From NCBI RefSeq assembly GCF_027587195.1, contig NZ_JAPDDP010000046.1, forward strand, positions 1 to 59,185: 59,185 bases of DNA, read 5' to 3'. Source of the DNA: Solirubrobacter phytolaccae. GTDB lineage: Bacteria; Actinomycetota; Thermoleophilia; Solirubrobacterales; Solirubrobacteraceae. The position numbers were made by a program, and so were the translations under genes. Positions 1 to 59,185 of this stretch are shown here, piece after piece. The notes below the pieces were generated by a model. That model made no database searches. It was not told the origin of the DNA and was given only the letters and a program-made list of their open reading frames with translations. Every line of letters begins with the position of its first letter. The first letter of the stretch is position 1.

Positions 1-2
1 CG

Positions 3-653
3 GCAACCGTCACCCGCGCCCCCGCCTGCCCGGGCGGCGCCGCGAGCCCGCGTCCCGGCCACGCGGCCACGACCCGCCTCGTGTGCGCGGACGCCGACGG
101 CGATTCGCTCACGCTGAAGATCACGACGCCGCCCCGCCCCGTGGACTCGCCGGCCGCCCCCGCTGGGGTCGTGCTGCTCGGGCACGAGGTCGGCGAAGAC
201 GTCGTGATCGCCGCGGCGCGCGCCGCCGAGGCCGCGGGCTGGCCCGTCGTGCTGAACCCCGCGCCCGCGCGCGAGCTGCCCGCCGCGCCCCTTGCCGTGC
301 TCACGCCCAACGCGTCCGAGGCCGAGCAGCTCACCGGCGAGCGCGATCCCGAGGCCGCCGCCCGAGCGCTGTCCGAATCGACCGGCGCCGCCGTGCTGAT
401 CACGCTCGGCGCGCGTGGCGCGCTGCTCCTGGAGCCGGGCGGCGAACCGGAGCGGTTGGCCGCGACGCAGGTCGACGTCGTCGACACGACCGGCGCCGGC
501 GACACCGTCAACGGCGCGCTGGCCGCCGAGCTCGCCGCGGGCCGCCCGCTGCGGGAGGCCGCCGAGTTCGCCCTGAAGGCCGCGGCGCTCTCGACCACGA
601 AGCCCGGTGCGCGCGGCGGCATGCCGACGCGCGACGAAGTCGACGCCGCGTGA
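3..653 (+). CDS. rbsK: PfkB-family carbohydrate kinase, ribokinase-like (5' end outside window)
   Basis: Only the last 216 residues are present; the frame is open to the left edge, so the start lies outside. Family role: ATP-dependent phosphorylation of a sugar such as ribose in the cytosol. Seen: an LNPAPAR segment and a PNASEAEQLTG segment typical of ribokinase, and the PfkB signature DTTGAGDT near fragment residue 160, whose last Asp is the catalytic base of the family. The tail (ALSTTKPGA, then a PTRDEV end) also matches ribokinase. The substrate-binding N-terminus is missing, so sugar specificity cannot be judged. The next gene starts 44 nt downstream on the same strand. Confidence 0.85.
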   Translation, partial: ATVTRAPACPGGAASPRPGHAATTRLVCADADGDSLTLKITTPPRPVDSPAAPAGVVLLGHEVGEDVVIAAARAAEAAGWPVVLNPAPARELPAAPLAVLTPNASEAEQLTGERDPEAAARALSESTGAAVLITLGARGALLLEPGGEPERLAATQVDVVDTTGAGDTVNGALAAELAAGRPLREAAEFALKAAALSTTKPGARGGMPTRDEVDAA

Positions 654-696
654 GCGCGACCACGCCCCTCGCCGCCGGCGCGCACGAGGTGCGCGC

Positions 697-1566
697 GTGA
701 AGCGACGCTCGTCACCACGCGCCCGCGTTCGCGCCGCGCTCGGCGTCGTGCCGGCGCCCGTCGTCGGCGGCGCGCTCGCGACCGGGGCCGGACTCGCGGC
801 GTGGGCCGGCTGGATCGAGCCCCGCCGGCTGGTCGTGCGTGACGTCGAGCTCGCCCTGCCGCACTGGCCGGAGGCGCTCGACGGGCTCCGGGCCGGGGTC
901 ATGTCCGACCTGCACGCGGGCGTGCCGCACGCGGGGCTCGACAAGATCGCGCGGGCCGTCGACGCGCTGAACGCGCTCGAGCCCGACGTGCACCTCCTGC
1001 TCGGCGACTACCTGGACTCCAGCCAGAAGCTCGCCCGCAAGCTCGCGCCCGAGGCGGTCGCGGCCGAGCTCGGACGACTCCGGGCGCCGCTCGGCACGTA
1101 CGCGGTGATCGGCAACCACGACTGGCGCAACTCCGGCGACCGGATGTGGCGCGCGCTCGACGCCGTGGGGATCACCGTGCTCGAGGACCGCGCGGTGAAG
1201 GTCGGCGCGTTCTGGATCGCCGGGCTCGGGGACATGCGCCACCGGATGCCGAACGTCGTCCACGCGCTGCGCGCCGTGCCCGAGGACCAGCCCGTGATCG
1301 TGCTCTCACACGACCCGGACCTGTTCCCGCGCATCCCCGCGCGTGTCTCACTCACGCTCTCCGGCCACACGCACGGCGGGCAGGTCGCGATCCCACTGGT
1401 GCGGCGCCCGCTGATGCCCTCCCACTACGGCGAGCGTTACGCACGCGGGCACATCGTGGAAGAAGGCCGGCACCTGTACATCACGAGCGGTGTGGGCACG
1501 AGCGGGCTCCCGATCCGTTTCCTCGCGCCACCCGAGATCCTCCACTTGCAGCTCCGGAGCGAGTGA
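697..1566 (+). CDS. Membrane-anchored metallophosphoesterase (YkuE-like)
   Basis: A 289-residue calcineurin-like phosphoesterase. The dinuclear-metal motifs appear in order: SDLHAG (D71, H73), GDY near 103, GNHD near 139, SHDP near 203 and GHTHGG near 223. The N-terminus has a basic stretch and then one hydrophobic segment (about residues 15-40), so the enzyme is probably anchored with its active site outside. The YkuE-type subgroup acts on phosphodiesters or lipid pyrophosphates; the substrate here is unknown. I chose GTG at 697; an upstream in-frame ATG at 607 lies inside the kinase gene and would add a low-complexity Arg-rich extension. It ends 2 nt before a convergent gene. Confidence 0.85.
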   Translation: MKRRSSPRARVRAALGVVPAPVVGGALATGAGLAAWAGWIEPRRLVVRDVELALPHWPEALDGLRAGVMSDLHAGVPHAGLDKIARAVDALNALEPDVHLLLGDYLDSSQKLARKLAPEAVAAELGRLRAPLGTYAVIGNHDWRNSGDRMWRALDAVGITVLEDRAVKVGAFWIAGLGDMRHRMPNVVHALRAVPEDQPVIVLSHDPDLFPRIPARVSLTLSGHTHGGQVAIPLVRRPLMPSHYGERYARGHIVEEGRHLYITSGVGTSGLPIRFLAPPEILHLQLRSE

Positions 1567-1568
1567 GC

Positions 1569-1913
1569 TCAGCGCTGTCCTCGACCGCGCCGGGCTCGTT
1601 GCCGCGCAGCGGCACGGTCGCGAGGTGAGGTACGTCGTCCAGCCCGAACCCCTCCAGGCGACGGCGGCGTGGATGTCACGACTTGCGGCGGGCTGGGTCG
1701 CTCGTCTGGCGGCGGTGAAGCGGCTGGCGGAGCGGGCTGCGGACGGCGACGGCTCTCCCGGATGAAGATCACGAGCTGAGCGGCGAAGAACAGGAAGCCG
1801 GGGACCGCGAGGATCCACAGCCCGTCGGCCGCGGTGAGGATCGTGAACGCGGCGGCGAGGGGCAGCAGGACGAGCGCCGTGCGCCTGCGTTGTTGGCCGA
1901 GCGTTCTCCGCAC
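1569..1913 (-). CDS. Small two-helix membrane protein with Pro/Arg-rich tail
   Basis: A 114-residue product from GTG at 1913. Residues about 11-50 form two hydrophobic helices around a short turn (segments TALVLLPLAAAF and FLFFAAQLVIFI), followed by a charged, proline-rich and arginine-rich tail. No family was recognised. Support comes from the membrane segment and the divergent arrangement with the transglycosylase-like gene, whose start lies 37 nt away. The low-complexity tail is what any GC-rich open frame might produce, so the real stop or even the gene is less certain than its neighbours. It converges on the phosphoesterase gene with 2 nt between stop codons. Confidence 0.5.
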   Translation of the reverse strand: MRRTLGQQRRRTALVLLPLAAAFTILTAADGLWILAVPGFLFFAAQLVIFIRESRRRPQPAPPAASPPPDERPSPPQVVTSTPPSPGGVRAGRRTSPRDRAAARQRARRGRGQR

Positions 1914-1923
1914 AGATGGAGTT

Positions 1924-1940
1924 GTACCCGGCGCGGGTAC
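1924..1940. promoter_or_regulatory. Perfect palindrome in the divergent promoter region
   Basis: GTACCCG (1924-1930), spacer GCG, then CGGGTAC (1934-1940). It occupies most of the 36-bp gap between two divergent starts (1913 minus, 1950 plus), where a repressor could control both. Its role as an operator is inferred from position only. Confidence 0.45.
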
Positions 1941-1949
1941 CAAGGACCG

Positions 1950-2615
1950 ATGCGATTCGTGCTCGCGCTCTTCGCCGCCCTGCTGCTCGCCGGCCCCGCC
2001 CACGCCGCGACCAAGCCCGTCGGCGCCAAGCCGCTCACCGACAAGCAGGCGGCCGCGAAGGTCAAGCGCTCGAGCTGGGAGCCCCGCCCGGACAACGCCG
2101 ACGAGAACCGCCGCACGCTGACCGCGAAGCAGCTCCGCGCGTTCCGAGCCAAGTCCGACATGCCCTACAAGGCGCGCGTCACCGGCCGCTTCAAGGGCAC
2201 GACGGACGAGATCATCCAGTGGGCCGCGTACAAGCACGGGATCGACGTGAACGTGATGCGCGCGGTCGCGGTGGTCGAGTCGTGGTGGCGGATGTCGACC
2301 GTCGGCGACAACGGGGACAGCTTCGGGCTCTACCAGCTGCGCCGACCGTTCCACTGCTGCCCCGCGTACGCGAAGTCCAGCACCGCGTTCAACGCCGACT
2401 ACTACGGCGCGATCATCCGCGCCTACTACGACGGCAAGATGCCGTGGCTCAACGACGTCGAGCGGGGTCAGGACTACAAGGCGGGCGACCTGTACGGCTC
2501 GCTCGGCGCGTGGTTCGCGGGCCGCTGGCACACGCAGCCCGCGAACGAGTACATCCAGCGCGTGAAGGACACGCGCTCGCAGCGCACGTGGCGCACCCCG
2601 GATTTTCAGGGTTGA
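1950..2615 (+). CDS. Secreted lytic-transglycosylase-like protein
   Basis: 221 residues with a Sec signal peptide (about 1-20, AHA-A cleavage). The second half has the goose-lysozyme/SLT-like layout: VVESWW with the presumed catalytic Glu at E110, followed by SFGLYQL (124-130), like the ES...GLMQ motifs of the superfamily. Expected role: cleavage of peptidoglycan glycan strands outside the membrane. Residues 50-80 look like a charged linker. Two adjacent cysteines (136-137) may form a disulphide. The ATG at 1950 was chosen because it begins the signal peptide; the frame extends upstream without signal-like sequence. A strong hairpin follows about 100 nt after the stop. Confidence 0.75.
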   Translation: MRFVLALFAALLLAGPAHAATKPVGAKPLTDKQAAAKVKRSSWEPRPDNADENRRTLTAKQLRAFRAKSDMPYKARVTGRFKGTTDEIIQWAAYKHGIDVNVMRAVAVVESWWRMSTVGDNGDSFGLYQLRRPFHCCPAYAKSSTAFNADYYGAIIRAYYDGKMPWLNDVERGQDYKAGDLYGSLGAWFAGRWHTQPANEYIQRVKDTRSQRTWRTPDFQG

Positions 2616-2715
2616 AAGCGCGCGCCCCGCGTCTACCTTTACCGCTTCAGTCGCCGTGCGTTCGGGAGCACGCAGGGCAGGGGTCCAGGCTGCGCATCGC
2701 GCCTGGTAGTGCCAT

Positions 2716-2781
2716 CCGTCGTCCGTCCGCCTTCACGATCGCCCTCTGGGGAGGGCGGCGGTCGTGAAGGCGGACCGACGG
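2716..2781. terminator. Long bidirectional hairpin terminator
   Basis: Left arm 2725-2738 (GTCCGCCTTCACGA) is the exact reverse complement of 2762-2775. The stem continues inward with GCCCTC/GAGGGC around a TGGGGA loop, and outward, past a 3-nt bulge, with CCGTCG (2716-2721) pairing CGACGG (2776-2781). It lies between convergent genes ending at 2615 and 2802. There is no long T-run, as is common in actinobacteria. The rest of 2616-2801 shows nothing else. Confidence 0.8.
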
Positions 2782-2801
2782 AGGCGTACCCCGACGTGGC
2801 T

Positions 2802-3197
2802 TCAGCCCGCTTCGAGCTCGAGCGACCTGGCGACGGCCTCGCCGTCGAGGCCGTCGTCGTGTCCCGTGGAGACGAGCTGGACCACGGACTTGCGGTCCTT
2901 CGGGACGGCGTGGACCATGACGACGGTCTCCTGCTTGCCCTCGGTCTTGAAGCGGACGCGGTGCTCGGCGTGCGCCGACTCGAAGTCGACGTCCTGCACG
3001 CTCAGCACGATCAGGGCGTTCCGGTCGCCCGGCGCGGTGGCGCGCCACTCGGTGTTGTCGCGCTTGACCGTCCAGCCCTGTGGGTGGACGAACGACGCCG
3101 CCGGCGCCTCGTAGGTCATGTAGTCGTCGGGACCGGACGCGGCGCCGCCACAGCCGGCGGTCGCGAGCAGGGCCAGCACGGCGATGAGCGTTCGCAT
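2802..3197 (-). CDS. Small lipoprotein of unknown function
   Basis: 131 residues with a type II signal peptide: hydrophobic run then lipobox TAGC with Cys at residue 16, so it should be lipid-anchored on the outer face of the membrane. The mature part has alternating hydrophobic strands (GWTVKRD, ALIVLSVQDVDF, KSVVQLVSTG), suggesting a compact beta-rich domain like those of PsbP/LpqN-type lipoproteins. I could not assign a family. It lies 21 nt downstream of the nucleoside-phosphorylase-like gene on the same strand and may be cotranscribed with it. Confidence 0.75.
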   Translation of the reverse strand: MRTLIAVLALLATAGCGGAASGPDDYMTYEAPAASFVHPQGWTVKRDNTEWRATAPGDRNALIVLSVQDVDFESAHAEHRVRFKTEGKQETVVMVHAVPKDRKSVVQLVSTGHDDGLDGEAVARSLELEAG

Positions 3198-3218
3198 GAT
3201 GGTGCGGTAGCCGCCTGC

Positions 3219-4943
3219 TCAGGCGTCGTAGAGCCCCTCCAACGAGAAGATCCGCCGCATGATCGCCACCGACGACGCGTAGGTGGAGTCCAGCCCGTAG
3301 TACGACAGCCCGCGGGCGCCGAGCGTGCGGGCCTGCGAGTAGGGCGTGTCAGAGGCGTAGTGGATGATCCCGAAGTCGATCGGGAGCTTGGAGAAGTTGA
3401 CCGCCTCGCCGCTCGGGTAGCGGTCGGCGTCGGCGATCTCGTAGACCGCGTTGCAGAACGGGCCCGCCTCCATCTCGACCACGGTGTACGCCTCGCGGTA
3501 GTAGAAGTCGAGGTAGTTGCGGTTCTGCAGGAAGGTCGACTTGACGGTCACCGCGCGCTGGTTGTCCAGGCCGGAGCCGAACACCAGGTACGGGGCGACA
3601 TCGTCGAAGGTGAACGCGTTGTCGAGCCAGTAGGTCGAGCCGGAGTGCTCGTCGTGGATGACGCCGCTGATCAGGACGTCGCCGACGTCGGCGTTCAGGG
3701 TCGCCGCCTTGCCGAGGACGTAGACGCCGCGCAGCGTGTCGTGCGCGGTCGTGATCTCGCGCAGGATGTTGTAGGCGGCGAGCCCGAGCGGGTACTCGAT
3801 GTTGACCACGACCCCGCCGGTGCGGGCGAGCTTGTCGGCGTCGATCGGGCCGAGCCGGGAGTCCAGCCCGGCCGGGTCGAGCTTGGCCAGGTCGATCACC
3901 TGCGCCGAGACGCGCAGGCCGGTGCGGGAGGAGATGTGCGTGATGCCGAGCTCGCGCTCGGCCTTGCGGCGCCGATCCCACGCCGGCCCGTCCTCGGGCT
4001 GGCGCTCGTAGAACAGCCGCGCGCCGTAGTAGAGGAAGTTCTCCCACGAGCCGGTCTTGCGGCTGGTCCGGAAGCGCTCGAGCTCCTCGAGCAGGTAGTC
4101 CGGGCCGTTGGCCTCCACCCAGGTGACGATCTCCTCCTCGCTCACGCCCGCCCTCGTCGAGACGAGGTTCATGATCGAGTGGGTGTTGGAGGAGACGAAA
4201 TACATCGGCCGGTCCGACAGCGACTGGTCCGTCAGCCGCGCGCGCACCGGCGCCCACCAGCGGCGCGTGAGCCGCTGATAGCCGGCCTGGGAGCCGCCGA
4301 GCATCCGGATCCGCAGGTTGAGCTTGCGGTCGCCCACCTCGCGCACGAAGCCCGCGAGCCCGTCGGGCCAGGACTCGTGCACGCGCGCCCAGTCGCCCGC
4401 CGAGCCGCCGTACGCGGACGCCGCGGCCTCCGGCTCCGGGTCGTCGGGAACGGTCGCGGCGCGCATCAGCACGTGCAGCTTGTTCCACTCGAGCTGGTAG
4501 GCGACGAGCGACGGGATCGCGTCGTCGAGGTCCGAGGTGGAGGCGAGCAGGACCGCGAGCGTGCCTTCGCCGTTGTCGAACCAGCGCCGCCGCCGGGCGG
4601 GCGCCTCCATCGCGGTCCAGTCCTCGATCCGGCCGAACCCCGCGCGCGCGAACGCCTCGGCCTCCTGGCCCATCACCACGCGCTGCGCCCGCCAGACCGA
4701 CTCCGGCAGGCGCCGCAGCGAGTACAGGAACGCACCGAGGTCGGGCTGCTCGAGGTCGTACGCGAGCGGGTGCAGGCTCGAGTTCATCGCCGCGTGCGAG
4801 GGCTCGAGCACCCGCAGCAGCGTCTCGCCCGAGGACCGCAGCAACGTCGTGTACGTGCGGTGGTAGAGCTCGACCTCATCCGAGGCCCGGTGCAACGTCC
4901 CACTCGGCTCGGCGGACGGGACGCGAAGACGAGGGACGGCCAT
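3219..4943 (-). CDS. Large nucleoside-phosphorylase-like protein (possibly DUF6909)
   Basis: 574 residues, no signal peptide or membrane span. The C-terminal half carries nucleoside-phosphorylase-fold features: GVYVLGKAA, then GDVLISGVIHD, then VEMEAG near residue 488, which matches the V-E-M-E-A segment that contacts ribose in MTAN/uridine phosphorylases. The N-terminal 250 residues are mainly helical and unrecognised. Known phosphorylases of this fold are about 230-290 residues, so this is about twice the size. I recall a DUF6909 family of this kind but cannot confirm it. The start at 4943 fits a -10-like box 8 nt upstream; an earlier in-frame ATG at 5006 would pass through that box. Nucleotide or base salvage is a guess. 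Confidence 0.65.
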   Translation of the reverse strand: MAVPRLRVPSAEPSGTLHRASDEVELYHRTYTTLLRSSGETLLRVLEPSHAAMNSSLHPLAYDLEQPDLGAFLYSLRRLPESVWRAQRVVMGQEAEAFARAGFGRIEDWTAMEAPARRRRWFDNGEGTLAVLLASTSDLDDAIPSLVAYQLEWNKLHVLMRAATVPDDPEPEAAASAYGGSAGDWARVHESWPDGLAGFVREVGDRKLNLRIRMLGGSQAGYQRLTRRWWAPVRARLTDQSLSDRPMYFVSSNTHSIMNLVSTRAGVSEEEIVTWVEANGPDYLLEELERFRTSRKTGSWENFLYYGARLFYERQPEDGPAWDRRRKAERELGITHISSRTGLRVSAQVIDLAKLDPAGLDSRLGPIDADKLARTGGVVVNIEYPLGLAAYNILREITTAHDTLRGVYVLGKAATLNADVGDVLISGVIHDEHSGSTYWLDNAFTFDDVAPYLVFGSGLDNQRAVTVKSTFLQNRNYLDFYYREAYTVVEMEAGPFCNAVYEIADADRYPSGEAVNFSKLPIDFGIIHYASDTPYSQARTLGARGLSYYGLDSTYASSVAIMRRIFSLEGLYDA

Positions 4944-4951
4944 GCGCCTGG

Positions 4952-4957
4952 ACGCTA
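4952..4957 (-). promoter_or_regulatory. -10 box TAGCGT of a leaderless transcript
   Basis: On the minus strand TAGCGT is followed by 8 nt and then the ATG at 4943, with no Shine-Dalgarno sequence. This is the spacing expected when transcription starts at the start codon. Confidence 0.55.
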
Positions 4958-5008
4958 CCGCACCGGCTGACACGACCCGCCGACCACTCATTGTGGAAGG
5001 CTTCACCG

Positions 5009-7510
5009 GTGCTCGACGGGATCGTCAACCGCGACGCGCGCCGGGTCGCGCGGGCGCTGCGCGGCCTGCCGGAGGCCGAGCGTCGCGCGCTCGCGCCGGA
5101 GCTGCTGCGACACGCACGCGGCATCGCGGGGACCGGTGGCGAGTCCGTGGTGCACGTCGCGCTCGCCGGGACGGCGACGCTGACGGAGATCCGCCGCCTC
5201 GGGATCTGGTCGGCCTCGACCATCGACGTCGAGCAGGGCCTCGCCGTCCTGCTGGACCGGCGACCCGACTGGCTGCAGGAGTACGCGGAATGGCGGCTGA
5301 CCGGGGACGCCCTGGACTCGCCGTGGACGCTCGTGCGTGGGCTCGTCCGGGCGGGAGCGATCGAGCGGCCCGGCCCGCCGTACCTGAGCGCGCTGATCCG
5401 CGCGAGCCGGCCGCGGTACCACGGCGGGGAGGCCGCCGCGGAGCTCGTCGCCGCCGACCCCACGCTGCTCGAACGCGAGGTGTGGGACCTGCTCACCTCG
5501 GACACGGGCGAGGAGTCGCTGCGCGCCGCCGACGTGACCAACGACTGGGCCCCTGGCGCGGGCTGGAACGAGGTGATCCGCGCGCGGCTGCCACGCGAGC
5601 GCGTGCTCAACGCCGTCCTCGACGGGCTCGCGAACGACATGGTCGCCTACCGCGCGGCCTGGCACACGAAGCTGTGGAAGGACCTGGCGCCGACGCCCGC
5701 CGAGCTCGCGGCCCGCGCCGACCGACTGCGGGTCCTGCTCGGCGCGGCCGCCGAGGCGATCGTCGCGTTCGCGGTCGAGCAGCTCACGCGCGCGAAGGTC
5801 CCGGTGCCGGCCGACGACCTCGCCCCCGCGCTGGCGGCGGCGTCGAAGAAGACCGTCCGCGGCGCGCTCAAGCTGCTGGGCGACGAGCCGGCGGCCGCGA
5901 CCATCGCGCTCGGCCACGCGGACGCGGCCGTCCAGGGCGCGGCGCTCGACCGGCTCGAGCGCACCACGCTCGACGATGGCGCCCGCGACGGGCTCCTGCG
6001 TCACCTGGACCTGCTGTCGGCGACGATGCGGCCGCGGGCGGAGGCGCTGCTCGGCCTCGCGCTCCCGGCGACGGAGGAGGTCGTCGCGGTCGACGTGTCG
6101 GAGCTCCCAGAGGCGATCCGTACGGCGCTGAACTTCGGCGGCCCGCTGCCGCCGGCGCCGATCGCGGGCGAGCCGGTGCTGGGCGAGCCGGTCCCGCCGC
6201 TGGAGACCGTCGAGGCGCTCGCCCAGTCGCTCGCCGAGCGCCACGAGTACGGCCCGCCGTTCCCGGAGGACGAGCGCCAGCTGGACGCGATCCTGCGCCA
6301 CTGCGCGACGCGGGAGCCGTTCGAGGGCGCGCTCGCCCCGTTCGTCGAGTCCTTGCGCGAGCTGTCCGTGGACGGTTGGCTGCTGTGGCCGCGGGGTGTG
6401 GCGGCGAGCTGGCTCACCGGCACGGAGCCCAAGTGGAGAGACGGGCCGTCGTCGGTCGACTTCCTGCGCCTCCACACCGTCGGCACCCGTGCCGCTCGCG
6501 GCGAAGCGGGGCCGCTGCTCGCGTTGCCGACGCACGTCGGCGGGTGGATCGACGCGCGCGTGCTGGTCCAGCGCGTCGTCGCCTCGGGCACGCGGGTCGA
6601 CGAGGTGGAGCTCGCGCAGGCGATCCTCCGGCTGGCCCTGGATCACCGCGCGGAAGCGCTCGCCGCCGCGGCCGACCTCCCCGGAGCGTCCGGCGCGGCG
6701 CTGCGCTGCGCGTTCGGCGGCGAGCCGGTCGAGGCCGGCAGCTGGGTCGCGGACGCCGCGCGCGCCGTCGCCGGGCTCACGCCGATCGTCGCCAAGGTCG
6801 TGCATCACCAGACCTTCAAGGGCGACGCGTTGCGCGTGCGCGTGCCGACGGGTCCCGTCGGCGGCGGGCCGCTCGGCGCGGCGCTCGGCGGCATCGGCGG
6901 CGACGGGTGGTACGACAGCCACGACTTCCCGGCGCGCACCGATCTCGCCGCGGCCGCGGCGATCCGCAGGATCAGCCGGTACCTCGACAGCACCGAGTCG
7001 GTCCCCACCGCCGGCGCGCTGCTGCCGCGTCTGCTCCCGCCGCGCCAGCCGATCGCACCGCTCACGGTGCGTTTCCTCGTCCTCGCGCTGGGCTCCGGCG
7101 CGCCGGGCGAGCATCTGCTCGCGGTCGACGTGCTGATCGCCGCGATCGAGGACGGCCGCGTCGACGCGCTGCCGCCCGACGACGTCGGCTTGATCAAGCC
7201 GAACCGGCTCGCCGCGCGGCTGACCACGATCGCCGAGGCCGGTCCGCTCCACGGCGCCGTCGTGCGCGAGCTGCTGGACGCGTCGATCCACCTCGTGCCC
7301 GCCCGCTCCGGCCCGCTGCTCGTGCTCTTCGACGAGCTCTGCGCGCAGACGAGCACCGGCCCGCGACGTTCCCGCGAGCACCTGCGCACGTCCAAGCACA
7401 AGGCGGCGAAGGCGTTGCTCAACCGACACGGCGACCCGCCCGCCGAGGAAGCGCAGCTTGCACTCGCCGCGCGCGCCCGCCGGGCCCGGCGCTGGATGGC
7501 GGCGACGTGA
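5009..7510 (+). CDS. DUF6493-type repeat protein, paralog 1
   Basis: 833 residues, predicted cytosolic, mostly alpha-helical and leucine/alanine rich like HEAT-type scaffolds. It shares a block order with the two paralogs downstream: HTKLWK near 218, a helical repeat with KKTVRGALKLL near 290, GEPVLGEP near 387, LPTHVGGWI near 506, and a C-terminal block with KPNRLAARL near 730 and LLVLFDELCAQT near 770. I assign these to the DUF6493 family, often found next to SWIM zinc-finger genes; function is unknown. GTG at 5009 was chosen because GGAAGG lies 8 nt before it; a TTG at 4991 in the same frame has no such site. The next gene overlaps its stop by 4 nt. Confidence 0.8.
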   Translation: MLDGIVNRDARRVARALRGLPEAERRALAPELLRHARGIAGTGGESVVHVALAGTATLTEIRRLGIWSASTIDVEQGLAVLLDRRPDWLQEYAEWRLTGDALDSPWTLVRGLVRAGAIERPGPPYLSALIRASRPRYHGGEAAAELVAADPTLLEREVWDLLTSDTGEESLRAADVTNDWAPGAGWNEVIRARLPRERVLNAVLDGLANDMVAYRAAWHTKLWKDLAPTPAELAARADRLRVLLGAAAEAIVAFAVEQLTRAKVPVPADDLAPALAAASKKTVRGALKLLGDEPAAATIALGHADAAVQGAALDRLERTTLDDGARDGLLRHLDLLSATMRPRAEALLGLALPATEEVVAVDVSELPEAIRTALNFGGPLPPAPIAGEPVLGEPVPPLETVEALAQSLAERHEYGPPFPEDERQLDAILRHCATREPFEGALAPFVESLRELSVDGWLLWPRGVAASWLTGTEPKWRDGPSSVDFLRLHTVGTRAARGEAGPLLALPTHVGGWIDARVLVQRVVASGTRVDEVELAQAILRLALDHRAEALAAAADLPGASGAALRCAFGGEPVEAGSWVADAARAVAGLTPIVAKVVHHQTFKGDALRVRVPTGPVGGGPLGAALGGIGGDGWYDSHDFPARTDLAAAAAIRRISRYLDSTESVPTAGALLPRLLPPRQPIAPLTVRFLVLALGSGAPGEHLLAVDVLIAAIEDGRVDALPPDDVGLIKPNRLAARLTTIAEAGPLHGAVVRELLDASIHLVPARSGPLLVLFDELCAQTSTGPRRSREHLRTSKHKAAKALLNRHGDPPAEEAQLALAARARRARRWMAAT

Positions 7511-10020
7511 GCGCGTTCCCGGACACCCTGCTCGACGCGCTCGTCGCCGCCGACCAGGCGGGCGTGATGTCCGCGCTGCGCGGGCGCGAGGAGGCGGAGC
7601 GACGCGCGGCCGCCAAGCTCCTGATGGCCGCGCCCCACCGGGACTTCGGGTTCATCGAGCGCGCGCCGGACGGCGGGCTCGTCGCGGTACCGCGGACCGA
7701 GTGGACCAACGAGGCCTCGATGCGTGAGTACGAGCAGGGCAAGCTGTTCTACCTCGCGCTGCTCGGCACCGCGTCGATGGAGCAGCTGCGCCGTCACGCG
7801 TGGGCGCTGAGCTGCGTCGACGACGCGCCCGCCGCGACGGTGCTGCTCGAGCGCCGCCCACGCTGGCTCGCCTCCTGGGCGCAGTGGATCCTCTCCACGC
7901 AGACCGCGTTCGTGAAGTGGCCGCTGGTCCGCGACCTCGTCCGGGCCGGCGCGATCGAGCGCCCCGACGCTTACGTTCCCGCCCTGCTGCGGATGCGCTG
8001 GTACCACGACCCCACCCCGCTGGCCGAGCTGCTCGACGGCGACCCCGAGTTCTGGGAGCGCGACGTGTGGGAGCTGATCGCCTACCGCGGCGACGACGCC
8101 AGCCAGCGCGCGGCAGACGTGTGCGGGTGGAGCACGCTGATCGCGGCGCGGGTGCGGGAGCGCGACCGGCTGCTCGACGCGCTGCTCGAGCCACTCGCGG
8201 ACCTCAGCGCCTACCGCGCCGCCTGGCACACGAAGCTGTGGAAGGCGTTGAAGCCCACGCGGGCCGAGCGCGCGGCGCGGGCCGACACGCTGCGGGCGCT
8301 GCTCGGCGCGTCCGCCGAGCCGGTCGTCGGCTTCGCGCTGGACGAGCTCGTGCGCTCCGGCGCGCCGATCGCCGCGACCGACCTCACCCCCGCCCTCGCC
8401 GCCACCGCGAAGAAGACCGTCCGCACCGCGCTCAAGCAGCTCGACGGCGCGCCCGCGCTCGCATCCATCGCGCTCGGGCATCCCGACGCCGACATCCAGG
8501 CCGAGGTGCTCGACCGGCTCGAGCGTGGCCCGCTCGACGACGCCGCCCGGGGCGAGCTGCTGCGCCAGCTGGACGGGCTCGCCGCGACGCAGCGCCCGCG
8601 CGCCGAAGCCCTGCTCGGCGTGGCGCTTCCAGAGGCGCACGAGACCGTGGAGGTCGACGTCTCGGGCATCCCCGCGGCCATCCGCGCCGCGCTGAACTTC
8701 GGTGGCCCGCTGCCCGACGCGCCGATCCCGGGCGAGCCGGTGCTCGGTGAGCCGGTGACGCCGATCGCGACCGTCGACGCGCTCGTGCGCGAGCTCCAGC
8801 CGCTGTCCGCGCGCGACGACGTGCTCGACGCGCTGCTGCGCTTCTGCGACCGGCCCGCGCCCACGGCGCTGATGGAGCGATACCCGGAGGGGATGGGGTC
8901 GTGGCTCGGCGCGCTCGACCGGGTCGGCTACGCCTGGGTGCACCGGGAGCTCGCCGCGCCGCCCGAGTACCACCCCGAGGTGCCGCCGGCGCCCGCGGAG
9001 CACCGCGCCGCGCGCGCCGCCGCCGGCCCGTACCTCGCGCTGCCCACCCACCGCGGCGGCTGGATCGACCCGCGCGCGCTCGTCGCCCGGCTGCACGCGC
9101 ACGCGACCGAGGACGAGCTCGCCCGGGCGATCCTCCGGCTCGCGCCCGAGGGCCGCGCCGAAGCACTCGCGGCGGGCGGCGAGCCGCTCCCGCCCGCGCT
9201 GCGGTGCGCGCTCGGCGGCGAGCCCGTCGGCGGCGACGGACCGGCGGCCGTCGCGGCACGCGCGGTGGCCGGCCTCGACCCGTTCGCCGTGGAGGTGGAG
9301 TGGGGCCCGGACGAGTGGGAGTCCGAGAGCTTCGAGGTGCGGGTCACGCCGCTGCCGAGCGCCGGCCCGCTGCGCCGGCACGTCGAGGAGGCGTGCGGCG
9401 AGCACAGCGTCTACGGGCGCGTGCCGCTGGACCCGAACGCGTTCCCCGGCCGCCGCGAGCTCGCGTGCGCGGCCGCGATCCGCGAAGTCGGCTGGAACCT
9501 GGACGACGTCCGTCGCGGCGAACTCGGCGCGGTCGTGCTGGAGACGTTGGCGCCCGCGACCGAGCCGCTCCCGCCGCTCGGCATCCGCCTGGCCGTGCTC
9601 GCGCTGGGCTCGTTCGCCGAGCGGGAGCGGCTGCTCGGCGCCGACCTGCTGATCGCCGGCATCGAGGACGGCCGCATCGACCGGCTCCCCATCCTCGACG
9701 CCGCGCGGCTCAAGCCCAACCGGCTCGCGACCGGCCTGGGGAACGTCGCCACCGCCGGGCCGCTGCCGCGGGCGCTCGTGCGCGCGTTCCTCGACGCGAC
9801 CGAGCCGCGCGCCGCGCCGCTCCTCGTCCTGTTCGACGAGCTGTGCGCGCAGACGCACACCGGGCCGGTCGCGGCGCGCGCGCACCTGGGCACGCTCACC
9901 GGCTCGAGCAAGGCCGCGAAGGCCGCGCGTTCGCTCCTCGCGCGCGAGGGGAACGAGGATGTCGAGTCCCTGGTCCTCGCCGCGCGGGCACTCCGGGCAC
10001 AACGCTGGATGGAGCCATGA
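7507..10020 (+). CDS. DUF6493-type repeat protein, paralog 2
   Basis: 837 residues with the same block order as paralog 1: HTKLWK near 241, KKTVRTALKQL near 305, GEPVLGEP near 408, LPTHRGGWI near 511, KPNRLATGL near 736 and LLVLFDELCAQT near 776. Around HTKLWK the DNA is almost identical to paralog 1 over about 30 bp, which fits duplication within the operon. It has an extra N-terminal stretch (about residues 35-75) that paralog 1 lacks but paralog 3 has. The GTG start lies in GTGA, overlapping the stop of paralog 1, so translation is probably coupled. No catalytic motif is visible; a scaffold or binding role is inferred. Confidence 0.8.
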   Translation: MSAFPDTLLDALVAADQAGVMSALRGREEAERRAAAKLLMAAPHRDFGFIERAPDGGLVAVPRTEWTNEASMREYEQGKLFYLALLGTASMEQLRRHAWALSCVDDAPAATVLLERRPRWLASWAQWILSTQTAFVKWPLVRDLVRAGAIERPDAYVPALLRMRWYHDPTPLAELLDGDPEFWERDVWELIAYRGDDASQRAADVCGWSTLIAARVRERDRLLDALLEPLADLSAYRAAWHTKLWKALKPTRAERAARADTLRALLGASAEPVVGFALDELVRSGAPIAATDLTPALAATAKKTVRTALKQLDGAPALASIALGHPDADIQAEVLDRLERGPLDDAARGELLRQLDGLAATQRPRAEALLGVALPEAHETVEVDVSGIPAAIRAALNFGGPLPDAPIPGEPVLGEPVTPIATVDALVRELQPLSARDDVLDALLRFCDRPAPTALMERYPEGMGSWLGALDRVGYAWVHRELAAPPEYHPEVPPAPAEHRAARAAAGPYLALPTHRGGWIDPRALVARLHAHATEDELARAILRLAPEGRAEALAAGGEPLPPALRCALGGEPVGGDGPAAVAARAVAGLDPFAVEVEWGPDEWESESFEVRVTPLPSAGPLRRHVEEACGEHSVYGRVPLDPNAFPGRRELACAAAIREVGWNLDDVRRGELGAVVLETLAPATEPLPPLGIRLAVLALGSFAERERLLGADLLIAGIEDGRIDRLPILDAARLKPNRLATGLGNVATAGPLPRALVRAFLDATEPRAAPLLVLFDELCAQTHTGPVAARAHLGTLTGSSKAAKAARSLLAREGNEDVESLVLAARALRAQRWMEP

Positions 10021-11228
10021 TCGAGCACGCGTACACCTACGCCCACCCGTCGACCGCGACCGCGGACGCGCTCGACCTGGCCACGAGCGGCGGCGTCGCC
10101 GCGCACCCGCACCTGTTCCGCGGCGAGCTCAACGACCCGGCGATCCACGCGAGCGCGATCCTCGCCGTCGCGCGCACCGCCCGCGCGCGGTTCTTCGAGC
10201 ATGGGAAGGTGATCACCGACCCGGTCGTCACCTGCCACGCGGACCGGATCCGCTTCGAGGCGCTGAGCTCGTGCGCGGGCGTGTACGCGCGTCACGACGC
10301 CCTGCTGAGCGGCGCCGACGGCGAGGTGCTGCGCGTCGGCGTGACCAACGTGGACGTCAATGAGGCCACCCGCGGCGTGCTCGCCCGCGTCGGCGGAACC
10401 GGCTGGCTGCACCTCGCGGTCGGCGAGGACGAGGTGCAGGTCGCCGGGCCGGGCGGGGTCGCCGTCGAGCGCAAGGTGGCGCTGCCGACGCGCTGGGTGA
10501 AGGGCTTCGGCGAGGTCGGCGTCGCCTCGCGCGCGCTGCAGCCGGGGTTCGAGCTGTCCGGCGTCGCCGCCCAGCGCTTCCTGCGGACGTCGGTCCCGCG
10601 CACGCGCGAGGTCTTCCTGATGCCCGGCGGGCGCTGGTCGGTCGCGGGCGGTGCCGGCGCCGTCGCCGTGCGCGATCCCGAGCGGCTGAAGCTGCTCGAG
10701 CCGCTCGCCCGCTTCGGCAGCGCGCTGCGCGTGTGGGGCGGCCCGACCGGCGTGAGCGCGTTCACGCTCACGCTCGGCACCGCGGGCACGTTCACGCTCG
10801 TGCTCAGCCCGGCCAGCTCACGCGGATTCTCCGGCGAGGGCGGCTCGCTCAACCCGCTGGCGACCGAGGCGCTGCAGCCGCAGGCCGACGACGCCGAGCT
10901 CGACCTCGCGTGGCAGCCCAAGCTCGCCGGCGACCCCGCCGTGCTCGACGTCCTCGCCGCCCGCGGCCGCGCGGGCTTCGACCTCGACGCCGGCGGCTTC
11001 TTCCACCGCGACCTCCCCTACGACCTCACGCAGGTCGAGGCGCTGCACCCGCGCCTGCTCGCCGCGCGCAAGCTCGTCCCCGAGGTGCGATGGGAGGGCG
11101 ACCACGCGTGGGTCGGCCAGTACCGCGTGTCGCCGCCGGCGTGCACGTGCGAGTGGTGGGGCCGCTACCGCGGTGAGCGCGGGCCGTGCAAGCACGTGCT
11201 GGCGGCAGAGCTCGCGCGTGACGCCTGA
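10017..11228 (+). CDS. SWIM zinc-finger protein
   Basis: 403 residues. The C-terminus holds the SWIM motif CxCx(n)CxH: C376, C378, C391 and H393, embedded in a Trp/Arg-rich loop. SWIM domains bind zinc and mediate contacts with DNA or proteins. The rest is beta-rich (many short V/T strands around residues 90-290) and resembles the SWIM proteins encoded beside DUF6493 genes; E. coli YehQ is a distant member associated with MoxR/VWA genes. Its ATG overlaps the stop of paralog 2 (ATGA), and its end overlaps the start of paralog 3, so it sits in the middle of the operon. No nuclease or ATPase motif is present. Confidence 0.85.
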   Translation: MIEHAYTYAHPSTATADALDLATSGGVAAHPHLFRGELNDPAIHASAILAVARTARARFFEHGKVITDPVVTCHADRIRFEALSSCAGVYARHDALLSGADGEVLRVGVTNVDVNEATRGVLARVGGTGWLHLAVGEDEVQVAGPGGVAVERKVALPTRWVKGFGEVGVASRALQPGFELSGVAAQRFLRTSVPRTREVFLMPGGRWSVAGGAGAVAVRDPERLKLLEPLARFGSALRVWGGPTGVSAFTLTLGTAGTFTLVLSPASSRGFSGEGGSLNPLATEALQPQADDAELDLAWQPKLAGDPAVLDVLAARGRAGFDLDAGGFFHRDLPYDLTQVEALHPRLLAARKLVPEVRWEGDHAWVGQYRVSPPACTCEWWGRYRGERGPCKHVLAAELARDA

Positions 11229-13731
11229 CCCGCTGCTCGCCGCGATCATCGCGGGCGATGCGCGCGCCGTCGTCCTGCTGCTGCGCGGGTGGACGGAGGC
11301 GCAGCGGCGGGAACGAGCGCCGGCGTTGCTCGCGCTCGAGCGGGCGACGGACGACCCGCTGAAGCTCCTCGACGACGCCGGCAGGCCGCACGAGGTCGGC
11401 TGGGACGACCGCGAGCGCTACGACCGCGCGTACGCGCAGCGTCGGGCGCTCGAAGTCGCCCTTGTCGGCACCGCGTCGCTGGCGGAGCAGCGCGCGCTCG
11501 CCGAGCCGTTTCCCGCGTGGCTCGACGTGCAGCGCGCCGCCCAGGTGGTGTTCGACCGCGACCCGCCGTGGCTCGCCGACTGGACCGCGTGGCAACTGCG
11601 CAGTGAAGGCCCGGAAGGCCGCTGGCCGCTCGTGCACCTCCAGGTGCGGGCAGGGCTGATCAAGCGCCCGCGCGACTACCTCGACGGCCTGCTCGGCGCG
11701 TTTCCCTGGTTCGACGCGCGCGACCTGCTCGAGGATGACCCGGAGCTGCTCGAGCACGATGTCTGGGCGTTGCTGTGCCACCACGACGGTCAGGAGAGCC
11801 TGCGCGCGGCGCAGGACCGCGGCGCGCACTGGCGCGAGGCGCTGATCGCGCAGCTGGACCGCGAGCGCCTGATCGACGCGACACTCGAAGCGCTCGGGAG
11901 TGACCTCAGCGCCCACCGGGCGGCGTTCTTCACCGGGCTGTGGCGCGAGCTCGCGGTCACCAACGCGGAGCGGGCCGCGCGGCATGACCAGCTGCGCGGA
12001 CTGCTCGGCGTGGCCGCCGCGAACGTGCTCACACTCGCGCTCGACGAGCTCACGCGGGACCCGCGCCCGGTGGCCCCGCCGGAGCTGGCTCCCGCCCTGG
12101 CGGCACGCGCCAAGCGGACGGCCCGGGGTGCGCTGAAGCTGCTCGACCGCGCGCCCGACGCCGCGACCGCGACGATCGCGCTGGGCCACCCCGACGCTGA
12201 CGTCCAGGCCCAGGCGCTCGACCGGCTCGAGCGCTGGGGCCTCACCGACGCCGCCCGCGACGCGCTGCTGCGCCAGCTCGACCTGCTCTCCGCGACCCAA
12301 CGCCCGCGCGCCGAGGCCCTGCTCGGCGTCGCGTCGCCGCGCTCGCGGCCCGACCCCGTCGAGCTCGATCTCGACACCATCCCCGAGGCGATCCGACGCG
12401 CGCTCAACTTCGGCGGAGCCGTGCCGCGCGCGCCCGTGCCCGGCGAACCCGTCCTCGGTGAGCCGATCGAGCCGATCGCGTCACTCGACGAGCTCGCCGA
12501 CGTGCTCGCGACCACGTTGTCGGAGCCGTGGCGCGGCGACGAGCGACTGCTCGACGGCGTGCTGCGGTTCTGCGACCGGCCGTTCGACGGCCCGCTACGG
12601 CCGTTCCACGAGCGCATCCTGGACCTCGAGCACTGGTTCTTCTCCCCGGTCACCGTCGCGGCGGTGTGGGCCACGGGCTTCGTGACCCGAGCGCCGGACG
12701 AGCACGGCAGCCCGTGGGAGTTGCGGCTCTACGAGGCGTCCCAGCGCGTGGTGCGCGGTGAGGCGCGGCCGCTGCTTTCGCTGCCGACCCACGCGGGCGG
12801 GTGGATCGAGCCGCGCGTGCTGCTCGACCGGATGCACGAGGACCCCGACCCGATCGACCTCGCGCAAGCGCTGCTGCGGCTCGCGCCCGAAGGCCGAGAC
12901 CACGCGCTCAGGCGGGTGCGTCGGCACACGAAGCGGGGTCCCGCCGCGGAAGCCGCGCGGGCGGCGCGCGAGCCGGACCGCTTCGCCGTCGAGGTCGTCT
13001 ACGACGACGCCGAGCCGCTCAACCAGCGCGTCAAGGTGCTGATCGACGGACCGCGCGTGAAGCACGACGGCCCGCTCGCGGAGTACGTCGACACGCAGCG
13101 TCGCCGCTGGTCGGGCGCACCGGTCTGGTCCGTGTGGCCCGAGCGACGGGACATCGCGTGCGCGTGCGCGTTGCCGGAGCTGCTCCAGAACCTCGAGAGC
13201 GGCAGCGGCCGGGACACCGACGTCGGCGTCCTGCTGGAGGCGCTGCTGGACCAGCCGCTGCCTCCGCTGGCGCTGCGGCTGCTCGTGCAGGCGCTCGGCT
13301 CCGCGTACGACCGCGAGCACATCGCCGCCGTCGACGTGCTGATCGCGGGCATCCAGGACGGGCGTGTGGACGCCACCGCGCTCCCGCCCGACGACCTCGC
13401 GCGGATCAAGCCGAACCGGCTCGCTGCTCGCCTGCAGACCGTCGCGGACGGCGGGCCGCTGCAGCGGGCGGTCGTGCGGGACTTCCTCGACGCGCACGTC
13501 GCCGCCGTGCCCGAGCGCCCCGCGGCGCTGCTCGTGCTCTTCGACGAGCTGAGCGCGCAGACCGGCGTCGGCCCCCAGCGCTCGCGCGCCTACCTCGAGA
13601 CGCTCAGCGGCACGTCCAAGGCCGCCAAGGCGGCGAAGGCGCTGCTCGCCCGCGCCGGCGAGCCGCCGCCGGTCGAGGCGGAGCTCGCGCTCGCCGCGCG
13701 GGTGCGGCGAGCTCAGCGCTGGATGGGGTAG
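11218..13731 (+). CDS. DUF6493-type repeat protein, paralog 3
   Basis: 837 residues, the same length as paralog 2 but more diverged: the HTKLWK block reads FFTGLWR near 238, and GEPVLGEP (about 409), LPTHAGGWI (about 521), KPNRLAARL (about 731) and LLVLFDELSAQT (about 773) are kept. The GTG at 11218 overlaps the SWIM gene by 11 nt and follows a purine-rich GGCGGCAGAG. The C-terminal end overlaps the convergent MBL/rhodanese gene by 19 nt, so the stop regions are shared coding DNA. As for its paralogs, a structural role in a complex with the SWIM protein is an inference. Confidence 0.8.
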   Translation: MTPDPLLAAIIAGDARAVVLLLRGWTEAQRRERAPALLALERATDDPLKLLDDAGRPHEVGWDDRERYDRAYAQRRALEVALVGTASLAEQRALAEPFPAWLDVQRAAQVVFDRDPPWLADWTAWQLRSEGPEGRWPLVHLQVRAGLIKRPRDYLDGLLGAFPWFDARDLLEDDPELLEHDVWALLCHHDGQESLRAAQDRGAHWREALIAQLDRERLIDATLEALGSDLSAHRAAFFTGLWRELAVTNAERAARHDQLRGLLGVAAANVLTLALDELTRDPRPVAPPELAPALAARAKRTARGALKLLDRAPDAATATIALGHPDADVQAQALDRLERWGLTDAARDALLRQLDLLSATQRPRAEALLGVASPRSRPDPVELDLDTIPEAIRRALNFGGAVPRAPVPGEPVLGEPIEPIASLDELADVLATTLSEPWRGDERLLDGVLRFCDRPFDGPLRPFHERILDLEHWFFSPVTVAAVWATGFVTRAPDEHGSPWELRLYEASQRVVRGEARPLLSLPTHAGGWIEPRVLLDRMHEDPDPIDLAQALLRLAPEGRDHALRRVRRHTKRGPAAEAARAAREPDRFAVEVVYDDAEPLNQRVKVLIDGPRVKHDGPLAEYVDTQRRRWSGAPVWSVWPERRDIACACALPELLQNLESGSGRDTDVGVLLEALLDQPLPPLALRLLVQALGSAYDREHIAAVDVLIAGIQDGRVDATALPPDDLARIKPNRLAARLQTVADGGPLQRAVVRDFLDAHVAAVPERPAALLVLFDELSAQTGVGPQRSRAYLETLSGTSKAAKAAKALLARAGEPPPVEAELALAARVRRAQRWMG

Positions 13732-15074
13732 CCCGCGCGGCCCCAGGTGCCGACGCCGCCGTCGACGACGTGCAGCACCTCACCCGCGCCGAAGCGCTGG
13801 ACCAGGGACGCGCCGACCGCGGCGCGCTGACCCGAGGCGCAGATCACGGCCACCGGTGTGTCCGCGTCCAGTTCGGGCGGGAGCGCGTCGATGTCGTGGT
13901 AGGGCACGAACACCGAGCCCGGGATGTGGCCGGATTCCCACTCGTCGCGCTCGCGCACGTCGAGGATCTGCAGGCCGTCACGGCGCGCGTGGAGCTCGTC
14001 GACGGTGAGCCGCTCGATCTTCGATACCGGCAGCTTCTCCTCGCGCCAGCTCGTCATGCCGCCCGCGAGGTAGCCCGCGATCCGGTCCACGCCGACCGCG
14101 GCGGCCAGCTCGGCGGCGTGCAGGGCGTCGGCGTCGTCGCGGCCGACGAGCACGATCTCCTCGTCCGGGCCGGCGATCCACGCCAGGCGCGTGCCGAAGC
14201 CCGACTGGAGGATCGTGTTGGAGATCGCGCCCGGGATGTGCGCGTCGTCGAACTGCAGTGAGGTGCGCACGTCGATCACGGGCGCATCGAGCGTCTGGAT
14301 CTGGCGCGGCGTCAGAGGGTGCGCGTCCACGGTCCGGCGATCCAGCGGCCCGCGGTTGATCGCGACGATCCCCTTGAAGTTCGGCGGCTGCGGGCGGAGC
14401 CCCGACGTTGCGCGCGTGACGAACTCCCCCTCGTCGTCGACGCCCAGCAGCGCGTTGTGGCGGCGCTCGAAGCCGATCGTCGTGGACACCTTCAGGTCCA
14501 TCGCCGGCCCGCCACACAGCGACCCGCCGAGGTGGCCGGGCCAGACCTCGACGTCGTCGCCGAGCGACAGCAGCTCGCCGTGGAGAGAGCGGAAGATGTC
14601 GCGCGCGCCTTCCTCCTTCTCGACCGCGAGGTCGGGCCGCGCGATGTCGCCGACGAACAGCGAGTCGCCGGTGAGCACCGCCCAGGGCTCAGAACCCCGA
14701 GCCGTGTCGATCAACGCGAACGCCGTGTGCTCGGGCCGGTGCCCGGGCGTGTGCAGCGCGCGCACGATCACGTCGCCCAGCGCGAGCTCCCACCCGTGGT
14801 CGAACGGCTCGTGGTCGTAGTCGGGCGACGCGAGGCGGTGGACGTGGATGCGCGCGCCGGTCGCGGCCGCCAACCGGCCGTGGCCGCTGACGTGGTCGGC
14901 GTGGTTGTGGGTCTCGAGGATGTGCTCGATCTGCACGCCGAGGTAGCGGGCGACGCGTAGGTACTCGCCGATCTCCAGGCGCGGATCGACGACCGCGGCC
15001 ACGCCCGCGGACTCGTCGCCGACCAGGTACGACGCGCACCCGAGATCCTCATGGGCGATCTGGCGGAAGATCAC
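13713..15074 (-). CDS. Persulfide-dioxygenase-like MBL hydrolase fused to two rhodanese domains
   Basis: 453 residues. The N-terminal metallo-beta-lactamase fold has HNHADH (H56, H58, D60, H61), an HTPGH segment, LTGDSLF and WPGH, the layout of ETHE1/CstB-type enzymes that oxidise glutathione or low-molecular-weight persulfides to sulfite. Two rhodanese domains follow. The second has an active-site loop CASGQR with C412; the first has GRDDAD in place of a cysteine loop, so it is probably catalytically dead. Expected role: detoxifying sulfide-derived persulfides in the cytosol. GTG at 15074 was chosen because a TAGGGT box lies 7 nt upstream, pointing to a leaderless mRNA. It is divergent from a ClpE-like gene. 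Confidence 0.85.
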   Translation of the reverse strand: MIFRQIAHEDLGCASYLVGDESAGVAAVVDPRLEIGEYLRVARYLGVQIEHILETHNHADHVSGHGRLAAATGARIHVHRLASPDYDHEPFDHGWELALGDVIVRALHTPGHRPEHTAFALIDTARGSEPWAVLTGDSLFVGDIARPDLAVEKEEGARDIFRSLHGELLSLGDDVEVWPGHLGGSLCGGPAMDLKVSTTIGFERRHNALLGVDDEGEFVTRATSGLRPQPPNFKGIVAINRGPLDRRTVDAHPLTPRQIQTLDAPVIDVRTSLQFDDAHIPGAISNTILQSGFGTRLAWIAGPDEEIVLVGRDDADALHAAELAAAVGVDRIAGYLAGGMTSWREEKLPVSKIERLTVDELHARRDGLQILDVRERDEWESGHIPGSVFVPYHDIDALPPELDADTPVAVICASGQRAAVGASLVQRFGAGEVLHVVDGGVGTWGRAGYPIQR

Positions 15075-15081
15075 GGACCGA

Positions 15082-15087
15082 ACCCTA
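15082..15087 (-). promoter_or_regulatory. -10 box TAGGGT of the persulfide-dioxygenase gene
   Basis: Minus-strand TAGGGT, then 7 nt, then GTG at 15074, with no ribosome-binding site. It faces the divergent clp -10 box 44 nt away, so the two promoters lie back to back. Confidence 0.6.
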
Positions 15088-15131
15088 CAGCGGTCCGTGA
15101 GGCCAATCACATTGCATGCGCAAGCAACCGC

Positions 15132-15137
15132 TATCTT
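15132..15137 (+). promoter_or_regulatory. -10 box TATCTT of the clp gene
   Basis: TATCTT, 7 nt, then GTG at 15145. No Shine-Dalgarno sequence is present, so a leaderless mRNA is likely. The upstream TTGCATGCGCAA (15112-15123) is a small inverted repeat that could bind a regulator; it does not match the HspR or CtsR boxes I know. Confidence 0.65.
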
Positions 15138-15144
15138 AGTCTGC

Positions 15145-17160
<2,016 letters not shown>

Positions 17161-17194
17161 AGCTCTGACCATCGGCGCCGATCATCGGAGGTCG

Positions 17195-18178
17195 ATGGGA
17201 CGGATCTTGAGCCGCCGCGAGGTGATCACCACGGTGATCCTCCTCGCGGCGGCGTTGTCGTACTGGAGCCCGCTCGGGCTCGCGGCGCCGCTGGTGGTCA
17301 TCCCGCTGGTGGCGGCGCTGTGGTTCTTCGCGCGCGAGCGCCGGATCCGCGCGGAGCAGGTCGCGACGCTGCGGGTGATCCTGCAGCACGCCTCCGACCT
17401 GATCCTGATCGTCGAGCGCGACGGCCGCCTGCGCCGGGTGCTCGGCGCGTCGGCGACGCTGCTCGGCGACGCGGAGAGCGGCGGGCGCCTGATCGACCAC
17501 GTGCACGAGGACGACGTGCCGGCCGTCCTGCGCTACCTGGACGCCGGGACCGGCGAGGCCGAGTTCCGGCTCCGCCACGCGGACGGCTCCGTGCGCCACG
17601 TGCACGCGGTCGCCGCCGACCTCACCCGTGACGAGCGCGTGCGCGGGCTCGTGCTGACCGTGCGCGACGACGAGTCCCGCCAGGCGCTCCGCCACCGCGC
17701 GTGGCACGACCCGCTGACCGGGCTCGCGAACCGCGCGCTGTTCGACGAGCGCCTGACCGAGACGGGCGAGCCCGCCGTGCTCTTCATCGACCTCGACGCG
17801 TTCAAGCCGATCAACGACCGGCTCGGGCACGCGGCCGGCGACGAGGTGCTGCGGATCGTCGCCCGGCGCCTGCAGACCTGCGTGCGCGCGACGGACACGG
17901 TCGCCCGGCTCGGCGGCGACGAGTTCGCGCTGCTGGTCGAGGCGGGCTCCGAGCTGGAGGTCGCCGCGCGCGTGGAGGAGGCGTTCGCCGACCCGTTCGC
18001 GGTCGGCGGCGAGCTGCTCGTCGTGACCGCGAGCGTCGGCGTCGCCGCGGGTGGCGAGGACGTCCTCGCCGCCGCCGACCGCGCGATGTACGCCGTCAAG
18101 CGGCAACATGCCCGGGATGACCGACTTCCCGCTGCCGGGCTCGGCGACTCCGACGGTCGCGGCCCCGGCACCCGGTAG
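17195..18178 (+). CDS. Membrane diguanylate cyclase (PAS-GGDEF)
   Basis: 327 residues. Two hydrophobic helices (about 12-45) anchor it in the membrane; a PAS-like sensor follows (about 55-155, with FRLRHADGSVRHV typical of PAS ends), then a GGDEF domain. The active-site signature GGDEF is intact at 240-244, and RATD (231-234) forms the product-inhibition I-site at the usual spacing, so it should make cyclic di-GMP and be feedback-inhibited. ATG at 17195 has GGAGG only 3 nt upstream, which is tight; other in-frame starts lack better sites. The last 62-71 nt overlap the next gene in another frame. Confidence 0.85.
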   Translation: MGRILSRREVITTVILLAAALSYWSPLGLAAPLVVIPLVAALWFFARERRIRAEQVATLRVILQHASDLILIVERDGRLRRVLGASATLLGDAESGGRLIDHVHEDDVPAVLRYLDAGTGEAEFRLRHADGSVRHVHAVAADLTRDERVRGLVLTVRDDESRQALRHRAWHDPLTGLANRALFDERLTETGEPAVLFIDLDAFKPINDRLGHAAGDEVLRIVARRLQTCVRATDTVARLGGDEFALLVEAGSELEVAARVEEAFADPFAVGGELLVVTASVGVAAGGEDVLAAADRAMYAVKRQHARDDRLPAAGLGDSDGRGPGTR

Positions 18179-18971
18179 GGGACCGCAGTTCTGGGCCGGC
18201 GCGCCGTGCGCCGTGCTCGACGAGTATGGGACGTTCGTCGTCGGCTACCGCGTCCGCAACGGACCGGACACCACCGACGAGACCGTGATCGCGCGCTCCG
18301 TCGACGGCGAGACGCTGGAGACGGTGCTCGTGCTGCCCCAGGACCACTTCGGCGCGCAGTGGACCGAGCGCCCCGCGCTCGCCCGGACCGAGGCCGGCTG
18401 GCGCCTGTGGGCGAGCTGCGCCACGCCCGGGACGAAGCACTGGTGGATCGCCGTGCTGGAGGCGCCGACGCTGGAGGGCCTTGCCGCTGCGGAGATCAGC
18501 GTCGCCTTCGCCGGCGACGAGGCGACCGCCGTCAAGGACCCGATCATCCGCCGTGCCGGCTCGGGTTGGGAGGCGTGGATCTGCTGCCACCTGCTCGACG
18601 TCCCGGGCGAGGAGGACCGCATGAACACGGCCTACGCCACCAGCGCCGACGGCTGGACCTGGGACTGGCACGGCACCGTCCTCGAGGGCCGCCCGGGCAC
18701 GTGGTCCCAGCGCGGCGCGCGCCTCACGACGGTCCTGCCCGACGGCCGCGCGGCCTACGACGCCCGCGCCTCCGAGGCCGAGAACTGGTTCGAGCGCACA
18801 GGCGTCACCGTGCGCGACGGCGACCGCTTCGAGGCGAGTGGCGAGCCGCTCGCGGACGTCCGCTACCTCGAGGTCCTCCCGCTCTCCGACGGCTACCGGA
18901 TCTGGTACGAGGCGCGCCTCCCGGACGAGTCGCACGAGCTGCGTACCGAGCGGCTACGCGCCACGAAGTAG
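18117..18971 (+). CDS. Beta-propeller glycosidase-like protein
   Basis: 284 residues, no signal peptide. Repeated Trp/Asp-rich strands (for example VVGYRVRNG, WRLWASC, WEAWICCH, YRIWYEA) and motifs like VKDPIIRR and YATSADGWTW match the five-bladed propeller of GH43/GH32/GH130-type proteins, where the D-P motif often lies at the active site. Whether it is a hydrolase, phosphorylase or only a sugar binder cannot be told. Two starts are possible, ATG 18108 and ATG 18117, both inside the end of the GGDEF gene, so the two are translationally linked. Coupling of cyclic di-GMP signalling to a glycan enzyme is an inference. Confidence 0.65.
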   Translation: MTDFPLPGSATPTVAAPAPGRGPQFWAGAPCAVLDEYGTFVVGYRVRNGPDTTDETVIARSVDGETLETVLVLPQDHFGAQWTERPALARTEAGWRLWASCATPGTKHWWIAVLEAPTLEGLAAAEISVAFAGDEATAVKDPIIRRAGSGWEAWICCHLLDVPGEEDRMNTAYATSADGWTWDWHGTVLEGRPGTWSQRGARLTTVLPDGRAAYDARASEAENWFERTGVTVRDGDRFEASGEPLADVRYLEVLPLSDGYRIWYEARLPDESHELRTERLRATK

Positions 18972-18976
18972 GTCAC

Positions 18977-19003
18977 TGTCGATATCGGGATCGCCCGGTC
19001 GTC
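18977..19003 (+). promoter_or_regulatory. Candidate ECF42-type promoter for the DGPF gene
   Basis: TGTCGA (18977-18982), 17 nt, then CGTC (19000-19003). From memory, ECF42 sigma factors recognise TGTCGA at -35 and CG(A/T)C at -10 in front of DGPF genes. It lies 35 nt upstream of the DGPF start, leaving room for the AAGGAG ribosome site at 19023-19028. Autoregulation by the downstream sigma factor is inferred. Confidence 0.6.
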
Positions 19004-19038
19004 GCGCTTGTAGATCCCAACCAAGGAGACTGCTGGCA

Positions 19039-19410
19039 ATGGCTCGATTCCTGCTCTTCATGTACCCCGTCATCAGCGACGAGGAGTACGCCGCCGGACC
19101 GTCGCTCGAGGACGTCGAGGCGATGAACAAGTTCAACCAGGCGCTGTCGGACGCGGGTGCGCTGCTCGGCGCGGACGGGCTGGCGCCCGAGTACACGCGC
19201 GTGAGCGAGGGCGGCGTGACCGACGGGCCGTTCAGCGAGGCCAAGGAGCTCGTCGGCGGCTACTGGATCATCCAGGCCAAGGACCAGGCCGAGGCGGTCG
19301 AGTGGACCAAGCGGATCCCGCTCTCGGGGCAGTCGTTCGTCGAGGTCCGCCGGATCTACGAGATGGAGGACTTCAGCGAGGACATCGCGGCGGCCGCCGA
19401 GATCAAGTAG
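19039..19410 (+). CDS. DGPF/YCII-related protein paired with ECF42 sigma factor
   Basis: 123 residues, a single ferredoxin-like YCII domain. The diagnostic DGPF motif is at residues 62-65, followed by SEAKE and the conserved GGYWII. Proteins of this family are encoded beside ECF42 sigma factors and are their usual regulon members; their biochemical role is not established. The ATG has AAGGAG at 19023-19028. The stop codon TAG is itself the first three bases of a 21-bp inverted repeat whose other arm ends just before the sigma-factor start. Confidence 0.9.
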   Translation: MARFLLFMYPVISDEEYAAGPSLEDVEAMNKFNQALSDAGALLGADGLAPEYTRVSEGGVTDGPFSEAKELVGGYWIIQAKDQAEAVEWTKRIPLSGQSFVEVRRIYEMEDFSEDIAAAAEIK

Positions 19411-19573
19411 TGCCCCGAGTCGGAAGTTCGCGGGCGCCTACCGGACGTCTCGCCGCGCCTGGCGGCCGCCGGCGATCCCGCACGTACCACCAGTATGCGC
19501 TGGAATCACCAGCGGACCCAGCCACGACGATCGGGCCCGCTATGCACGCGCCAACTTCCGACTCGGGACACTA
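19408..19573. repeat. 21-bp inverted repeat spanning the DGPF-sigma intergenic gap
   Basis: Arms 19408-19428 and 19553-19573 are reverse complements with one mismatch (position 19413 against 19568). The inner 15 bp, CCCGAGTCGGAAGTT and AACTTCCGACTCGGG, are perfect. The left arm begins at the DGPF stop codon and the right arm ends 1 nt before the sigma GTG. Inside lie a further hairpin CGCTGG-AATCA-CCAGCG (19498-19514) and the palindrome GGCGGCCGCC. No T-run follows, so a simple terminator is unlikely. It could be a long-range mRNA stem that hides the sigma start region, or a small mobile element; no clear target duplication is seen. Confidence 0.85.
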
Positions 19574-19574
19574 G

Positions 19575-20801
19575 GTGTCATCGCGCGAGGCCATCGAGGC
19601 GGTCTGGCGGATCGAGTCCGCCCGGCTCATCGGTGGCCTCGCGCGGATGGTGCGGGACGTCGGCGTCGCCGAGGACCTCGCGCAGGACGCGCTGGTGGCG
19701 GCGCTGGAGACGTGGCCGCGGTCGGGCGTCCCGGACAACCCGGGCGCCTGGCTGATGGCCACCGCGAAGCACCGCGCGATCGACCTCATGCGCCGCAACC
19801 AGCGGCTGGCGACCAAGCAGGAGGAGCTCGCGTGGGAGCTCGGCGTGCAGCTGGCGATGACGCGCGTCGAGCGGCCCGGCGACGAGATCGGCGACGACGT
19901 GCTCGCGCTGATGTTCACCTGCTGCCACCCGGTGCTGAAGGTCGAGGCGCGCGTGGCGCTCACGCTGCGGATGCTCGGCGGCCTCACCACGCCCGCGATC
20001 GCGCGCGCGTTCCTCGTGCCTGAGGCGACGGTCGCGCAGCGGATCGTCCGTGCCAAGCGCGCGCTGGCCGACGAGCACGTGCGCTTCGAGGTCCCGGAAG
20101 GCGACCAGCTCGCCCCACGGCTCGCGAGCGTCCTCGAAGTCGTCTACCTGATCTTCAACGAGGGCTATACGGCGTCCGCCGGCGAGGACTGGATGCGGCC
20201 CGACCTGTGCGAGGACGCGCTGCGGCTCGGCCGCATCCTGGCGCGGCTGGCGCCCGGCGCCTCCGAGGCGCACGGGCTCGTCGCGCTGATGGAGATCCAG
20301 GCGTCACGCCTACACGCGCGGACCGACCGGGCCGGCAACCCGATCCTGCTACTCGACCAGGACCGCCGCCGCTGGGATCCGCTGCTGATCCGCCGCGGGC
20401 TCGAAGCGTTGGCGAACGCCGAGCGGCTGGGGCTCGGCCCGTACGGCCTGCAGGCCGCGATCGCCGCCTGCCACGCCCGTGCGCGCCGCCCCGAGGACAC
20501 CGACTGGTACCGGATCACGGCGCTCTACGAGCAGCTCGCGCGCCTGTCCCCCAGCCCGGTCGTGGAGCTCAACCGCGCCGTCGCGATCGGGATGGCGTTC
20601 GGCCCGGCCGCCGGCCTCGCGCACGTGGACCAGCTGCGCGACGCGCTCCCGAGCTACCACCTGCTGCCGAGCGTGCGCGCCGACCTGCTCGCCAAGCTCG
20701 GTCGCGCGGACGAGGCGCGCGCGGAGCTGGAGCTCGCCGCCACCCTCACCGACAACGCCGCCGAGCAGCAGCTCCTTCGCACGCGCGCCGCCGCCCTGTA
20801 A
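19575..20801 (+). CDS. ECF42-type RNA polymerase sigma factor with C-terminal helical extension
   Basis: 408 residues, about twice the size of a standard ECF factor. Region 2 has VRDVGVAEDLAQDALVAAL and HRAIDLMRR; region 4 has the LGGLTTPAIARAF and EATVAQRIVRAKRAL helices. The long extension (about 185-408) carries YLIFNEGYTAS and RPDLCEDALRLGR and ends in TPR-like helices, the hallmark of the ECF42 group, which has no classical anti-sigma factor and is thought to be controlled through this extension. The DGPF gene upstream is its typical partner. The GTG start sits against the right arm of the 21-bp inverted repeat. It may also drive the flavoprotein gene 36 nt downstream. Confidence 0.9.
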   Translation: MSSREAIEAVWRIESARLIGGLARMVRDVGVAEDLAQDALVAALETWPRSGVPDNPGAWLMATAKHRAIDLMRRNQRLATKQEELAWELGVQLAMTRVERPGDEIGDDVLALMFTCCHPVLKVEARVALTLRMLGGLTTPAIARAFLVPEATVAQRIVRAKRALADEHVRFEVPEGDQLAPRLASVLEVVYLIFNEGYTASAGEDWMRPDLCEDALRLGRILARLAPGASEAHGLVALMEIQASRLHARTDRAGNPILLLDQDRRRWDPLLIRRGLEALANAERLGLGPYGLQAAIAACHARARRPEDTDWYRITALYEQLARLSPSPVVELNRAVAIGMAFGPAAGLAHVDQLRDALPSYHLLPSVRADLLAKLGRADEARAELELAATLTDNAAEQQLLRTRAAAL

Positions 20802-20837
20802 CGTCCGCGAGGTCACCGGCAGGGGGAGGAGAGACCC

Positions 20838-22613
20838 GTGAGCGACGTCGACCAGTGGTTGTCCGAGTTCGACACTGCACTGCGTGCAAACGACACCGCG
20901 GGAGCCGCGGCGCTGTTCCACGAGGAGAGCTTCTGGCGCGACCTCGTCGCGTTCACGTGGAACCTCAAGACCGTCGAGGGCCCGAGCGAGATCGAGGCGA
21001 TGCTCGACGCCACGCTCGAGCACACGCAGCCCACCAACTGGCATACGACGGAGCCGCCGGACACCGCGGACGGCATCACGACGGCCTGGATCGCGTTCGA
21101 GACCGCAACCGGCCGCGGCAACGGCCTGCTCCGCCTCAGAGACGGCAAGGCGTGGACGCTGCTCACCGCGCTCTACGAGCTCAAGGGGCACGAGGAGCCG
21201 AAGGGCACGCATCGGCCGAAGGGCGTTATCCACGGCGCCGACCCGGACCGCGTGACCTGGCTCGAGGATCGGCAACGCGAGGCGGAGGAGCTCGGCTACA
21301 GCGTCGACCCCGAGGTCGTGATCGTGGGCGGCGGCCAGGGCGCGATCGGCCTCGGCGCGCGGCTGCGCCAGCTCGGCGTGCCGACGATCATCTGCGAGCG
21401 CAACGAGCGCCCCGGTGACAGCTGGCGCCGGCGCTACAAGTCGCTGTGCCTGCACGACCCGGTCTGGTACGACCACCTGCCGTACATCAAGTTCCCCGAG
21501 AACTGGCCCGTGTTCTCGCCCAAGGACAAGATCGGCGACTGGCTCGAGATGTACACGCGGGTGATGGAGCTCAACTACTGGGGCTCGACCACCGTGCGGA
21601 GCGCCTCGTACGACCCCGACGAGGCGCGCTGGACGGTGCAGGTCGAGCGCGCCGGCCAGGCGATCACGCTCCGCCCGCGCCAGCTCGTGCTCGCCACCGG
21701 CATGTCCTCGCAGCCGAACCTGCCGGTGATCGACGGCATGGACGTCTTCAAGGGCGACCAGCACCACTCGTCCAAGCACCCCGGCCCGGATGCGTACGCC
21801 GGCAGGAAGTGCGTCGTCATCGGGTCCAACAACTCCGCCCACGACATCTGCGCGGCGCTGTGGGAGGCGGGCGCGGACGTGACGATGGTGCAGCGCTCCT
21901 CCACGCACATCGTCCGCAGCAACACGCTGATGGAGATCGGCCTCGGCGCGCTCTACTCCGAGGAAGCCGTCGCGGCCGGCGTCACGACCGAGAAGGCCGA
22001 CCTCATCTTCGCCAGCCTCCCCTACCGGATCCTGCACGAGTTCCAGATCCCGCTCTACGACCAGATGCGCGAGCGCGACAAGGACTTCTACGACCGGCTT
22101 GAGGCCGTCGGCTTCCAGCTCGACTGGGGCGAGGACGGCTCCGGCCTGTTCATGAAGTACCTGCGTCGCGGCTCGGGCTACTACATCGACGTGGGTGCGT
22201 CAGAGCTCGTCGCCGACGGCAAGATCAAGCTCGCCCACGGCAAGGTCGCGCGGCTCACTGAGCACGCCGTCGAGCTCGAGGACGGCACCACGCTCGAGGC
22301 CGACCTGGTCGTCTACGCCACGGGCTACAACTCGATGAACGGCTGGGCCGCCGAGCTGATCTCCCAGGACGTCGCGGACACGGTCGGCAAGGTCTGGGGC
22401 CTCGGGTCGGATACGACCAAGGACCCCGGTCCGTGGGAGGGCGAGCAGCGCAACATGTGGAAGCCGACCCGGCAGGACCAGCTGTGGTTCCACGGCGGCA
22501 ACCTGCACCAGTCGCGCCACTACTCGCTCTACCTCGCGCTGCAGCTCAAGGCCCGCATGGAGGGCGTCGAGACGCCCGTCTACGGGCTACAGGAGGTCCA
22601 TCACCTAGCGTGA
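20838..22613 (+). CDS. Flavin-dependent monooxygenase with N-terminal NTF2-like domain
   Basis: 591 residues in two parts. Residues 1-130 resemble a SnoaL/NTF2-like fold (a leading helix with tandem acidic residues, then WRDLVAFTW). The remainder is an FAD-binding monooxygenase: first dinucleotide motif GGGQGAIGLG near 165, the second NAD(P)H site GSNNSAHD near 329, and ATGYNS near 495, as in flavin-containing and Baeyer-Villiger-type monooxygenases. The natural substrate is unknown. GTG at 20838 follows GGGGGAGGAGAG, a strong ribosome site. Its 3' end overlaps the convergent permease gene by 9 nt. Confidence 0.85.
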   Translation: MSDVDQWLSEFDTALRANDTAGAAALFHEESFWRDLVAFTWNLKTVEGPSEIEAMLDATLEHTQPTNWHTTEPPDTADGITTAWIAFETATGRGNGLLRLRDGKAWTLLTALYELKGHEEPKGTHRPKGVIHGADPDRVTWLEDRQREAEELGYSVDPEVVIVGGGQGAIGLGARLRQLGVPTIICERNERPGDSWRRRYKSLCLHDPVWYDHLPYIKFPENWPVFSPKDKIGDWLEMYTRVMELNYWGSTTVRSASYDPDEARWTVQVERAGQAITLRPRQLVLATGMSSQPNLPVIDGMDVFKGDQHHSSKHPGPDAYAGRKCVVIGSNNSAHDICAALWEAGADVTMVQRSSTHIVRSNTLMEIGLGALYSEEAVAAGVTTEKADLIFASLPYRILHEFQIPLYDQMRERDKDFYDRLEAVGFQLDWGEDGSGLFMKYLRRGSGYYIDVGASELVADGKIKLAHGKVARLTEHAVELEDGTTLEADLVVYATGYNSMNGWAAELISQDVADTVGKVWGLGSDTTKDPGPWEGEQRNMWKPTRQDQLWFHGGNLHQSRHYSLYLALQLKARMEGVETPVYGLQEVHHLA

Positions 22614-23951
22614 GGACGCCACGCGCTGAACCGCCCACAGGACGATCCCGAGTGCCACCAGCGCACCCGCGTAGGCGAAGTACTCGGGGTTGTCCGACGC
22701 GCGACGGATGAGCAGGAAGACGATGATCACGACCGAGGCGACGGGGATCACGCTCGGCGCCTGGAAGTGCGGGTGCGCGCCGGGGTCGGGGCGCAGCACG
22801 AGCACGGCGACGTTGACGATGGCGAAGACGAACAGCAGCAGGGTCGTCGTCGTGCCGGCGAGGTCGCTGAGGTCGCCGAGCGAGGCCAGCAGCATGGCCA
22901 GCCCGGTCGTGAAGATGATCGCCGCGATCGGCGTGTGCCGGCCGCTGTGCACGCGGTCGAAGATCCGCGGCACGACGCCGCGGACCGACATCCCGTAGAC
23001 GAGCCGGGAGGCCATGATCATGTTGATCAGCGCGCCGTTGGCGACCGCCAGCAGCGCGATCCCGGCGAAGAGCTTGGTCGGGACGCCGAGCGGGCCTTCG
23101 CGCACGACCTCGAGCAGCGGACCGTCGCTGTCGGTGAGCTGCTGCGTCGGCACGACCATGGACGCCGTGAAGGTCACCAGCAGGTAGATCACGCCCGCGA
23201 TCAGCAGGCCGCCGAACAGCGCCTTGGGGAAGTTGCGCGCCGGGTCCTTGGTCTCCTCGGCGACGTTGACCGCGTCCTCGAAGCCGATCAGCGCGTAGAA
23301 GGACAGCGCGGCGCCGCCGACGATCGCCAGCGCCACGTTCTCGCCCGCAGGGAAGTCCAGGTTACGGCCGGCGTCACCGTCGCCGTTGGCGAGCGCGGCG
23401 ACGCCGATGACGACGATGATCACGAGGCCGAGCACCTCGATCCCCGTCAGCACCATGTTGAGCTTGATCGACTCGCTGATCCCGCGGAAGTTGATGAGCG
23501 CGACGATCAGCAGGAAGCCGATCGCCACGAGCACGACCGGCAGCTCGACGAACTCCGACAGGTAGTCGCCCGCGAACGCCTTCGACAGGGTCGCCGCGGA
23601 GGCGATCCCCGAGCACATGACCGCGAACGCGATCACGAACGTCAGCAGCGGCACCTTGAAGGCGGTGTCGACGTAGGTCGCGGCGCCGCCCGCCGCCGGG
23701 TACTTCGTGACCAGCTCCGCGTAGGAGAAGGCGGTCATGATCGCGAGGATGGTCGCGAACAGGAACGCGGTCCAGATCGCGCCGCCGGTCTCCCCCGCGA
23801 CGACGCCGACGAGGGCGTAGATGCCGGCGCCGAGCACGTCGCCGACGACGAACACCAGCAGCATCCCCGGCCCGATCACCCGCTTGAGCGGCGTCTCGAA
23901 CTCGCCGGTCTCCGGGTTCAGATCTGCGCGGGGTGGTTCGGCGACGGCCAT
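22605..23951 (-). CDS. APC-family amino acid permease
   Basis: 448 residues with about 12 hydrophobic helices. Helix 1 carries GDVLGAGIYALVG, the unwound GxG segment that binds the amino-group and carboxylate of the substrate in APC transporters; helix 6 has ALIGFEDAVNVAEE, another conserved APC feature. It resembles cationic amino acid/polyamine-type permeases; the substrate is not certain. A TAACGC sequence 7 nt before the ATG is close to, but not a full match for, the leaderless -10 pattern seen elsewhere. The gene stands alone and converges with the monooxygenase gene. Confidence 0.85.
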   Translation of the reverse strand: MAVAEPPRADLNPETGEFETPLKRVIGPGMLLVFVVGDVLGAGIYALVGVVAGETGGAIWTAFLFATILAIMTAFSYAELVTKYPAAGGAATYVDTAFKVPLLTFVIAFAVMCSGIASAATLSKAFAGDYLSEFVELPVVLVAIGFLLIVALINFRGISESIKLNMVLTGIEVLGLVIIVVIGVAALANGDGDAGRNLDFPAGENVALAIVGGAALSFYALIGFEDAVNVAEETKDPARNFPKALFGGLLIAGVIYLLVTFTASMVVPTQQLTDSDGPLLEVVREGPLGVPTKLFAGIALLAVANGALINMIMASRLVYGMSVRGVVPRIFDRVHSGRHTPIAAIIFTTGLAMLLASLGDLSDLAGTTTTLLLFVFAIVNVAVLVLRPDPGAHPHFQAPSVIPVASVVIIVFLLIRRASDNPEYFAYAGALVALGIVLWAVQRVASSR

Positions 23952-24035
23952 AGGGCGGGCGTTACCCAGGGCGAGTATCCACCCAAAGGGACCGACGAGC
24001 CAAGCCCTGGGGCCCGCCGGTCCGAACTAGGACGG

Positions 24036-24335
24036 TCAGGGGGCGGGCGGACGCTCCGGCGACATGCCGGTGCGACGCAGCACGAAGCCCGCGAGCGGCA
24101 GCACGATGAGCACGCCGATGACCGCGGAGAGGAGGCCGCCGAGGTCGAAGACGTCCTCGTCGCCGATCCCGAGCAGGTAGGTGAACAGGAACCAGCCGAC
24201 GGCCGCGCCGAGCAGGCCGATGACGAGGGAGACGAGCCACGAAGTGGGCCCGTTCATGTGACGGAAGACATCGCCGGGCATGAGAAGCCGCCCGATGATG
24301 CCGGCAAGGAATCCAAGGATGAGTGCGCCGATCAT
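24036..24335 (-). CDS. GlsB/YeaQ/YmgE-type small membrane protein
   Basis: 99 residues with three hydrophobic helices and the glycine pattern of the transglycosylase-associated family: GALILGFLAGIIGRLLMPG at the start and LVIGLLGAAVGWFLF in the middle. Members are envelope-stress proteins of unclear biochemistry. Between helices 2 and 3 there is an acidic loop (GIGDEDVFDLG). It is divergent from the glyoxalase-like gene, and their starts lie only 32 nt apart, so the promoters must overlap. Confidence 0.85.
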   Translation of the reverse strand: MIGALILGFLAGIIGRLLMPGDVFRHMNGPTSWLVSLVIGLLGAAVGWFLFTYLLGIGDEDVFDLGGLLSAVIGVLIVLPLAGFVLRRTGMSPERPPAP

Positions 24336-24354
24336 CCCGAGGCCCTACCCCGGC

Positions 24355-24360
24355 TAGGCT
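24355..24360 (+). promoter_or_regulatory. -10 box TAGGCT, leaderless glyoxalase-like gene
   Basis: TAGGCT, 7 nt, then ATG at 24368, with no ribosome-binding sequence. Confidence 0.55.
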
Positions 24361-24367
24361 CCGGATC

Positions 24368-24931
24368 ATGCGCCTCGACCACGTCATCTACGGCACGAGC
24401 GACCTCGACGCGGCCAGTGAGCGGATGCGCGCGCTCGGCCTGGAGGTGCGGCCCGGCGGCGTGCACGAGGGCCAGGGCACGCACAACCGGATCGTCCCGC
24501 TCGGTGAGACCTACCTGGAGCTGATGGCGATCGGCGACCGCGACGAGGCCGCCGCGCACCCGTTCGGCAGCCGCGTGCTGGCGCGCATCGAAGCGGGCGA
24601 CGGGCTGATCGGCTGGGCCGTGCGCGTGGAGAGCGTCGAAGCGGTCGCGGAGCGGCTCGGCACGCGCGTGTCGACGATCCGCCGCGCGGGCCTGGAGGGC
24701 AAGCTGACCGGCGTCGAGGAGGCGCTCGACGAGCCGACGCTGCCGTTCTTCATCCAGGGCACGTCGCGGCCCGGCGAGGGTGGCGCCCCGGAGCTCACCT
24801 TCATCGAGGTCGCCGGCGACGCGGACCGGCTCGGCCGCTGGCTCGACGGCGCCGACCTCGGCGTGCGCGTCGTCGATGGCGCGCCGGCGGTGCGCGCCAT
24901 CGGCCTCGGCGAGCAGACGTTCAGGCCGTAG
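24368..24931 (+). CDS. Glyoxalase-like (VOC superfamily) protein
   Basis: 187 residues. It opens with LDHVIYGTSDLDAA, the first beta-alpha-beta unit of VOC proteins, and has YLELMAI with the conserved Glu used for metal binding in many members, and HNRIV before it. The layout (one VOC module plus a longer C-terminal half with FFIQG and LTFIEV) matches the glyoxalase-like domain family (PF13468). The substrate is unknown. The last 11 nt overlap the convergent acyl-CoA ligase gene. Confidence 0.75.
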   Translation: MRLDHVIYGTSDLDAASERMRALGLEVRPGGVHEGQGTHNRIVPLGETYLELMAIGDRDEAAAHPFGSRVLARIEAGDGLIGWAVRVESVEAVAERLGTRVSTIRRAGLEGKLTGVEEALDEPTLPFFIQGTSRPGEGGAPELTFIEVAGDADRLGRWLDGADLGVRVVDGAPAVRAIGLGEQTFRP

Positions 24932-26543
24932 CCTTGCGCTCCGCGAACTGCTCGCGGAGCGTCTTCTTGGAGAACTTGCCCACGGACGTCTTGGGCACCT
25001 CCTCGATGATCTCCAGGTCGTTCGGGAGCCACCACTTGGGCACGCGCTCGGCCAGGAACTCGCGCAGCTCGTCCAGCGTGACCTCCTCCCCGTTCTCCGG
25101 CACCACGCACGCGAGCGGCCGCTCGGACCACTTCTCGTCCGGGATGCCGATCACCGCGGCCTCGGCGATCTTCGGGTGGGCCATGATCGCGTTCTCGAGC
25201 TCGACGGACGAGATCCACTCGCCGCCGGACTTGACGAGGTCCTTCGTGCGGTCCACCAGGCGCACGTAGCCGTTGGGCGAGATCGTCGCCACGTCGCCCG
25301 TGCGCAGCCAGCCGTCCTCGGTGAAGGAGTCGTCGGAGCGCTCGTCGTTGTAATAGGCGCGGGCGATCCACGGCCCGATCGCCTGCAGCTCGCCGCGTGC
25401 CTCGCCGTCCCAGGGCAGCTCCTCGCCCGTGGCGGGATCGGCGATCCGCAGCTCGACCAGCGGGATCGGCGTGCCCTGCGCCGCGCGCAGGTCCGCCAGC
25501 TCCTCGTCGGAGGCGTCCGCGAACTGCGACTTGATCCGCCCGGTCGTCGCGACCGGCGAGGTCTCGGTCATGCCCCAGGCCTGCAGGATCGGCAGCCCGA
25601 CCTGCTCGCGGTAGGCCTCGCTGAGCGACTTCGGCACCGCGGACCCGCCGCACACGATGTCCCGTAGAGACGACAGGTCCCGTCCCTTGAGCTCCGGCAG
25701 CACGCCCATCCAGATCGTCGGCACGCCCGCGGCCAGCGTCACCTTCTCGCCCTCCATCAGCTCCGCGATCGCGGCGGGCTGCATCTTCGGGCCGGGCATC
25801 ACGAGGTTCGCGCCCGCCATCACCGCCGCCTGGCACAGGCCCCAGGCGTTGGCGTGGAACATCGGGACGACCGGCATCACGCGGTCCTTCTCGGAGACCG
25901 CGGCCGCGTCGACCACGAGCGCGCCCATCGAGTGCAGGACGGTCGAGCGGTGCGAGTAGACGACGCCCTTCGGATGGCCGGTCGTGCCGCTCGTGTAACA
26001 CATGGCGGCGGCCTGGTTCTCGTCCTCGAGCACCGGGAACTCGGCGGGGGAGGCGGCCGCGAGCAGCGTCTCGTAGTCCTGCACGCGCGGATCGTCGGGA
26101 ACTTCCTCAGGAACACCGTCGTCCATGACGATCACATGCTTGACGGTGCTCAAGCGATCGACCAAAGGCCAGAACACGCCGAGCAGCGACCGGTCGACGA
26201 ACACGACCTCGTCCTCGGCGTGATCGGCGATGTAGACGATGTCGTCCGGGAACAGGCGGATGTTCAGCGTGTGCAGGACGCGGCCGCTGCAGGGCGCTGC
26301 GAAGTAGAGCTCCAGGTGGCGCGCGGTGTTCCAGGCGAAGGTCGCGACGCGGCCGTCCGGGCTGATCCCCAGCTCGTCGAGCACGGTCGCCAGCTTGCGC
26401 GTGCGCTGCGCCCACTCGCCGTAGGTGATGCGGTCGATGCCACCGGCCTGGACCGTCGCCACCCCCTTGTCCGCGAACAAGCGCTCAGCCCGATTGAAGA
26501 TGTGGGTGAGTGTGAGCGGGTACTGCGACATGAGTCCTTGCAT
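24921..26543 (-). CDS. Fatty acid-CoA ligase (acyl-AMP-forming)
   Basis: 540 residues, the usual length. The ANL signature is complete: P-loop YTSGTTGHPKG (from Y183), WGMTETSP near 320, WLRTGDVATI near 400, and the C-terminal GKFSKK with K523 as the expected catalytic lysine of the adenylation step. It activates a medium- or long-chain fatty acid with ATP and CoA. On the minus strand AAGGAG lies 8 nt before the ATG at 26543. The neighbouring desaturase and cyclopropane synthase genes also act on acyl chains, though on the other strand. Confidence 0.9.
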   Translation of the reverse strand: MQGLMSQYPLTLTHIFNRAERLFADKGVATVQAGGIDRITYGEWAQRTRKLATVLDELGISPDGRVATFAWNTARHLELYFAAPCSGRVLHTLNIRLFPDDIVYIADHAEDEVVFVDRSLLGVFWPLVDRLSTVKHVIVMDDGVPEEVPDDPRVQDYETLLAAASPAEFPVLEDENQAAAMCYTSGTTGHPKGVVYSHRSTVLHSMGALVVDAAAVSEKDRVMPVVPMFHANAWGLCQAAVMAGANLVMPGPKMQPAAIAELMEGEKVTLAAGVPTIWMGVLPELKGRDLSSLRDIVCGGSAVPKSLSEAYREQVGLPILQAWGMTETSPVATTGRIKSQFADASDEELADLRAAQGTPIPLVELRIADPATGEELPWDGEARGELQAIGPWIARAYYNDERSDDSFTEDGWLRTGDVATISPNGYVRLVDRTKDLVKSGGEWISSVELENAIMAHPKIAEAAVIGIPDEKWSERPLACVVPENGEEVTLDELREFLAERVPKWWLPNDLEIIEEVPKTSVGKFSKKTLREQFAERKATA

Positions 26544-26594
26544 GCGGCCTCTCTCCTTCCCGTTCGTCTAGCTCATGTTCCCGTATTTGCTGCC

Positions 26595-28166
26595 ATGGTG
26601 GGCCGTGTGAAGTGGTGGAGGGTCCTTGCCGTGGCCGCGCTCGTGCTCGCCGGCTGCGGAGAGGAGCAGCGCTCGGAGCCCGTGCCCACGCCCGCGCGCT
26701 TCGACGAGCTGGATCGCCTGCCGCCCAAGACCGGCGGGTTCGACGCCCTCGTCAAGCGCCGTGAGGCCTACGAGGCGGCGCGCCGGGCCGAGATCGCGCG
26801 CATGCGGCGCTCGAAGTCGGTCGAGGGTGCGCTGCGCGTCGCGCGGCTGACGGGCCGGATCACGGTCGGCGCCGAGGGCTCGATGCGCGCCGAGTGGACG
26901 AACGCGAACGCGGTCCTCGGGCGGCTCTCCGGCGTCCCCCACACCGAGCTCGCGTACGTCGTGAACGCGGTCCGCTCGCTGGCCGCCGGGCACATCCTCA
27001 CCGCCGACCGGCTGCGCCCGACGTTCCTCATCCTGCGCCAGAACGTGCGCTTCTGGAAGGACCAGCCGGTGCCCGCGTCGGGCTGGCGCACGACCTTCGG
27101 GCGCGACCCCACGATCTTCCAGTACTACCCCGGCCGCGGCCTGCAGCTCCAGCCGCTCGCGAGCTGGGGCCGGGCGAACGCGATCGCGGGCGCGTGCCTG
27201 GCCGCGCTGCGGACCAAGACCACGCGCGACACCTGCCGGCGCGCGGCGGTCACGCGCTCCCTCGACCGGCTCGCCTCGCTCGGCGCCCGCCGCAGTGGCT
27301 ACCTCGCGTGGGAGTACTACTTCGCCTACGGGACCGGCTCCCCGCCGTGGGTGTCCGGTATGACGCAGGCGACCGCCGCGCAGGCGCTCGCGCGCGGGTA
27401 CCGGGCGCTCGGCTACACCCGCTGGAAGCGCGCGGCGGAGCGGTCGCTCGGCGCGTTCGAGCAGGCGCCGCCGAGCGGCGTCGCGGTGTCCGGCCACTAC
27501 CGGCTGTACTCGTTCTCGCCCGGCCATCAGGTGCTCAACGGGGAGCTGCAGGCCGTGCTCGGCCTGCGGGACACGAGCGCGCTCCTGCACTCCGACCGCG
27601 CGCGCCGGCTGTTCCGCTCCGGCGACCGCGCCGCGCGCCGCTCCGTCGCCGAGTACGACACGGGCGCGTGGTCGCTGTACTCCCAGCGCGGCGCCGAGTC
27701 CACGCTCAGCTACCACGCGCTGACGGCCGGGTTCCTCGGCGGGCTATGCGACCGCACCGACGCACGGATCTACTGCCGGACGTTCTCGCGCTTCGAGCGC
27801 TACGAGAAGGAGCCGACGCGGATCGGGCTCGCCCCGCTCAAGGGCACCCGCTGGGACCGCGCGCGGACCGTGCGCTTCAGCCTCTCGAAGGTCTCCTCCG
27901 TGAAGGTGCGCGTGTGGGGCAAGCGCGGGCTGAGCCTCTCCCGCGACTTCGCGCAGCTCCCGCGCGGGAGCCACTCGTTCGCCTGGAAGCCGGAGGGCCG
28001 CGGGCGCTTCCGGGTCCGGATCGAGGCGCGGGGCCCGAGCGGGCCGGTGGGCGTCGAGACCCGGGTCGTCCGGGTCACGACACCGGCCGCCAAGAAGAAG
28101 AAGCCCAAAAAGCAGAAGAAGGCGAACAAGCGCCAAGCGGCAGGTGAGAGACCCGACACAGGTTGA
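26595..28166 (+). CDS. Lipoprotein with D-glucuronyl C5-epimerase C-terminal-like domain
   Basis: 523 residues. A type II signal peptide ends at lipobox LAGC (C21), so the protein is lipid-anchored outside the membrane. The central region has WEYYFAYGTGSPPWVSGM, then SFSPGHQVLNGELQ, YDTGAWSLYS and STLSYH, the conserved order of the heparosan C5-epimerase C-terminal domain (alpha/alpha toroid with catalytic tyrosines). Actinobacteria make no heparan sulfate, so the true substrate may be another uronic-acid polymer. Near the C-terminus comes a beta-domain, then a tail of repeated lysines (about 495-515) that could bind acidic glycans. GTG codons at 26598 and 26607 are alternative starts. Confidence 0.75.
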   Translation: MVGRVKWWRVLAVAALVLAGCGEEQRSEPVPTPARFDELDRLPPKTGGFDALVKRREAYEAARRAEIARMRRSKSVEGALRVARLTGRITVGAEGSMRAEWTNANAVLGRLSGVPHTELAYVVNAVRSLAAGHILTADRLRPTFLILRQNVRFWKDQPVPASGWRTTFGRDPTIFQYYPGRGLQLQPLASWGRANAIAGACLAALRTKTTRDTCRRAAVTRSLDRLASLGARRSGYLAWEYYFAYGTGSPPWVSGMTQATAAQALARGYRALGYTRWKRAAERSLGAFEQAPPSGVAVSGHYRLYSFSPGHQVLNGELQAVLGLRDTSALLHSDRARRLFRSGDRAARRSVAEYDTGAWSLYSQRGAESTLSYHALTAGFLGGLCDRTDARIYCRTFSRFERYEKEPTRIGLAPLKGTRWDRARTVRFSLSKVSSVKVRVWGKRGLSLSRDFAQLPRGSHSFAWKPEGRGRFRVRIEARGPSGPVGVETRVVRVTTPAAKKKKPKKQKKANKRQAAGERPDTG

Positions 28167-28202
28167 GTCGTCAACGCGCGCCGACGTGACACACTGGCGC
28201 GC
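28162..28202 (+). promoter_or_regulatory. Two hairpins directly upstream of the desaturase start
   Basis: First GTTGA-GTCG-TCAAC (28162-28175), overlapping the epimerase stop codon. Second GCGCGCC (28176-28182) pairing GGCGCGC (28196-28202) around a 13-nt loop; the second stem ends 1 nt before the ATG at 28204. No Shine-Dalgarno sequence is visible. They may terminate the epimerase mRNA or cover the desaturase start. Confidence 0.55.
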
Positions 28203-28203
28203 A

Positions 28204-29133
28204 ATGACGGCCACCCAGCCCACCCGCGACGATGTCCAGCCGGTCGCCAACGAGAACCTCGACCGCTTCCTGACCGGAACGGTCACGGTGCTGCCGATCC
28301 TGGCGCTCGGAGTCGTCGCCTGGCAGGTATGGTCGGAGCTGCTCGGCTGGAGCGACCTGATCGTGTTCGCGATCATGTACACGCTCACAGGCTTCGGGAT
28401 CACGGTCGGCTTCCACCGGCTGTTCACGCACCGCTCGTTCAAGACGGGCAAGGCCGTGCGCGCGATCCTCGCCGCGCTCGGCAGCGCCGCGATCGAGGGT
28501 CCCGTCATCTCGTGGGTCGCCGACCACCGCAAGCACCACACGTACTCGGACCAGCCGGGCGACCCGCACTCCCCGCACGTGGACCACGGGCACGGCCTCA
28601 AGGGCGCGCTCCGCGGCCTGTTCCACGCGCACGTGGGCTGGCTGTTCATCCACACGGAGCGCGGCCTGAAGTCCCGCTACGCGCCGGACCTGATGAAGGA
28701 CCCGGTCGTCAGCTTCATCAACCGCACCTTCGTGCTGTGGGTGGCCGCCGGGCTCGTCGTGCCGTTCTTCCTCGGCTGGGCGATCGGCGGCACGGTCGCC
28801 GAGGGCCTCACGGGCCTGCTGTGGGGCGGCGCCGTGCGGATGCTCGTCCTGCACCACGCGACCTACAGCATCAACTCGCTGTGCCACTTCTTCGGCCGTC
28901 GCAAGTACGAGACGACGGACGAGTCGCGCAACCTGTGGTGGCTGTCGTTCTTCACCTTCGGTGAGGCGTGGCACAACAACCATCATGCGTTTCCCACCTC
29001 CGCGCGGCATGGTCTCTCACGATGGAACTTCGATCCTTCCGCGTGGGTCATCTGGGCCCTCGAGAAGACGGGCCTCGCCTGGGACGTGGTCCGCGTGCCC
29101 CCCGAACGTCAGGCCGCCAAGCTCGCGACGTGA
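28204..29133 (+). CDS. Acyl-CoA/acyl-lipid desaturase
   Basis: 309 residues, integral membrane di-iron enzyme. Three histidine boxes are present: HRLFTH (71-76), HRKHH (108-112) and HNNHH near 263, the layout of stearoyl-CoA delta-9 desaturases. Four hydrophobic helices lie in two pairs (about 30-70 and 175-215). It introduces a double bond into a saturated acyl chain using O2 and an electron donor. The next gene (cyclopropane synthase) overlaps by 4 nt, so the double bond is likely the substrate of the second enzyme. Hairpins precede the ATG. Confidence 0.9.
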   Translation: MTATQPTRDDVQPVANENLDRFLTGTVTVLPILALGVVAWQVWSELLGWSDLIVFAIMYTLTGFGITVGFHRLFTHRSFKTGKAVRAILAALGSAAIEGPVISWVADHRKHHTYSDQPGDPHSPHVDHGHGLKGALRGLFHAHVGWLFIHTERGLKSRYAPDLMKDPVVSFINRTFVLWVAAGLVVPFFLGWAIGGTVAEGLTGLLWGGAVRMLVLHHATYSINSLCHFFGRRKYETTDESRNLWWLSFFTFGEAWHNNHHAFPTSARHGLSRWNFDPSAWVIWALEKTGLAWDVVRVPPERQAAKLAT

Positions 29134-30371
29134 CGGAGGAGCTCCGCGCTGCACTGGCGGAGGCGCTGCCGGACCGCCCGTTCACCCTCCAGCTGTGGGA
29201 CGGCACCTCGCTGTCGCCCACAGGCGGCGCTGAGGGCCCCACCTTCAGCCTCACCTCACCCGTCGCGCTGGGCCACATCCTGCGCGCGCCCTCGCAGCTC
29301 GGCGTCGGCCGCGCGTACGTGAGCGGCGGCATCGAGGTCGACGACATGGACGCGGCGATGGCGCTGATCGCGCGCTGGTCGCCGCCGCCGATGGACAACG
29401 CCACCAAGCTCAAGATCGCGCGCGGCGCGGTCAAGGCCGGCGCGCTCCGGCGCGTGCCGAAGGTGCCGGCGATGGAGTTCCGCGCGAAGGGCGCGCGGCA
29501 CTCGATCCTGCGCGACAAGCGCTCGGTCACGCACCACTACGACCTCTCCAACGAGTACTTCTCGCTGTTCCTGGACGAGTCGATGACGTACTCGTGCGCG
29601 ATCTGGTCGCGCGGGGCGAAGACGCTCGAGGAGGCGCAGTTCACCAAGCTCGAGCTGGTCTGCACCAAACTCGGGCTCAAGCCCGGGATGCGCGTGCTCG
29701 ACGTCGGCTGCGGCTGGGGCGCGTTCGCGATCCACGCGGCGCGCGAGCACGGCGTGCACGTCACGGGCATCACGCTGAGCGAGCCGCAGGCGCGGCTGGC
29801 GCGCGAGCGCGCGGCCGGGCTGCCCGTCGACATCCGGGTGATGGACTACCGGGAGCTCGGCGGTCGAACGCAGCAGCCGACTTCGTCGGCGCTAAGCGCG
29901 ACCACTGGCGAGCAGTTCGACGCGATCGCCTCGATCGGCATGGTCGAGCACGTCGGCGCGGTGAACGTCGACGCGTACATGGCCAAGCTGGCGTCGCTGC
30001 TCAAGCCGGGCGGGACGCTGCTCAACCACGGCATCGCGCGGTTGCGCGTCGGGGACGCGGAAGCGGGCCCGTTCTCGGAGCGCTACGTCTGGCCCGACGC
30101 CGCGCCGCTGCACGTCTCGCGCATCCAGACGGCGGTCGAGCGCGCCGGCCTGCACACCCGCCACGTGGAGGACTTTCCGGACGACTACGCGCGGACGCTG
30201 CTCGAGTGGCAGCACCGGTTCGAGGCCAACCTCGACCGTGCCCGGCAGCTCGGCGGAGACGAGCGCGTGCGGGTCTGGCGCATCTACCTGCGCGTCTCCC
30301 GTCAGGGTTTCGAAAGTGGGTTCCTGTCCGTTTACCAGGTGCGAGCAGAGAAAACGTCACACAACGGCTAG
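29130..30371 (+). CDS. cfa: Cyclopropane-fatty-acyl-phospholipid synthase
   Basis: 413 residues. The SAM-binding motif is LDVGCGWGAF near 190, followed by VTGITLS; SIGMVEHVG matches the catalytic region of CFA synthases, and HHYDLSNEYFSLFLDESMTYS before the methyltransferase core is the lipid/bicarbonate-site block. It adds a methylene group from SAM across a cis double bond of membrane lipids. GTG start in GTGA overlaps the desaturase stop. A stretch of about 17 residues, GGRTQQPTSSALSATTG, interrupts the usual DYRDL-x-QFD segment and coincides with a palindromic DNA patch (29863-29921). A surface-loop position could tolerate it. Confidence 0.9.
   Translation: MTEELRAALAEALPDRPFTLQLWDGTSLSPTGGAEGPTFSLTSPVALGHILRAPSQLGVGRAYVSGGIEVDDMDAAMALIARWSPPPMDNATKLKIARGAVKAGALRRVPKVPAMEFRAKGARHSILRDKRSVTHHYDLSNEYFSLFLDESMTYSCAIWSRGAKTLEEAQFTKLELVCTKLGLKPGMRVLDVGCGWGAFAIHAAREHGVHVTGITLSEPQARLARERAAGLPVDIRVMDYRELGGRTQQPTSSALSATTGEQFDAIASIGMVEHVGAVNVDAYMAKLASLLKPGGTLLNHGIARLRVGDAEAGPFSERYVWPDAAPLHVSRIQTAVERAGLHTRHVEDFPDDYARTLLEWQHRFEANLDRARQLGGDERVRVWRIYLRVSRQGFESGFLSVYQVRAEKTSHNG
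29863..29921. repeat. Palindromic in-frame insertion in the cfa gene
   Basis: Outer arms GTCGAAC (29863-29869) and GTTCGAC (29915-29921) flank two adjoining palindromes, GCCGAC-TTC-GTCGGC (29876-29890) and GCGC-TAA-GCGC (29889-29899). The segment encodes about 17 residues absent from E. coli Cfa as I recall its sequence. It looks like a small palindromic element inserted without breaking the frame. Confidence 0.5.
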
Positions 30372-30392
30372 CCCGCCGCGCGCTAGCATGTA

Positions 30393-30455
30393 CCTCACGG
30401 GCGGCATCCGGCTGCTCGTGAGGTTCGAGCGCACTTGAGTCCGCCACCCGGGCGG
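30393..30455 (+). promoter_or_regulatory. Structured leader of the DEAD-box helicase gene
   Basis: The 153-nt gap before the helicase TTG holds two hairpins. The first (30393-30423) pairs CCTCACG with CGTGAGG and GCGGC with GCTGC, about 13 bp with two G-T wobbles and a 5-nt loop. The second is CCGCC-ACCCG-GGCGG (30441-30455) followed by TTT. The first could end the cfa transcript; the second resembles a weak intrinsic terminator, so attenuation is possible. TAGCAT at 30384-30389 is a possible -10 box. The rest of the leader is unremarkable until the AGGAG ribosome site. Confidence 0.5.
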
Positions 30456-30524
30456 TTTGGGGTCGTCAAAGCCTCCCCAGATCTTCCGCGGCCGCTCCCC
30501 AGTGCCGCCCCCTTAGGAGTTTCT

Positions 30525-31733
<1,209 letters not shown>

Positions 31734-31746
31734 TCCTCGTGTCAGT

Positions 31747-31768
31747 CGCGGCGCCCTCGGGCGCCGCG
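31747..31768. terminator. Bidirectional hairpin terminator
   Basis: CGCGGCGCC, loop CTCG, GGCGCCGCG: a 9-bp perfect stem with a very stable tetraloop, between convergent genes ending at 31733 and 31770. No T-run follows. Confidence 0.8.
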
Positions 31769-31769
31769 G

Positions 31770-32120
31770 CTAGGACTTTCCGGCGTTCTCGCTGACGTAG
31801 TCCGCGATCGCCTGGATCTGCTCGGGCGAGAGCTTGCCCTTGAAGGACGGCATCGCGCCGCCGCCGTTCTCGGTCTGGGACTTCACGAGGTCCGGGCCCG
31901 GACGCAGGTCGTCCAGGTTCGGGCCGACCTGGCCCTTGGCGCCGGCGGCCGCGAGCGTGTGGCAGTTCGCGCAGTTCTGCGTGAACAGCGCCGCACCGTC
32001 GGCCGCGCCACCGCCTCCACCCTGCGCCGGAGTCGGGGTGCTCTCACCATCTGAACCGCCCCCGCAAGCCGCGAGGACGAGCGCCGCACCGAACGCGGCG
32101 ACACAAGCCGGGATCTTCAC
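31770..32120 (-). CDS. Membrane-anchored class I cytochrome c
   Basis: 116 residues. Lipobox LAAC (C19) indicates a lipid anchor; a Gly-rich linker leads to the haem site CANCH (C50, C53, H54), and M90 in GAMPSF is the likely sixth ligand. It should carry electrons on the outer face of the membrane, for example to a terminal oxidase. I chose GTG at 32120, not GTG 32129, because TAGGGT lies 7 nt upstream of it. It is divergent from a small membrane protein gene, 66 nt away. Confidence 0.9.
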   Translation of the reverse strand: MKIPACVAAFGAALVLAACGGGSDGESTPTPAQGGGGGAADGAALFTQNCANCHTLAAAGAKGQVGPNLDDLRPGPDLVKSQTENGGGAMPSFKGKLSPEQIQAIADYVSENAGKS

Positions 32121-32127
32121 ACGACGC

Positions 32128-32133
32128 ACCCTA
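32128..32133 (-). promoter_or_regulatory. -10 box TAGGGT of the cytochrome c gene
   Basis: Minus-strand TAGGGT, 7 nt, then GTG at 32120. This box overlaps the alternative start at 32129, which argues against that start. Confidence 0.6.
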
Positions 32134-32171
32134 TCTGGCCAATAGGTATGTCGGACGCGGCGGTTCTCGCC

Positions 32172-32177
32172 TATCCT
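32172..32177 (+). promoter_or_regulatory. -10 box TATCCT, leaderless small membrane protein gene
   Basis: TATCCT, 8 nt, then ATG at 32186. The stretch after it (GTCTGCG) resembles that after the clp -10 box (GTCTGC). Confidence 0.6.
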
Positions 32178-32185
32178 CGTCTGCG

Positions 32186-32491
32186 ATGAAGCGCGCCCTG
32201 GCGTTCGTCTGCATGTTCGCGCTGGTCGCGACCGCGCTGGTCGCGTCGCCCGGCCTTGCCTTGACGATGGCGCCGGCGCTGTTGCTGCTCGCGCTGCTCG
32301 CGGGCGGTTTCCGGCCCGGTGAGGCGCTGATCGAGCGCCTGCGCGACCGTCGTCGCCCGGCCGTCGCGCTCCCGCGCGCGGTCTCCATGCCCCGCCCCCG
32401 GCTGGCGCTCATCGCTCGCCCCACGGCCGGTCCGGCCGCATCCGCGCTCGCGATGCGGCCACCCCCTTCCGCGTTCGCCGTCACCACCTGA
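32186..32491 (+). CDS. Small hydrophobic protein of unknown function
   Basis: 101 residues. Residues 3-47 are almost wholly hydrophobic (two helices, or a signal peptide and one helix), followed by ERLRDRRRP and a tail rich in Pro, Ala, Arg and Met. No family recognised. The leaderless -10 box and its position in front of the copper operon support a real gene. It ends 48 nt before the CopC-like gene, so it may be the first gene of that operon. Confidence 0.55.
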   Translation: MKRALAFVCMFALVATALVASPGLALTMAPALLLLALLAGGFRPGEALIERLRDRRRPAVALPRAVSMPRPRLALIARPTAGPAASALAMRPPPSAFAVTT

Positions 32492-32539
32492 GCGAACGTG
32501 GCGCCCCGCGCGCCGTCAACCCGGAAGAAGGACACTCAC

Positions 32540-32902
32540 ATGCGCAACAAAGTCACCACGGCCCTGGCGGCCACCGCCGCCGTCTCCGCGATCGTCACCG
32601 CGACCGCCTTCGCCCACACCGAGGTCAAGTCGACCTACCCGGGCAACAACAAGTCGGTCTCGAAGAACCTGAGCAAGGTCACCGTGACCTTCTCGGGCCA
32701 GATCCGCAGCGGCACGATCAAGGTCACCGGCCCGAGCGGCACGATCTCCTCCGGCAAGGGCGGCCGCGACCCGCGTGACGTCAAGCGCCTCGCCGTGCCG
32801 ATCAAGTCCTCCAAGAACGCCGGCACCTACACGGCCAAGTGGACGATGAAGGCCGCCGACGGCCACACGCAGACCGGCTCCTTCAAGTTCAAGATCAAGT
32901 GA
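32540..32902 (+). CDS. CopC-domain secreted copper-binding protein
   Basis: 120 residues with a Sec signal (about 1-27, ending AFA-H). The mature protein begins with His, the usual Cu(II) ligand of CopC, and the domain shows the CopC pattern: STYPGNNKSV, VTVTFSG, and ADGHTQTGSFKF near the end, corresponding to the SxDGHxxxG motif. It probably binds copper outside the membrane. A purine-rich AAGAAGGA sits before the ATG. The YcnI-like gene overlaps by 4 nt. Confidence 0.8.
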   Translation: MRNKVTTALAATAAVSAIVTATAFAHTEVKSTYPGNNKSVSKNLSKVTVTFSGQIRSGTIKVTGPSGTISSGKGGRDPRDVKRLAVPIKSSKNAGTYTAKWTMKAADGHTQTGSFKFKIK

Positions 32903-33573
32903 TCCGCCGCACCCTTCTTGCCACGCTCGCGGCGACGCTGGTCGCCGCGGTGCCCGCGTCCGCACACGTGCAGGTCCGGCCCGCGCTCGTCGCGCCCGGC
33001 GACCCCGTCCTGTTCGAGGTGATCGTGCCGAACGAGCGCGACGCCCACACGACCGAGGTCACCCTGCAGATCCCGAAGGACCTGATCCCGTTCTCCTTCC
33101 AGGAGCCGGAGGGATGGACGCGCGAGAACAAGGAGGGTGCCGACGGCAGCCTCGAGACCGTGACGTGGAAGGGCGAGCTGGCCGAGGACGGCTTCGCGCG
33201 CTTCTCGTTCCTGGCCTCGACGCCCGAGCAGCCGGGCGAGATCTCCTGGAAGGCGATCCAGACCTACGACGACGGGTCCGTCTCGCGCTGGATCGGCGCG
33301 CCGGACTCCGACAACCCCGCCGCGGTGACGACGGTCAGCGCCGACGCGCCGCGCCAGAACGCGGGCGGTGAGGGCGCGGAGGACGCGACCGAGGCGACGG
33401 CGACCGCCACCGCGGCCGCGCCGACCAGCGGTGAAGGCGAGGACACCGAGCTGAACCTCTCGTCGCCGGCCGAGGACGACTCGGACTCCCCGCTGCCCCT
33501 GATCCTCTCGATCGTGGCCGTGGCGCTCGCCGCCGTGGCTGTCCTCCTGCAACTGCGCCGCCGCACACCATGA
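32899..33573 (+). CDS. YcnI-like copper protein (DUF1775)
   Basis: 224 residues: signal peptide ending ASA-H, so the mature N-terminus is again His, the copper ligand of the YcnI family; then a beta-sandwich with VIVPNERD, IPFSFQEP and WKAIQTYDDG including the conserved Trp. A Thr/Ala/Glu-rich linker (about 150-195) leads to one C-terminal membrane helix and a short basic tail, so the domain is held at the outer face. It starts in GTGA overlapping copC. Role: copper acquisition or relay with the CopC/CopD proteins. Confidence 0.85.
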   Translation: MIRRTLLATLAATLVAAVPASAHVQVRPALVAPGDPVLFEVIVPNERDAHTTEVTLQIPKDLIPFSFQEPEGWTRENKEGADGSLETVTWKGELAEDGFARFSFLASTPEQPGEISWKAIQTYDDGSVSRWIGAPDSDNPAAVTTVSADAPRQNAGGEGAEDATEATATATAAAPTSGEGEDTELNLSSPAEDDSDSPLPLILSIVAVALAAVAVLLQLRRRTP

Positions 33574-34259
33574 CCAAGCCCGCCGCACTCCTCGCCCTCG
33601 TCGCGCTGCTGTTCGCCGCGCCCGTCGCGCTCGCCCACGAGGGCAACCCGAACTACCGCTCGGTCGTGAAGACCGTCACGCCCACGACCGACGGCGCGAA
33701 CTTCGAGATCCTCAACTTCGACGACCGCATCCTGCTGCACAACACCAGCGGCAAGGACATCGAGATCTTCGACTACGAGAACGGCCCGTACGCGCAGGTC
33801 AAGGCGGACGGCACCGTGCTCCTGAACACGAACTCGAAGGCGTACTACCTCAACGAGGACCGCCAGGGCCAGTCCGCGGTGCCGCAGGACCTCGGCTCGG
33901 AGCCGAACTGGAAAGAGCAGTCCAAGAGCGGCCGCTTCGAGTGGCACGACCACCGCATGCACTGGATGGGGGCCGGCGACCCGCCGAACCTCACCGACAA
34001 GGGCAAGGAGACGGTGATCGACGACAAGTGGGAGATCCCGATCTCCATCGGCGGCCAGAAGGGCGAGGTCACCGGCACGCTGACGTGGGTGCCGCTGGAC
34101 AGCGGCGGCCTGCCGATCGGCGCGATCTTCGGGTTCGCCGCGCTGCTCATCGTGCTCTCGGTCGCGGTCTTCGTCGTGCGCCGTCGCCGCTCGTCGGATG
34201 ACGGCGGGGATTCCGGGCCTGCCGACCAGCAGCCCAAGGCACCCGTCGAAGCGTGGTGA
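33570..34259 (+). CDS. Membrane-anchored His/Met-rich protein in copper operon
   Basis: 229 residues. Signal peptide ends with ALA-H (again His at the mature N-terminus); the body is beta-rich; one C-terminal membrane helix (about 180-202) is followed by a basic and then acidic tail. The motif HDHRMHWM (H126, H128, M130, H131, M133) is a plausible Cu(I)/Cu(II) site. I cannot name a family. Overlaps of 4 nt with ycnI upstream (ATGA) and of up to 7 nt with the CopCD gene downstream place it inside the copper operon, so a copper-relay role is likely but unproven. Confidence 0.75.
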   Translation: MTKPAALLALVALLFAAPVALAHEGNPNYRSVVKTVTPTTDGANFEILNFDDRILLHNTSGKDIEIFDYENGPYAQVKADGTVLLNTNSKAYYLNEDRQGQSAVPQDLGSEPNWKEQSKSGRFEWHDHRMHWMGAGDPPNLTDKGKETVIDDKWEIPISIGGQKGEVTGTLTWVPLDSGGLPIGAIFGFAALLIVLSVAVFVVRRRRSSDDGGDSGPADQQPKAPVEAW

Positions 34260-36004
34260 GGCGGGCTCTCGCCCTCACGCTGGTCCTGCTCGCGGGGCTG
34301 ATCGCGCCGGCTTCGGCGCTCGCCCACGCGACGCTGCAGTCGACCGTCCCGGAGCGCGGCCAGAAGCTGGACGCCGTCCCGCCGGAGGTCGTCTTCATCT
34401 TCGACGAGTCCGTCGAGGCGAGCTTCGGCGCGCTGCGCGTCTTCGACGCGAGCGGCAAGGAGGTCCAGACGGGCGAGGCCTTCCACCCGAACAACCGCGG
34501 CGAGCAGATCGCCATCAAGCTCAAACCCGGCCTCGGCGACGGCACCTACACCGCGACCTACCGCGTCGTCAGCGCCGACGGCCACCCGATCTCGTCCGGC
34601 TTCGTGTTCACCGTCGGCGAAGGCGCGGCCCCGTCGGCGACGCTCGACGAGCTGCTCGGCTCCGGTACGTCCGCCCCGGTCACCAACACGGCGCTCGCCG
34701 TCGCGCGTGGCCTGCAGTACACGGCGATCGCGCTCGGCCTCGGCACCCTGATCTTCTTCCTCTTCTGCTGGCGCCCGGCGCGCCGCGAGTCGCGCCCGTT
34801 CACCGCCCGTCTGGAGCGGATCCTCCTGGCCGCCGCGCTCACGGGCCTGGTGTCCGCGCTGCTGGCCGTGATCCTGCAGGGGGCGATCGGCTCCGGCGAG
34901 TCGTTCTGGAATGCCGCGCGGCCGGACGTCTTCACCGAGGTCCTCGGCACCCGCTTCGGCCGGGCCTGGGGCATCGGCGCCGCTGTCTGGCTGGTCGTGC
35001 TCGTGGTGCTGCTGGCCTTGCGCCCCCTGCGCGACCTGCCGGCCCAGCACGAGACGGGAGAGCGAGCCCTCCAGGCGAGTTCTCCCAACGACCCGAGCCG
35101 CAAGGCGAGGGTCGTCGCGCTCGCGGTGCCCCTGTTCGCGATCACGTTGCTGCCGTCGCTCGGCGGTCACACGAGCGTGCAGAAGCCCGTCGCGGTCCTG
35201 ATGCCGATGAACGTCCTGCACGTGCTGGCGATGGCGGCGTGGCTCGGCGGCGTCGCCGTGCTCGTGCTCGCGCTGCGCGCGGCCACCGCGGGCGTCGAGC
35301 CCGAGGAGCGCACGCCGCTGCTTGCGACCGTCGTCGGCCGCTTCTCGACGCTCGCCGGCCCCGCGCTCGCGGTGCTGCTCATCTCCGGCTCGGTCCAGGG
35401 CATCATCGAGGTCGGCCGCTTCGGTGCGCTGCTGGACACGCCGTTCGGCCGCTCCGTGCTGATCAAGATCGTGATCGCGCTGGCGATCATCGCCCTGGGC
35501 GCGTACAACCGGCAGAAGCTCGTGCCGGCGCTCAAGCGGTTGACCGGCTCACCGGGCAAGACGGGCGTGCTGCTGCGTCGGATACTGGTCGTCGAGCTCG
35601 CGCTCGGCGTGATCGCGCTCGGCGCCACGGGCGCGCTGTCGAGCTACGCGCCGTCCACCGCGCAGTCGGCGGGGCCGTTCTCGACCACCGTCAACGTCGG
35701 CCCGGCCCGCGTCGAGGTCACCGTCGACCCCGCGCGCGTCGGCCCCAACGAGACGCACGTCTACCTCTTCGACCGCAAGTCCGGCGCGCCCTACGAGGCC
35801 GCCAAGGAGCTGCGGCTGACGGCCGAGATGCCGTCCAAGAACATCGCCAAGATCACGCTGGAGCCGAACGTCGCCGGCCCGGGCCACTACGTCGTGAACG
35901 CGGCGAGCCTCGGCGTGGCGGGCGACTGGACGATGGAGATGACCGTGCGGATCTCCGACTTCGACGAGTACACGTCGAAGTTCGAGGTGCCGATCGACGG
36001 TTAG
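34253..36004 (+). CDS. CopC-CopD fusion (YcnJ-like) copper import protein
   Basis: 583 residues. After a signal peptide, a CopC domain begins with AHATLQSTVPERG and ends with VVSADGHPISSG (about 24-122). A CopD part with eight or so membrane helices follows (about 145-465), including GGHTSVQ and NVLHVLAMAAWLGG, which carry conserved His residues. The last 120 residues form an extracytoplasmic beta domain (PARVGPNETHVYLFD) like YtkA-type modules. Likely role: copper uptake to supply secreted or membrane cuproenzymes such as the oxidase. GTG at 34253 and GTG at 34256 are both possible starts. The end overlaps a small minus-strand gene by 4 nt. Confidence 0.9.
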   Translation: MVRRALALTLVLLAGLIAPASALAHATLQSTVPERGQKLDAVPPEVVFIFDESVEASFGALRVFDASGKEVQTGEAFHPNNRGEQIAIKLKPGLGDGTYTATYRVVSADGHPISSGFVFTVGEGAAPSATLDELLGSGTSAPVTNTALAVARGLQYTAIALGLGTLIFFLFCWRPARRESRPFTARLERILLAAALTGLVSALLAVILQGAIGSGESFWNAARPDVFTEVLGTRFGRAWGIGAAVWLVVLVVLLALRPLRDLPAQHETGERALQASSPNDPSRKARVVALAVPLFAITLLPSLGGHTSVQKPVAVLMPMNVLHVLAMAAWLGGVAVLVLALRAATAGVEPEERTPLLATVVGRFSTLAGPALAVLLISGSVQGIIEVGRFGALLDTPFGRSVLIKIVIALAIIALGAYNRQKLVPALKRLTGSPGKTGVLLRRILVVELALGVIALGATGALSSYAPSTAQSAGPFSTTVNVGPARVEVTVDPARVGPNETHVYLFDRKSGAPYEAAKELRLTAEMPSKNIAKITLEPNVAGPGHYVVNAASLGVAGDWTMEMTVRISDFDEYTSKFEVPIDG

Positions 36005-36219
36005 CGCATCGTTCGGCGCAGCAGCACGAAGCAGATCGCGGCGATCACGAGCGCGATGACGGAGAGGAAGCCGACCTCGAGCACGCCGACGATCGAGAGC
36101 AGGAGCCCGATCGCACCGACGAGGCCGAACCCGCCGGTCGCGAGCACGAGTTGGTACGCGCGGTCGGCGCGCTGCTTGCGGGAGGGGCGGGAGCCGCCGC
36201 GGCGTTCGAGATCACTCAT
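36001..36219 (-). CDS. Small two-helix membrane protein
   Basis: 72 residues: a basic cytosolic start (ERRGGSRPSRKQRAD), then two hydrophobic helices (about 25-45 and 48-67), ending with RRTMR. No family recognised. ATG 36219 was preferred over an in-frame GTG at 36237. It is divergent from the GAF-PP2C gene by 39 nt. Confidence 0.65.
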   Translation of the reverse strand: MSDLERRGGSRPSRKQRADRAYQLVLATGGFGLVGAIGLLLSIVGVLEVGFLSVIALVIAAICFVLLRRTMR

Positions 36220-36244
36220 CGCCGTTAAGGATGCCACGGGTCAA

Positions 36245-36250
36245 TACGAT
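36245..36250 (+). promoter_or_regulatory. -10 box TACGAT, leaderless PP2C gene
   Basis: TACGAT, 8 nt, then ATG at 36259, with no ribosome-binding sequence. Confidence 0.55.
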
Positions 36251-36258
36251 CCCGCCCG

Positions 36259-38250
36259 ATGAGCGACCCGCTCCGGTCTCTCGCCGACGCTGCGCGCGCC
36301 GTCACGGCCGCCGCGACCGACGAGGACGTGCTGAACATCGTCGCGGCCGCTGCGCGTGATGTGATCGGCGCGCGCCAGGCCGCAGCCCGCCGTGGACCCA
36401 ACGGCGCGCCGCACGGCCCGCGGCTCGTCGCGCCGCTCGTCGCCCGTGACGGCTCCAGCCTCGGGCTGCTGGAGCTGTGGGACAAGGACGGCGCGTTCAC
36501 GCGCGACGACGAGGCGATCGTGTCCGCGCTCGCACAGATGGCGGCCAACGCGATCGAGACGCTCGAGCTGCTCAACCGCGAGCACGCCGCGCGCGTGGAG
36601 GCCGAGGAGACCGGCCGCCGGCTGCTGCTCGAGAAGCAGCGCGCGGAGGCGCTGCACCGCGTCGGGCAGGCGATCTCGCGCCGGCTGGAGCTGCAGGAGA
36701 TCGTCCAGCTCGCCACGGACGCGGCTCGCGAGCTGACCCCGGCGCAGTTCGGCGCGTTCTTCTACAACGTGATCTCCGACGCCGGCGAGGCGTACATGCT
36801 CTACACGCTCTCGGGCGTCGAGCGCAGCGCGTTCGAGCGCTTCCCGATGCCGCGCAACACCGACATCTTCGCGCCGACGTTCAACGGCGAGGGCGTCGTC
36901 CGGCTCGATGACGTGCTCGCCGACCCGCGCTACGGCCACAGCGCGCCGTACCACGGCATGCCCGAGGGCCATCTGCCCGTGCGCAGCTACCTCGCAGTGC
37001 CCGTGCTCACGAGCGACGGCGAGGTCGTCGGCGGGCTCTTCTTCGGCCATCCGGAGCCGGGCATGTTCAGCGCCGAGGACGAGCACATGGTCGCGGGGAT
37101 CGCGGCGCAGTCGGCGATCGCGATCGAGAACGCCCGCCTCTACCAGGAGCGCACGCGCACGGCCCAGACGCTGCAGCGTGCCCTGCTCCCGCCGCACCTG
37201 CCGACGATCGAAGGGCTGGAGCTGGCCGCGACGTACCGCGCCGCGGGCGAGGGCAACGAGGTCGGCGGCGACTTCTACGACGTGTTCGGGCAGAGCGACG
37301 GGAGCTTCGCGCTGGTCGTCGGCGACGTCTGCGGCAAGGGCCCGCAAGCCGCGGCCGTCACCGCGCTCGCCCGCTACACGCTGCGCGCGCACGCCGTCGC
37401 CGGCCTGCGCCCGAGCTACCAGCTCGTCCGCCTGAACGACGCGCTGCTGCGCCAGCAGGCGCCGGGGTTCGTGACCGCCGCGCTCGCGCGCATCGACCTC
37501 ACCCCCGCGGGCGTTCATCTGGAGCTCGCGACCGCCGGTCACCCGCTCCCGATCCTCGCCCGCGCCGACGGCACCGCGACGCCGATCGGGGACGTCGGCA
37601 CCCCGCTGGGGATCATCGAGCGCCCGGAGCTGCCGGAGGTCGCGCTGGCGCTCGAGCCCGGCGACCTGCTCGTCTTCTACACCGACGGCGTCAGCGAGGC
37701 CGCCGCGCCGCGCCTCATCCTGAGCGAGGACGACCTCGCCCGGCTCGTGGCCGAGAAGGCCGCCGAGGGGCCGCGCGCGGTGGTCGAGCACCTCGAGCGC
37801 ACGGCGGTCGCCAACGCCGGCGGCAACCCGCGCGACGACATCGCCTGCCTGGCGCTGCGGGTCGCCGCGCCGCTGCGCGTCTCGCAGCGCTTCGCCGCCG
37901 CCCCGCGGGCCGCGCACGACGTCGCGGACGCGCTCGCCCCGATCGCCGCGGAGCTCGGCGAGCGGCTCGCGATGGACGTCCGGCTGCTCGTGACCGAGCT
38001 CGTCGCCAACGCCGTCCGCCACACGGGCGTCGAGGGCGGGACGGTGGCGATCGAGGTGCGGATCGCGCCGCGCACGGTGCAGCTGAGCGTCTACGACGAC
38101 GGCCCCGGGTTCGAGCTGCCCGAGCGCCCGATCGCGAACCCCGAGGGCCCCGGAGGCTGGGGCCTGTACCTCGTCGACCAGTGCGCGGCCCGCTGGGGCA
38201 CCGAGCGCACCGACCGCCACCGTGTGTGGCTGGAGCTGGACCGTGGCTGA
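36259..38250 (+). CDS. GAF-PP2C phosphatase fused to an RsbW-like kinase domain
   Basis: 663 residues, cytosolic. A short N-terminal GAF-like part (1-105), a coiled linker with EAEETGRRLLLEKQRAEAL (about 115-135), a full GAF domain (about 140-295), an SpoIIE/RsbU-type PP2C phosphatase (about 305-530; GGDFYDVF and VGDVCGKG carry the metal-binding Asp residues, and DDIAC closes the domain), and a C-terminal HATPase of the anti-sigma kinase type (about 535-663; ELVANAVRH and DDGPGF with GGWGLYLV). Phosphatase and kinase are thus in one chain. The anti-sigma antagonist gene overlaps by 8 nt, so it is the obvious substrate. Confidence 0.9.
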   Translation: MSDPLRSLADAARAVTAAATDEDVLNIVAAAARDVIGARQAAARRGPNGAPHGPRLVAPLVARDGSSLGLLELWDKDGAFTRDDEAIVSALAQMAANAIETLELLNREHAARVEAEETGRRLLLEKQRAEALHRVGQAISRRLELQEIVQLATDAARELTPAQFGAFFYNVISDAGEAYMLYTLSGVERSAFERFPMPRNTDIFAPTFNGEGVVRLDDVLADPRYGHSAPYHGMPEGHLPVRSYLAVPVLTSDGEVVGGLFFGHPEPGMFSAEDEHMVAGIAAQSAIAIENARLYQERTRTAQTLQRALLPPHLPTIEGLELAATYRAAGEGNEVGGDFYDVFGQSDGSFALVVGDVCGKGPQAAAVTALARYTLRAHAVAGLRPSYQLVRLNDALLRQQAPGFVTAALARIDLTPAGVHLELATAGHPLPILARADGTATPIGDVGTPLGIIERPELPEVALALEPGDLLVFYTDGVSEAAAPRLILSEDDLARLVAEKAAEGPRAVVEHLERTAVANAGGNPRDDIACLALRVAAPLRVSQRFAAAPRAAHDVADALAPIAAELGERLAMDVRLLVTELVANAVRHTGVEGGTVAIEVRIAPRTVQLSVYDDGPGFELPERPIANPEGPGGWGLYLVDQCAARWGTERTDRHRVWLELDRG

Positions 38251-38581
38251 GATCATCACCGAGCCGCTCGGGCCGGGCACCGCCGTCGTCGCCGTCGACG
38301 GCGAGGTCACGTTCTCCAACGTCGCCGCGCTCGACCACCAGATCACGGTCGCGCTCGCGGAGGCGACCAACCTCGTCGTCGACCTCACGGCCGTGACGTT
38401 CATCGACTCGTCCGGCCTCTCGACGCTGCTGACCGCGTCGGCGCGGGCGCGCGAGGGCGGCGGCACGGTGGCGCTCGTGGTGGCGCAGGACGAGCCGCCG
38501 TCGATCTTCCGCTTCCGCGGCGTGGACCGGCTGCTCGCGCTCTACCCGAGCCGCGAGGCGGCGCTGGCCGCTTTGTCCTGA
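38243..38581 (+). CDS. STAS-domain anti-sigma factor antagonist
   Basis: 112 residues, a single STAS domain: VVAVDGEVTFSNVAAL at the start and the phosphorylation loop FIDSSGLSTLL, in which the first Ser of DSSG is the usual target. It should be phosphorylated by the kinase domain and dephosphorylated by the PP2C domain of the upstream protein, switching partners in the RsbV manner. GTG at 38243 overlaps the upstream stop. No cognate sigma factor is next to it; the target may be elsewhere or not a sigma factor. Confidence 0.9.
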   Translation: MAEIITEPLGPGTAVVAVDGEVTFSNVAALDHQITVALAEATNLVVDLTAVTFIDSSGLSTLLTASARAREGGGTVALVVAQDEPPSIFRFRGVDRLLALYPSREAALAALS

Positions 38582-38651
38582 CGCGGCGCGCACATCTTGG
38601 CCCGCGGTCCACACGCGAGCGCGGCGGGGCCGGGCAACCTGTCGGCCACGA

Positions 38652-39986
38652 GTGCAGATCGGTCTCGTCCTCCCCGGTGGTGGGGCGCGCGGTGCGTATG
38701 AAGCCGGCGCCCTCTCGATCCTGGTCCCCGCGCTCGAGCAGCGCGGGGAGCGGGTCGAGATCGTGTGCGGGACGAGCGTCGGCTCGATCAACGCCGCGGT
38801 CGTGGCGGCGGTCGCCTCGCTTCCGGCGCGCGAGCAGGCGCTGACGTTCCTCGAGCACTGGCGGTCGGTGCGCAAGGGGTCGGTGATCCGGCCGGTGATC
38901 GGCGTCGGGACGGGGCTCGGCCTCGCCCGGCTGGCGGGTGAGCTGCTCGAGCTGCCGGGCATGCGGGCGGCGTCCTTGCTCGATCCGTCGCCGCTCGCGC
39001 GGAGCCTTGAGGGCTGGATCGACTGGGACGCGCTGCACGCGAACGTCGCCGGGCGCGTGATCCACGCGGTGTGCGTGATGGCGACGTCGGTCGAGCGCGG
39101 CGTGCCCGTCGGGTTCGTGGAGAGCGCGGCCAAGCCGCCGCGCAGCGACCGCGAGATCGAGTACGTGCACACGCGGCTCGAGGGCCAGCACGTGCGCGCC
39201 TCGGCCGCGATCCCGCTGCTGTTCCCGCCCGTCGAGGTGACGGCGCCGCTCGGGGCCGCGGGCCACTACGTGGACGGCGCGACGCGGCTGAACGCGCCGA
39301 TCTCGCCCGCGCTGGCGTTGGGCGCGGAGCGCGTGATCGTGGTCGGGTACGAGCCCTTCGCGGGCGCACGTGCGCCGGCCGCTACGCCGCGCACCACCGG
39401 CGACGGCTCGGGCCGCGCCGCCGTCTCGCCCCACGCGCCCGCGTTCTCCCCACCGCGGTTGGCGGACGTCGCCGCGAACGCGCTCGACGGGCTGCTGCTC
39501 GACCAGGTCGCGCACGACGTGCGGCGGATGCTCGCGGTCAACGCGTTCTTCGCCGAGCACCCGTCCACGGGCACCTCGCGCGCCGCCCGTGCGTACCGCG
39601 AGGCGCAGGGCCGGCCGCCGTACCGGCGGATCTCCTACGCGCTCGTCGCCCCGACGCGGCGGGGCGAGATCGGCGCGCTGGCCGAGGCCGTGTTCCGCGA
39701 GCGCTACGGCGGGCTGCGCGGGCTCCGGTCACCCGACTTCGCGCTGCTCTCGCGCCTGCTCGGCGGTGGCGGGGCGGCCGCGCGCGGCGAGCTGCTGTCG
39801 TTCATCTTCTTCGACGAGGTGTTCATCGAGCGGCTGCTCGAGCTCGGCCGGCGCGACGCGCGGCGCTGGCTGGAGGAGCACCCGGGCTTCTGGTCGTCCG
39901 ACGCGGGCGCGGTGGGCTTCGAGGCGCCCGAGGTGTCTTCCGACGCGGTCGCGCTCGACGAGTTCCGGGCGCGGCGGCGCCACTAG
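38652..39986 (+). CDS. Patatin-like phospholipase
   Basis: 444 residues. The catalytic dyad is visible: oxyanion loop GGGARGAYEAG near residue 9, nucleophile elbow GTSVGS near 40, and the Asp in YVDGA near 205. It should hydrolyse acyl esters of membrane lipids or other lipids; there is no signal peptide. The C-terminal 180 residues (VRRMLAVNAFF, LLSFIFFDEVFIERLLELGRRDARRWL) form the helical region usual for bacterial patatins with this start. GTG 38652 was chosen because the oxyanion loop begins within ten residues, as in the family. The stop overlaps the anti-sigma gene by 4 nt (CTAG). Confidence 0.85.
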   Translation: MQIGLVLPGGGARGAYEAGALSILVPALEQRGERVEIVCGTSVGSINAAVVAAVASLPAREQALTFLEHWRSVRKGSVIRPVIGVGTGLGLARLAGELLELPGMRAASLLDPSPLARSLEGWIDWDALHANVAGRVIHAVCVMATSVERGVPVGFVESAAKPPRSDREIEYVHTRLEGQHVRASAAIPLLFPPVEVTAPLGAAGHYVDGATRLNAPISPALALGAERVIVVGYEPFAGARAPAATPRTTGDGSGRAAVSPHAPAFSPPRLADVAANALDGLLLDQVAHDVRRMLAVNAFFAEHPSTGTSRAARAYREAQGRPPYRRISYALVAPTRRGEIGALAEAVFRERYGGLRGLRSPDFALLSRLLGGGGAAARGELLSFIFFDEVFIERLLELGRRDARRWLEEHPGFWSSDAGAVGFEAPEVSSDAVALDEFRARRRH

Positions 39987-40633
39987 GTGCTGGGGCCGCG
40001 CAGCACGGAGACGCCCGAGTGGCCGGGGTCGCCGTCGCCGGCCTCGAGGGAGACGTCGAAGTAGCGGAACGCGCCGGGGTCGACCGGGAGCGGAAGCCGG
40101 AGCGTGGCCGTGCCGTCCTTGTCGACCCGGAACGAGCCGAGCCCGACCAGCTGCTGCTGCTCGCCGAGCAGCCAGAGCTCGTAGAACTCGCCGTCGCCGG
40201 TCGGCCTGAGGCCGTTCACGCGGACCGTGACGCGATCGCTGCCGACGCCGACGCGCCCCGTGGCCGTCGGGTCCAGTCCGCCCACCGGGGCAAGCGCGAG
40301 CGGCGTGCTCGGCTCCGGGTCACGGTCCAGCAGCACGCCGAGGCCGACGCCTCCGGCGAGCAGGGCGAGCGCGCACAGCGCCGCGACCGCCGGTCGCAGC
40401 ACGAGTCGACGGGCGCGCCGCGGGGCCGACGGCTCCGGCATCCCCGGGAGCCGGAGCGGCGGCGGAGCAGCCGCGTCCCAGCCGTCGGCGGGCAGGTGCT
40501 CGAGCCGGGTGACGACCGGTCGCAGCGCGTCCACCTCGGCCCGCAACGCGGTGTCGGTGGCCAGCGCCCGCTCGAAGTCGGCGGCCCGCTCGGGGTCCAT
40601 CTCGCCCAGGAGGTAGTCGGTCGCGTCGCTCAC
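39983..40633 (-). CDS. RskA-like anti-sigma factor
   Basis: 216 residues. The N-terminal part (about 1-55: DYLLGEMDPERAADFERAL) is the anti-sigma binding domain in the cytosol, without zinc-finger His/Cys ligands; one membrane helix lies at about 80-103; the outer part has ELWLLGEQQQLVGLGSF and a beta domain like anti-sigma-K factors. It should hold the sigma factor encoded just upstream. GTGA overlap with the sigma gene indicates coupled translation. Release probably needs proteolysis, as known for RskA. Confidence 0.85.
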   Translation of the reverse strand: MSDATDYLLGEMDPERAADFERALATDTALRAEVDALRPVVTRLEHLPADGWDAAAPPPLRLPGMPEPSAPRRARRLVLRPAVAALCALALLAGGVGLGVLLDRDPEPSTPLALAPVGGLDPTATGRVGVGSDRVTVRVNGLRPTGDGEFYELWLLGEQQQLVGLGSFRVDKDGTATLRLPLPVDPGAFRYFDVSLEAGDGDPGHSGVSVLRGPST

Positions 40634-41187
40634 GACCCGCCCTCCAGGAGCTCACGCATGTGGCGCAGCGCGCGCGTCATCCGCGTCTTGACCGTCCCGA
40701 GCGGCATGCCCGTCGCCTCCGCGATCTCCGTCTGGCTCTGCTCGAGGTAGAAGCGCCGCCGGAGCAGCTCGGCCTCTTCCGGCGGCAGCTGGTCGAGCAC
40801 GCCGACGAGCCGCCACTGCTCGAGCAGCTCGTCGATCCGGGTGGCTTCCGCTCCGTCCGCGAGCGTGACCGTGGCCGCGGGATCACGGGGTTCGGGAACG
40901 CGGCGGCGGAGATGGTCGACGGCACGGCTGCGGGCGATCGTGAGCAGCCAGGCGACGAGGTTCCCTCGTGAAGGGTCAAAGCGATCTCCGTGCTGCCAGG
41001 CCTCGAGGAACACCTGCTGCTGGACGTCCTCAGCGGCCGCGCGGTCGTCGAGCAGGCGCAGCAGGAAGCCGAACGTCGTGCGGCCGTGCAGCGCGTACAG
41101 CTCGCGGACGGCCGCGGGATCGCGGCGCGCAAGGCGCTCGATGAGTCGCCGTTCTGCCCGGTCTTCGAAGGCCACGCGGACCCGCAT
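40630..41187 (-). CDS. SigK-like ECF sigma factor
   Basis: 185 residues. Region 2: ALHGRTTFGFLLRLLDDRAAAEDVQQQVFLEAW and the region 2.4-like WLLTIARSRAVDHLRRR; region 4: LPPEEAELLRRRFYLEQSQTEIAEATGMPLGTVKTRMTRAL in general terms, with the helix-turn-helix QTEIAEATGMPLGTVKTR. It pairs with the anti-sigma gene downstream. The start at 41187 gives a normal N-terminus for the family; further upstream the frame has no sigma-like sequence. A nested inverted repeat lies between it and the divergent secreted-protein gene. Confidence 0.85.
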   Translation of the reverse strand: MRVRVAFEDRAERRLIERLARRDPAAVRELYALHGRTTFGFLLRLLDDRAAAEDVQQQVFLEAWQHGDRFDPSRGNLVAWLLTIARSRAVDHLRRRVPEPRDPAATVTLADGAEATRIDELLEQWRLVGVLDQLPPEEAELLRRRFYLEQSQTEIAEATGMPLGTVKTRMTRALRHMRELLEGGS

Positions 41188-41202
41188 GTTGCCATGCCCG
41201 TT

Positions 41203-41262
41203 CCTACGTGGCGCATCGGCACCCGGTTGTGCCGAATCCGAACCTGGCGCACCACACGTAGG
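41203..41262. promoter_or_regulatory. Nested inverted repeats in the sigma/secreted-protein divergent gap
   Basis: Outer CCTACGTG (41203-41210) with CACGTAGG (41255-41262); next GCGC (41211-41214) with GCGC (41247-41250); inner TCGGCAC (41216-41222) with GTGCCGA (41229-41235) around CCGGTT. It sits in the 112-bp gap between divergent starts at 41187 and 41300. It may be an operator or a structured 5' leader. Confidence 0.55.
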
Positions 41263-41299
41263 GCCGGTCACAGACGTCAAACGACCCTCGGAGGAGTCC

Positions 41300-42295
41300 T
41301 TGACCAGAAACCTCGTCGCCGCGGCCACGGCGCTATCGCTGCTGGCCGCAGCGCCCGCTGCGCATGCGCAAAACCCGCTTGCGTCGGGCACCACCACCCT
41401 GAAGCTGGACCGGGGCATCGCCCGTGTCCTGGCCGACAACGGGGTGCGCGTCGCTCCCGTCAAGCCGGCCCGCGGTGGGGTCTCGTTCCCCATCACCGGC
41501 GGCTCGCTCGACGGCGCCCGCGGCACGATCGAGCACTCCGGCGGCCTGCGCTTCTCGGCCGGCGGCAAGTCCCTCACCGCCCGCTCGTTCACCGTCAAGT
41601 TGGCGCGGCAGGCCACGCTCACGGCCCGCGTCGGCAGCGCCCGCGTGACGCTGCTCGAGCTGGACACGAGCAAGGCCCGCGTGACCCGCGCGGGGCTCGA
41701 CACGCGCATCTCCCGCGTGCGCGTCGCGCTGACCGGGGCGGCCGCGAAGGCCTTGAACGCCACCTTCAGCACCCACCTGTTCCGTGCCGGGCTGGAGCTG
41801 GGCAGCGTGACCGTGCGCGCCACGCCCGAGTCCGTCGCGTTGGCGTCGGGCACGACGTCGGTGACGCTCGCCGCGGGCGCCGGAGCCGCGCTGCAGAGCC
41901 TCGGCATCGCCGCGGCGCCGATCGGCAGTGACGCGCTGGCGTTCCCGATCACCGGCGGACGCGTGGACGCGAAGACCTATGCCGGCTCGATCGAGCACTC
42001 GGGCGGCATCGCGCTCACACGCGGCGCCACACGCGTCGAGCTGACCGACTTCACCATCGGCATCGACGACACGCCGGAGCTCACCGCGCTCGTCGGCGGC
42101 GCACGCGTGCCGATCCTCACCGTCGACCTCGCCGCGCTGAAGGCCTCGGTCAAGGGCCGCCAGATCACGCTGGCCGGCGCGGCGCTCAAGCTCACCGGCG
42201 CGGCCGCCGCCGCGCTCAACCAGGCGTTCGCCACCACGGCGTTCACCGAAGGCCTGCTGCTCGGCACGGCCACCGTCCAAGCCACCGCGGAGTGA
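41300..42295 (+). CDS. Secreted tandem-repeat protein (HtaA-like architecture)
   Basis: 331 residues. TTG start with GGAGGAG at 41290-41296; Sec signal ends AHA-Q near residue 22. The mature part has two similar units of about 150 residues. Each holds SGTT(T/S)(L/V)(K/T)L at its start, then FPITGG, then IEHSGG, then a TARVGSARVTLL or TALVGGARVPIL strand. Layout and glycine pattern recall HtaA-type haem-binding domains, but the aromatic ligands are not evident, so the link is weak. The next gene encodes one more copy. It is divergent from a SigK-like sigma gene, a likely regulator. Confidence 0.7.
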   Translation: MTRNLVAAATALSLLAAAPAAHAQNPLASGTTTLKLDRGIARVLADNGVRVAPVKPARGGVSFPITGGSLDGARGTIEHSGGLRFSAGGKSLTARSFTVKLARQATLTARVGSARVTLLELDTSKARVTRAGLDTRISRVRVALTGAAAKALNATFSTHLFRAGLELGSVTVRATPESVALASGTTSVTLAAGAGAALQSLGIAAAPIGSDALAFPITGGRVDAKTYAGSIEHSGGIALTRGATRVELTDFTIGIDDTPELTALVGGARVPILTVDLAALKASVKGRQITLAGAALKLTGAAAAALNQAFATTAFTEGLLLGTATVQATAE

Positions 42296-42300
42296 TGACC

Positions 42301-42837
42301 ATGCGCAAGCTCATTGCCACCCTGGCCGCGCTGATGCTGCTCGCGCCCGCCGCCGCCGAGGCGCGGACGTACGGCGCCACCACGCTGACGCTCGACCCCG
42401 GCGCCGTCGCGGCGCTCACCGGCTTGGGCGTGACGCCGGCGCCGATCGCGCCGGCCGCGGCCACGCCGGACGGTGCGTTGGCGTTCCCGATCACCAACAA
42501 GCCGTTCGGCGCGCTGCTGTCGGGGACGATCCGCCACAGCGGCGGGATCTCGCTGACCGCCGGCGCGACCACGGTCAAGCTGGAGACGTTCTGGATCGAT
42601 CCGATGCGGCGCCAGCTCACGGCGCTCGTCGGTGGCGCCCGCGTCCCGATCCTGGCCTTGGACTTCTCACGCACGCGAGTTGGGCTCGGCGGCGGGACGC
42701 TCAGGCTCGGCCCGGTCGGCGGGTCGCTGACGGCGGTGGCCGCCGGCGCGCTCGACAGCGCGTTCGGGCTGGCGCCCGGGACGATCCCGCCGGGCCTCAA
42801 GCTCGGCGACGCCACGGTGCGCTACCGGCTTTTCTGA
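42301..42837 (+). CDS. Secreted single-repeat protein, paralog of the upstream gene
   Basis: 178 residues with a signal peptide (AEA-R near 22). It has one copy of the repeat found twice upstream: ATTLTLDPG, FPITN, IRHSGGISL, TALVGGARVPIL. So the pair is a two-plus-one repeat family. Possible starts are GTG 42292, ATG 42295 and ATG 42301; I chose 42301 because GGAG (42289-42292) is 8 nt upstream. A strong hairpin follows the stop. Confidence 0.7.
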   Translation: MRKLIATLAALMLLAPAAAEARTYGATTLTLDPGAVAALTGLGVTPAPIAPAAATPDGALAFPITNKPFGALLSGTIRHSGGISLTAGATTVKLETFWIDPMRRQLTALVGGARVPILALDFSRTRVGLGGGTLRLGPVGGSLTAVAAGALDSAFGLAPGTIPPGLKLGDATVRYRLF

Positions 42838-42846
42838 GGGGTACGG

Positions 42847-42879
42847 TCCGGCCGGGCGCAGCGCTTGCGTCCGGCCGGA
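42847..42879 (+). terminator. Hairpin terminator after the repeat-protein operon
   Basis: TCCGGCCGGGCGC (42847-42859) pairs GCGTCCGGCCGGA (42867-42879) over 13 bp with one G-T wobble and a 7-nt loop, 10 nt after the stop at 42837. The next -10 box starts 6 nt later. Confidence 0.75.
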
Positions 42880-42884
42880 TCAGC

Positions 42885-42890
42885 TAACGT
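42885..42890 (+). promoter_or_regulatory. -10 box TAACGT, leaderless small membrane protein gene
   Basis: TAACGT, 8 nt, then ATG at 42899. Confidence 0.6.
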
Positions 42891-42898
42891 CTTGGGGG

Positions 42899-43081
42899 AT
42901 GCTGCTGTTCGCCGATGAGGCCCTGGCCGTCACGCTCGTGTCGCTCGCCATCTGGGTCGTTCTCTTCCCGGTCCTGGTCCAGGGTGGAATCGCCTTCGCG
43001 ATCGTCCTCGCGCGCGGTGAGAAGCGCGAGAACGACGAGTACAAGGCGAGCCACGGCTACGGGCCTTCCGACCTGAGTTAA
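42899..43081 (+). CDS. Small single-helix membrane protein
   Basis: 60 residues. A hydrophobic span covers about residues 9-40 (LAVTLVSLAIWVVLFPVLV), then a charged tail (ARGEKRENDEYKASHGYG). No family recognised. The perfectly placed -10 box and the upstream terminator support an independent, leaderless transcript. Confidence 0.65.
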   Translation: MLLFADEALAVTLVSLAIWVVLFPVLVQGGIAFAIVLARGEKRENDEYKASHGYGPSDLS

Positions 43082-43141
43082 GGGTCAGGATCAGGGAGCT
43101 CCCTCATGTGGGAGCGCCCCCGCCGCGGCGAGGATCGCGGC

Positions 43142-43735
43142 ATGCCCTCCCCAGACGTCCTCGCGTTCTTCGCCGCCACCACGCTGGCGCTGCTGCTGAT
43201 TCCCGGCCCGTCCGTGCTGTTCATCGTCGCGCGGACGCTCGAGCACGGCCGCCGCGGCGGCCTGGAGTCGATGCTCGGCGTCGAGACGGGCGCGCTGCTG
43301 CACGTGCTCGCGGCGACCGCCGGCTTGGGCGCGCTCGTCGCCGCCTCGCCGAACGCGCTGCTGGCCCTGAAGCTGGCGGGCGCGGCCTACCTCGTCTGGA
43401 TGGGCGTGCGTGCGCTGCGCGGGAGGACCGACCTCGCCGCCGCCCCGGGCGGTGACGGCAAGCTCTACCGCCAGGGCCTGCTCGTCGACGCGCTGAACCC
43501 GAAGACCGCGATGTTCTTCGTCGCCTTCCTGCCCCAGTTCGTCGACCCGACGGGCAACGTCGCGCTCCAGACGCTCGTCCTCGGCCTCACCTTCGTCGCG
43601 CTGGCGACGCTGACCGACGGCGCCTACGCGCTCCTGGCGGGCGTGATCGCCGAGCGCCTCCGGCGCCGCACCCGCCACCTCTCCCGCGCCGCCGGCACGG
43701 CCTACCTCGGCCTCGCCGGCTCGCTCGCGATCTAG
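43142..43735 (+). CDS. LysE/RhtB-family exporter
   Basis: 197 residues with six hydrophobic helices. It opens with the family's first helix and PGPSVLFIVARTL, and has VDALNPKTAMFFVAFLPQFVDP, the conserved NPK segment. Exports amino acids or related compounds. ATG 43142 has GAGG about 8 nt upstream; an in-frame ATG at 43106 would add a polar extension that crosses a small hairpin (CTCCC/GGGAG, 43099-43114). Its stop overlaps the convergent gene's stop in the palindrome CTAG. Confidence 0.85.
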   Translation: MPSPDVLAFFAATTLALLLIPGPSVLFIVARTLEHGRRGGLESMLGVETGALLHVLAATAGLGALVAASPNALLALKLAGAAYLVWMGVRALRGRTDLAAAPGGDGKLYRQGLLVDALNPKTAMFFVAFLPQFVDPTGNVALQTLVLGLTFVALATLTDGAYALLAGVIAERLRRRTRHLSRAAGTAYLGLAGSLAI

Positions 43736-44685
43736 GACGTCTCGACGATGGTGAAGCGCTCGGCCACGACGAACGTGCCGCCGAGCTCGAGCAGGGACAG
43801 GCCGTTGCGGCCCGGGCCGGTGACGGTCAGGTTCGTGGCGACGCCGTGGTCGTCGGCGACGTGGGCGTACTGGCGCAGGAGCGTGACCGGGCCGCTGGCC
43901 AGGCGGCCGTAGCCGACCGCGAGCCGCGCTGCGAGGCCCTCCTCGAAAGCGATGTGGCCGCCGGCGGCCTGGGCGTGGGCGGCGCGCAACGCCGCCTCCA
44001 GCCGCTCCGGCTCGGCGACCGCGCCGTTGAAGGAGAGGCCGCCGCGCTCGTCGACGAACGGCAGCAGGCCCGGGTGCTCGGCGTGGAGGTTCGCGCTCAG
44101 GAACGGCTCGCTCGTGGCCTGCCAGCGGACGGCGCCGTCGCAGCGGAGGGTCCGGTTCCAGGCACGGTCGCGCCACGCGCTCAGGCGCACGTAGAGCTGC
44201 AGGGCGTCGCCGCGCACGCGCGTGCCGACGACCGAGCCGGCCGCCTGCACGCCCTCGTCGTGCAGCAGCGCGGGGATATCACCGAGGTCGCTGGCGATGC
44301 CCGCGCGGCGCTTGAGCTCGGCGCGCGGCGCCGACGCCGGCCCGGGCCAGAGCTGGAAGCGGTACTCGCCGTCGCGGGCCGACCAGCGGGCGCGATAGGC
44401 GCCGTTGGCGATCCCCACCCGCACCGGCCCCGTCGTGCCCGAGGCGAACGCCAGCGACTCCGACTCCACCCGCAGCGAGAACTCGGTCACCTGCTCCCAG
44501 CGGGCGAGGTCCAGCGCGGGCTTGGCGCCGTAGCCCTCGAGCCGCACCGGCACGCCGAACTCCCCCACGTGCGGCATCCGCAGATCCACGCGCGCGGCGG
44601 TGTCGCTCCAGTGCCCCGCGCCGTCGTGGACGTACAGGTGCCCGAAGTCGTACGCGATCTCGATCTCCGTCGTCCACGCCGTCAT
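43732..44685 (-). CDS. Uncharacterised 317-residue protein
   Basis: 317 residues, no signal peptide or membrane helix. The first half is beta-rich with many Trp/Tyr residues (AYDFGHLYVHDG, GHWSD), the middle has charged helices (AELKRRAGIASDLGD), and the end again beta-like (LTVTGPGRNGLSLLELGG). No catalytic motif recognised. It is the last of a minus-strand group headed by a beta-helix protein; 21 nt separate it from the gene before it. A TACCTT box 9 nt before the ATG may give it its own promoter. Confidence 0.6.
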   Translation of the reverse strand: MTAWTTEIEIAYDFGHLYVHDGAGHWSDTAARVDLRMPHVGEFGVPVRLEGYGAKPALDLARWEQVTEFSLRVESESLAFASGTTGPVRVGIANGAYRARWSARDGEYRFQLWPGPASAPRAELKRRAGIASDLGDIPALLHDEGVQAAGSVVGTRVRGDALQLYVRLSAWRDRAWNRTLRCDGAVRWQATSEPFLSANLHAEHPGLLPFVDERGGLSFNGAVAEPERLEAALRAAHAQAAGGHIAFEEGLAARLAVGYGRLASGPVTLLRQYAHVADDHGVATNLTVTGPGRNGLSLLELGGTFVVAERFTIVETS

Positions 44686-44706
44686 CCGGCGCGAAAGGTA
44701 GACCGC

Positions 44707-45288
44707 TCAGAGCCGATTGAGGAGCTGTGCGAACTCGCTGGCCGGCGGGATGATGATCTGCTCCTCGGTCTCCTCGAGGTCGATGAGCGCCAACGTGCCC
44801 TCGCGCAGCCAGTACAGGTTCGGGCTGATCTGGCCCGGATCGCGCTCGACGGCGCGCCGTGCGAGCTCGAGCATCGGCGTCAGCATCGCCACCACCGAGC
44901 GGTCGCGGATCGGGTGGGCGAACACCACCTGGCGGTTCGGGACCGCCACGAGCGTGCCGTGCTCGGACTCCGGCGGGTCGAACTCGGCCGCCCACAGCGC
45001 GTGCGTGGCGGTGAAGTAGGAGTCGCCGCTGACCATCAGCAGCTCCGAGCCGGCGACGGCGTGGCGCGTGAGCTCGAGCCCCTGCTCGCTGCGCGTGCGC
45101 ACGAGCGCCTCGGCGAAGATCGCGTCGTCGTCGTACTCCGTGCCCACCGACTCGACCCGGTCGGGCAGGTCGGCGGCGAGCACGAGCAGGAGGTCGTCCG
45201 CCGCGCGGCGCGCCACGACCTCGCGGGTCTCCAGCTGGGACTCGGCAATCAGCCGCACCTTGAGCGTGTCGTTGTCGTACGTCGTCAC
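44707..45288 (-). CDS. Uncharacterised 193-residue protein (DUF1444-like features)
   Basis: 193 residues. The C-terminal half has LVAVPNRQVVFAHPI, followed by a regular helix and LREGTLALIDLEE, a pattern reminiscent of DUF1444 proteins, but this is weak. Start GTG overlaps the stop of the gene before it by 4 nt (45285-45288), so it is translated with it. No signal peptide. Ends in a hydrophobic tail (SEFAQLLNRL). Confidence 0.6.
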   Translation of the reverse strand: MTTYDNDTLKVRLIAESQLETREVVARRAADDLLLVLAADLPDRVESVGTEYDDDAIFAEALVRTRSEQGLELTRHAVAGSELLMVSGDSYFTATHALWAAEFDPPESEHGTLVAVPNRQVVFAHPIRDRSVVAMLTPMLELARRAVERDPGQISPNLYWLREGTLALIDLEETEEQIIIPPASEFAQLLNRL

Positions 45289-46490
45289 ACCTGGAGTCTG
45301 ACGCGCGCGAAGGCCAGCGCCCGCTCGATCAGCTCCTCCTGCTCTTCCCGATAGAAGCCGGCGGTGCACAGGCTCCACAGCACCGCGACCCCGTCGCGCT
45401 GCTCGTAGACGAGGTTGCGGTCGGGGTGGCGCTCGCCGCCGGGCGGGGTCGGCGGGAGGTCGCGCGTCTCGAGCAGGACCGCGCCGCGCGCCCGCTCGGC
45501 CACGCGCAGGTTGCGCTCGGCCGAGTAGACGAGCCGTCCGTGCACGCCGGGCGCGAGCTCCCCGCGCAGCACGGCGACCGCGCGGCCGGGCACGCCGAGC
45601 GTCGGGAACGCGCGGTGGTACTCGTCGGCGTCCTCCTCGGTGAGCTGCAGTCGCTGCGCCAGCCGCGCGTAGCCCTCGCGCCAGGCCGGCGTGACCTCCG
45701 GGTGGTGCGAATGCGGCGCGCGCAGCTCGGTGGCGAACGGGAGCGCCGGGGAGGGCGCGGAGGCGGCCGCGAACGCGTCGGCGATCGCGCACGCGTCGCG
45801 GGCCAGCTCGTCCAGGTCGGCCAGGTAGCCGTTGCGGCGCACGATGATCGTGCCGCGCAGCGCGAACACACCGAAGTACGGGTCGTCGGTGTGGCGGGCG
45901 AGGATCGCGTCGATGTCGAGCGGCGGGGTCGGGCCGTGGGCGCGCAGCCGCCAGCCGTCGTTCAGCCGCTCCTGGTGAGGGAAGTCGAACGGGGCGAGGT
46001 GATGGCGGCGATCGATCCGCGTCAGGAAGAACGGCAGCGCCGCCTCGGGCACGTTGATCGCGACGGTCGTCGTCGGGATCCACACCGCGTGACTCTCGAA
46101 CGCCTCGGGCTCGCGGTCGTCGGTCGGCGTATCCAGGAACGCGCCGATGTACGGGATGTCCGTGCGGTCCGGCATCCACCAGCGCCGGTTCTTGACCTTG
46201 ACGGTCGACGCGTGAAGCGTCCCGCTCACGTTCGGCGACCCCGTCACGGGGACTTCGAGCAGCTGGTGGAAGAGGACGCCGTGCCGGCCGCCCGGCAGCA
46301 CGCCGCGGACCGCGTTGTAGCGGTACTCCTCGAAGCCGGGGAAGGCGGCCGAGTACCCCGCCGCGGACCGGCGGTCGAGCCACTCGAGCCCGCGCGCGGC
46401 GGCGTAGTCGGCAAGGCTCGTCGCCGGATGCCCGCGCCGCGCGTCGGCGACGTCGGCGCGCGCGAACGCCGCGTACCCGTGCCTAGCCAC
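45285..46490 (-). CDS. Uncharacterised 401-residue protein
   Basis: 401 residues, no signal peptide. Distinct segments: YAAARGLEW near 35, GVLFHQLLEVP near 80, a His-rich piece (IDRRHHLAPFDFPHQ near 160-175), FGVFALRGTIIVRRNGYL near 215 and a C-terminal CTAGFYREEQEELIERAL. I recognise no family. The GTG start overlaps the stop of the beta-helix gene by 8 nt, and its own stop overlaps the next gene by 4 nt, so the three are one translation unit. Confidence 0.65.
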   Translation of the reverse strand: MARHGYAAFARADVADARRGHPATSLADYAAARGLEWLDRRSAAGYSAAFPGFEEYRYNAVRGVLPGGRHGVLFHQLLEVPVTGSPNVSGTLHASTVKVKNRRWWMPDRTDIPYIGAFLDTPTDDREPEAFESHAVWIPTTTVAINVPEAALPFFLTRIDRRHHLAPFDFPHQERLNDGWRLRAHGPTPPLDIDAILARHTDDPYFGVFALRGTIIVRRNGYLADLDELARDACAIADAFAAASAPSPALPFATELRAPHSHHPEVTPAWREGYARLAQRLQLTEEDADEYHRAFPTLGVPGRAVAVLRGELAPGVHGRLVYSAERNLRVAERARGAVLLETRDLPPTPPGGERHPDRNLVYEQRDGVAVLWSLCTAGFYREEQEELIERALAFARVRLQV

Positions 46491-48096
46491 GTCGCACCCG
46501 CTTGCTCGCGCTGGCGACCACGGTCCCGTTGAGGGCCCGGGCCTTGACCGTGTACACACCGCGCGGCAGCCGGCGCGTGAACGTGAGCTTCCAGGTGCTG
46601 TTGCCCTTGACCGCCAGCCATGCGCACCGCTTGGCTTTGCGGAGCGTGCCGCGCTTGGTCACGCACTTCGTGCCGCGCTTGAGCGCGACCTGCACGCGCT
46701 TGACGCTCCCCACCGATCCCCCGCGCAACGTCCGGCCCTTCAACGAGGCGACCGTGACCTTCGGCTTGAGCTGGAACGGGGTGGGGACGGGCGTGACCGT
46801 GGCCTGCGGCGTCACCACGGGCGTGGGGACCGGCGTCACCACCGGCGTGGCGGTGGCGGTGGCGGTGGCGGTCGGCGTCGGCACGACCGTGGCCGCCGGC
46901 TCGATCAGCACCACCTTCGCGGGCGCGACACTCGTCTTCGCTGACGCCTCGTACGCCCCGATGTCGCGGCGCGCGACGCCGTCCATGTCGCCGTCGAGCG
47001 GCCGCTTGCGGTTCTCGATGTCGACCCCGTCCTCGGTCCCGGGCGTGCCGGAGTCGATCAGCGCGCTGCCCGCGGCCGGCGCGAAGACGCCCGCCTCGAA
47101 GCTCGGCAGGCCGAGCAGGGAGCGCGACAGGTCCACGTTGTCCGCGCCGGGCTGCTCGATCGGCCCCGTCACACGTGCGGGGCGGAACGCGCTGGAGCGC
47201 AGCGCGAGCGGCCGGTCCGTGGCCACGTCGAAGCCGATGTCCGCGCCGATCAGCGCGCTGTCGCGGACCGTGACCTGCGAGCCGGTCCCACGCAGCGCCG
47301 TCGCGCCCGTGTGGCGGGCGGCGAGCGTGACGTTGCGGATCGCGACCGTCGAGTCGACGGCGTGGAACGCGTTCCCGCCGAACAGGTCGGTCGCCGGCTG
47401 GTTGACGAACGCGGTCAGCTCCTCGGCGGTGACGTCGGTGGTCCCGCGCACGAACACGCCGGTCAGGCTCGCGGACAGCGCGGCGTGGCTGATCCGCACC
47501 GGCTGCGTCCAGCCGTCGACCTTGACCGCCGTCCCCGCGTGGACCGACAGGCCGCGCAGCACGAGCGGCGCCTCAGGCTGTCCGGCGGCGACGATCCCGG
47601 ACGACCCCGGCGTGTAGAAGTTCGCCCAGACCTTGTCCAGCGTCGCGCCGCGGCGCACGAGGATCCCGGTCTGCTGCTGCGCCCCGGCCGCACCGTCGAC
47701 GCTGACCCGCGTCAGCGTCGGCCCGGCGGCGATCACGTCGATCCCGACCGAGCCGACCTCCGGCGTCGTCTGCACACTCACGCCGTCCACGGTCGAGTCG
47801 CCGTTGGCGATCGCCAGCACCGTCGACCCGGTCCCGACCAACCGCGCCGCGTCGTGCTCCGGCCCGACCAGGTCCACCGGGTTCGCGGCCGTGATCGTCC
47901 ACGCGCCGGTGAACGGCCCTTCGCCGAGCACGATCTCGTCCCGGCCGGGATTGGCGTTGGCGGCCGTCAGCGCCGAGCCGAGCGTCGGCTTCGACAGCCC
48001 GGCGCACGGCGTGCCGACGCAGTAGGTCCCCGCGGAGGCGCGAGGCGTGACGAGCAGCAGCGTCAGGAGCGCCGCGAGCAGGAGTCTGGGGAGCAT
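46483..48096 (-). CDS. Secreted right-handed beta-helix protein with Pro/Thr linker
   Basis: 537 residues. Signal peptide about 1-23 (ASA-G). Residues 30-390 show the repeating short strands and small turns of a pectate-lyase-type parallel beta-helix (VDGVSVQ, LTRVSVDG, IRNVTLAA, VTVRDSAL), which usually binds or cleaves polysaccharides; no lyase residues can be fixed. Then a DIGAYEA end motif common to choice-of-anchor parallel beta-helix proteins, a 35-residue Pro/Thr-rich linker, and a basic C-terminal Ig-like domain with three Cys. ATG 48096 begins the signal peptide; an upstream ATG at 48150 would add a polar extension. Confidence 0.75.
   Translation of the reverse strand: MLPRLLLAALLTLLLVTPRASAGTYCVGTPCAGLSKPTLGSALTAANANPGRDEIVLGEGPFTGAWTITAANPVDLVGPEHDAARLVGTGSTVLAIANGDSTVDGVSVQTTPEVGSVGIDVIAAGPTLTRVSVDGAAGAQQQTGILVRRGATLDKVWANFYTPGSSGIVAAGQPEAPLVLRGLSVHAGTAVKVDGWTQPVRISHAALSASLTGVFVRGTTDVTAEELTAFVNQPATDLFGGNAFHAVDSTVAIRNVTLAARHTGATALRGTGSQVTVRDSALIGADIGFDVATDRPLALRSSAFRPARVTGPIEQPGADNVDLSRSLLGLPSFEAGVFAPAAGSALIDSGTPGTEDGVDIENRKRPLDGDMDGVARRDIGAYEASAKTSVAPAKVVLIEPAATVVPTPTATATATATPVVTPVPTPVVTPQATVTPVPTPFQLKPKVTVASLKGRTLRGGSVGSVKRVQVALKRGTKCVTKRGTLRKAKRCAWLAVKGNSTWKLTFTRRLPRGVYTVKARALNGTVVASASKRVRRG
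46776..46893. repeat. Low-complexity tandem repeats encoding the Pro/Thr linker
   Basis: Plus-strand units of GTGGCG and GGGACGGGCGT-like sequence, densest at 46846-46873 where GGTGGC recurs in tandem. They encode the Thr-Ala/Thr-Pro linker of the beta-helix protein and are prone to slippage in units of 6 nt, which keeps the frame. Confidence 0.6.
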
Positions 48097-48147
48097 GACG
48101 CCGAGCCTGCCGGTCCTCGCGCGCGCCCGCCACGGGACCCCACCCTG

Positions 48148-48187
48148 CACTTAACCCTGGCCACTTCAAATCCGTCGGCTTTAAGTG
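48148..48187. repeat. AT-rich inverted repeat
   Basis: CACTTAA (48148-48154) and TTAAGTG (48181-48187), with a third variant CACTTCAA (48162-48169) between. It stands out by its low GC in the 163-bp gap between divergent starts at 48096 and 48260 and may hold promoter or operator sites. Nothing else is visible in the gap. Confidence 0.4.
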
Positions 48188-48259
48188 AAGAACGGTCGGC
48201 GCACAGCACCCCCAACGCAACGGAGGACCAACTCGACAGACGCGTGGAAAGATCCCGCG

Positions 48260-48550
48260 ATGATCCCGATCACTAACGAAACAATCGACGAAGCCATCGA
48301 TCGTGTCCTTGACTTCCTCGATGTGCAGCGGGGAAACCCGGGGTTGCCCGACGCGCCGCTTGAGGCTCACTTCGCTAGTCACGGGATGGCTGGTGAAGCT
48401 TTCACCCACTTGAATCAAGGGATCGAGGCGAGAGTGTTTCCGACGGGACCATCGACCGACATCGTCAACGCTTTGCACGGCGGAGCGCTCCTCGGGGTCG
48501 CGATTGGCCTCGCGATTGCGGAACGTCGGGCCGAGCGGTCGGACCCGTGA
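48260..48550 (+). CDS. Small protein of unknown function in lower-GC patch
   Basis: 96 residues: an acidic helical start (NETIDEAIDRVLDFL), a middle with EAHFASHG, and a Gly/Ala helix (ALHGGALLGVAIGLAIAERR) that could be membrane-associated or simply a buried helix. No family recognised. Codon use is looser than in neighbours (many AAC/GAA/CTT-type codons and A/T third positions), which suggests recent acquisition. It precedes the HipB-like gene by 61 nt and could be a partner of it. Confidence 0.5.
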   Translation: MIPITNETIDEAIDRVLDFLDVQRGNPGLPDAPLEAHFASHGMAGEAFTHLNQGIEARVFPTGPSTDIVNALHGGALLGVAIGLAIAERRAERSDP

Positions 48551-48572
48551 TCTCCGAAGTCGGTGTCTCCGA

Positions 48573-48610
48573 ACGTTGACATCTCGTCGTTGTCGTCGTA
48601 CGTTGACATC
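48573..48610 (+). promoter_or_regulatory. Direct repeats overlapping a consensus promoter of the HipB-like gene
   Basis: ACGTTGACATC occurs at 48573-48583 and 48600-48610. The first copy contains TTGACA (-35, 48576-48581); after exactly 17 nt comes TACGTT (-10, 48599-48604), which overlaps the second copy; after 7 nt comes the ATG at 48612. So both promoter elements lie inside candidate operators, and the mRNA should be leaderless. Confidence 0.75.
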
Positions 48611-48611
48611 A

Positions 48612-48896
48612 ATGCCGCCGGTCGACACGCTCCACAAGCTCAAGTCCATCGTTCGTGGTCGACGAATCGACCTCGGACTCAGCCAGGCTGAGGTCGCCCA
48701 GCGCGCGGAGGTCTCCAGGCAATGGGTGAACGCGTTCGAGCGCGGGAAGGGCTCCGCCGAGCTGCAACTGGTACTGCGTCTACTCGATGCCCTCGATCTG
48801 CACTTGAGGATCGACGCCCGCACCGACGAGCACACCGTCGCTTCAGCGCGCGTCGACCTGGACGCGCTGCTCGACGAGCACCGGCACCGTGACTGA
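48612..48896 (+). CDS. HipB-like XRE-family transcription regulator
   Basis: 94 residues. Helix-turn-helix of the Cro/CI type: LGLSQAEVAQRAEVSRQWVNAFERGK (about 22-47, of which the SQAEVA and SRQWV parts are the two helices), then an LVLRLLDALDL segment, the usual dimer helix of HipB antitoxins. The tail is acidic and helical. No HipA kinase gene follows; the next gene is on the other strand. Repeats covering the promoter indicate self-repression. Confidence 0.85.
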   Translation: MPPVDTLHKLKSIVRGRRIDLGLSQAEVAQRAEVSRQWVNAFERGKGSAELQLVLRLLDALDLHLRIDARTDEHTVASARVDLDALLDEHRHRD

Positions 48897-48926
48897 TCCG
48901 GCGCCGGCGACCGTCGACGCTTGCGG

Positions 48927-49970
48927 CTAGCCCGCCTGCTGGTCGGTAGAGGTGCTCGGGTCGCCGTCGACGGCCGCCGCGAGGCGCGGTGCGAGCTCCT
49001 TCATCAGCAGCGGCATGCTCAGCACGGACGGGAACGACAGCGCCTCGTAGACGCGGTCCTCGAGCAGGATGAAGACGTCCCGCTCCTCCTTGCGCACGTT
49101 GAGCTTGGAGTAGACCGGGTCCTGCTTGAGCTCGTCGACGCTGCGGTCGCCGTCGGCGAGCCAGACGAGCGCGTCGACGTCGAGGGCGTCGAGCTTCTCG
49201 TCGGAGAGCTGGCCGCCGAACTCGTCCGGGAACGCGTCCGCGAGCGGCTTCGGGAAGACGAAGCCGAGCGACTCGAGCGTGGCGGTGCGCACGTCCTGCG
49301 GGCCGTAGACGAAGACGCCCTGGTAGTCCGTGACCTCCGCGGCGGTCTTGCCCTTGAACTCGGGGTGCTCGGCGGCGGTGTCCGCGATCAGCTGCTCCGT
49401 GTCGTCGACGAGCTGCTGGGCCTTCTCGGGCTGGCCGACCGCCTTGCCGATCGTGAGCTGCTCCTCCTGCCAGGTGGAGCCGTAGTCGACCTTGTCCTTG
49501 GGCTGCGCGACGACGGGCGCGAGCTTGGAGAGCGCGTCGTACTCCTTCTGCGTCAGGCCCGAGTAGACGCCGACGATGAGGTCCGGCCGCTGCGCCGCGA
49601 CCTTCTCGATCTGCACGCCGTCCGTGTTGGTGAGGACCACCGGCTCCTTGCCGCTGCCGAGCGCCTCCTTGGCCCACGGGAAGATCGCGCCGGGATGCTT
49701 GCCGAACCACTCGGTGGTCGCGACGGGCACGACGCCGAGCGCGAGGAGCGCGTCCTGGTCGCGCAAGCCGACGACGACGACCCGCTTGGGCTCGCTCTCG
49801 ATCGTGGTCGAACCGTACTTGTGCTCGATCGTGACCGGGAACGCGCTGGCTTCAGTCGTGCCCTGCTCCGCGGCGGGAGCGCTGTCCGAGCTGGACTCGG
49901 TGTCGTCGGAGCCGCAGGCGGCGAGGACGAGCGCGCAGAGACATGTGAGGAGGATGAACGGCAGACGCAT
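48927..49970 (-). CDS. Siderophore ABC transporter substrate-binding lipoprotein 1
   Basis: 347 residues. Lipobox LAAC (C19), an acidic Ser-rich linker, then a FecB/FhuD-type binding fold: TIEHKYGSTTI, RVVVVGLRDQDALLALG, RPDLIVGVYSG and a long helix between lobes. It should bind a ferric siderophore outside the membrane. The closest relative in the window is the second binding protein (56181-57209), which shares VEHKFGSTTV, VATTEW and LTNTDG-like segments. A palindromic GTTAGG/CCTAAC site lies just before the start and covers a TAGGGT -10 box. It is divergent from the permease genes. Confidence 0.9.
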   Translation of the reverse strand: MRLPFILLTCLCALVLAACGSDDTESSSDSAPAAEQGTTEASAFPVTIEHKYGSTTIESEPKRVVVVGLRDQDALLALGVVPVATTEWFGKHPGAIFPWAKEALGSGKEPVVLTNTDGVQIEKVAAQRPDLIVGVYSGLTQKEYDALSKLAPVVAQPKDKVDYGSTWQEEQLTIGKAVGQPEKAQQLVDDTEQLIADTAAEHPEFKGKTAAEVTDYQGVFVYGPQDVRTATLESLGFVFPKPLADAFPDEFGGQLSDEKLDALDVDALVWLADGDRSVDELKQDPVYSKLNVRKEERDVFILLEDRVYEALSFPSVLSMPLLMKELAPRLAAAVDGDPSTSTDQQAG

Positions 49971-49972
49971 GG

Positions 49973-49988
49973 GTTAGGTCACCCTAAC
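49973..49988. promoter_or_regulatory. Palindromic iron-box-like operator 1
   Basis: GTTAGG-TCAC-CCTAAC, a perfect 16-bp palindrome between the divergent binding-protein and permease genes. The half-sites are those of DtxR/IdeR boxes (TTAGG...CCTAA), though the spacing is shorter than in the classical 19-bp box. A second copy precedes the other binding-protein gene. The minus-strand TAGGGT -10 box lies inside it. Confidence 0.7.
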
Positions 49989-50016
49989 AAGCGCCCTGTT
50001 AAGGTCGCGCTGCGGA

Positions 50017-51057
50017 ATGAGCGTCTCGACGGCCCCTGACGCCATGGCTCAACGCGCGCGCGGTGGTCGGTTCACGCGCAGCGCCGGGCTCACCATCTCG
50101 TTCGCGCTACTGGCCTTCGCGGCCCTGCTCAGCCTCGCCGTCGGCGCCCGCTCGATCCCGCTCGGCGACGTCGTCAACGCGCTGCTGCACTCGGGCAGCT
50201 CACAGGAGGAAGCGATCATCCGCGACCTGCGCGTGCCGCGCACGCTGCTCGGGATCGTCGTCGGCGCGGCGCTCGGCGTCGCCGGCGCGCTGATGCAGGC
50301 GCTCACCCGCAACCCGCTCGCCGACCCCGGCCTGCTCGGCGTGAACGCGGGTGCCTCGGCGGCCGTCGTGATCGCGCTCTCGCTCGGCGTCGCGGGCGCG
50401 GCGAGCTCCGTGTGGTTCGCGTTCATCGGCGCCGCGGTGGCCGCCGTCGCGGTCTACGTGATCGGCACCTCGGGACGGGGCGGCGCGACGCCCGTCCGCC
50501 TCGCGCTCGCCGGCACCGCGATCAGCGCGGCGCTCACGGCCCTCATCTACGGCATCGCGCTCGCCGACGTGAAGCTGCTGCAGCAGTACAACTTCTGGTC
50601 GGTCGGCGCGCTCGGCGGCCGCGGCCGGACGCAGCTCGACGCCGTCGTGCCCTTCATCGCCGTCGGCCTGCTGCTGGCGTTCGCGCTCGCCCGCTCGCTC
50701 AACGCCCTGGCGCTCGGCGACGACTCGGCCCGCGCGCTCGGCGCGAAGGTCGGCCGGACGCGGATCGGCGGCGCGGTCGCGGTCACGCTGCTGTGCGGCG
50801 CAGCCACCGCCGCGGCCGGGCCGATGTACTTCCTGGGCCTCACGGTCCCGCACGCGGCGCGCGCGCTGTGCGGGCCCGACCAGCGTTGGATCCTCGCCTA
50901 CTCGGCGGTGCTCGGCGGGGCGCTCATGCTCGTCGCCGACGTGATCGGGCGCGTGATCGTGCGGCCGGGCGAGATGCCGGCGGGCGTGATGATGGCCATC
51001 GTCGGCACGCCGCTCTTCATCGCCCTCGTGCGCCGCAAGCGGATCGCGCAGCTGTGA
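50017..51057 (+). CDS. FecCD-family siderophore permease 1
   Basis: 346 residues with about ten membrane helices. Conserved family segments: LRVPRTLLGIVVGAALGVAGALMQALTRNPLADPGLLGVNAGAS in part (the RLPR and TRNPLA-PGLLG motifs), GLTVPHAARALCGPDQRW near 280, the cytoplasmic loop that meets the ATPase. It forms the membrane channel with the next permease. The ATG at 50017 is preceded by TAAGGT 11 nt upstream; the operator lies 28 nt upstream. The next gene overlaps by 4 nt (GTGA). Confidence 0.92.
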   Translation: MSVSTAPDAMAQRARGGRFTRSAGLTISFALLAFAALLSLAVGARSIPLGDVVNALLHSGSSQEEAIIRDLRVPRTLLGIVVGAALGVAGALMQALTRNPLADPGLLGVNAGASAAVVIALSLGVAGAASSVWFAFIGAAVAAVAVYVIGTSGRGGATPVRLALAGTAISAALTALIYGIALADVKLLQQYNFWSVGALGGRGRTQLDAVVPFIAVGLLLAFALARSLNALALGDDSARALGAKVGRTRIGGAVAVTLLCGAATAAAGPMYFLGLTVPHAARALCGPDQRWILAYSAVLGGALMLVADVIGRVIVRPGEMPAGVMMAIVGTPLFIALVRRKRIAQL

Positions 51058-52112
51058 GCGCCGCGCCCTACACGCTGCCCGGACGGGTCGTGCGCTTCGG
51101 CGAGGCCGTGTCGCTGCGCATCCAGCTGCGCGGCGTCGTCGTCGGCCTCATCCTCGTCGCCGTCGTGCTCGCGCTGTCGGTGTTCGCGATCGGCACGGGC
51201 GAGTTCGCGATCCCGCCCGGCACGGTCGTCAGCACGCTGCTCGGCGGCGGCGACCCCGGCTCGGCCTTCATCGTGCGCGAGCTGCGGCTCCCGCGGGTGG
51301 TGTGCGCGCTGCTCGTCGGCGCCGCGCTCGGCGTGTCCGGCGCGGTCTTCCAGTCCTTGACGCGCAACCCGCTCGGCTCGCCGGACATCGTCGGCTTCCC
51401 GCAGGGTGCGGCGGTCGGCGCGCTGATCGTGATCACGATCCTCTCCGGGTCCGGCGCCGCGATCACCGTCGGCGCGCTGGCGGGCGGCGTGCTGACCGCG
51501 TTCTCCGTCTACCTGCTGGCGTTCAAGCGCGGCGGGACGTCGGGCTTCCGGATCGTGCTGATCGGCATCGCGATCTCGTACCTGCTGGTCTCGGTCATCG
51601 ACTACCTGCTCGCGCGGGCGCGGATCGAGGACGCCCAGGAGGCCACGCGCTGGCTGCTCGGGTCGCTAAACGGGCGCACCTGGGAGGACGTCACGCCGCT
51701 CGCCATCTCGCTGGCGGTGCTCGTGCCGCTGGCGATCCCCGCGGCCCGTGCGCTGCGGGCGCTGGAGCTGGGCGACGACTCGGCGCACGCGCTCGGCCTG
51801 CGCGTGGAGCGTTCGCGGCTGGGCCTGGTCGCGTTGGCGGTCGGGCTCGTCTCGGTGACGACCGTCGCGGTCGGCCCGATCGGCTTCATCGCGCTGACCG
51901 CACCGCAGATCGCGCGCCGGGTGGCGCGCACCGCGGGGCTGCCGCTCGTATCCTCGGCGCTCATGGGCGCGGCCTTGACGCTCGCCTCGGACATCGCCGC
52001 CCAGCGGCTCGTGCCCGACCGGGCGCTGCCGGTGGGCGTGATGACCGGGCTGTTCGGCGGCGTCTATCTCGCCTGGCTGTTGACGATGGAGTGGAGAAAG
52101 GGACGCGGATGA
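51054..52112 (+). CDS. FecCD-family siderophore permease 2
   Basis: 352 residues, about ten helices. Family motifs: LRLPRVVCALLVGAALGVSGAVFQ and TRNPLGSPDIVGFPQGA in part, and GFIALTAPQIARRVAR near 285, the coupling loop. The SDIAAQR segment near the end is also typical. With the previous permease it forms a heterodimeric import channel. Starts in GTGA and its stop overlaps the ATPase gene (ATGA). Confidence 0.92.
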   Translation: MSAAPYTLPGRVVRFGEAVSLRIQLRGVVVGLILVAVVLALSVFAIGTGEFAIPPGTVVSTLLGGGDPGSAFIVRELRLPRVVCALLVGAALGVSGAVFQSLTRNPLGSPDIVGFPQGAAVGALIVITILSGSGAAITVGALAGGVLTAFSVYLLAFKRGGTSGFRIVLIGIAISYLLVSVIDYLLARARIEDAQEATRWLLGSLNGRTWEDVTPLAISLAVLVPLAIPAARALRALELGDDSAHALGLRVERSRLGLVALAVGLVSVTTVAVGPIGFIALTAPQIARRVARTAGLPLVSSALMGAALTLASDIAAQRLVPDRALPVGVMTGLFGGVYLAWLLTMEWRKGRG

Positions 52113-52897
52113 GCTCGTCACCGTTGCGGGCAGAAGCGGTGACGCTGGCCTACGACGCGCGCGTGGTCGCCGAAGGGCTGTCCGTCGACATCCCCGAGGG
52201 CGGTTTCACCGCGATCGTCGGGCCGAACGCGTGCGGCAAGTCGACCCTGCTGCGGGCGCTCGTGCGGATGCTCAAGCCGAAGGCCGGCAGCGTGCTGCTC
52301 GACGGCGTGGAGATCTCCTCGCTGCCGACCAAGCAGGTCGCGCGCCGGCTCGGGTTGCTGCCGCAGACGTCGATCGCGCCGGACGGGATCACGGTCGTCG
52401 ACCTCGTCGCGCGCGGGCGCCATCCCTACCAGCGGCTGCTGCGCCAGTGGTCCCACGACGACGAGCGCGCGGTCGCCGAGGCGATGGCCCAGACGCACAT
52501 CGAGGAGCTCTCGGGGCGGCTCGTCGACGAGCTCTCGGGCGGGCAGCGCCAGCGCGTGTGGATCGCGATGGCGCTCGCGCAGGAGACGCCGCTGCTGCTG
52601 CTCGACGAGCCGATCACGTTCCTGGACATCGCCCACCAGGTCGAGGTGCTCGACCTGTGCGCGAAGCTCCACGTGGAGGGTCGGACGCTGGTCGCGGTGC
52701 TCCACGACCTCAACCACGCGTGCCGCTACGCGACGCACCTGATCGCGATGCGGGACGGCTCGGTCGTCGCCGAAGGACCGCCGGCCGAGATCGTGACGGC
52801 GGAGCTGGTCGAGGCGGTCTTCGGCCTGAAGTGCCTCGTCGTGCCGTGCCCCGCGACGGGCGCGCCGATGGTCGTTCCCGCCGCGTCGCAGCAGTGA
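52109..52897 (+). CDS. Siderophore ABC transporter ATPase
   Basis: 262 residues. Walker A GPNACGKST near 33-41, Q-loop LLPQTS, signature LSGGQRQR near 145, Walker B LLLLDEPITFLDI and H-loop VLHDLNHA: all intact, typical of the FecE/FhuC group. It powers import through the two permeases. A purine-rich GGAGTGGAGAAAGGGA precedes the ATG. Its stop overlaps the next gene's GTG by 4 nt. Confidence 0.95.
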   Translation: MSSSPLRAEAVTLAYDARVVAEGLSVDIPEGGFTAIVGPNACGKSTLLRALVRMLKPKAGSVLLDGVEISSLPTKQVARRLGLLPQTSIAPDGITVVDLVARGRHPYQRLLRQWSHDDERAVAEAMAQTHIEELSGRLVDELSGGQRQRVWIAMALAQETPLLLLDEPITFLDIAHQVEVLDLCAKLHVEGRTLVAVLHDLNHACRYATHLIAMRDGSVVAEGPPAEIVTAELVEAVFGLKCLVVPCPATGAPMVVPAASQQ

Positions 52898-54507
52898 CGG
52901 GCGCCGCCCTGCTGCGGGGCGTGCTGCGCGCCCATCGCCGGCGCGTGGCGCTGGCGGCGACGCTGCTCGGCGCGCACCAGGGCTTCGAGGCGCTCGTGCC
53001 GGTCGTCGTCGGCGCGGCGATCGACGACGCGGTGGCGCCTTCCGACGGCAGCGCGCTGCTGCTGTGGGTCGGGTTGCTCGCGGTGCTGTTCGCATTCCTG
53101 TCGACCGCCTACCGCGAAGGCGCGCGCGCCGAGGAGCGTGCGCGGGAGACCGCGGCGCACGCGCTGCGGATGCAGGTGATGGAGCGTGTCGTCGACCCGC
53201 GCGGCGGCGGCGAGGCCGGGCTCATGCCCGGGCAGCTGCTCAGCGTGGCGACCGCGGACGTGGACGCGTCGGCGGGCGTGATCGCGGGCCTCGCGTACGG
53301 CACGGGCGTCGTGGTGGCGCTGGTCGCGGGCACGATCGTGCTGCTCGTGACGTCGCTGACCTTGGGGCTGACGGTCCTGGTGGGCTTGCCGGTCATCGTC
53401 TGGGCGGGCGGACGGCTGGGCGCGCTGCTGTCGCGCCGTGCGGCGGGCCAGCAGGCCGAGGCCGCCGACGCCTCGGGCGTGGCCGCGGACCTGGTGACGG
53501 GGCTGCGCGTGCTGCAGGGGATCGGCGCCGCCGACACCGCGGCGGAGCGCTATCGCGTCGCGAGCCAGTCGTCCCTGCGCGCGACGCTCGGCGCCGCCCG
53601 CGCGGAGATCGCACTGGGGGCGACGGCCGTGCTGGTCGGCGGGCTCGCCGTCGCGGGCGTGGCCTTCGTCGGCGGTCGCCTGGCGCTGGAGGGCGAGATC
53701 TCGCTGGGCGAGCTGATCGCCGCCGCCGGCATCACCCAGTTCCTCGTCGGTCCGCTGAGCCGCCTCGCCTGGGTCGGCGGCCTGCTCGCCCGCGCCCGTG
53801 GGTCGGCGACGCGTCTGGCGGAGGTGCTGTCGGCGCCGCCCGCCGTCCCTGCACCCACCACCCCCACCTCTTTGAGGTTGGAGAGCCCGCCGAAAGTCTC
53901 CGTCGGAACGCTCGAGGTACCCGGTGGGGCGTTGTTCGGGGTCGTCACCGACGCGCCCGAGGCGCTGCTCGCCGCGCTCGCCCGTGAGTCCTCCGAGGCG
54001 GTCGTGACCGTGGACGGCGTCGCGCTCGCGGCGATGGACCCCGCGGCGGCGCGCGCCACCGTCGTCGTCGCGCCGCACGAGGCGACGCTGCTGTCCGGGA
54101 CGGTGCGCGACAACGTGCCCGGCGCGGCCGACGCCGCGCTCGAAGCGGCGGCCGCCACCGACGTGATCGCCGCGCTGCCCGACGGCCTCGACACCGAGCT
54201 CGCCGACGCGGGCAGCTCGCTGTCCGGCGGCCAGCGCCAGCGGATCGCGCTCGCCCGCGCGCTCGCGACCCAAGCGCCCGTGCTCGTCCTGCACGACCCG
54301 ACGACCGCGCTCGACGCCGCCACCGAGGCCCGCGTGGCGGCCGCGATGCGCCAGGCGCGCGCGGGCACGACGACGATCCTCGTCACGACCAGCCCGCTGC
54401 TGCTCGCCGCGTGTGACGTGGTCGCCCACGTCCGCGACGGCCGCGTGAAGACGGCCTCGCACGCCGAGCTCCTCGCGGACGCCACGTACCGGGAGACGGT
54501 GGCGTGA
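52894..54507 (+). CDS. ABC exporter half A with degenerate ATP site
   Basis: 537 residues: six-helix membrane domain (about 10-300) then a nucleotide-binding domain. The Walker A region reads GALFGVVTDAPEALLAAL (about 345), without the GxxGxGKS/T loop, and Walker B reads VLVLHDP (463-469) with His in place of the Asp and Asp for the catalytic Glu. The signature LSGGQRQ (443-449) is intact. So it cannot bind ATP in the normal way but can complete a partner's site. Its partner is the next gene, which overlaps by 4 nt. Probable role: exporting the apo-siderophore or moving it across the membrane after uptake. Confidence 0.9.
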   Translation: MTGAALLRGVLRAHRRRVALAATLLGAHQGFEALVPVVVGAAIDDAVAPSDGSALLLWVGLLAVLFAFLSTAYREGARAEERARETAAHALRMQVMERVVDPRGGGEAGLMPGQLLSVATADVDASAGVIAGLAYGTGVVVALVAGTIVLLVTSLTLGLTVLVGLPVIVWAGGRLGALLSRRAAGQQAEAADASGVAADLVTGLRVLQGIGAADTAAERYRVASQSSLRATLGAARAEIALGATAVLVGGLAVAGVAFVGGRLALEGEISLGELIAAAGITQFLVGPLSRLAWVGGLLARARGSATRLAEVLSAPPAVPAPTTPTSLRLESPPKVSVGTLEVPGGALFGVVTDAPEALLAALARESSEAVVTVDGVALAAMDPAAARATVVVAPHEATLLSGTVRDNVPGAADAALEAAAATDVIAALPDGLDTELADAGSSLSGGQRQRIALARALATQAPVLVLHDPTTALDAATEARVAAAMRQARAGTTTILVTTSPLLLAACDVVAHVRDGRVKTASHAELLADATYRETVA

Positions 54508-56180
54508 AGTCGCTCCCGACCGCGACCGGACGCGAATGCTGGACGGTCGTGCGCGCGCTGTTGCGGCCGCGCCGCAAGCAGGCCGCGCTGGCGGTCCTCG
54601 TGCTCGTCGCCGCGGCCGCGCTCGGCCTCGCCGGGCCGCTCCTGCTCGGCGAGATCGTCGACCGGATCGACGACGACCGCGCGGCGAGCTCGATCACGGC
54701 GCCCGCGCTCGGCCTGCTCGCCGCCGCGCTCGGCGAAGCCGTCCTGTTCGCGCTCGGCCTCATCCTCATCTCCAAGCTCGGCCAGCCGATCCTCGCGACG
54801 CTCCGCGAACGCGTCGTCGCGCGGGCCCTCAAATTGCCCGCCGAGCAGGTCGAGCGCGGCGGCCGCGGCGATCTGCTCAGCCGGCTCGGCGACGACATCG
54901 CCGTGCTGTCGGAGGCCGTGGTCGAGGCGATCCCGCCGCTCGCCGCCGCGTCCCTCACGCTCGCGCTCACGTTCGTCGGCCTCGCGACGATCGACCCGCG
55001 GCTCACGCTCGCCGCGCTGCTCGTCGTGCCGGTGCAGCTGTGGGCGCTGCGTTGGTACGCGAAGAAGGCCGGCCCGGCCTATGCCGCCGAGCGCCGGATC
55101 AGCGGGGAGCGGGCGCAGGCGATCCTCGACGTCGTCGGCGGCGCCAAGACGATCCGCGCGCTCGGCCTGCAGCCGACGGCGCTCCCGCGGGTCGAGGCGC
55201 GCTCGCTCTCCAGCGTCGCGGCCGTCGTCAGGACGATCCGCATCTCCACCCACTTCAGCTCGCGCCTGAACCTCGCCGAGTTCGTCGGCACCGCGTCCAC
55301 GCTGGTCATGGGCTACTTCCTGGTCAAGAGCGACAGCATCACCGTCGGCGCCGCGACCGCCGCCGCGCTGCTGTTCATCCGCACGTTCGACCAGTTCAAC
55401 ATCGTGCTCGGGACGATCGACGAGGCCAACCGCGCGCTCGCCGCGCTCGCGCGCCTGGTCGGCGTCCTCCAGGTGCCCGAGCCGCCGCCGCCCGTGCCGC
55501 ACCCCGGCGCGCACGTCTCACTCGACAAGATCCGCCACGCCTACGACGACGGCCCTGTCGTCCTGCACGACGTCGACCTGCACATCGAGGCCGGCGAGCG
55601 CGTGGCGATCGTCGGCGTGTCCGGGTCGGGCAAGACGACGCTCGCGAAGGTCGTCGCCCGCTTCCACACACCGACCTCCGGGACGGTCGACGTCGGCCAC
55701 GTCGCGCTCGTCACGCAGGAGGTCCACGTGTTCGCGGGGCCGCTCGCCGACGACCTGCGACTGGCCGCGCCGAACGCCACCGACGCGCAGCTGCAGGCCG
55801 CCCTCGACGCCGTCGACGCCGACTGGGCCAAGCTCGACGCGGTCGTCGGCCACGGCGGCGTCGAGCTCACGCCCGCGCAGGCGCAGCAGATCGCGCTCGC
55901 CCGCCTGCACCTCGCCGACCCGAAGATCGCCGTGCTCGACGAGGCCACCGCCGAGGCGGGCAGCGCCGGCGCGCGCGTGCTCGAGCGGGCCGCCGACACC
56001 GTCCTGCAGGGCCGTACCGCGCTCGTCGTCGCGCACCGCCTCACGCAGGCAGCGCGCGCCGACCGGATCATCGTGCTCGACGCGGGCCGTGTCGTCGAGC
56101 AGGGCACCCACGACCAGCTCGTGGCGGCCGAGGGCGCGTACGCCGCCCTCTGGCACACCTGGTCGCAGGACCGCGCCTAG
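54504..56180 (+). CDS. ABC exporter half B with intact Walker motifs and lost signature
   Basis: 558 residues: six-helix membrane domain (about 15-310), then the ATPase domain. Walker A GVSGSGKT (371-378), Walker B IAVLDEA (D479, E480) and an H-loop (VVAHR near 511) are intact. The ABC signature reads LTPAQAQQ (455-462) in place of LSGGQ. It thus supplies exactly what half A lacks, and lacks what half A supplies. GTG start in GTGA overlapping half A. It ends directly against the stop of the second binding-protein gene. Confidence 0.9.
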   Translation: MKSLPTATGRECWTVVRALLRPRRKQAALAVLVLVAAAALGLAGPLLLGEIVDRIDDDRAASSITAPALGLLAAALGEAVLFALGLILISKLGQPILATLRERVVARALKLPAEQVERGGRGDLLSRLGDDIAVLSEAVVEAIPPLAAASLTLALTFVGLATIDPRLTLAALLVVPVQLWALRWYAKKAGPAYAAERRISGERAQAILDVVGGAKTIRALGLQPTALPRVEARSLSSVAAVVRTIRISTHFSSRLNLAEFVGTASTLVMGYFLVKSDSITVGAATAAALLFIRTFDQFNIVLGTIDEANRALAALARLVGVLQVPEPPPPVPHPGAHVSLDKIRHAYDDGPVVLHDVDLHIEAGERVAIVGVSGSGKTTLAKVVARFHTPTSGTVDVGHVALVTQEVHVFAGPLADDLRLAAPNATDAQLQAALDAVDADWAKLDAVVGHGGVELTPAQAQQIALARLHLADPKIAVLDEATAEAGSAGARVLERAADTVLQGRTALVVAHRLTQAARADRIIVLDAGRVVEQGTHDQLVAAEGAYAALWHTWSQDRA

Positions 56181-57209
56181 CTACTTCCCGACCAGCGCCT
56201 CGGGCGACTCGCCCGCGACCGCGTCCTTCAAGGCCGGCGTCAGCTTCTCGAGCGTGTACTTGAGCGCGAGCGGCGTGTCGAAGTACATCGCACCGCTGAG
56301 CGTCGGGTCGGTGTACACCGCGTGCTTGCCCTTGACGGCGGACAAGAAGCCGAACGTCGGCTCCTTCTTGAGCGCCGCGATGTCGCTCGCCTTCTCGGTC
56401 GCGAACACGATCACGTCGGCGTCGATCACGTCCAGGCGCTCCGCGGACACCGCGACCTGCTCGCCGACGTTCTTGACGAGCGGCGTGAGCTTCGGGTTGA
56501 TGACGAACCCGAGGTAGGTGAGGAAGTCGGTGCTGAGCCCGTCCGGGTAGACGTAGAGCTCGCCGTCGTAGAACGCGTTCTGGCTGAAGGTCGCCGTCTT
56601 GCCCTTGAACTCCGGGTTCTCGGCCGCGGCCGCGGCGTAGGCGTCCTTGACGCCCTGGATGAGCTTCGCGCCCTCCTCGGGCTTGCCGAGCGCCTGCGCG
56701 ATCAGCGTGGTCTGCTGGTCCCAGGGCGAGAAGTAGTCCGGGCTGCCCTTGGGGCCGGCGATCGTCGGCGCGAGCTTGGAGAGCTTGTCGTAGTCGGCCT
56801 GCTTCATGCCCGCGTTGGTGCCGATGATCAGGTCGGGCCGCAGCGTCGCGATCTTCTCGTAGTCGAAGCCGTCGGAGTTGGTGAGCACGGTCGGCTTCGC
56901 GTCGCCCAGCAGCGCCTGCGCCCACGGCCACACGGCGTACGGCTGCTCGCCGTACCACTCGGTCGTCGCGACCGGCGTGTAGCCGAGCTCCAGCACCGTG
57001 TCCTGCTCGGTGAGCCCGACGATCACGATCCGCTCGGGCTTCTTCGGCACGGTCGTGGAGCCGAACTTGTGCTCGACGGTCTGCGGGAACGTCTCGGCGG
57101 CGGCCGCCGGCGTGGACGTCGCGGACGGCTGGGCTTCGGGCTCTTCGGACGAGCCGCAGCCCGCGAGCGCGAGCAGAGCGGCGGCGGCCAAGGCAAGGGA
57201 CAGGCGCAT
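56181..57209 (-). CDS. Siderophore ABC transporter substrate-binding lipoprotein 2
   Basis: 342 residues. Lipobox LAGC (C18), Thr/Ala-rich linker, then FecB-type fold with TVEHKFGSTTV, RIVIVGLTEQD, RPDLIIGTNAG. Related to the first binding protein and probably specific for another siderophore form. The palindromic operator copy overlaps its start codon, and TAGGGT lies 6 nt before the ATG. It lies at the far end of the locus, facing the transporter genes, so the two receptors flank the operon. Confidence 0.9.
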   Translation of the reverse strand: MRLSLALAAAALLALAGCGSSEEPEAQPSATSTPAAAAETFPQTVEHKFGSTTVPKKPERIVIVGLTEQDTVLELGYTPVATTEWYGEQPYAVWPWAQALLGDAKPTVLTNSDGFDYEKIATLRPDLIIGTNAGMKQADYDKLSKLAPTIAGPKGSPDYFSPWDQQTTLIAQALGKPEEGAKLIQGVKDAYAAAAAENPEFKGKTATFSQNAFYDGELYVYPDGLSTDFLTYLGFVINPKLTPLVKNVGEQVAVSAERLDVIDADVIVFATEKASDIAALKKEPTFGFLSAVKGKHAVYTDPTLSGAMYFDTPLALKYTLEKLTPALKDAVAGESPEALVGK

Positions 57210-57223
57210 TAGGCCACCCTAAC
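57209..57223. promoter_or_regulatory. Palindromic iron-box-like operator 2
   Basis: TTAGG-CCAC-CCTAA plus C, the same site as at 49973-49988 with one changed spacer base. It overlaps the first base of the ATG of the second binding-protein gene and covers a minus-strand TAGGGT -10 box. Only 19 bp separate this gene from the LAL regulator gene, so promoter elements lie partly in that gene's end. Confidence 0.7.
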
Positions 57224-57228
57224 TAAGG

Positions 57229-59070
57229 TCAGGCGGCAGCCGCGTCACCCTCGAGGCCGAGCGCGCTCGCGAGGTCGCGGCGCGAGGAGATCCCGAGCTT
57301 GCTGTAGCTGCGGCCGAGGTGAACCTCGACCGTCTTGAGCGTCACCCACAGCGTCTCGGCGATCTGGCGGTTCGTGAGGCCTTCGGCGGCGAGCTGCGCG
57401 ACGCGCCGCTCGGCGGGCGTGAGCGCCTCGACGCCTTCGAGCCGCTCCCGCCGCGGCCGGGCGCCGGACGCCTCCAGCTCCTGGTGGGCGTGGCGGGCGA
57501 GCAGCGCGGACTCGGTGCGCGCGGCGAGCTCGAGCGCGTTGCGCAGCGGCTCGCGTGCCTCCACCCGGTCGCCGCGGATGCGCAGGCGGGCGCCGAGGTC
57601 GTGCAGCGCCCAACCGTGCTCGCGGCGCAGGTCGGTGCCTTCGAGCGCGCTGACCGCCTCGCGGAGCGTCGCGATCGCGTCGTCGCCGTCCTGGGCGAGC
57701 GAACGCCGGCGCAGCGCCATGCCGAGGCAGCCCGGGCGTTGGGCCGCCTGCGCGGTCGCGACGTCCTGCTCCATCAGCTCGAGCGCTTCCTCGGACTGCC
57801 CCGTCGCGGCGAGCACTTCGGCCAGGCGGAGGCGACCGTAGACCGCGTTCGGCGCCGTCCAGCCCCGCGCGTCGGCGAACGCGACGACGCGCCGCAGGTC
57901 GGCCTCGGCCTCGTCGTGGCGCCGCAGCAGGAAGCGCACCCGGCCGCGGATGGTCAGCGCGAACGGCTCGATGAACGTGCCCGCGGCGGCCCCCAGGTCG
58001 ACGTCGATCTCGGCCGCGGCCTCCTCGAGCCGGTCGAGCTCGACCAGGTTCTCGGCGAGGATCGCGCTCAGCGCGGGGACGGTCGTGACCATCCCCTGGG
58101 CGCGGATCGCCTCCAGGCCGCTGCGAGCGCGCGCGGCGCCGAGCGCGACCGAGCCGAAGTCGCGATGCCAGTAGCCCCACGCCTGCTCGACGAAGAGCGT
58201 CGCGGCGAGCAGACCCTGCTCACGCACCGCGCGGTCGCCGGCCTGGAGCGCGCGCTCGGCGCCGCGGGCGTCCTCGGCGAAGCGCAGCGCGTGCGTGACG
58301 AGGTTCCAGGTCGAGCTCGCCGGGCCGACCGTGGCGAGCAGCTCGCCGCCCGCCAGCGCGCGTTCGCACAGCGAGATCAGCTCGCCGGTCGGGAGCCCGC
58401 GCAGCGCGCCGTCGTTCGCGGCCGCGGCGAGCGCGGCGATCGACGGCGGGTCGAGCTGGACGCCGCGCGCGATCCGTTCGCGCAGCCGCACGGGGTCCGC
58501 GTCCGCGAGCAGCAGCGCTTCGAGCAGCCCCGCCTCGAGCCGCAGCGCGAGTGCCGGGTCGGCGGCGTCCTCGGTCGCCTGCTCGAGCTCGTCCACCGCG
58601 GCCGCCGGGTCCGTGTGCACGAGGTGGTTGGCGAGCGCGGCGTGGGCGCGCGCGGCGGCGTCGCCGTCGAGGCCGTCGCGCAGCAGCTGACGCAGGCGGC
58701 CGGGCCCGTCGGGGCGCTGCGCGCGCACTTCCAGCTCGCCGAGCTCGAGCGTGACGTCGACGCGCTCCGCCGGCGTGAGCGGCGGCTCGTCGAGTGCGCG
58801 CCTCAGCTGGTCGGCGGCGAGGTCCGTCGTGCCTTCCGCGGCCGCCTCCCGCGCGGCGGCGCGCAGGTCGGCGACGGCCCGCTCGTCCCCCGCTGGCTCC
58901 GCGGCCTGCCAGTGCGGCGCGACGGCGCCGGGCCGCAAACCACGGTCGCGCAGGCGCAACGCGGCGGCCCGGTGCAGCGCCGCGCGCTCCCCGGCGGGGA
59001 TCGCGTCGAGCACGGCCGCGCGCACGAGCGGATGCACGAACGCGCGCCCGACGAGCACGTCGGCAGCGGC
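57229..59070 (-). pseudogene. LuxR-type LAL regulator, N-terminal part missing
   Basis: About 612 residues of a large ATP-binding LuxR-family regulator. It begins in FVHPLVRAAV, the segment that follows the AAA/NACHT ATPase domain in full-length members of about 900 residues; the Walker motifs are absent. A long TPR-like helical region follows, ending in a LuxR helix-turn-helix (LTPAERRVAQLAAEGLTNRQIAE and VHLGRSYSKLGISSRRDLA in outline). The frame stays open up to about 59076 and beyond, but upstream DNA encodes a different protein in another frame. It is therefore cut either by genomic rearrangement or by a wrong assembly join. GTG 59058 is the first possible start left. Confidence 0.8.
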
Positions 59071-59185
59071 TCGGAGTCCACCTGCACGACCGTGTTCGTG
59101 TTGCCGTCGACGGCCATGTCCTGCCGCACGCAGAAGAAGTGCTGGTGGTGCGGCCCGTACAGCCCCGGCGCCACCAGTGTCCCGT
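59060..59185 (-). pseudogene. Copper amine oxidase fragment
   Basis: About 40 residues in a frame different from the LAL gene: VAPGLYGPHHQHFF, then RQDMAVDGNTN and VDSEPLP. This is the copper-site segment of primary-amine (tyramine-type) oxidases, with HxH supplying two of the three copper His ligands and the following D-M-A-x-D-G conserved. Normally a further C-terminal region with the third His would follow; here the sequence switches to the LAL regulator at about 59060-59076. The N-terminal part lies outside the window. Confidence 0.75.

What the first reader, a model, noticed from the sequence alone, without database searches (positions are those of the whole stretch)
5009..13731. Overlap-coupled operon of three DUF6493 paralogs around a SWIM zinc-finger protein
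Seen: four genes with 4-, 4- and 11-nt overlaps; three proteins of 833/837/837 residues with the same block order, and one SWIM protein with an intact C-x-C-x12-C-x-H. Known: DUF6493 genes are often beside SWIM genes, and related SWIM proteins accompany MoxR ATPase/VWA genes in ternary systems proposed to act in biological conflict. Here there is no MoxR or VWA gene, and the repeat protein is triplicated. Inference: a minimal or alternative form in which three different scaffolds assemble with one SWIM protein, perhaps as a nucleic-acid- or protein-sensing complex.
Basis: partly seen in the sequence, partly recalled or inferred. Interest (0 to 1): 0.8.

Follow-up and report, generated by a model that had tools for sequence, protein, structure and literature searches.

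The report
Clamp-like SWIM protein with helical partners
A soil bacterium carries a small optional gene cassette in which one zinc-finger protein, predicted to be shaped like the ring subunit (sliding clamp) that holds DNA-copying enzymes onto DNA, is paired with three fast-changing helical proteins; a relative of the zinc-finger protein belongs to a class of virus-defence systems, so the cassette may be a new kind of DNA-sensing defence.

Summary
In detail: four intact genes (5009-13731, +), overlaps of 4, 4 and 11 nt, three DUF6493-type proteins and one SWIM protein with intact zinc ligands. The MoxR/VWA interpretation does not hold. The SWIM gene lies beside a DUF6493 gene in 25 of 26 loci of genomes found through these genes, and in 8 of 8 from a sample of 396 Actinomycetota. 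No third partner recurs. One plus one is usual. In Solirubrobacter the cassette is optional (3 of 7 genomes, same site) with 2, 3 or 4 DUF6493 genes per SWIM gene. SWIM and flanks stay 88-93% identical between species; DUF6493 copies, 44-77%.

Two unexpected results. The SWIM protein is a relative of the SWIM component of type XIII retrons (20 of 20 members; one complete retron found), but here there is no reverse transcriptase. Its residues 33-267 are predicted to adopt a two-domain PCNA sliding-clamp fold (Z 16.8), undetected by sequence. DUF6493 is an ARM/HEAT-like solenoid.

Best reading: an optional DNA-clamp module with a diversifying solenoid repertoire, probably for conflict with phages or mobile DNA. 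Fold and pairing are well supported. Defence is inferred; neighbouring genes are not defence genes.

The parts
5009..7510 (+). DUF6493 paralog A (833 aa, GTG start); residues 1-353 predicted ARM/HEAT-like solenoid
   Evidence: model pLDDT 85.8; best VIA matches Z 9-10, rmsd about 10, to Integrator and importin-alpha over residues 1-354
6527..6550 (+). PTHxGGWI motif of paralog A (residues 507-514), the best conserved stretch of the DUF6493/DUF7824 protein
   Evidence: P507, H509, G511, G512, W513 and I514 invariant in the 29-sequence alignment
7507..10020 (+). DUF6493 paralog B (837 aa, GTG start, 4-nt overlap with A)
10017..11228 (+). SWIM zinc-finger protein (403 aa, ATG start, 4-nt overlap with B)
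   Evidence: PADLOC SWIM_XIII E 6e-28
10113..10817 (+). predicted PCNA-type sliding-clamp fold of the SWIM protein (residues 33-267)
   Evidence: AlphaFold2 pLDDT 87.3, pTM 0.86; Foldseek PDB best E 1.9e-9; VIA Z 16.8, rmsd 3.0, 212 residues aligned to Sulfolobus PCNA
10848..11084 (+). probable winged-helix segment of the SWIM protein (about residues 278-356)
   Evidence: helix/strand pattern of the model; weak winged-helix Pfam matches in a few of 20 family members; tentative
11100..11219 (+). SWIM zinc finger (residues 362-401), ligands C376, C378, C391, H393
   Evidence: Pfam 25.3 bits, cut-off 19.6; ligands kept in 19 of the 20 aligned family members
11218..13731 (+). DUF6493 paralog C (837 aa, GTG start, 11-nt overlap with the SWIM gene); its 3' end overlaps the 3' end of the convergent gene by 19 nt
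4944..5008 (.). short divergent leader between DUF6909 and the cassette; left edge of the optional cassette
   Evidence: comparison with 4 cassette-less genomes; the DUF6909 start at 4943 is the ATG read from the ORF
3219..4943 (-). left flank, DUF6909 gene, present in all 7 genus genomes searched; not part of the module
   Evidence: (scanned as 3219-4907)
13713..15107 (-). right flank, metallo-beta-lactamase/rhodanese gene, next to DUF6909 where the cassette is absent; not part of the module

Best explanation
The operon is an optional cassette coding for a DNA-clamp-like SWIM protein and three diversified solenoid partners. Shown: gene structure; pairing of SWIM with DUF6493 across phyla; optional presence at one site with changing DUF6493 copy number; much faster change of DUF6493 than of SWIM; homology of the SWIM protein to the SWIM component of type XIII retrons. 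Predicted with good confidence: residues 33-267 of the SWIM protein form a two-domain PCNA-type clamp protomer, followed by a probable winged helix and a zinc finger; DUF6493 begins with an ARM/HEAT-like solenoid. Inferred mechanism: the SWIM protein forms a ring or partial ring on nucleic acid, helped by its winged helix and zinc finger, and is the constant platform. The DUF6493 proteins dock on it as interchangeable arms that recognise different invader proteins or nucleoprotein structures, or keep the clamp inactive until triggered. Engagement on phage or plasmid DNA then blocks its replication or arrests the cell. In type XIII retrons a related SWIM protein sits beside another helical-repeat protein and is presumably controlled by the retron; here it works without one.
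For: Clamp fold. Of 996 PDB chains aligned, 532 have Z of 8 or more, and the 50 rows shown are all PCNA. The clamp region carries a net charge of +3 to +10 in 19 of 20 family members (-1 in one), and R159 and R223 are invariant. Retron kinship: SWIM_XIII matches 20 of 20 SWIM proteins. One locus (L099) has HEAT-ARM_XIII 2.9e-175, SWIM_XIII 3.3e-171 and RT_XIII 4.8e-159 side by side, and hhalign of the SWIM family to that retron SWIM gives 99.4% over 382 columns. Pairing: 25 of 26 non-retron SWIM loci and 8 of 8 in an unselected sample. Optional cassette. Diversification: identities, dN/dS 0.35-0.62 for the closest DUF6493 pairs against 0.12-0.25 for SWIM and flanks, and variable blocks in otherwise conserved paralogs. 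Mobility elsewhere: a SWIM-DUF6493-DUF6493 cassette beside a phage-type integrase on a Diaphorobacter plasmid, and pairs on Asticcacaulis and Streptomyces plasmids.
Against: Nearest neighbours are not known defence genes: at E 1e-15 only 2 of 107 match PADLOC, both to one HEAT-ARM repeat model. DUF6493 shows no sequence kinship to the retron HEAT-ARM protein (probability 0.5). The clamp fold rests on one model from a 20-sequence alignment and has no sequence support: the Pfam list up to E 5 holds no clamp family and the PDB sequence search finds none. The positive charge is not special to the presumed inner helices: the four sum to about +5 on average, but the strands sum to +2.8 as well. Ring formation and DNA binding were not tested. 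No relative of the SWIM protein was found in phage records or viral contigs (DUF6493 was not searched there). Within the genus the cassette sits at one fixed site with no integrase or target duplication seen, less mobile than is usual for defence genes (the last point is general knowledge).
Confidence: 0.5

Rival explanations
1. A host DNA-maintenance device: a second sliding clamp, comparable in principle to the eukaryotic 9-1-1 checkpoint clamp, that recruits solenoid partners at damaged DNA or stalled forks. It gives a conditional advantage and is not directed at invaders.
For: Rad9-Hus1-Rad1 chains are among the top Foldseek matches. The genome has its own DnaN on another contig, so this would be an added clamp. 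The window neighbours scanned are ordinary host genes. The cassette sits at a fixed chromosomal site in the genus.
Against: Rare and patchy: 3 of 121 family genomes, 7 of 396 phylum genomes by DUF7824, own genome included. Kinship to a retron component. Copy number and sequence of DUF6493 change fast.
Confidence: 0.25
2. DUF6493 copies are expanding and drifting under relaxed selection; only SWIM plus one DUF6493 works, and the extra copies are near-neutral duplicates.
For: dN/dS is raised in DUF6493 (0.35-0.62 for closest pairs, about 0.7 for two positional pairs). Copy number is 2, 3 or 4, plus a lone copy in one genome. Most loci outside the genus have one copy.
Against: All ten Solirubrobacter copies are open reading frames without internal stops (copy 1 of S. 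taibaiensis was read from residue 44 of its frame). dN/dS stays below 1, key residues are kept, most overlapping gene ends are kept, and variation is concentrated in certain blocks.
Confidence: 0.18
3. One reading: a minimal or alternative form of MoxR/VWA ternary conflict systems.
For: E. coli K-12 has MoxR, VWA and SWIM genes close together (yehL, yehP, yehQ).
Against: No MoxR or VWA gene among the nearby window genes scanned, nor among the 25 commonest families of 107 neighbours. YehQ matches only at the zinc finger; YehM and YehI do not match DUF6493.
Confidence: 0.04

Closest known systems
Type XIII retron (PADLOC models RT_XIII, SWIM_XIII, HEAT-ARM_XIII; example L099 in a Planctomycetota genome)
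   Same: A homologous SWIM protein (hhalign 99.4%, 382 columns) encoded next to a large helical-repeat protein.
   Different: No reverse transcriptase in the genome by RVT_1, genes overlap so there is no room for a retron RNA inside the operon, and DUF6493 is not detectably related in sequence to HEAT-ARM_XIII. The example's SWIM has no Pfam SWIM match and lacks the zinc ligands, whereas this one keeps them.
PCNA-type sliding clamps (archaeal and eukaryotic PCNA, Rad9-Hus1-Rad1)
   Same: Predicted two-domain fold over residues 33-267, Z up to 16.8; conserved basic residues on helices presumed, from the order of secondary structure, to line the hole.
   Different: About 10% identity, no sequence-family match, extra winged-helix and SWIM parts; ring formation untested.
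SWIM + DUF6493 gene pairs annotated in plasmid records (Diaphorobacter, Asticcacaulis, Streptomyces)
   Same: Same two families side by side, SWIM first.
   Different: Usually one DUF6493 (Diaphorobacter has two). Solirubrobacter has 2-4, one after and the rest before the SWIM gene.
E. coli yeh cluster (YehL MoxR, YehP VWA, YehQ SWIM)
   Same: Contains a SWIM zinc finger.
   Different: No similarity found outside the finger; different partners.

Membership tests
DUF6493/DUF7824 protein family (Pfam PF20103, PF25148) | Profile match above the curated cut-off | tested here: inconclusive
   P0001 passes both, P0004 passes DUF7824 only, P0002 is just below both. Family status of all three rests on the mutual identity and the tree.
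DUF6493/DUF7824 protein family (Pfam PF20103, PF25148) | C-terminal DUF7825 (PF25149) | tested here: not met
   No match in the three window proteins up to E 1; 18 of 29 aligned proteins match up to E 0.01. A variable feature, so it does not exclude membership.
SWIM zinc-finger proteins | CxCxnCxH finger, Pfam PF04434 | tested here: met
   25.3 bits, cut-off 19.6; all four ligands present.
Type XIII retron | SWIM_XIII protein | tested here: met
   E 6e-28; 20 of 20 family members match.
Type XIII retron | Reverse transcriptase | tested here: not met
   No RVT_1 match in the whole genome assembly, 99% complete.
Type XIII retron | HEAT-ARM_XIII partner | tested here: not met
   0 of 29 DUF6493 proteins match it up to E 0.1; hhalign probability 0.5. 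Both are helical-repeat proteins, so distant kinship remains open.
Type XIII retron | msr-msd RNA next to the genes | tested here: inconclusive
   The genes overlap, leaving no intergenic space inside the operon. No RNA-family search was run on the flanks.
MoxR/VWA ternary systems | Adjacent MoxR ATPase and VWA genes | tested here: not met
   None among the nearby window genes scanned; the ClpA/B-type ATPase at 15142-17160 is also present in the 4 genus genomes without the cassette.
PCNA-type sliding clamp | Two-domain clamp fold | tested here: met
   Predicted model only: Z 16.8, rmsd 3.0, 212 aligned.
PCNA-type sliding clamp | Sequence-family membership (PCNA, Rad1, Hus1, DnaN) | tested here: not met
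   No clamp family in the Pfam list up to E 5 for 20 members, though HMMER's filters drop most weak matches; no clamp in the PDB sequence search.
PCNA-type sliding clamp | Ring assembly, DNA encirclement, loading by a clamp loader | not testable with these tools
Anti-phage defence system | Known defence genes nearby | tested here: not met
   2 of 107 nearest neighbours match PADLOC at 1e-15, both to one HEAT-ARM repeat model; no far-neighbour control was scanned.
Anti-phage defence system | Protection against phage | not testable with these tools

The most novel reading that the evidence does not exclude
A clamp toolbelt immune device: bacteria (and type XIII retrons) use a dedicated PCNA-fold protein with a SWIM finger as a ring on invader nucleic acid, and a genus-specific, fast-changing set of DUF6493 solenoids plugs into that one ring, possibly different arms on different subunits, giving several specificities from one constant platform.
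Probability: 0.25. Interest if true: 0.92.

Novelty: new variant of a known kind. Interest (0 to 1): 0.75.

Why it matters
Bacterial replication uses the DnaN clamp. A separate bacterial protein family with a predicted PCNA-type fold, present in retron-free cassettes and homologous to a type XIII retron component, would suggest what that SWIM component does and make it testable. It would also give a functional frame to DUF6493, a name that no paper in the held library contains, and offer a case of one constant partner with a diversifying set of solenoids, as expected for recognition modules in an arms race.

Tried and rejected
MoxR/VWA link: tested with YehQ, YehM and YehI of E. coli K-12 and with neighbour genes; rejected. 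Retron in this genome: rejected, no reverse transcriptase. A reverse transcriptase lies about 5.7 kb upstream of the SWIM gene in G002 (L102), but its best PADLOC matches are not RT_XIII (best 25 shown) and other genes lie between; not counted as a retron. DUF6493 as a sequence relative of HEAT-ARM_XIII: no support. DUF6493 fold: Foldseek has nothing at E 1e-3 or better, and VIA Z of 10 or less for a helical repeat may mean only a common arrangement. Defence-island signal: not found; which 2 of the 107 neighbours matched is not told; I guess the two WD40-type neighbours in L025. Direction of change at the empty site (gain or loss): not settled. The G055/G070 site keeps a leader 30 of 36 nt identical to that of S. 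taibaiensis, which fits either. Promoter and terminator scan: nothing. Viral contigs and phage records: no relatives of the SWIM protein; DUF6493 not searched there. PCNA sequence kinship: none found. (translation around the genome's other SWIM gene) was read on the wrong strand and led nowhere. Literature: DUF6493 0 papers; retron + type XIII + SWIM 0; MoxR + vWA + SWIM + ternary systems 0; two of retron/XIII/WHSWIM/armadillo 104, 20 listed, listing only, unrelated; MoxR + vWA + SWIM 2, listing only; retron + PADLOC + SWIM 3, listing; retron + type XIII 1, passage read; three of sliding clamp/SWIM/retron/PCNA-like 0; retron + SWIM + HEAT 1, passages read, not relevant; SWIM zinc finger with phage-defence terms 1,175, 25 listed, none of these holding the SWIM term. 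Rows dropped: alignment A2 holds the window SWIM plus 19 of 20 found (L011, cut by a contig end, left out); A3 holds the 3 window proteins plus 26 of 39 found stretches (fragments and edge-cut copies left out). Not counted among SWIM loci: a weak 46-position match in G009 and two finger-only matches, G196 and G409. Only 107 of 314 called neighbour genes were scanned; a random far-neighbour control set was drawn but not scanned.
Full report
The observation. The four genes at 5009-13731 are real and intact. They encode 833, 837, 403 and 837 residues and overlap by 4, 4 and 11 nt. The SWIM finger is C376-x-C378-x12-C391-x-H393. Pfam support for DUF6493/DUF7824 is clear for A, partial for C and just below cut-off for B. 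Identity of 50-51% to A and the tree show that the three are paralogs. They are the only DUF6493 matches in the 7.74 Mb genome.

The conserved unit is a pair. Of the 29 loci found by one genome-collection scan, 20 hold a SWIM gene of this family. Of the 9 without, 5 are cut by a contig end close to the DUF6493 gene. Outside Solirubrobacter the SWIM gene comes first and a DUF6493 gene follows in each of these loci that has both. In 24 genomes or records, 22 chosen because they carry DUF6493 and 2 plasmids chosen because they carry the pair, 25 of 26 non-retron SWIM loci have DUF6493 next to them; the exception is G014. Less biased: among 396 Actinomycetota genomes, 10 match the SWIM model, 8 of them over the clamp region. 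All 8 have DUF6493 alongside: the window, five read (G343, G248, G228, G184, G300), and G268 and G321 by coordinates, 1.3-1.4 kb apart on one strand. Lone DUF6493 genes with room on both sides (L007, L023, L031, L033) all lie in genomes that have a SWIM gene elsewhere. Among 107 nearest neighbour genes of 31 loci, no Pfam family occurs in more than 4 (25 of 236 families shown), so there is no constant third partner.

An optional cassette. In the genus sample of 7 genomes, DUF6909 is present in all, SWIM and DUF6493 in 3. In the 4 without them, DUF6909 and the metallo-beta-lactamase/rhodanese gene are directly adjacent, with 57-109 bp between the aligned ends. In the other 3 the cassette sits between them. 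The order is DUF-SWIM-DUF in G034, DUF-DUF-SWIM-DUF in the window and DUF-DUF-DUF-SWIM-DUF in S. taibaiensis, which has a further lone DUF6493 elsewhere. Most overlapping gene ends are kept: 4 nt before SWIM and 8 nt after it in both relatives, 4 nt between copies 2 and 3 of S. taibaiensis, but a gap between its copies 1 and 2. No integrase or target duplication was seen at this site, and whether absence is ancestral or a loss is unresolved. In the wider family sample, 3 of 121 genomes have DUF6493, all in this genus. On a Diaphorobacter plasmid a SWIM-DUF6493-DUF6493 cassette lies beside a phage-type integrase. In all, the window SWIM protein finds 7 of 72,556 plasmid records.

Constant SWIM, changing DUF6493. 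Between the window and its two relatives the SWIM protein is 89-91% identical and the flanks 88-93%. The DUF6493 copies are 77% at best (A with G034 copy 1); B with S. taibaiensis copy 3 is 59% and C with the lone S. taibaiensis copy 69%; the rest are 44-57%. Nei-Gojobori dN/dS is 0.12-0.25 for flanks and SWIM, 0.38, 0.62 and 0.35 for the three closest DUF6493 pairs, and about 0.7 for two positional pairs. The dS of the DUF6493 pairs (0.41-0.69) is mostly higher than that of flanks and SWIM (0.18-0.46), so some may be older paralogs and the ratios are rough. Across 45 pairs of Solirubrobacter copies, mean identity is 56-65% in residues 186-400 and 54-62% in 666-833, but 38-45% in 1-185, 30% in 401-480 and 34% in 601-665. 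This looks like a repertoire with conserved frame and variable blocks. Relaxed selection is the main alternative.

Kinship to type XIII retrons. PADLOC's SWIM_XIII model matches the window SWIM at 6e-28 and all 20 aligned members of the family. In a Planctomycetota genome (G005) the best SWIM_XIII hit lies next to a reverse transcriptase. That locus (L099) reads HEAT-ARM_XIII, SWIM_XIII, RT_XIII: a complete set of type XIII proteins, in a genome that also carries the DUF6493 type. Profile comparison of the DUF6493-type SWIM family with that retron SWIM gives 99.4% probability over 382 columns. The window genome has no reverse transcriptase by RVT_1, so it is not a retron. DUF6493 is not detectably related to HEAT-ARM_XIII by sequence. 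That SWIM_XIII denotes a retron component is read from PADLOC names and the L099 gene set; the retron classification paper I looked for is not held.

Predicted structures. The SWIM model (pLDDT 87.3, pTM 0.86) matches sliding clamps: Foldseek lists PCNA and 9-1-1 chains at E about 1e-9 to 1e-8 in the 50 rows shown of 490 at E 0.001 or better. VIA gives Z 16.8, rmsd 3.0, 212 residues aligned to Sulfolobus PCNA over model residues 34-266, and 532 of 996 chains have Z of 8 or more. Viral PCNA and DnaN models are also matched. No clamp family is found by sequence. The clamp region is positively charged in 19 of 20 members; the four helices that should line the hole have a positive mean charge each, though the strands are positive on average too. 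Helix assignment was made from the order of secondary structure, not from coordinates. A few members show weak winged-helix matches, which fits the segment before the finger. Zinc ligands are kept in 19 of 20; the exception is a sequence cut short at its end. The genome's DnaN lies on another contig. The DUF6493 model (pLDDT 85.8) is nearly all helical; its first 350 residues resemble ARM/HEAT solenoids with modest scores.

Interpretation. The strongest reading is a clamp-like nucleic-acid platform with swappable solenoid partners. A role in conflict with phages or plasmids is suggested by optional presence, patchy distribution, kinship to a retron component and fast change of the partner. It is not shown: the neighbours scanned are ordinary genes, no relative of the SWIM protein was found in phage records or viral contigs, and a DNA-repair role fits the clamp fold too. 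The MoxR/VWA idea fails on neighbourhood and on sequence. In the searches listed under Tried and rejected I found no paper describing this module or a clamp fold in SWIM proteins; the library is limited to open-licence papers.

Noticed in passing
L099:7852-13361: Complete set of type XIII retron proteins (HEAT-ARM, SWIM, RT) in a Planctomycetota genome that also carries a SWIM-DUF6493 pair; the retron SWIM has degenerate zinc ligands.
   Followed up: partly
window 13713-13731: The last 19 nt of DUF6493 C overlap the 3' end of the convergent metallo-beta-lactamase/rhodanese gene on the other strand.
   Followed up: partly
L103, L104 (gap between DUF6909 and the rhodanese gene): Two genomes without the cassette keep a leader 30 of 36 nt identical to that of the S. 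taibaiensis cassette.
   Followed up: partly
L137 and L016: A planctomycete genome (G008) with DUF6493 and a DUF6493 fragment upstream of SWIM on one contig and two tandem DUF6493 genes on another: multi-copy sets are not confined to Solirubrobacter.
   Followed up: no
L048:9896-11398: Streptomyces cadmiisoli plasmid SWIM gene of this family with no DUF6493 annotated beside it.
   Followed up: no
L102:2162-3190: Reverse transcriptase of another type about 5.7 kb upstream of a SWIM-DUF6493 pair.
   Followed up: partly
L004 (own genome, contig C17): A second SWIM gene in the window genome; it does not match the clamp-type SWIM family profile at E 0.001.
   Followed up: no
control genomes: Of 14 control genomes only the archaeon Methanosarcina acetivorans matches SWIM_XIII.
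   Followed up: no
window 15142-17160: ClpA/B-type AAA+ ATPase gene near the cassette; also present in the 4 genus genomes without the cassette.
   Followed up: yes
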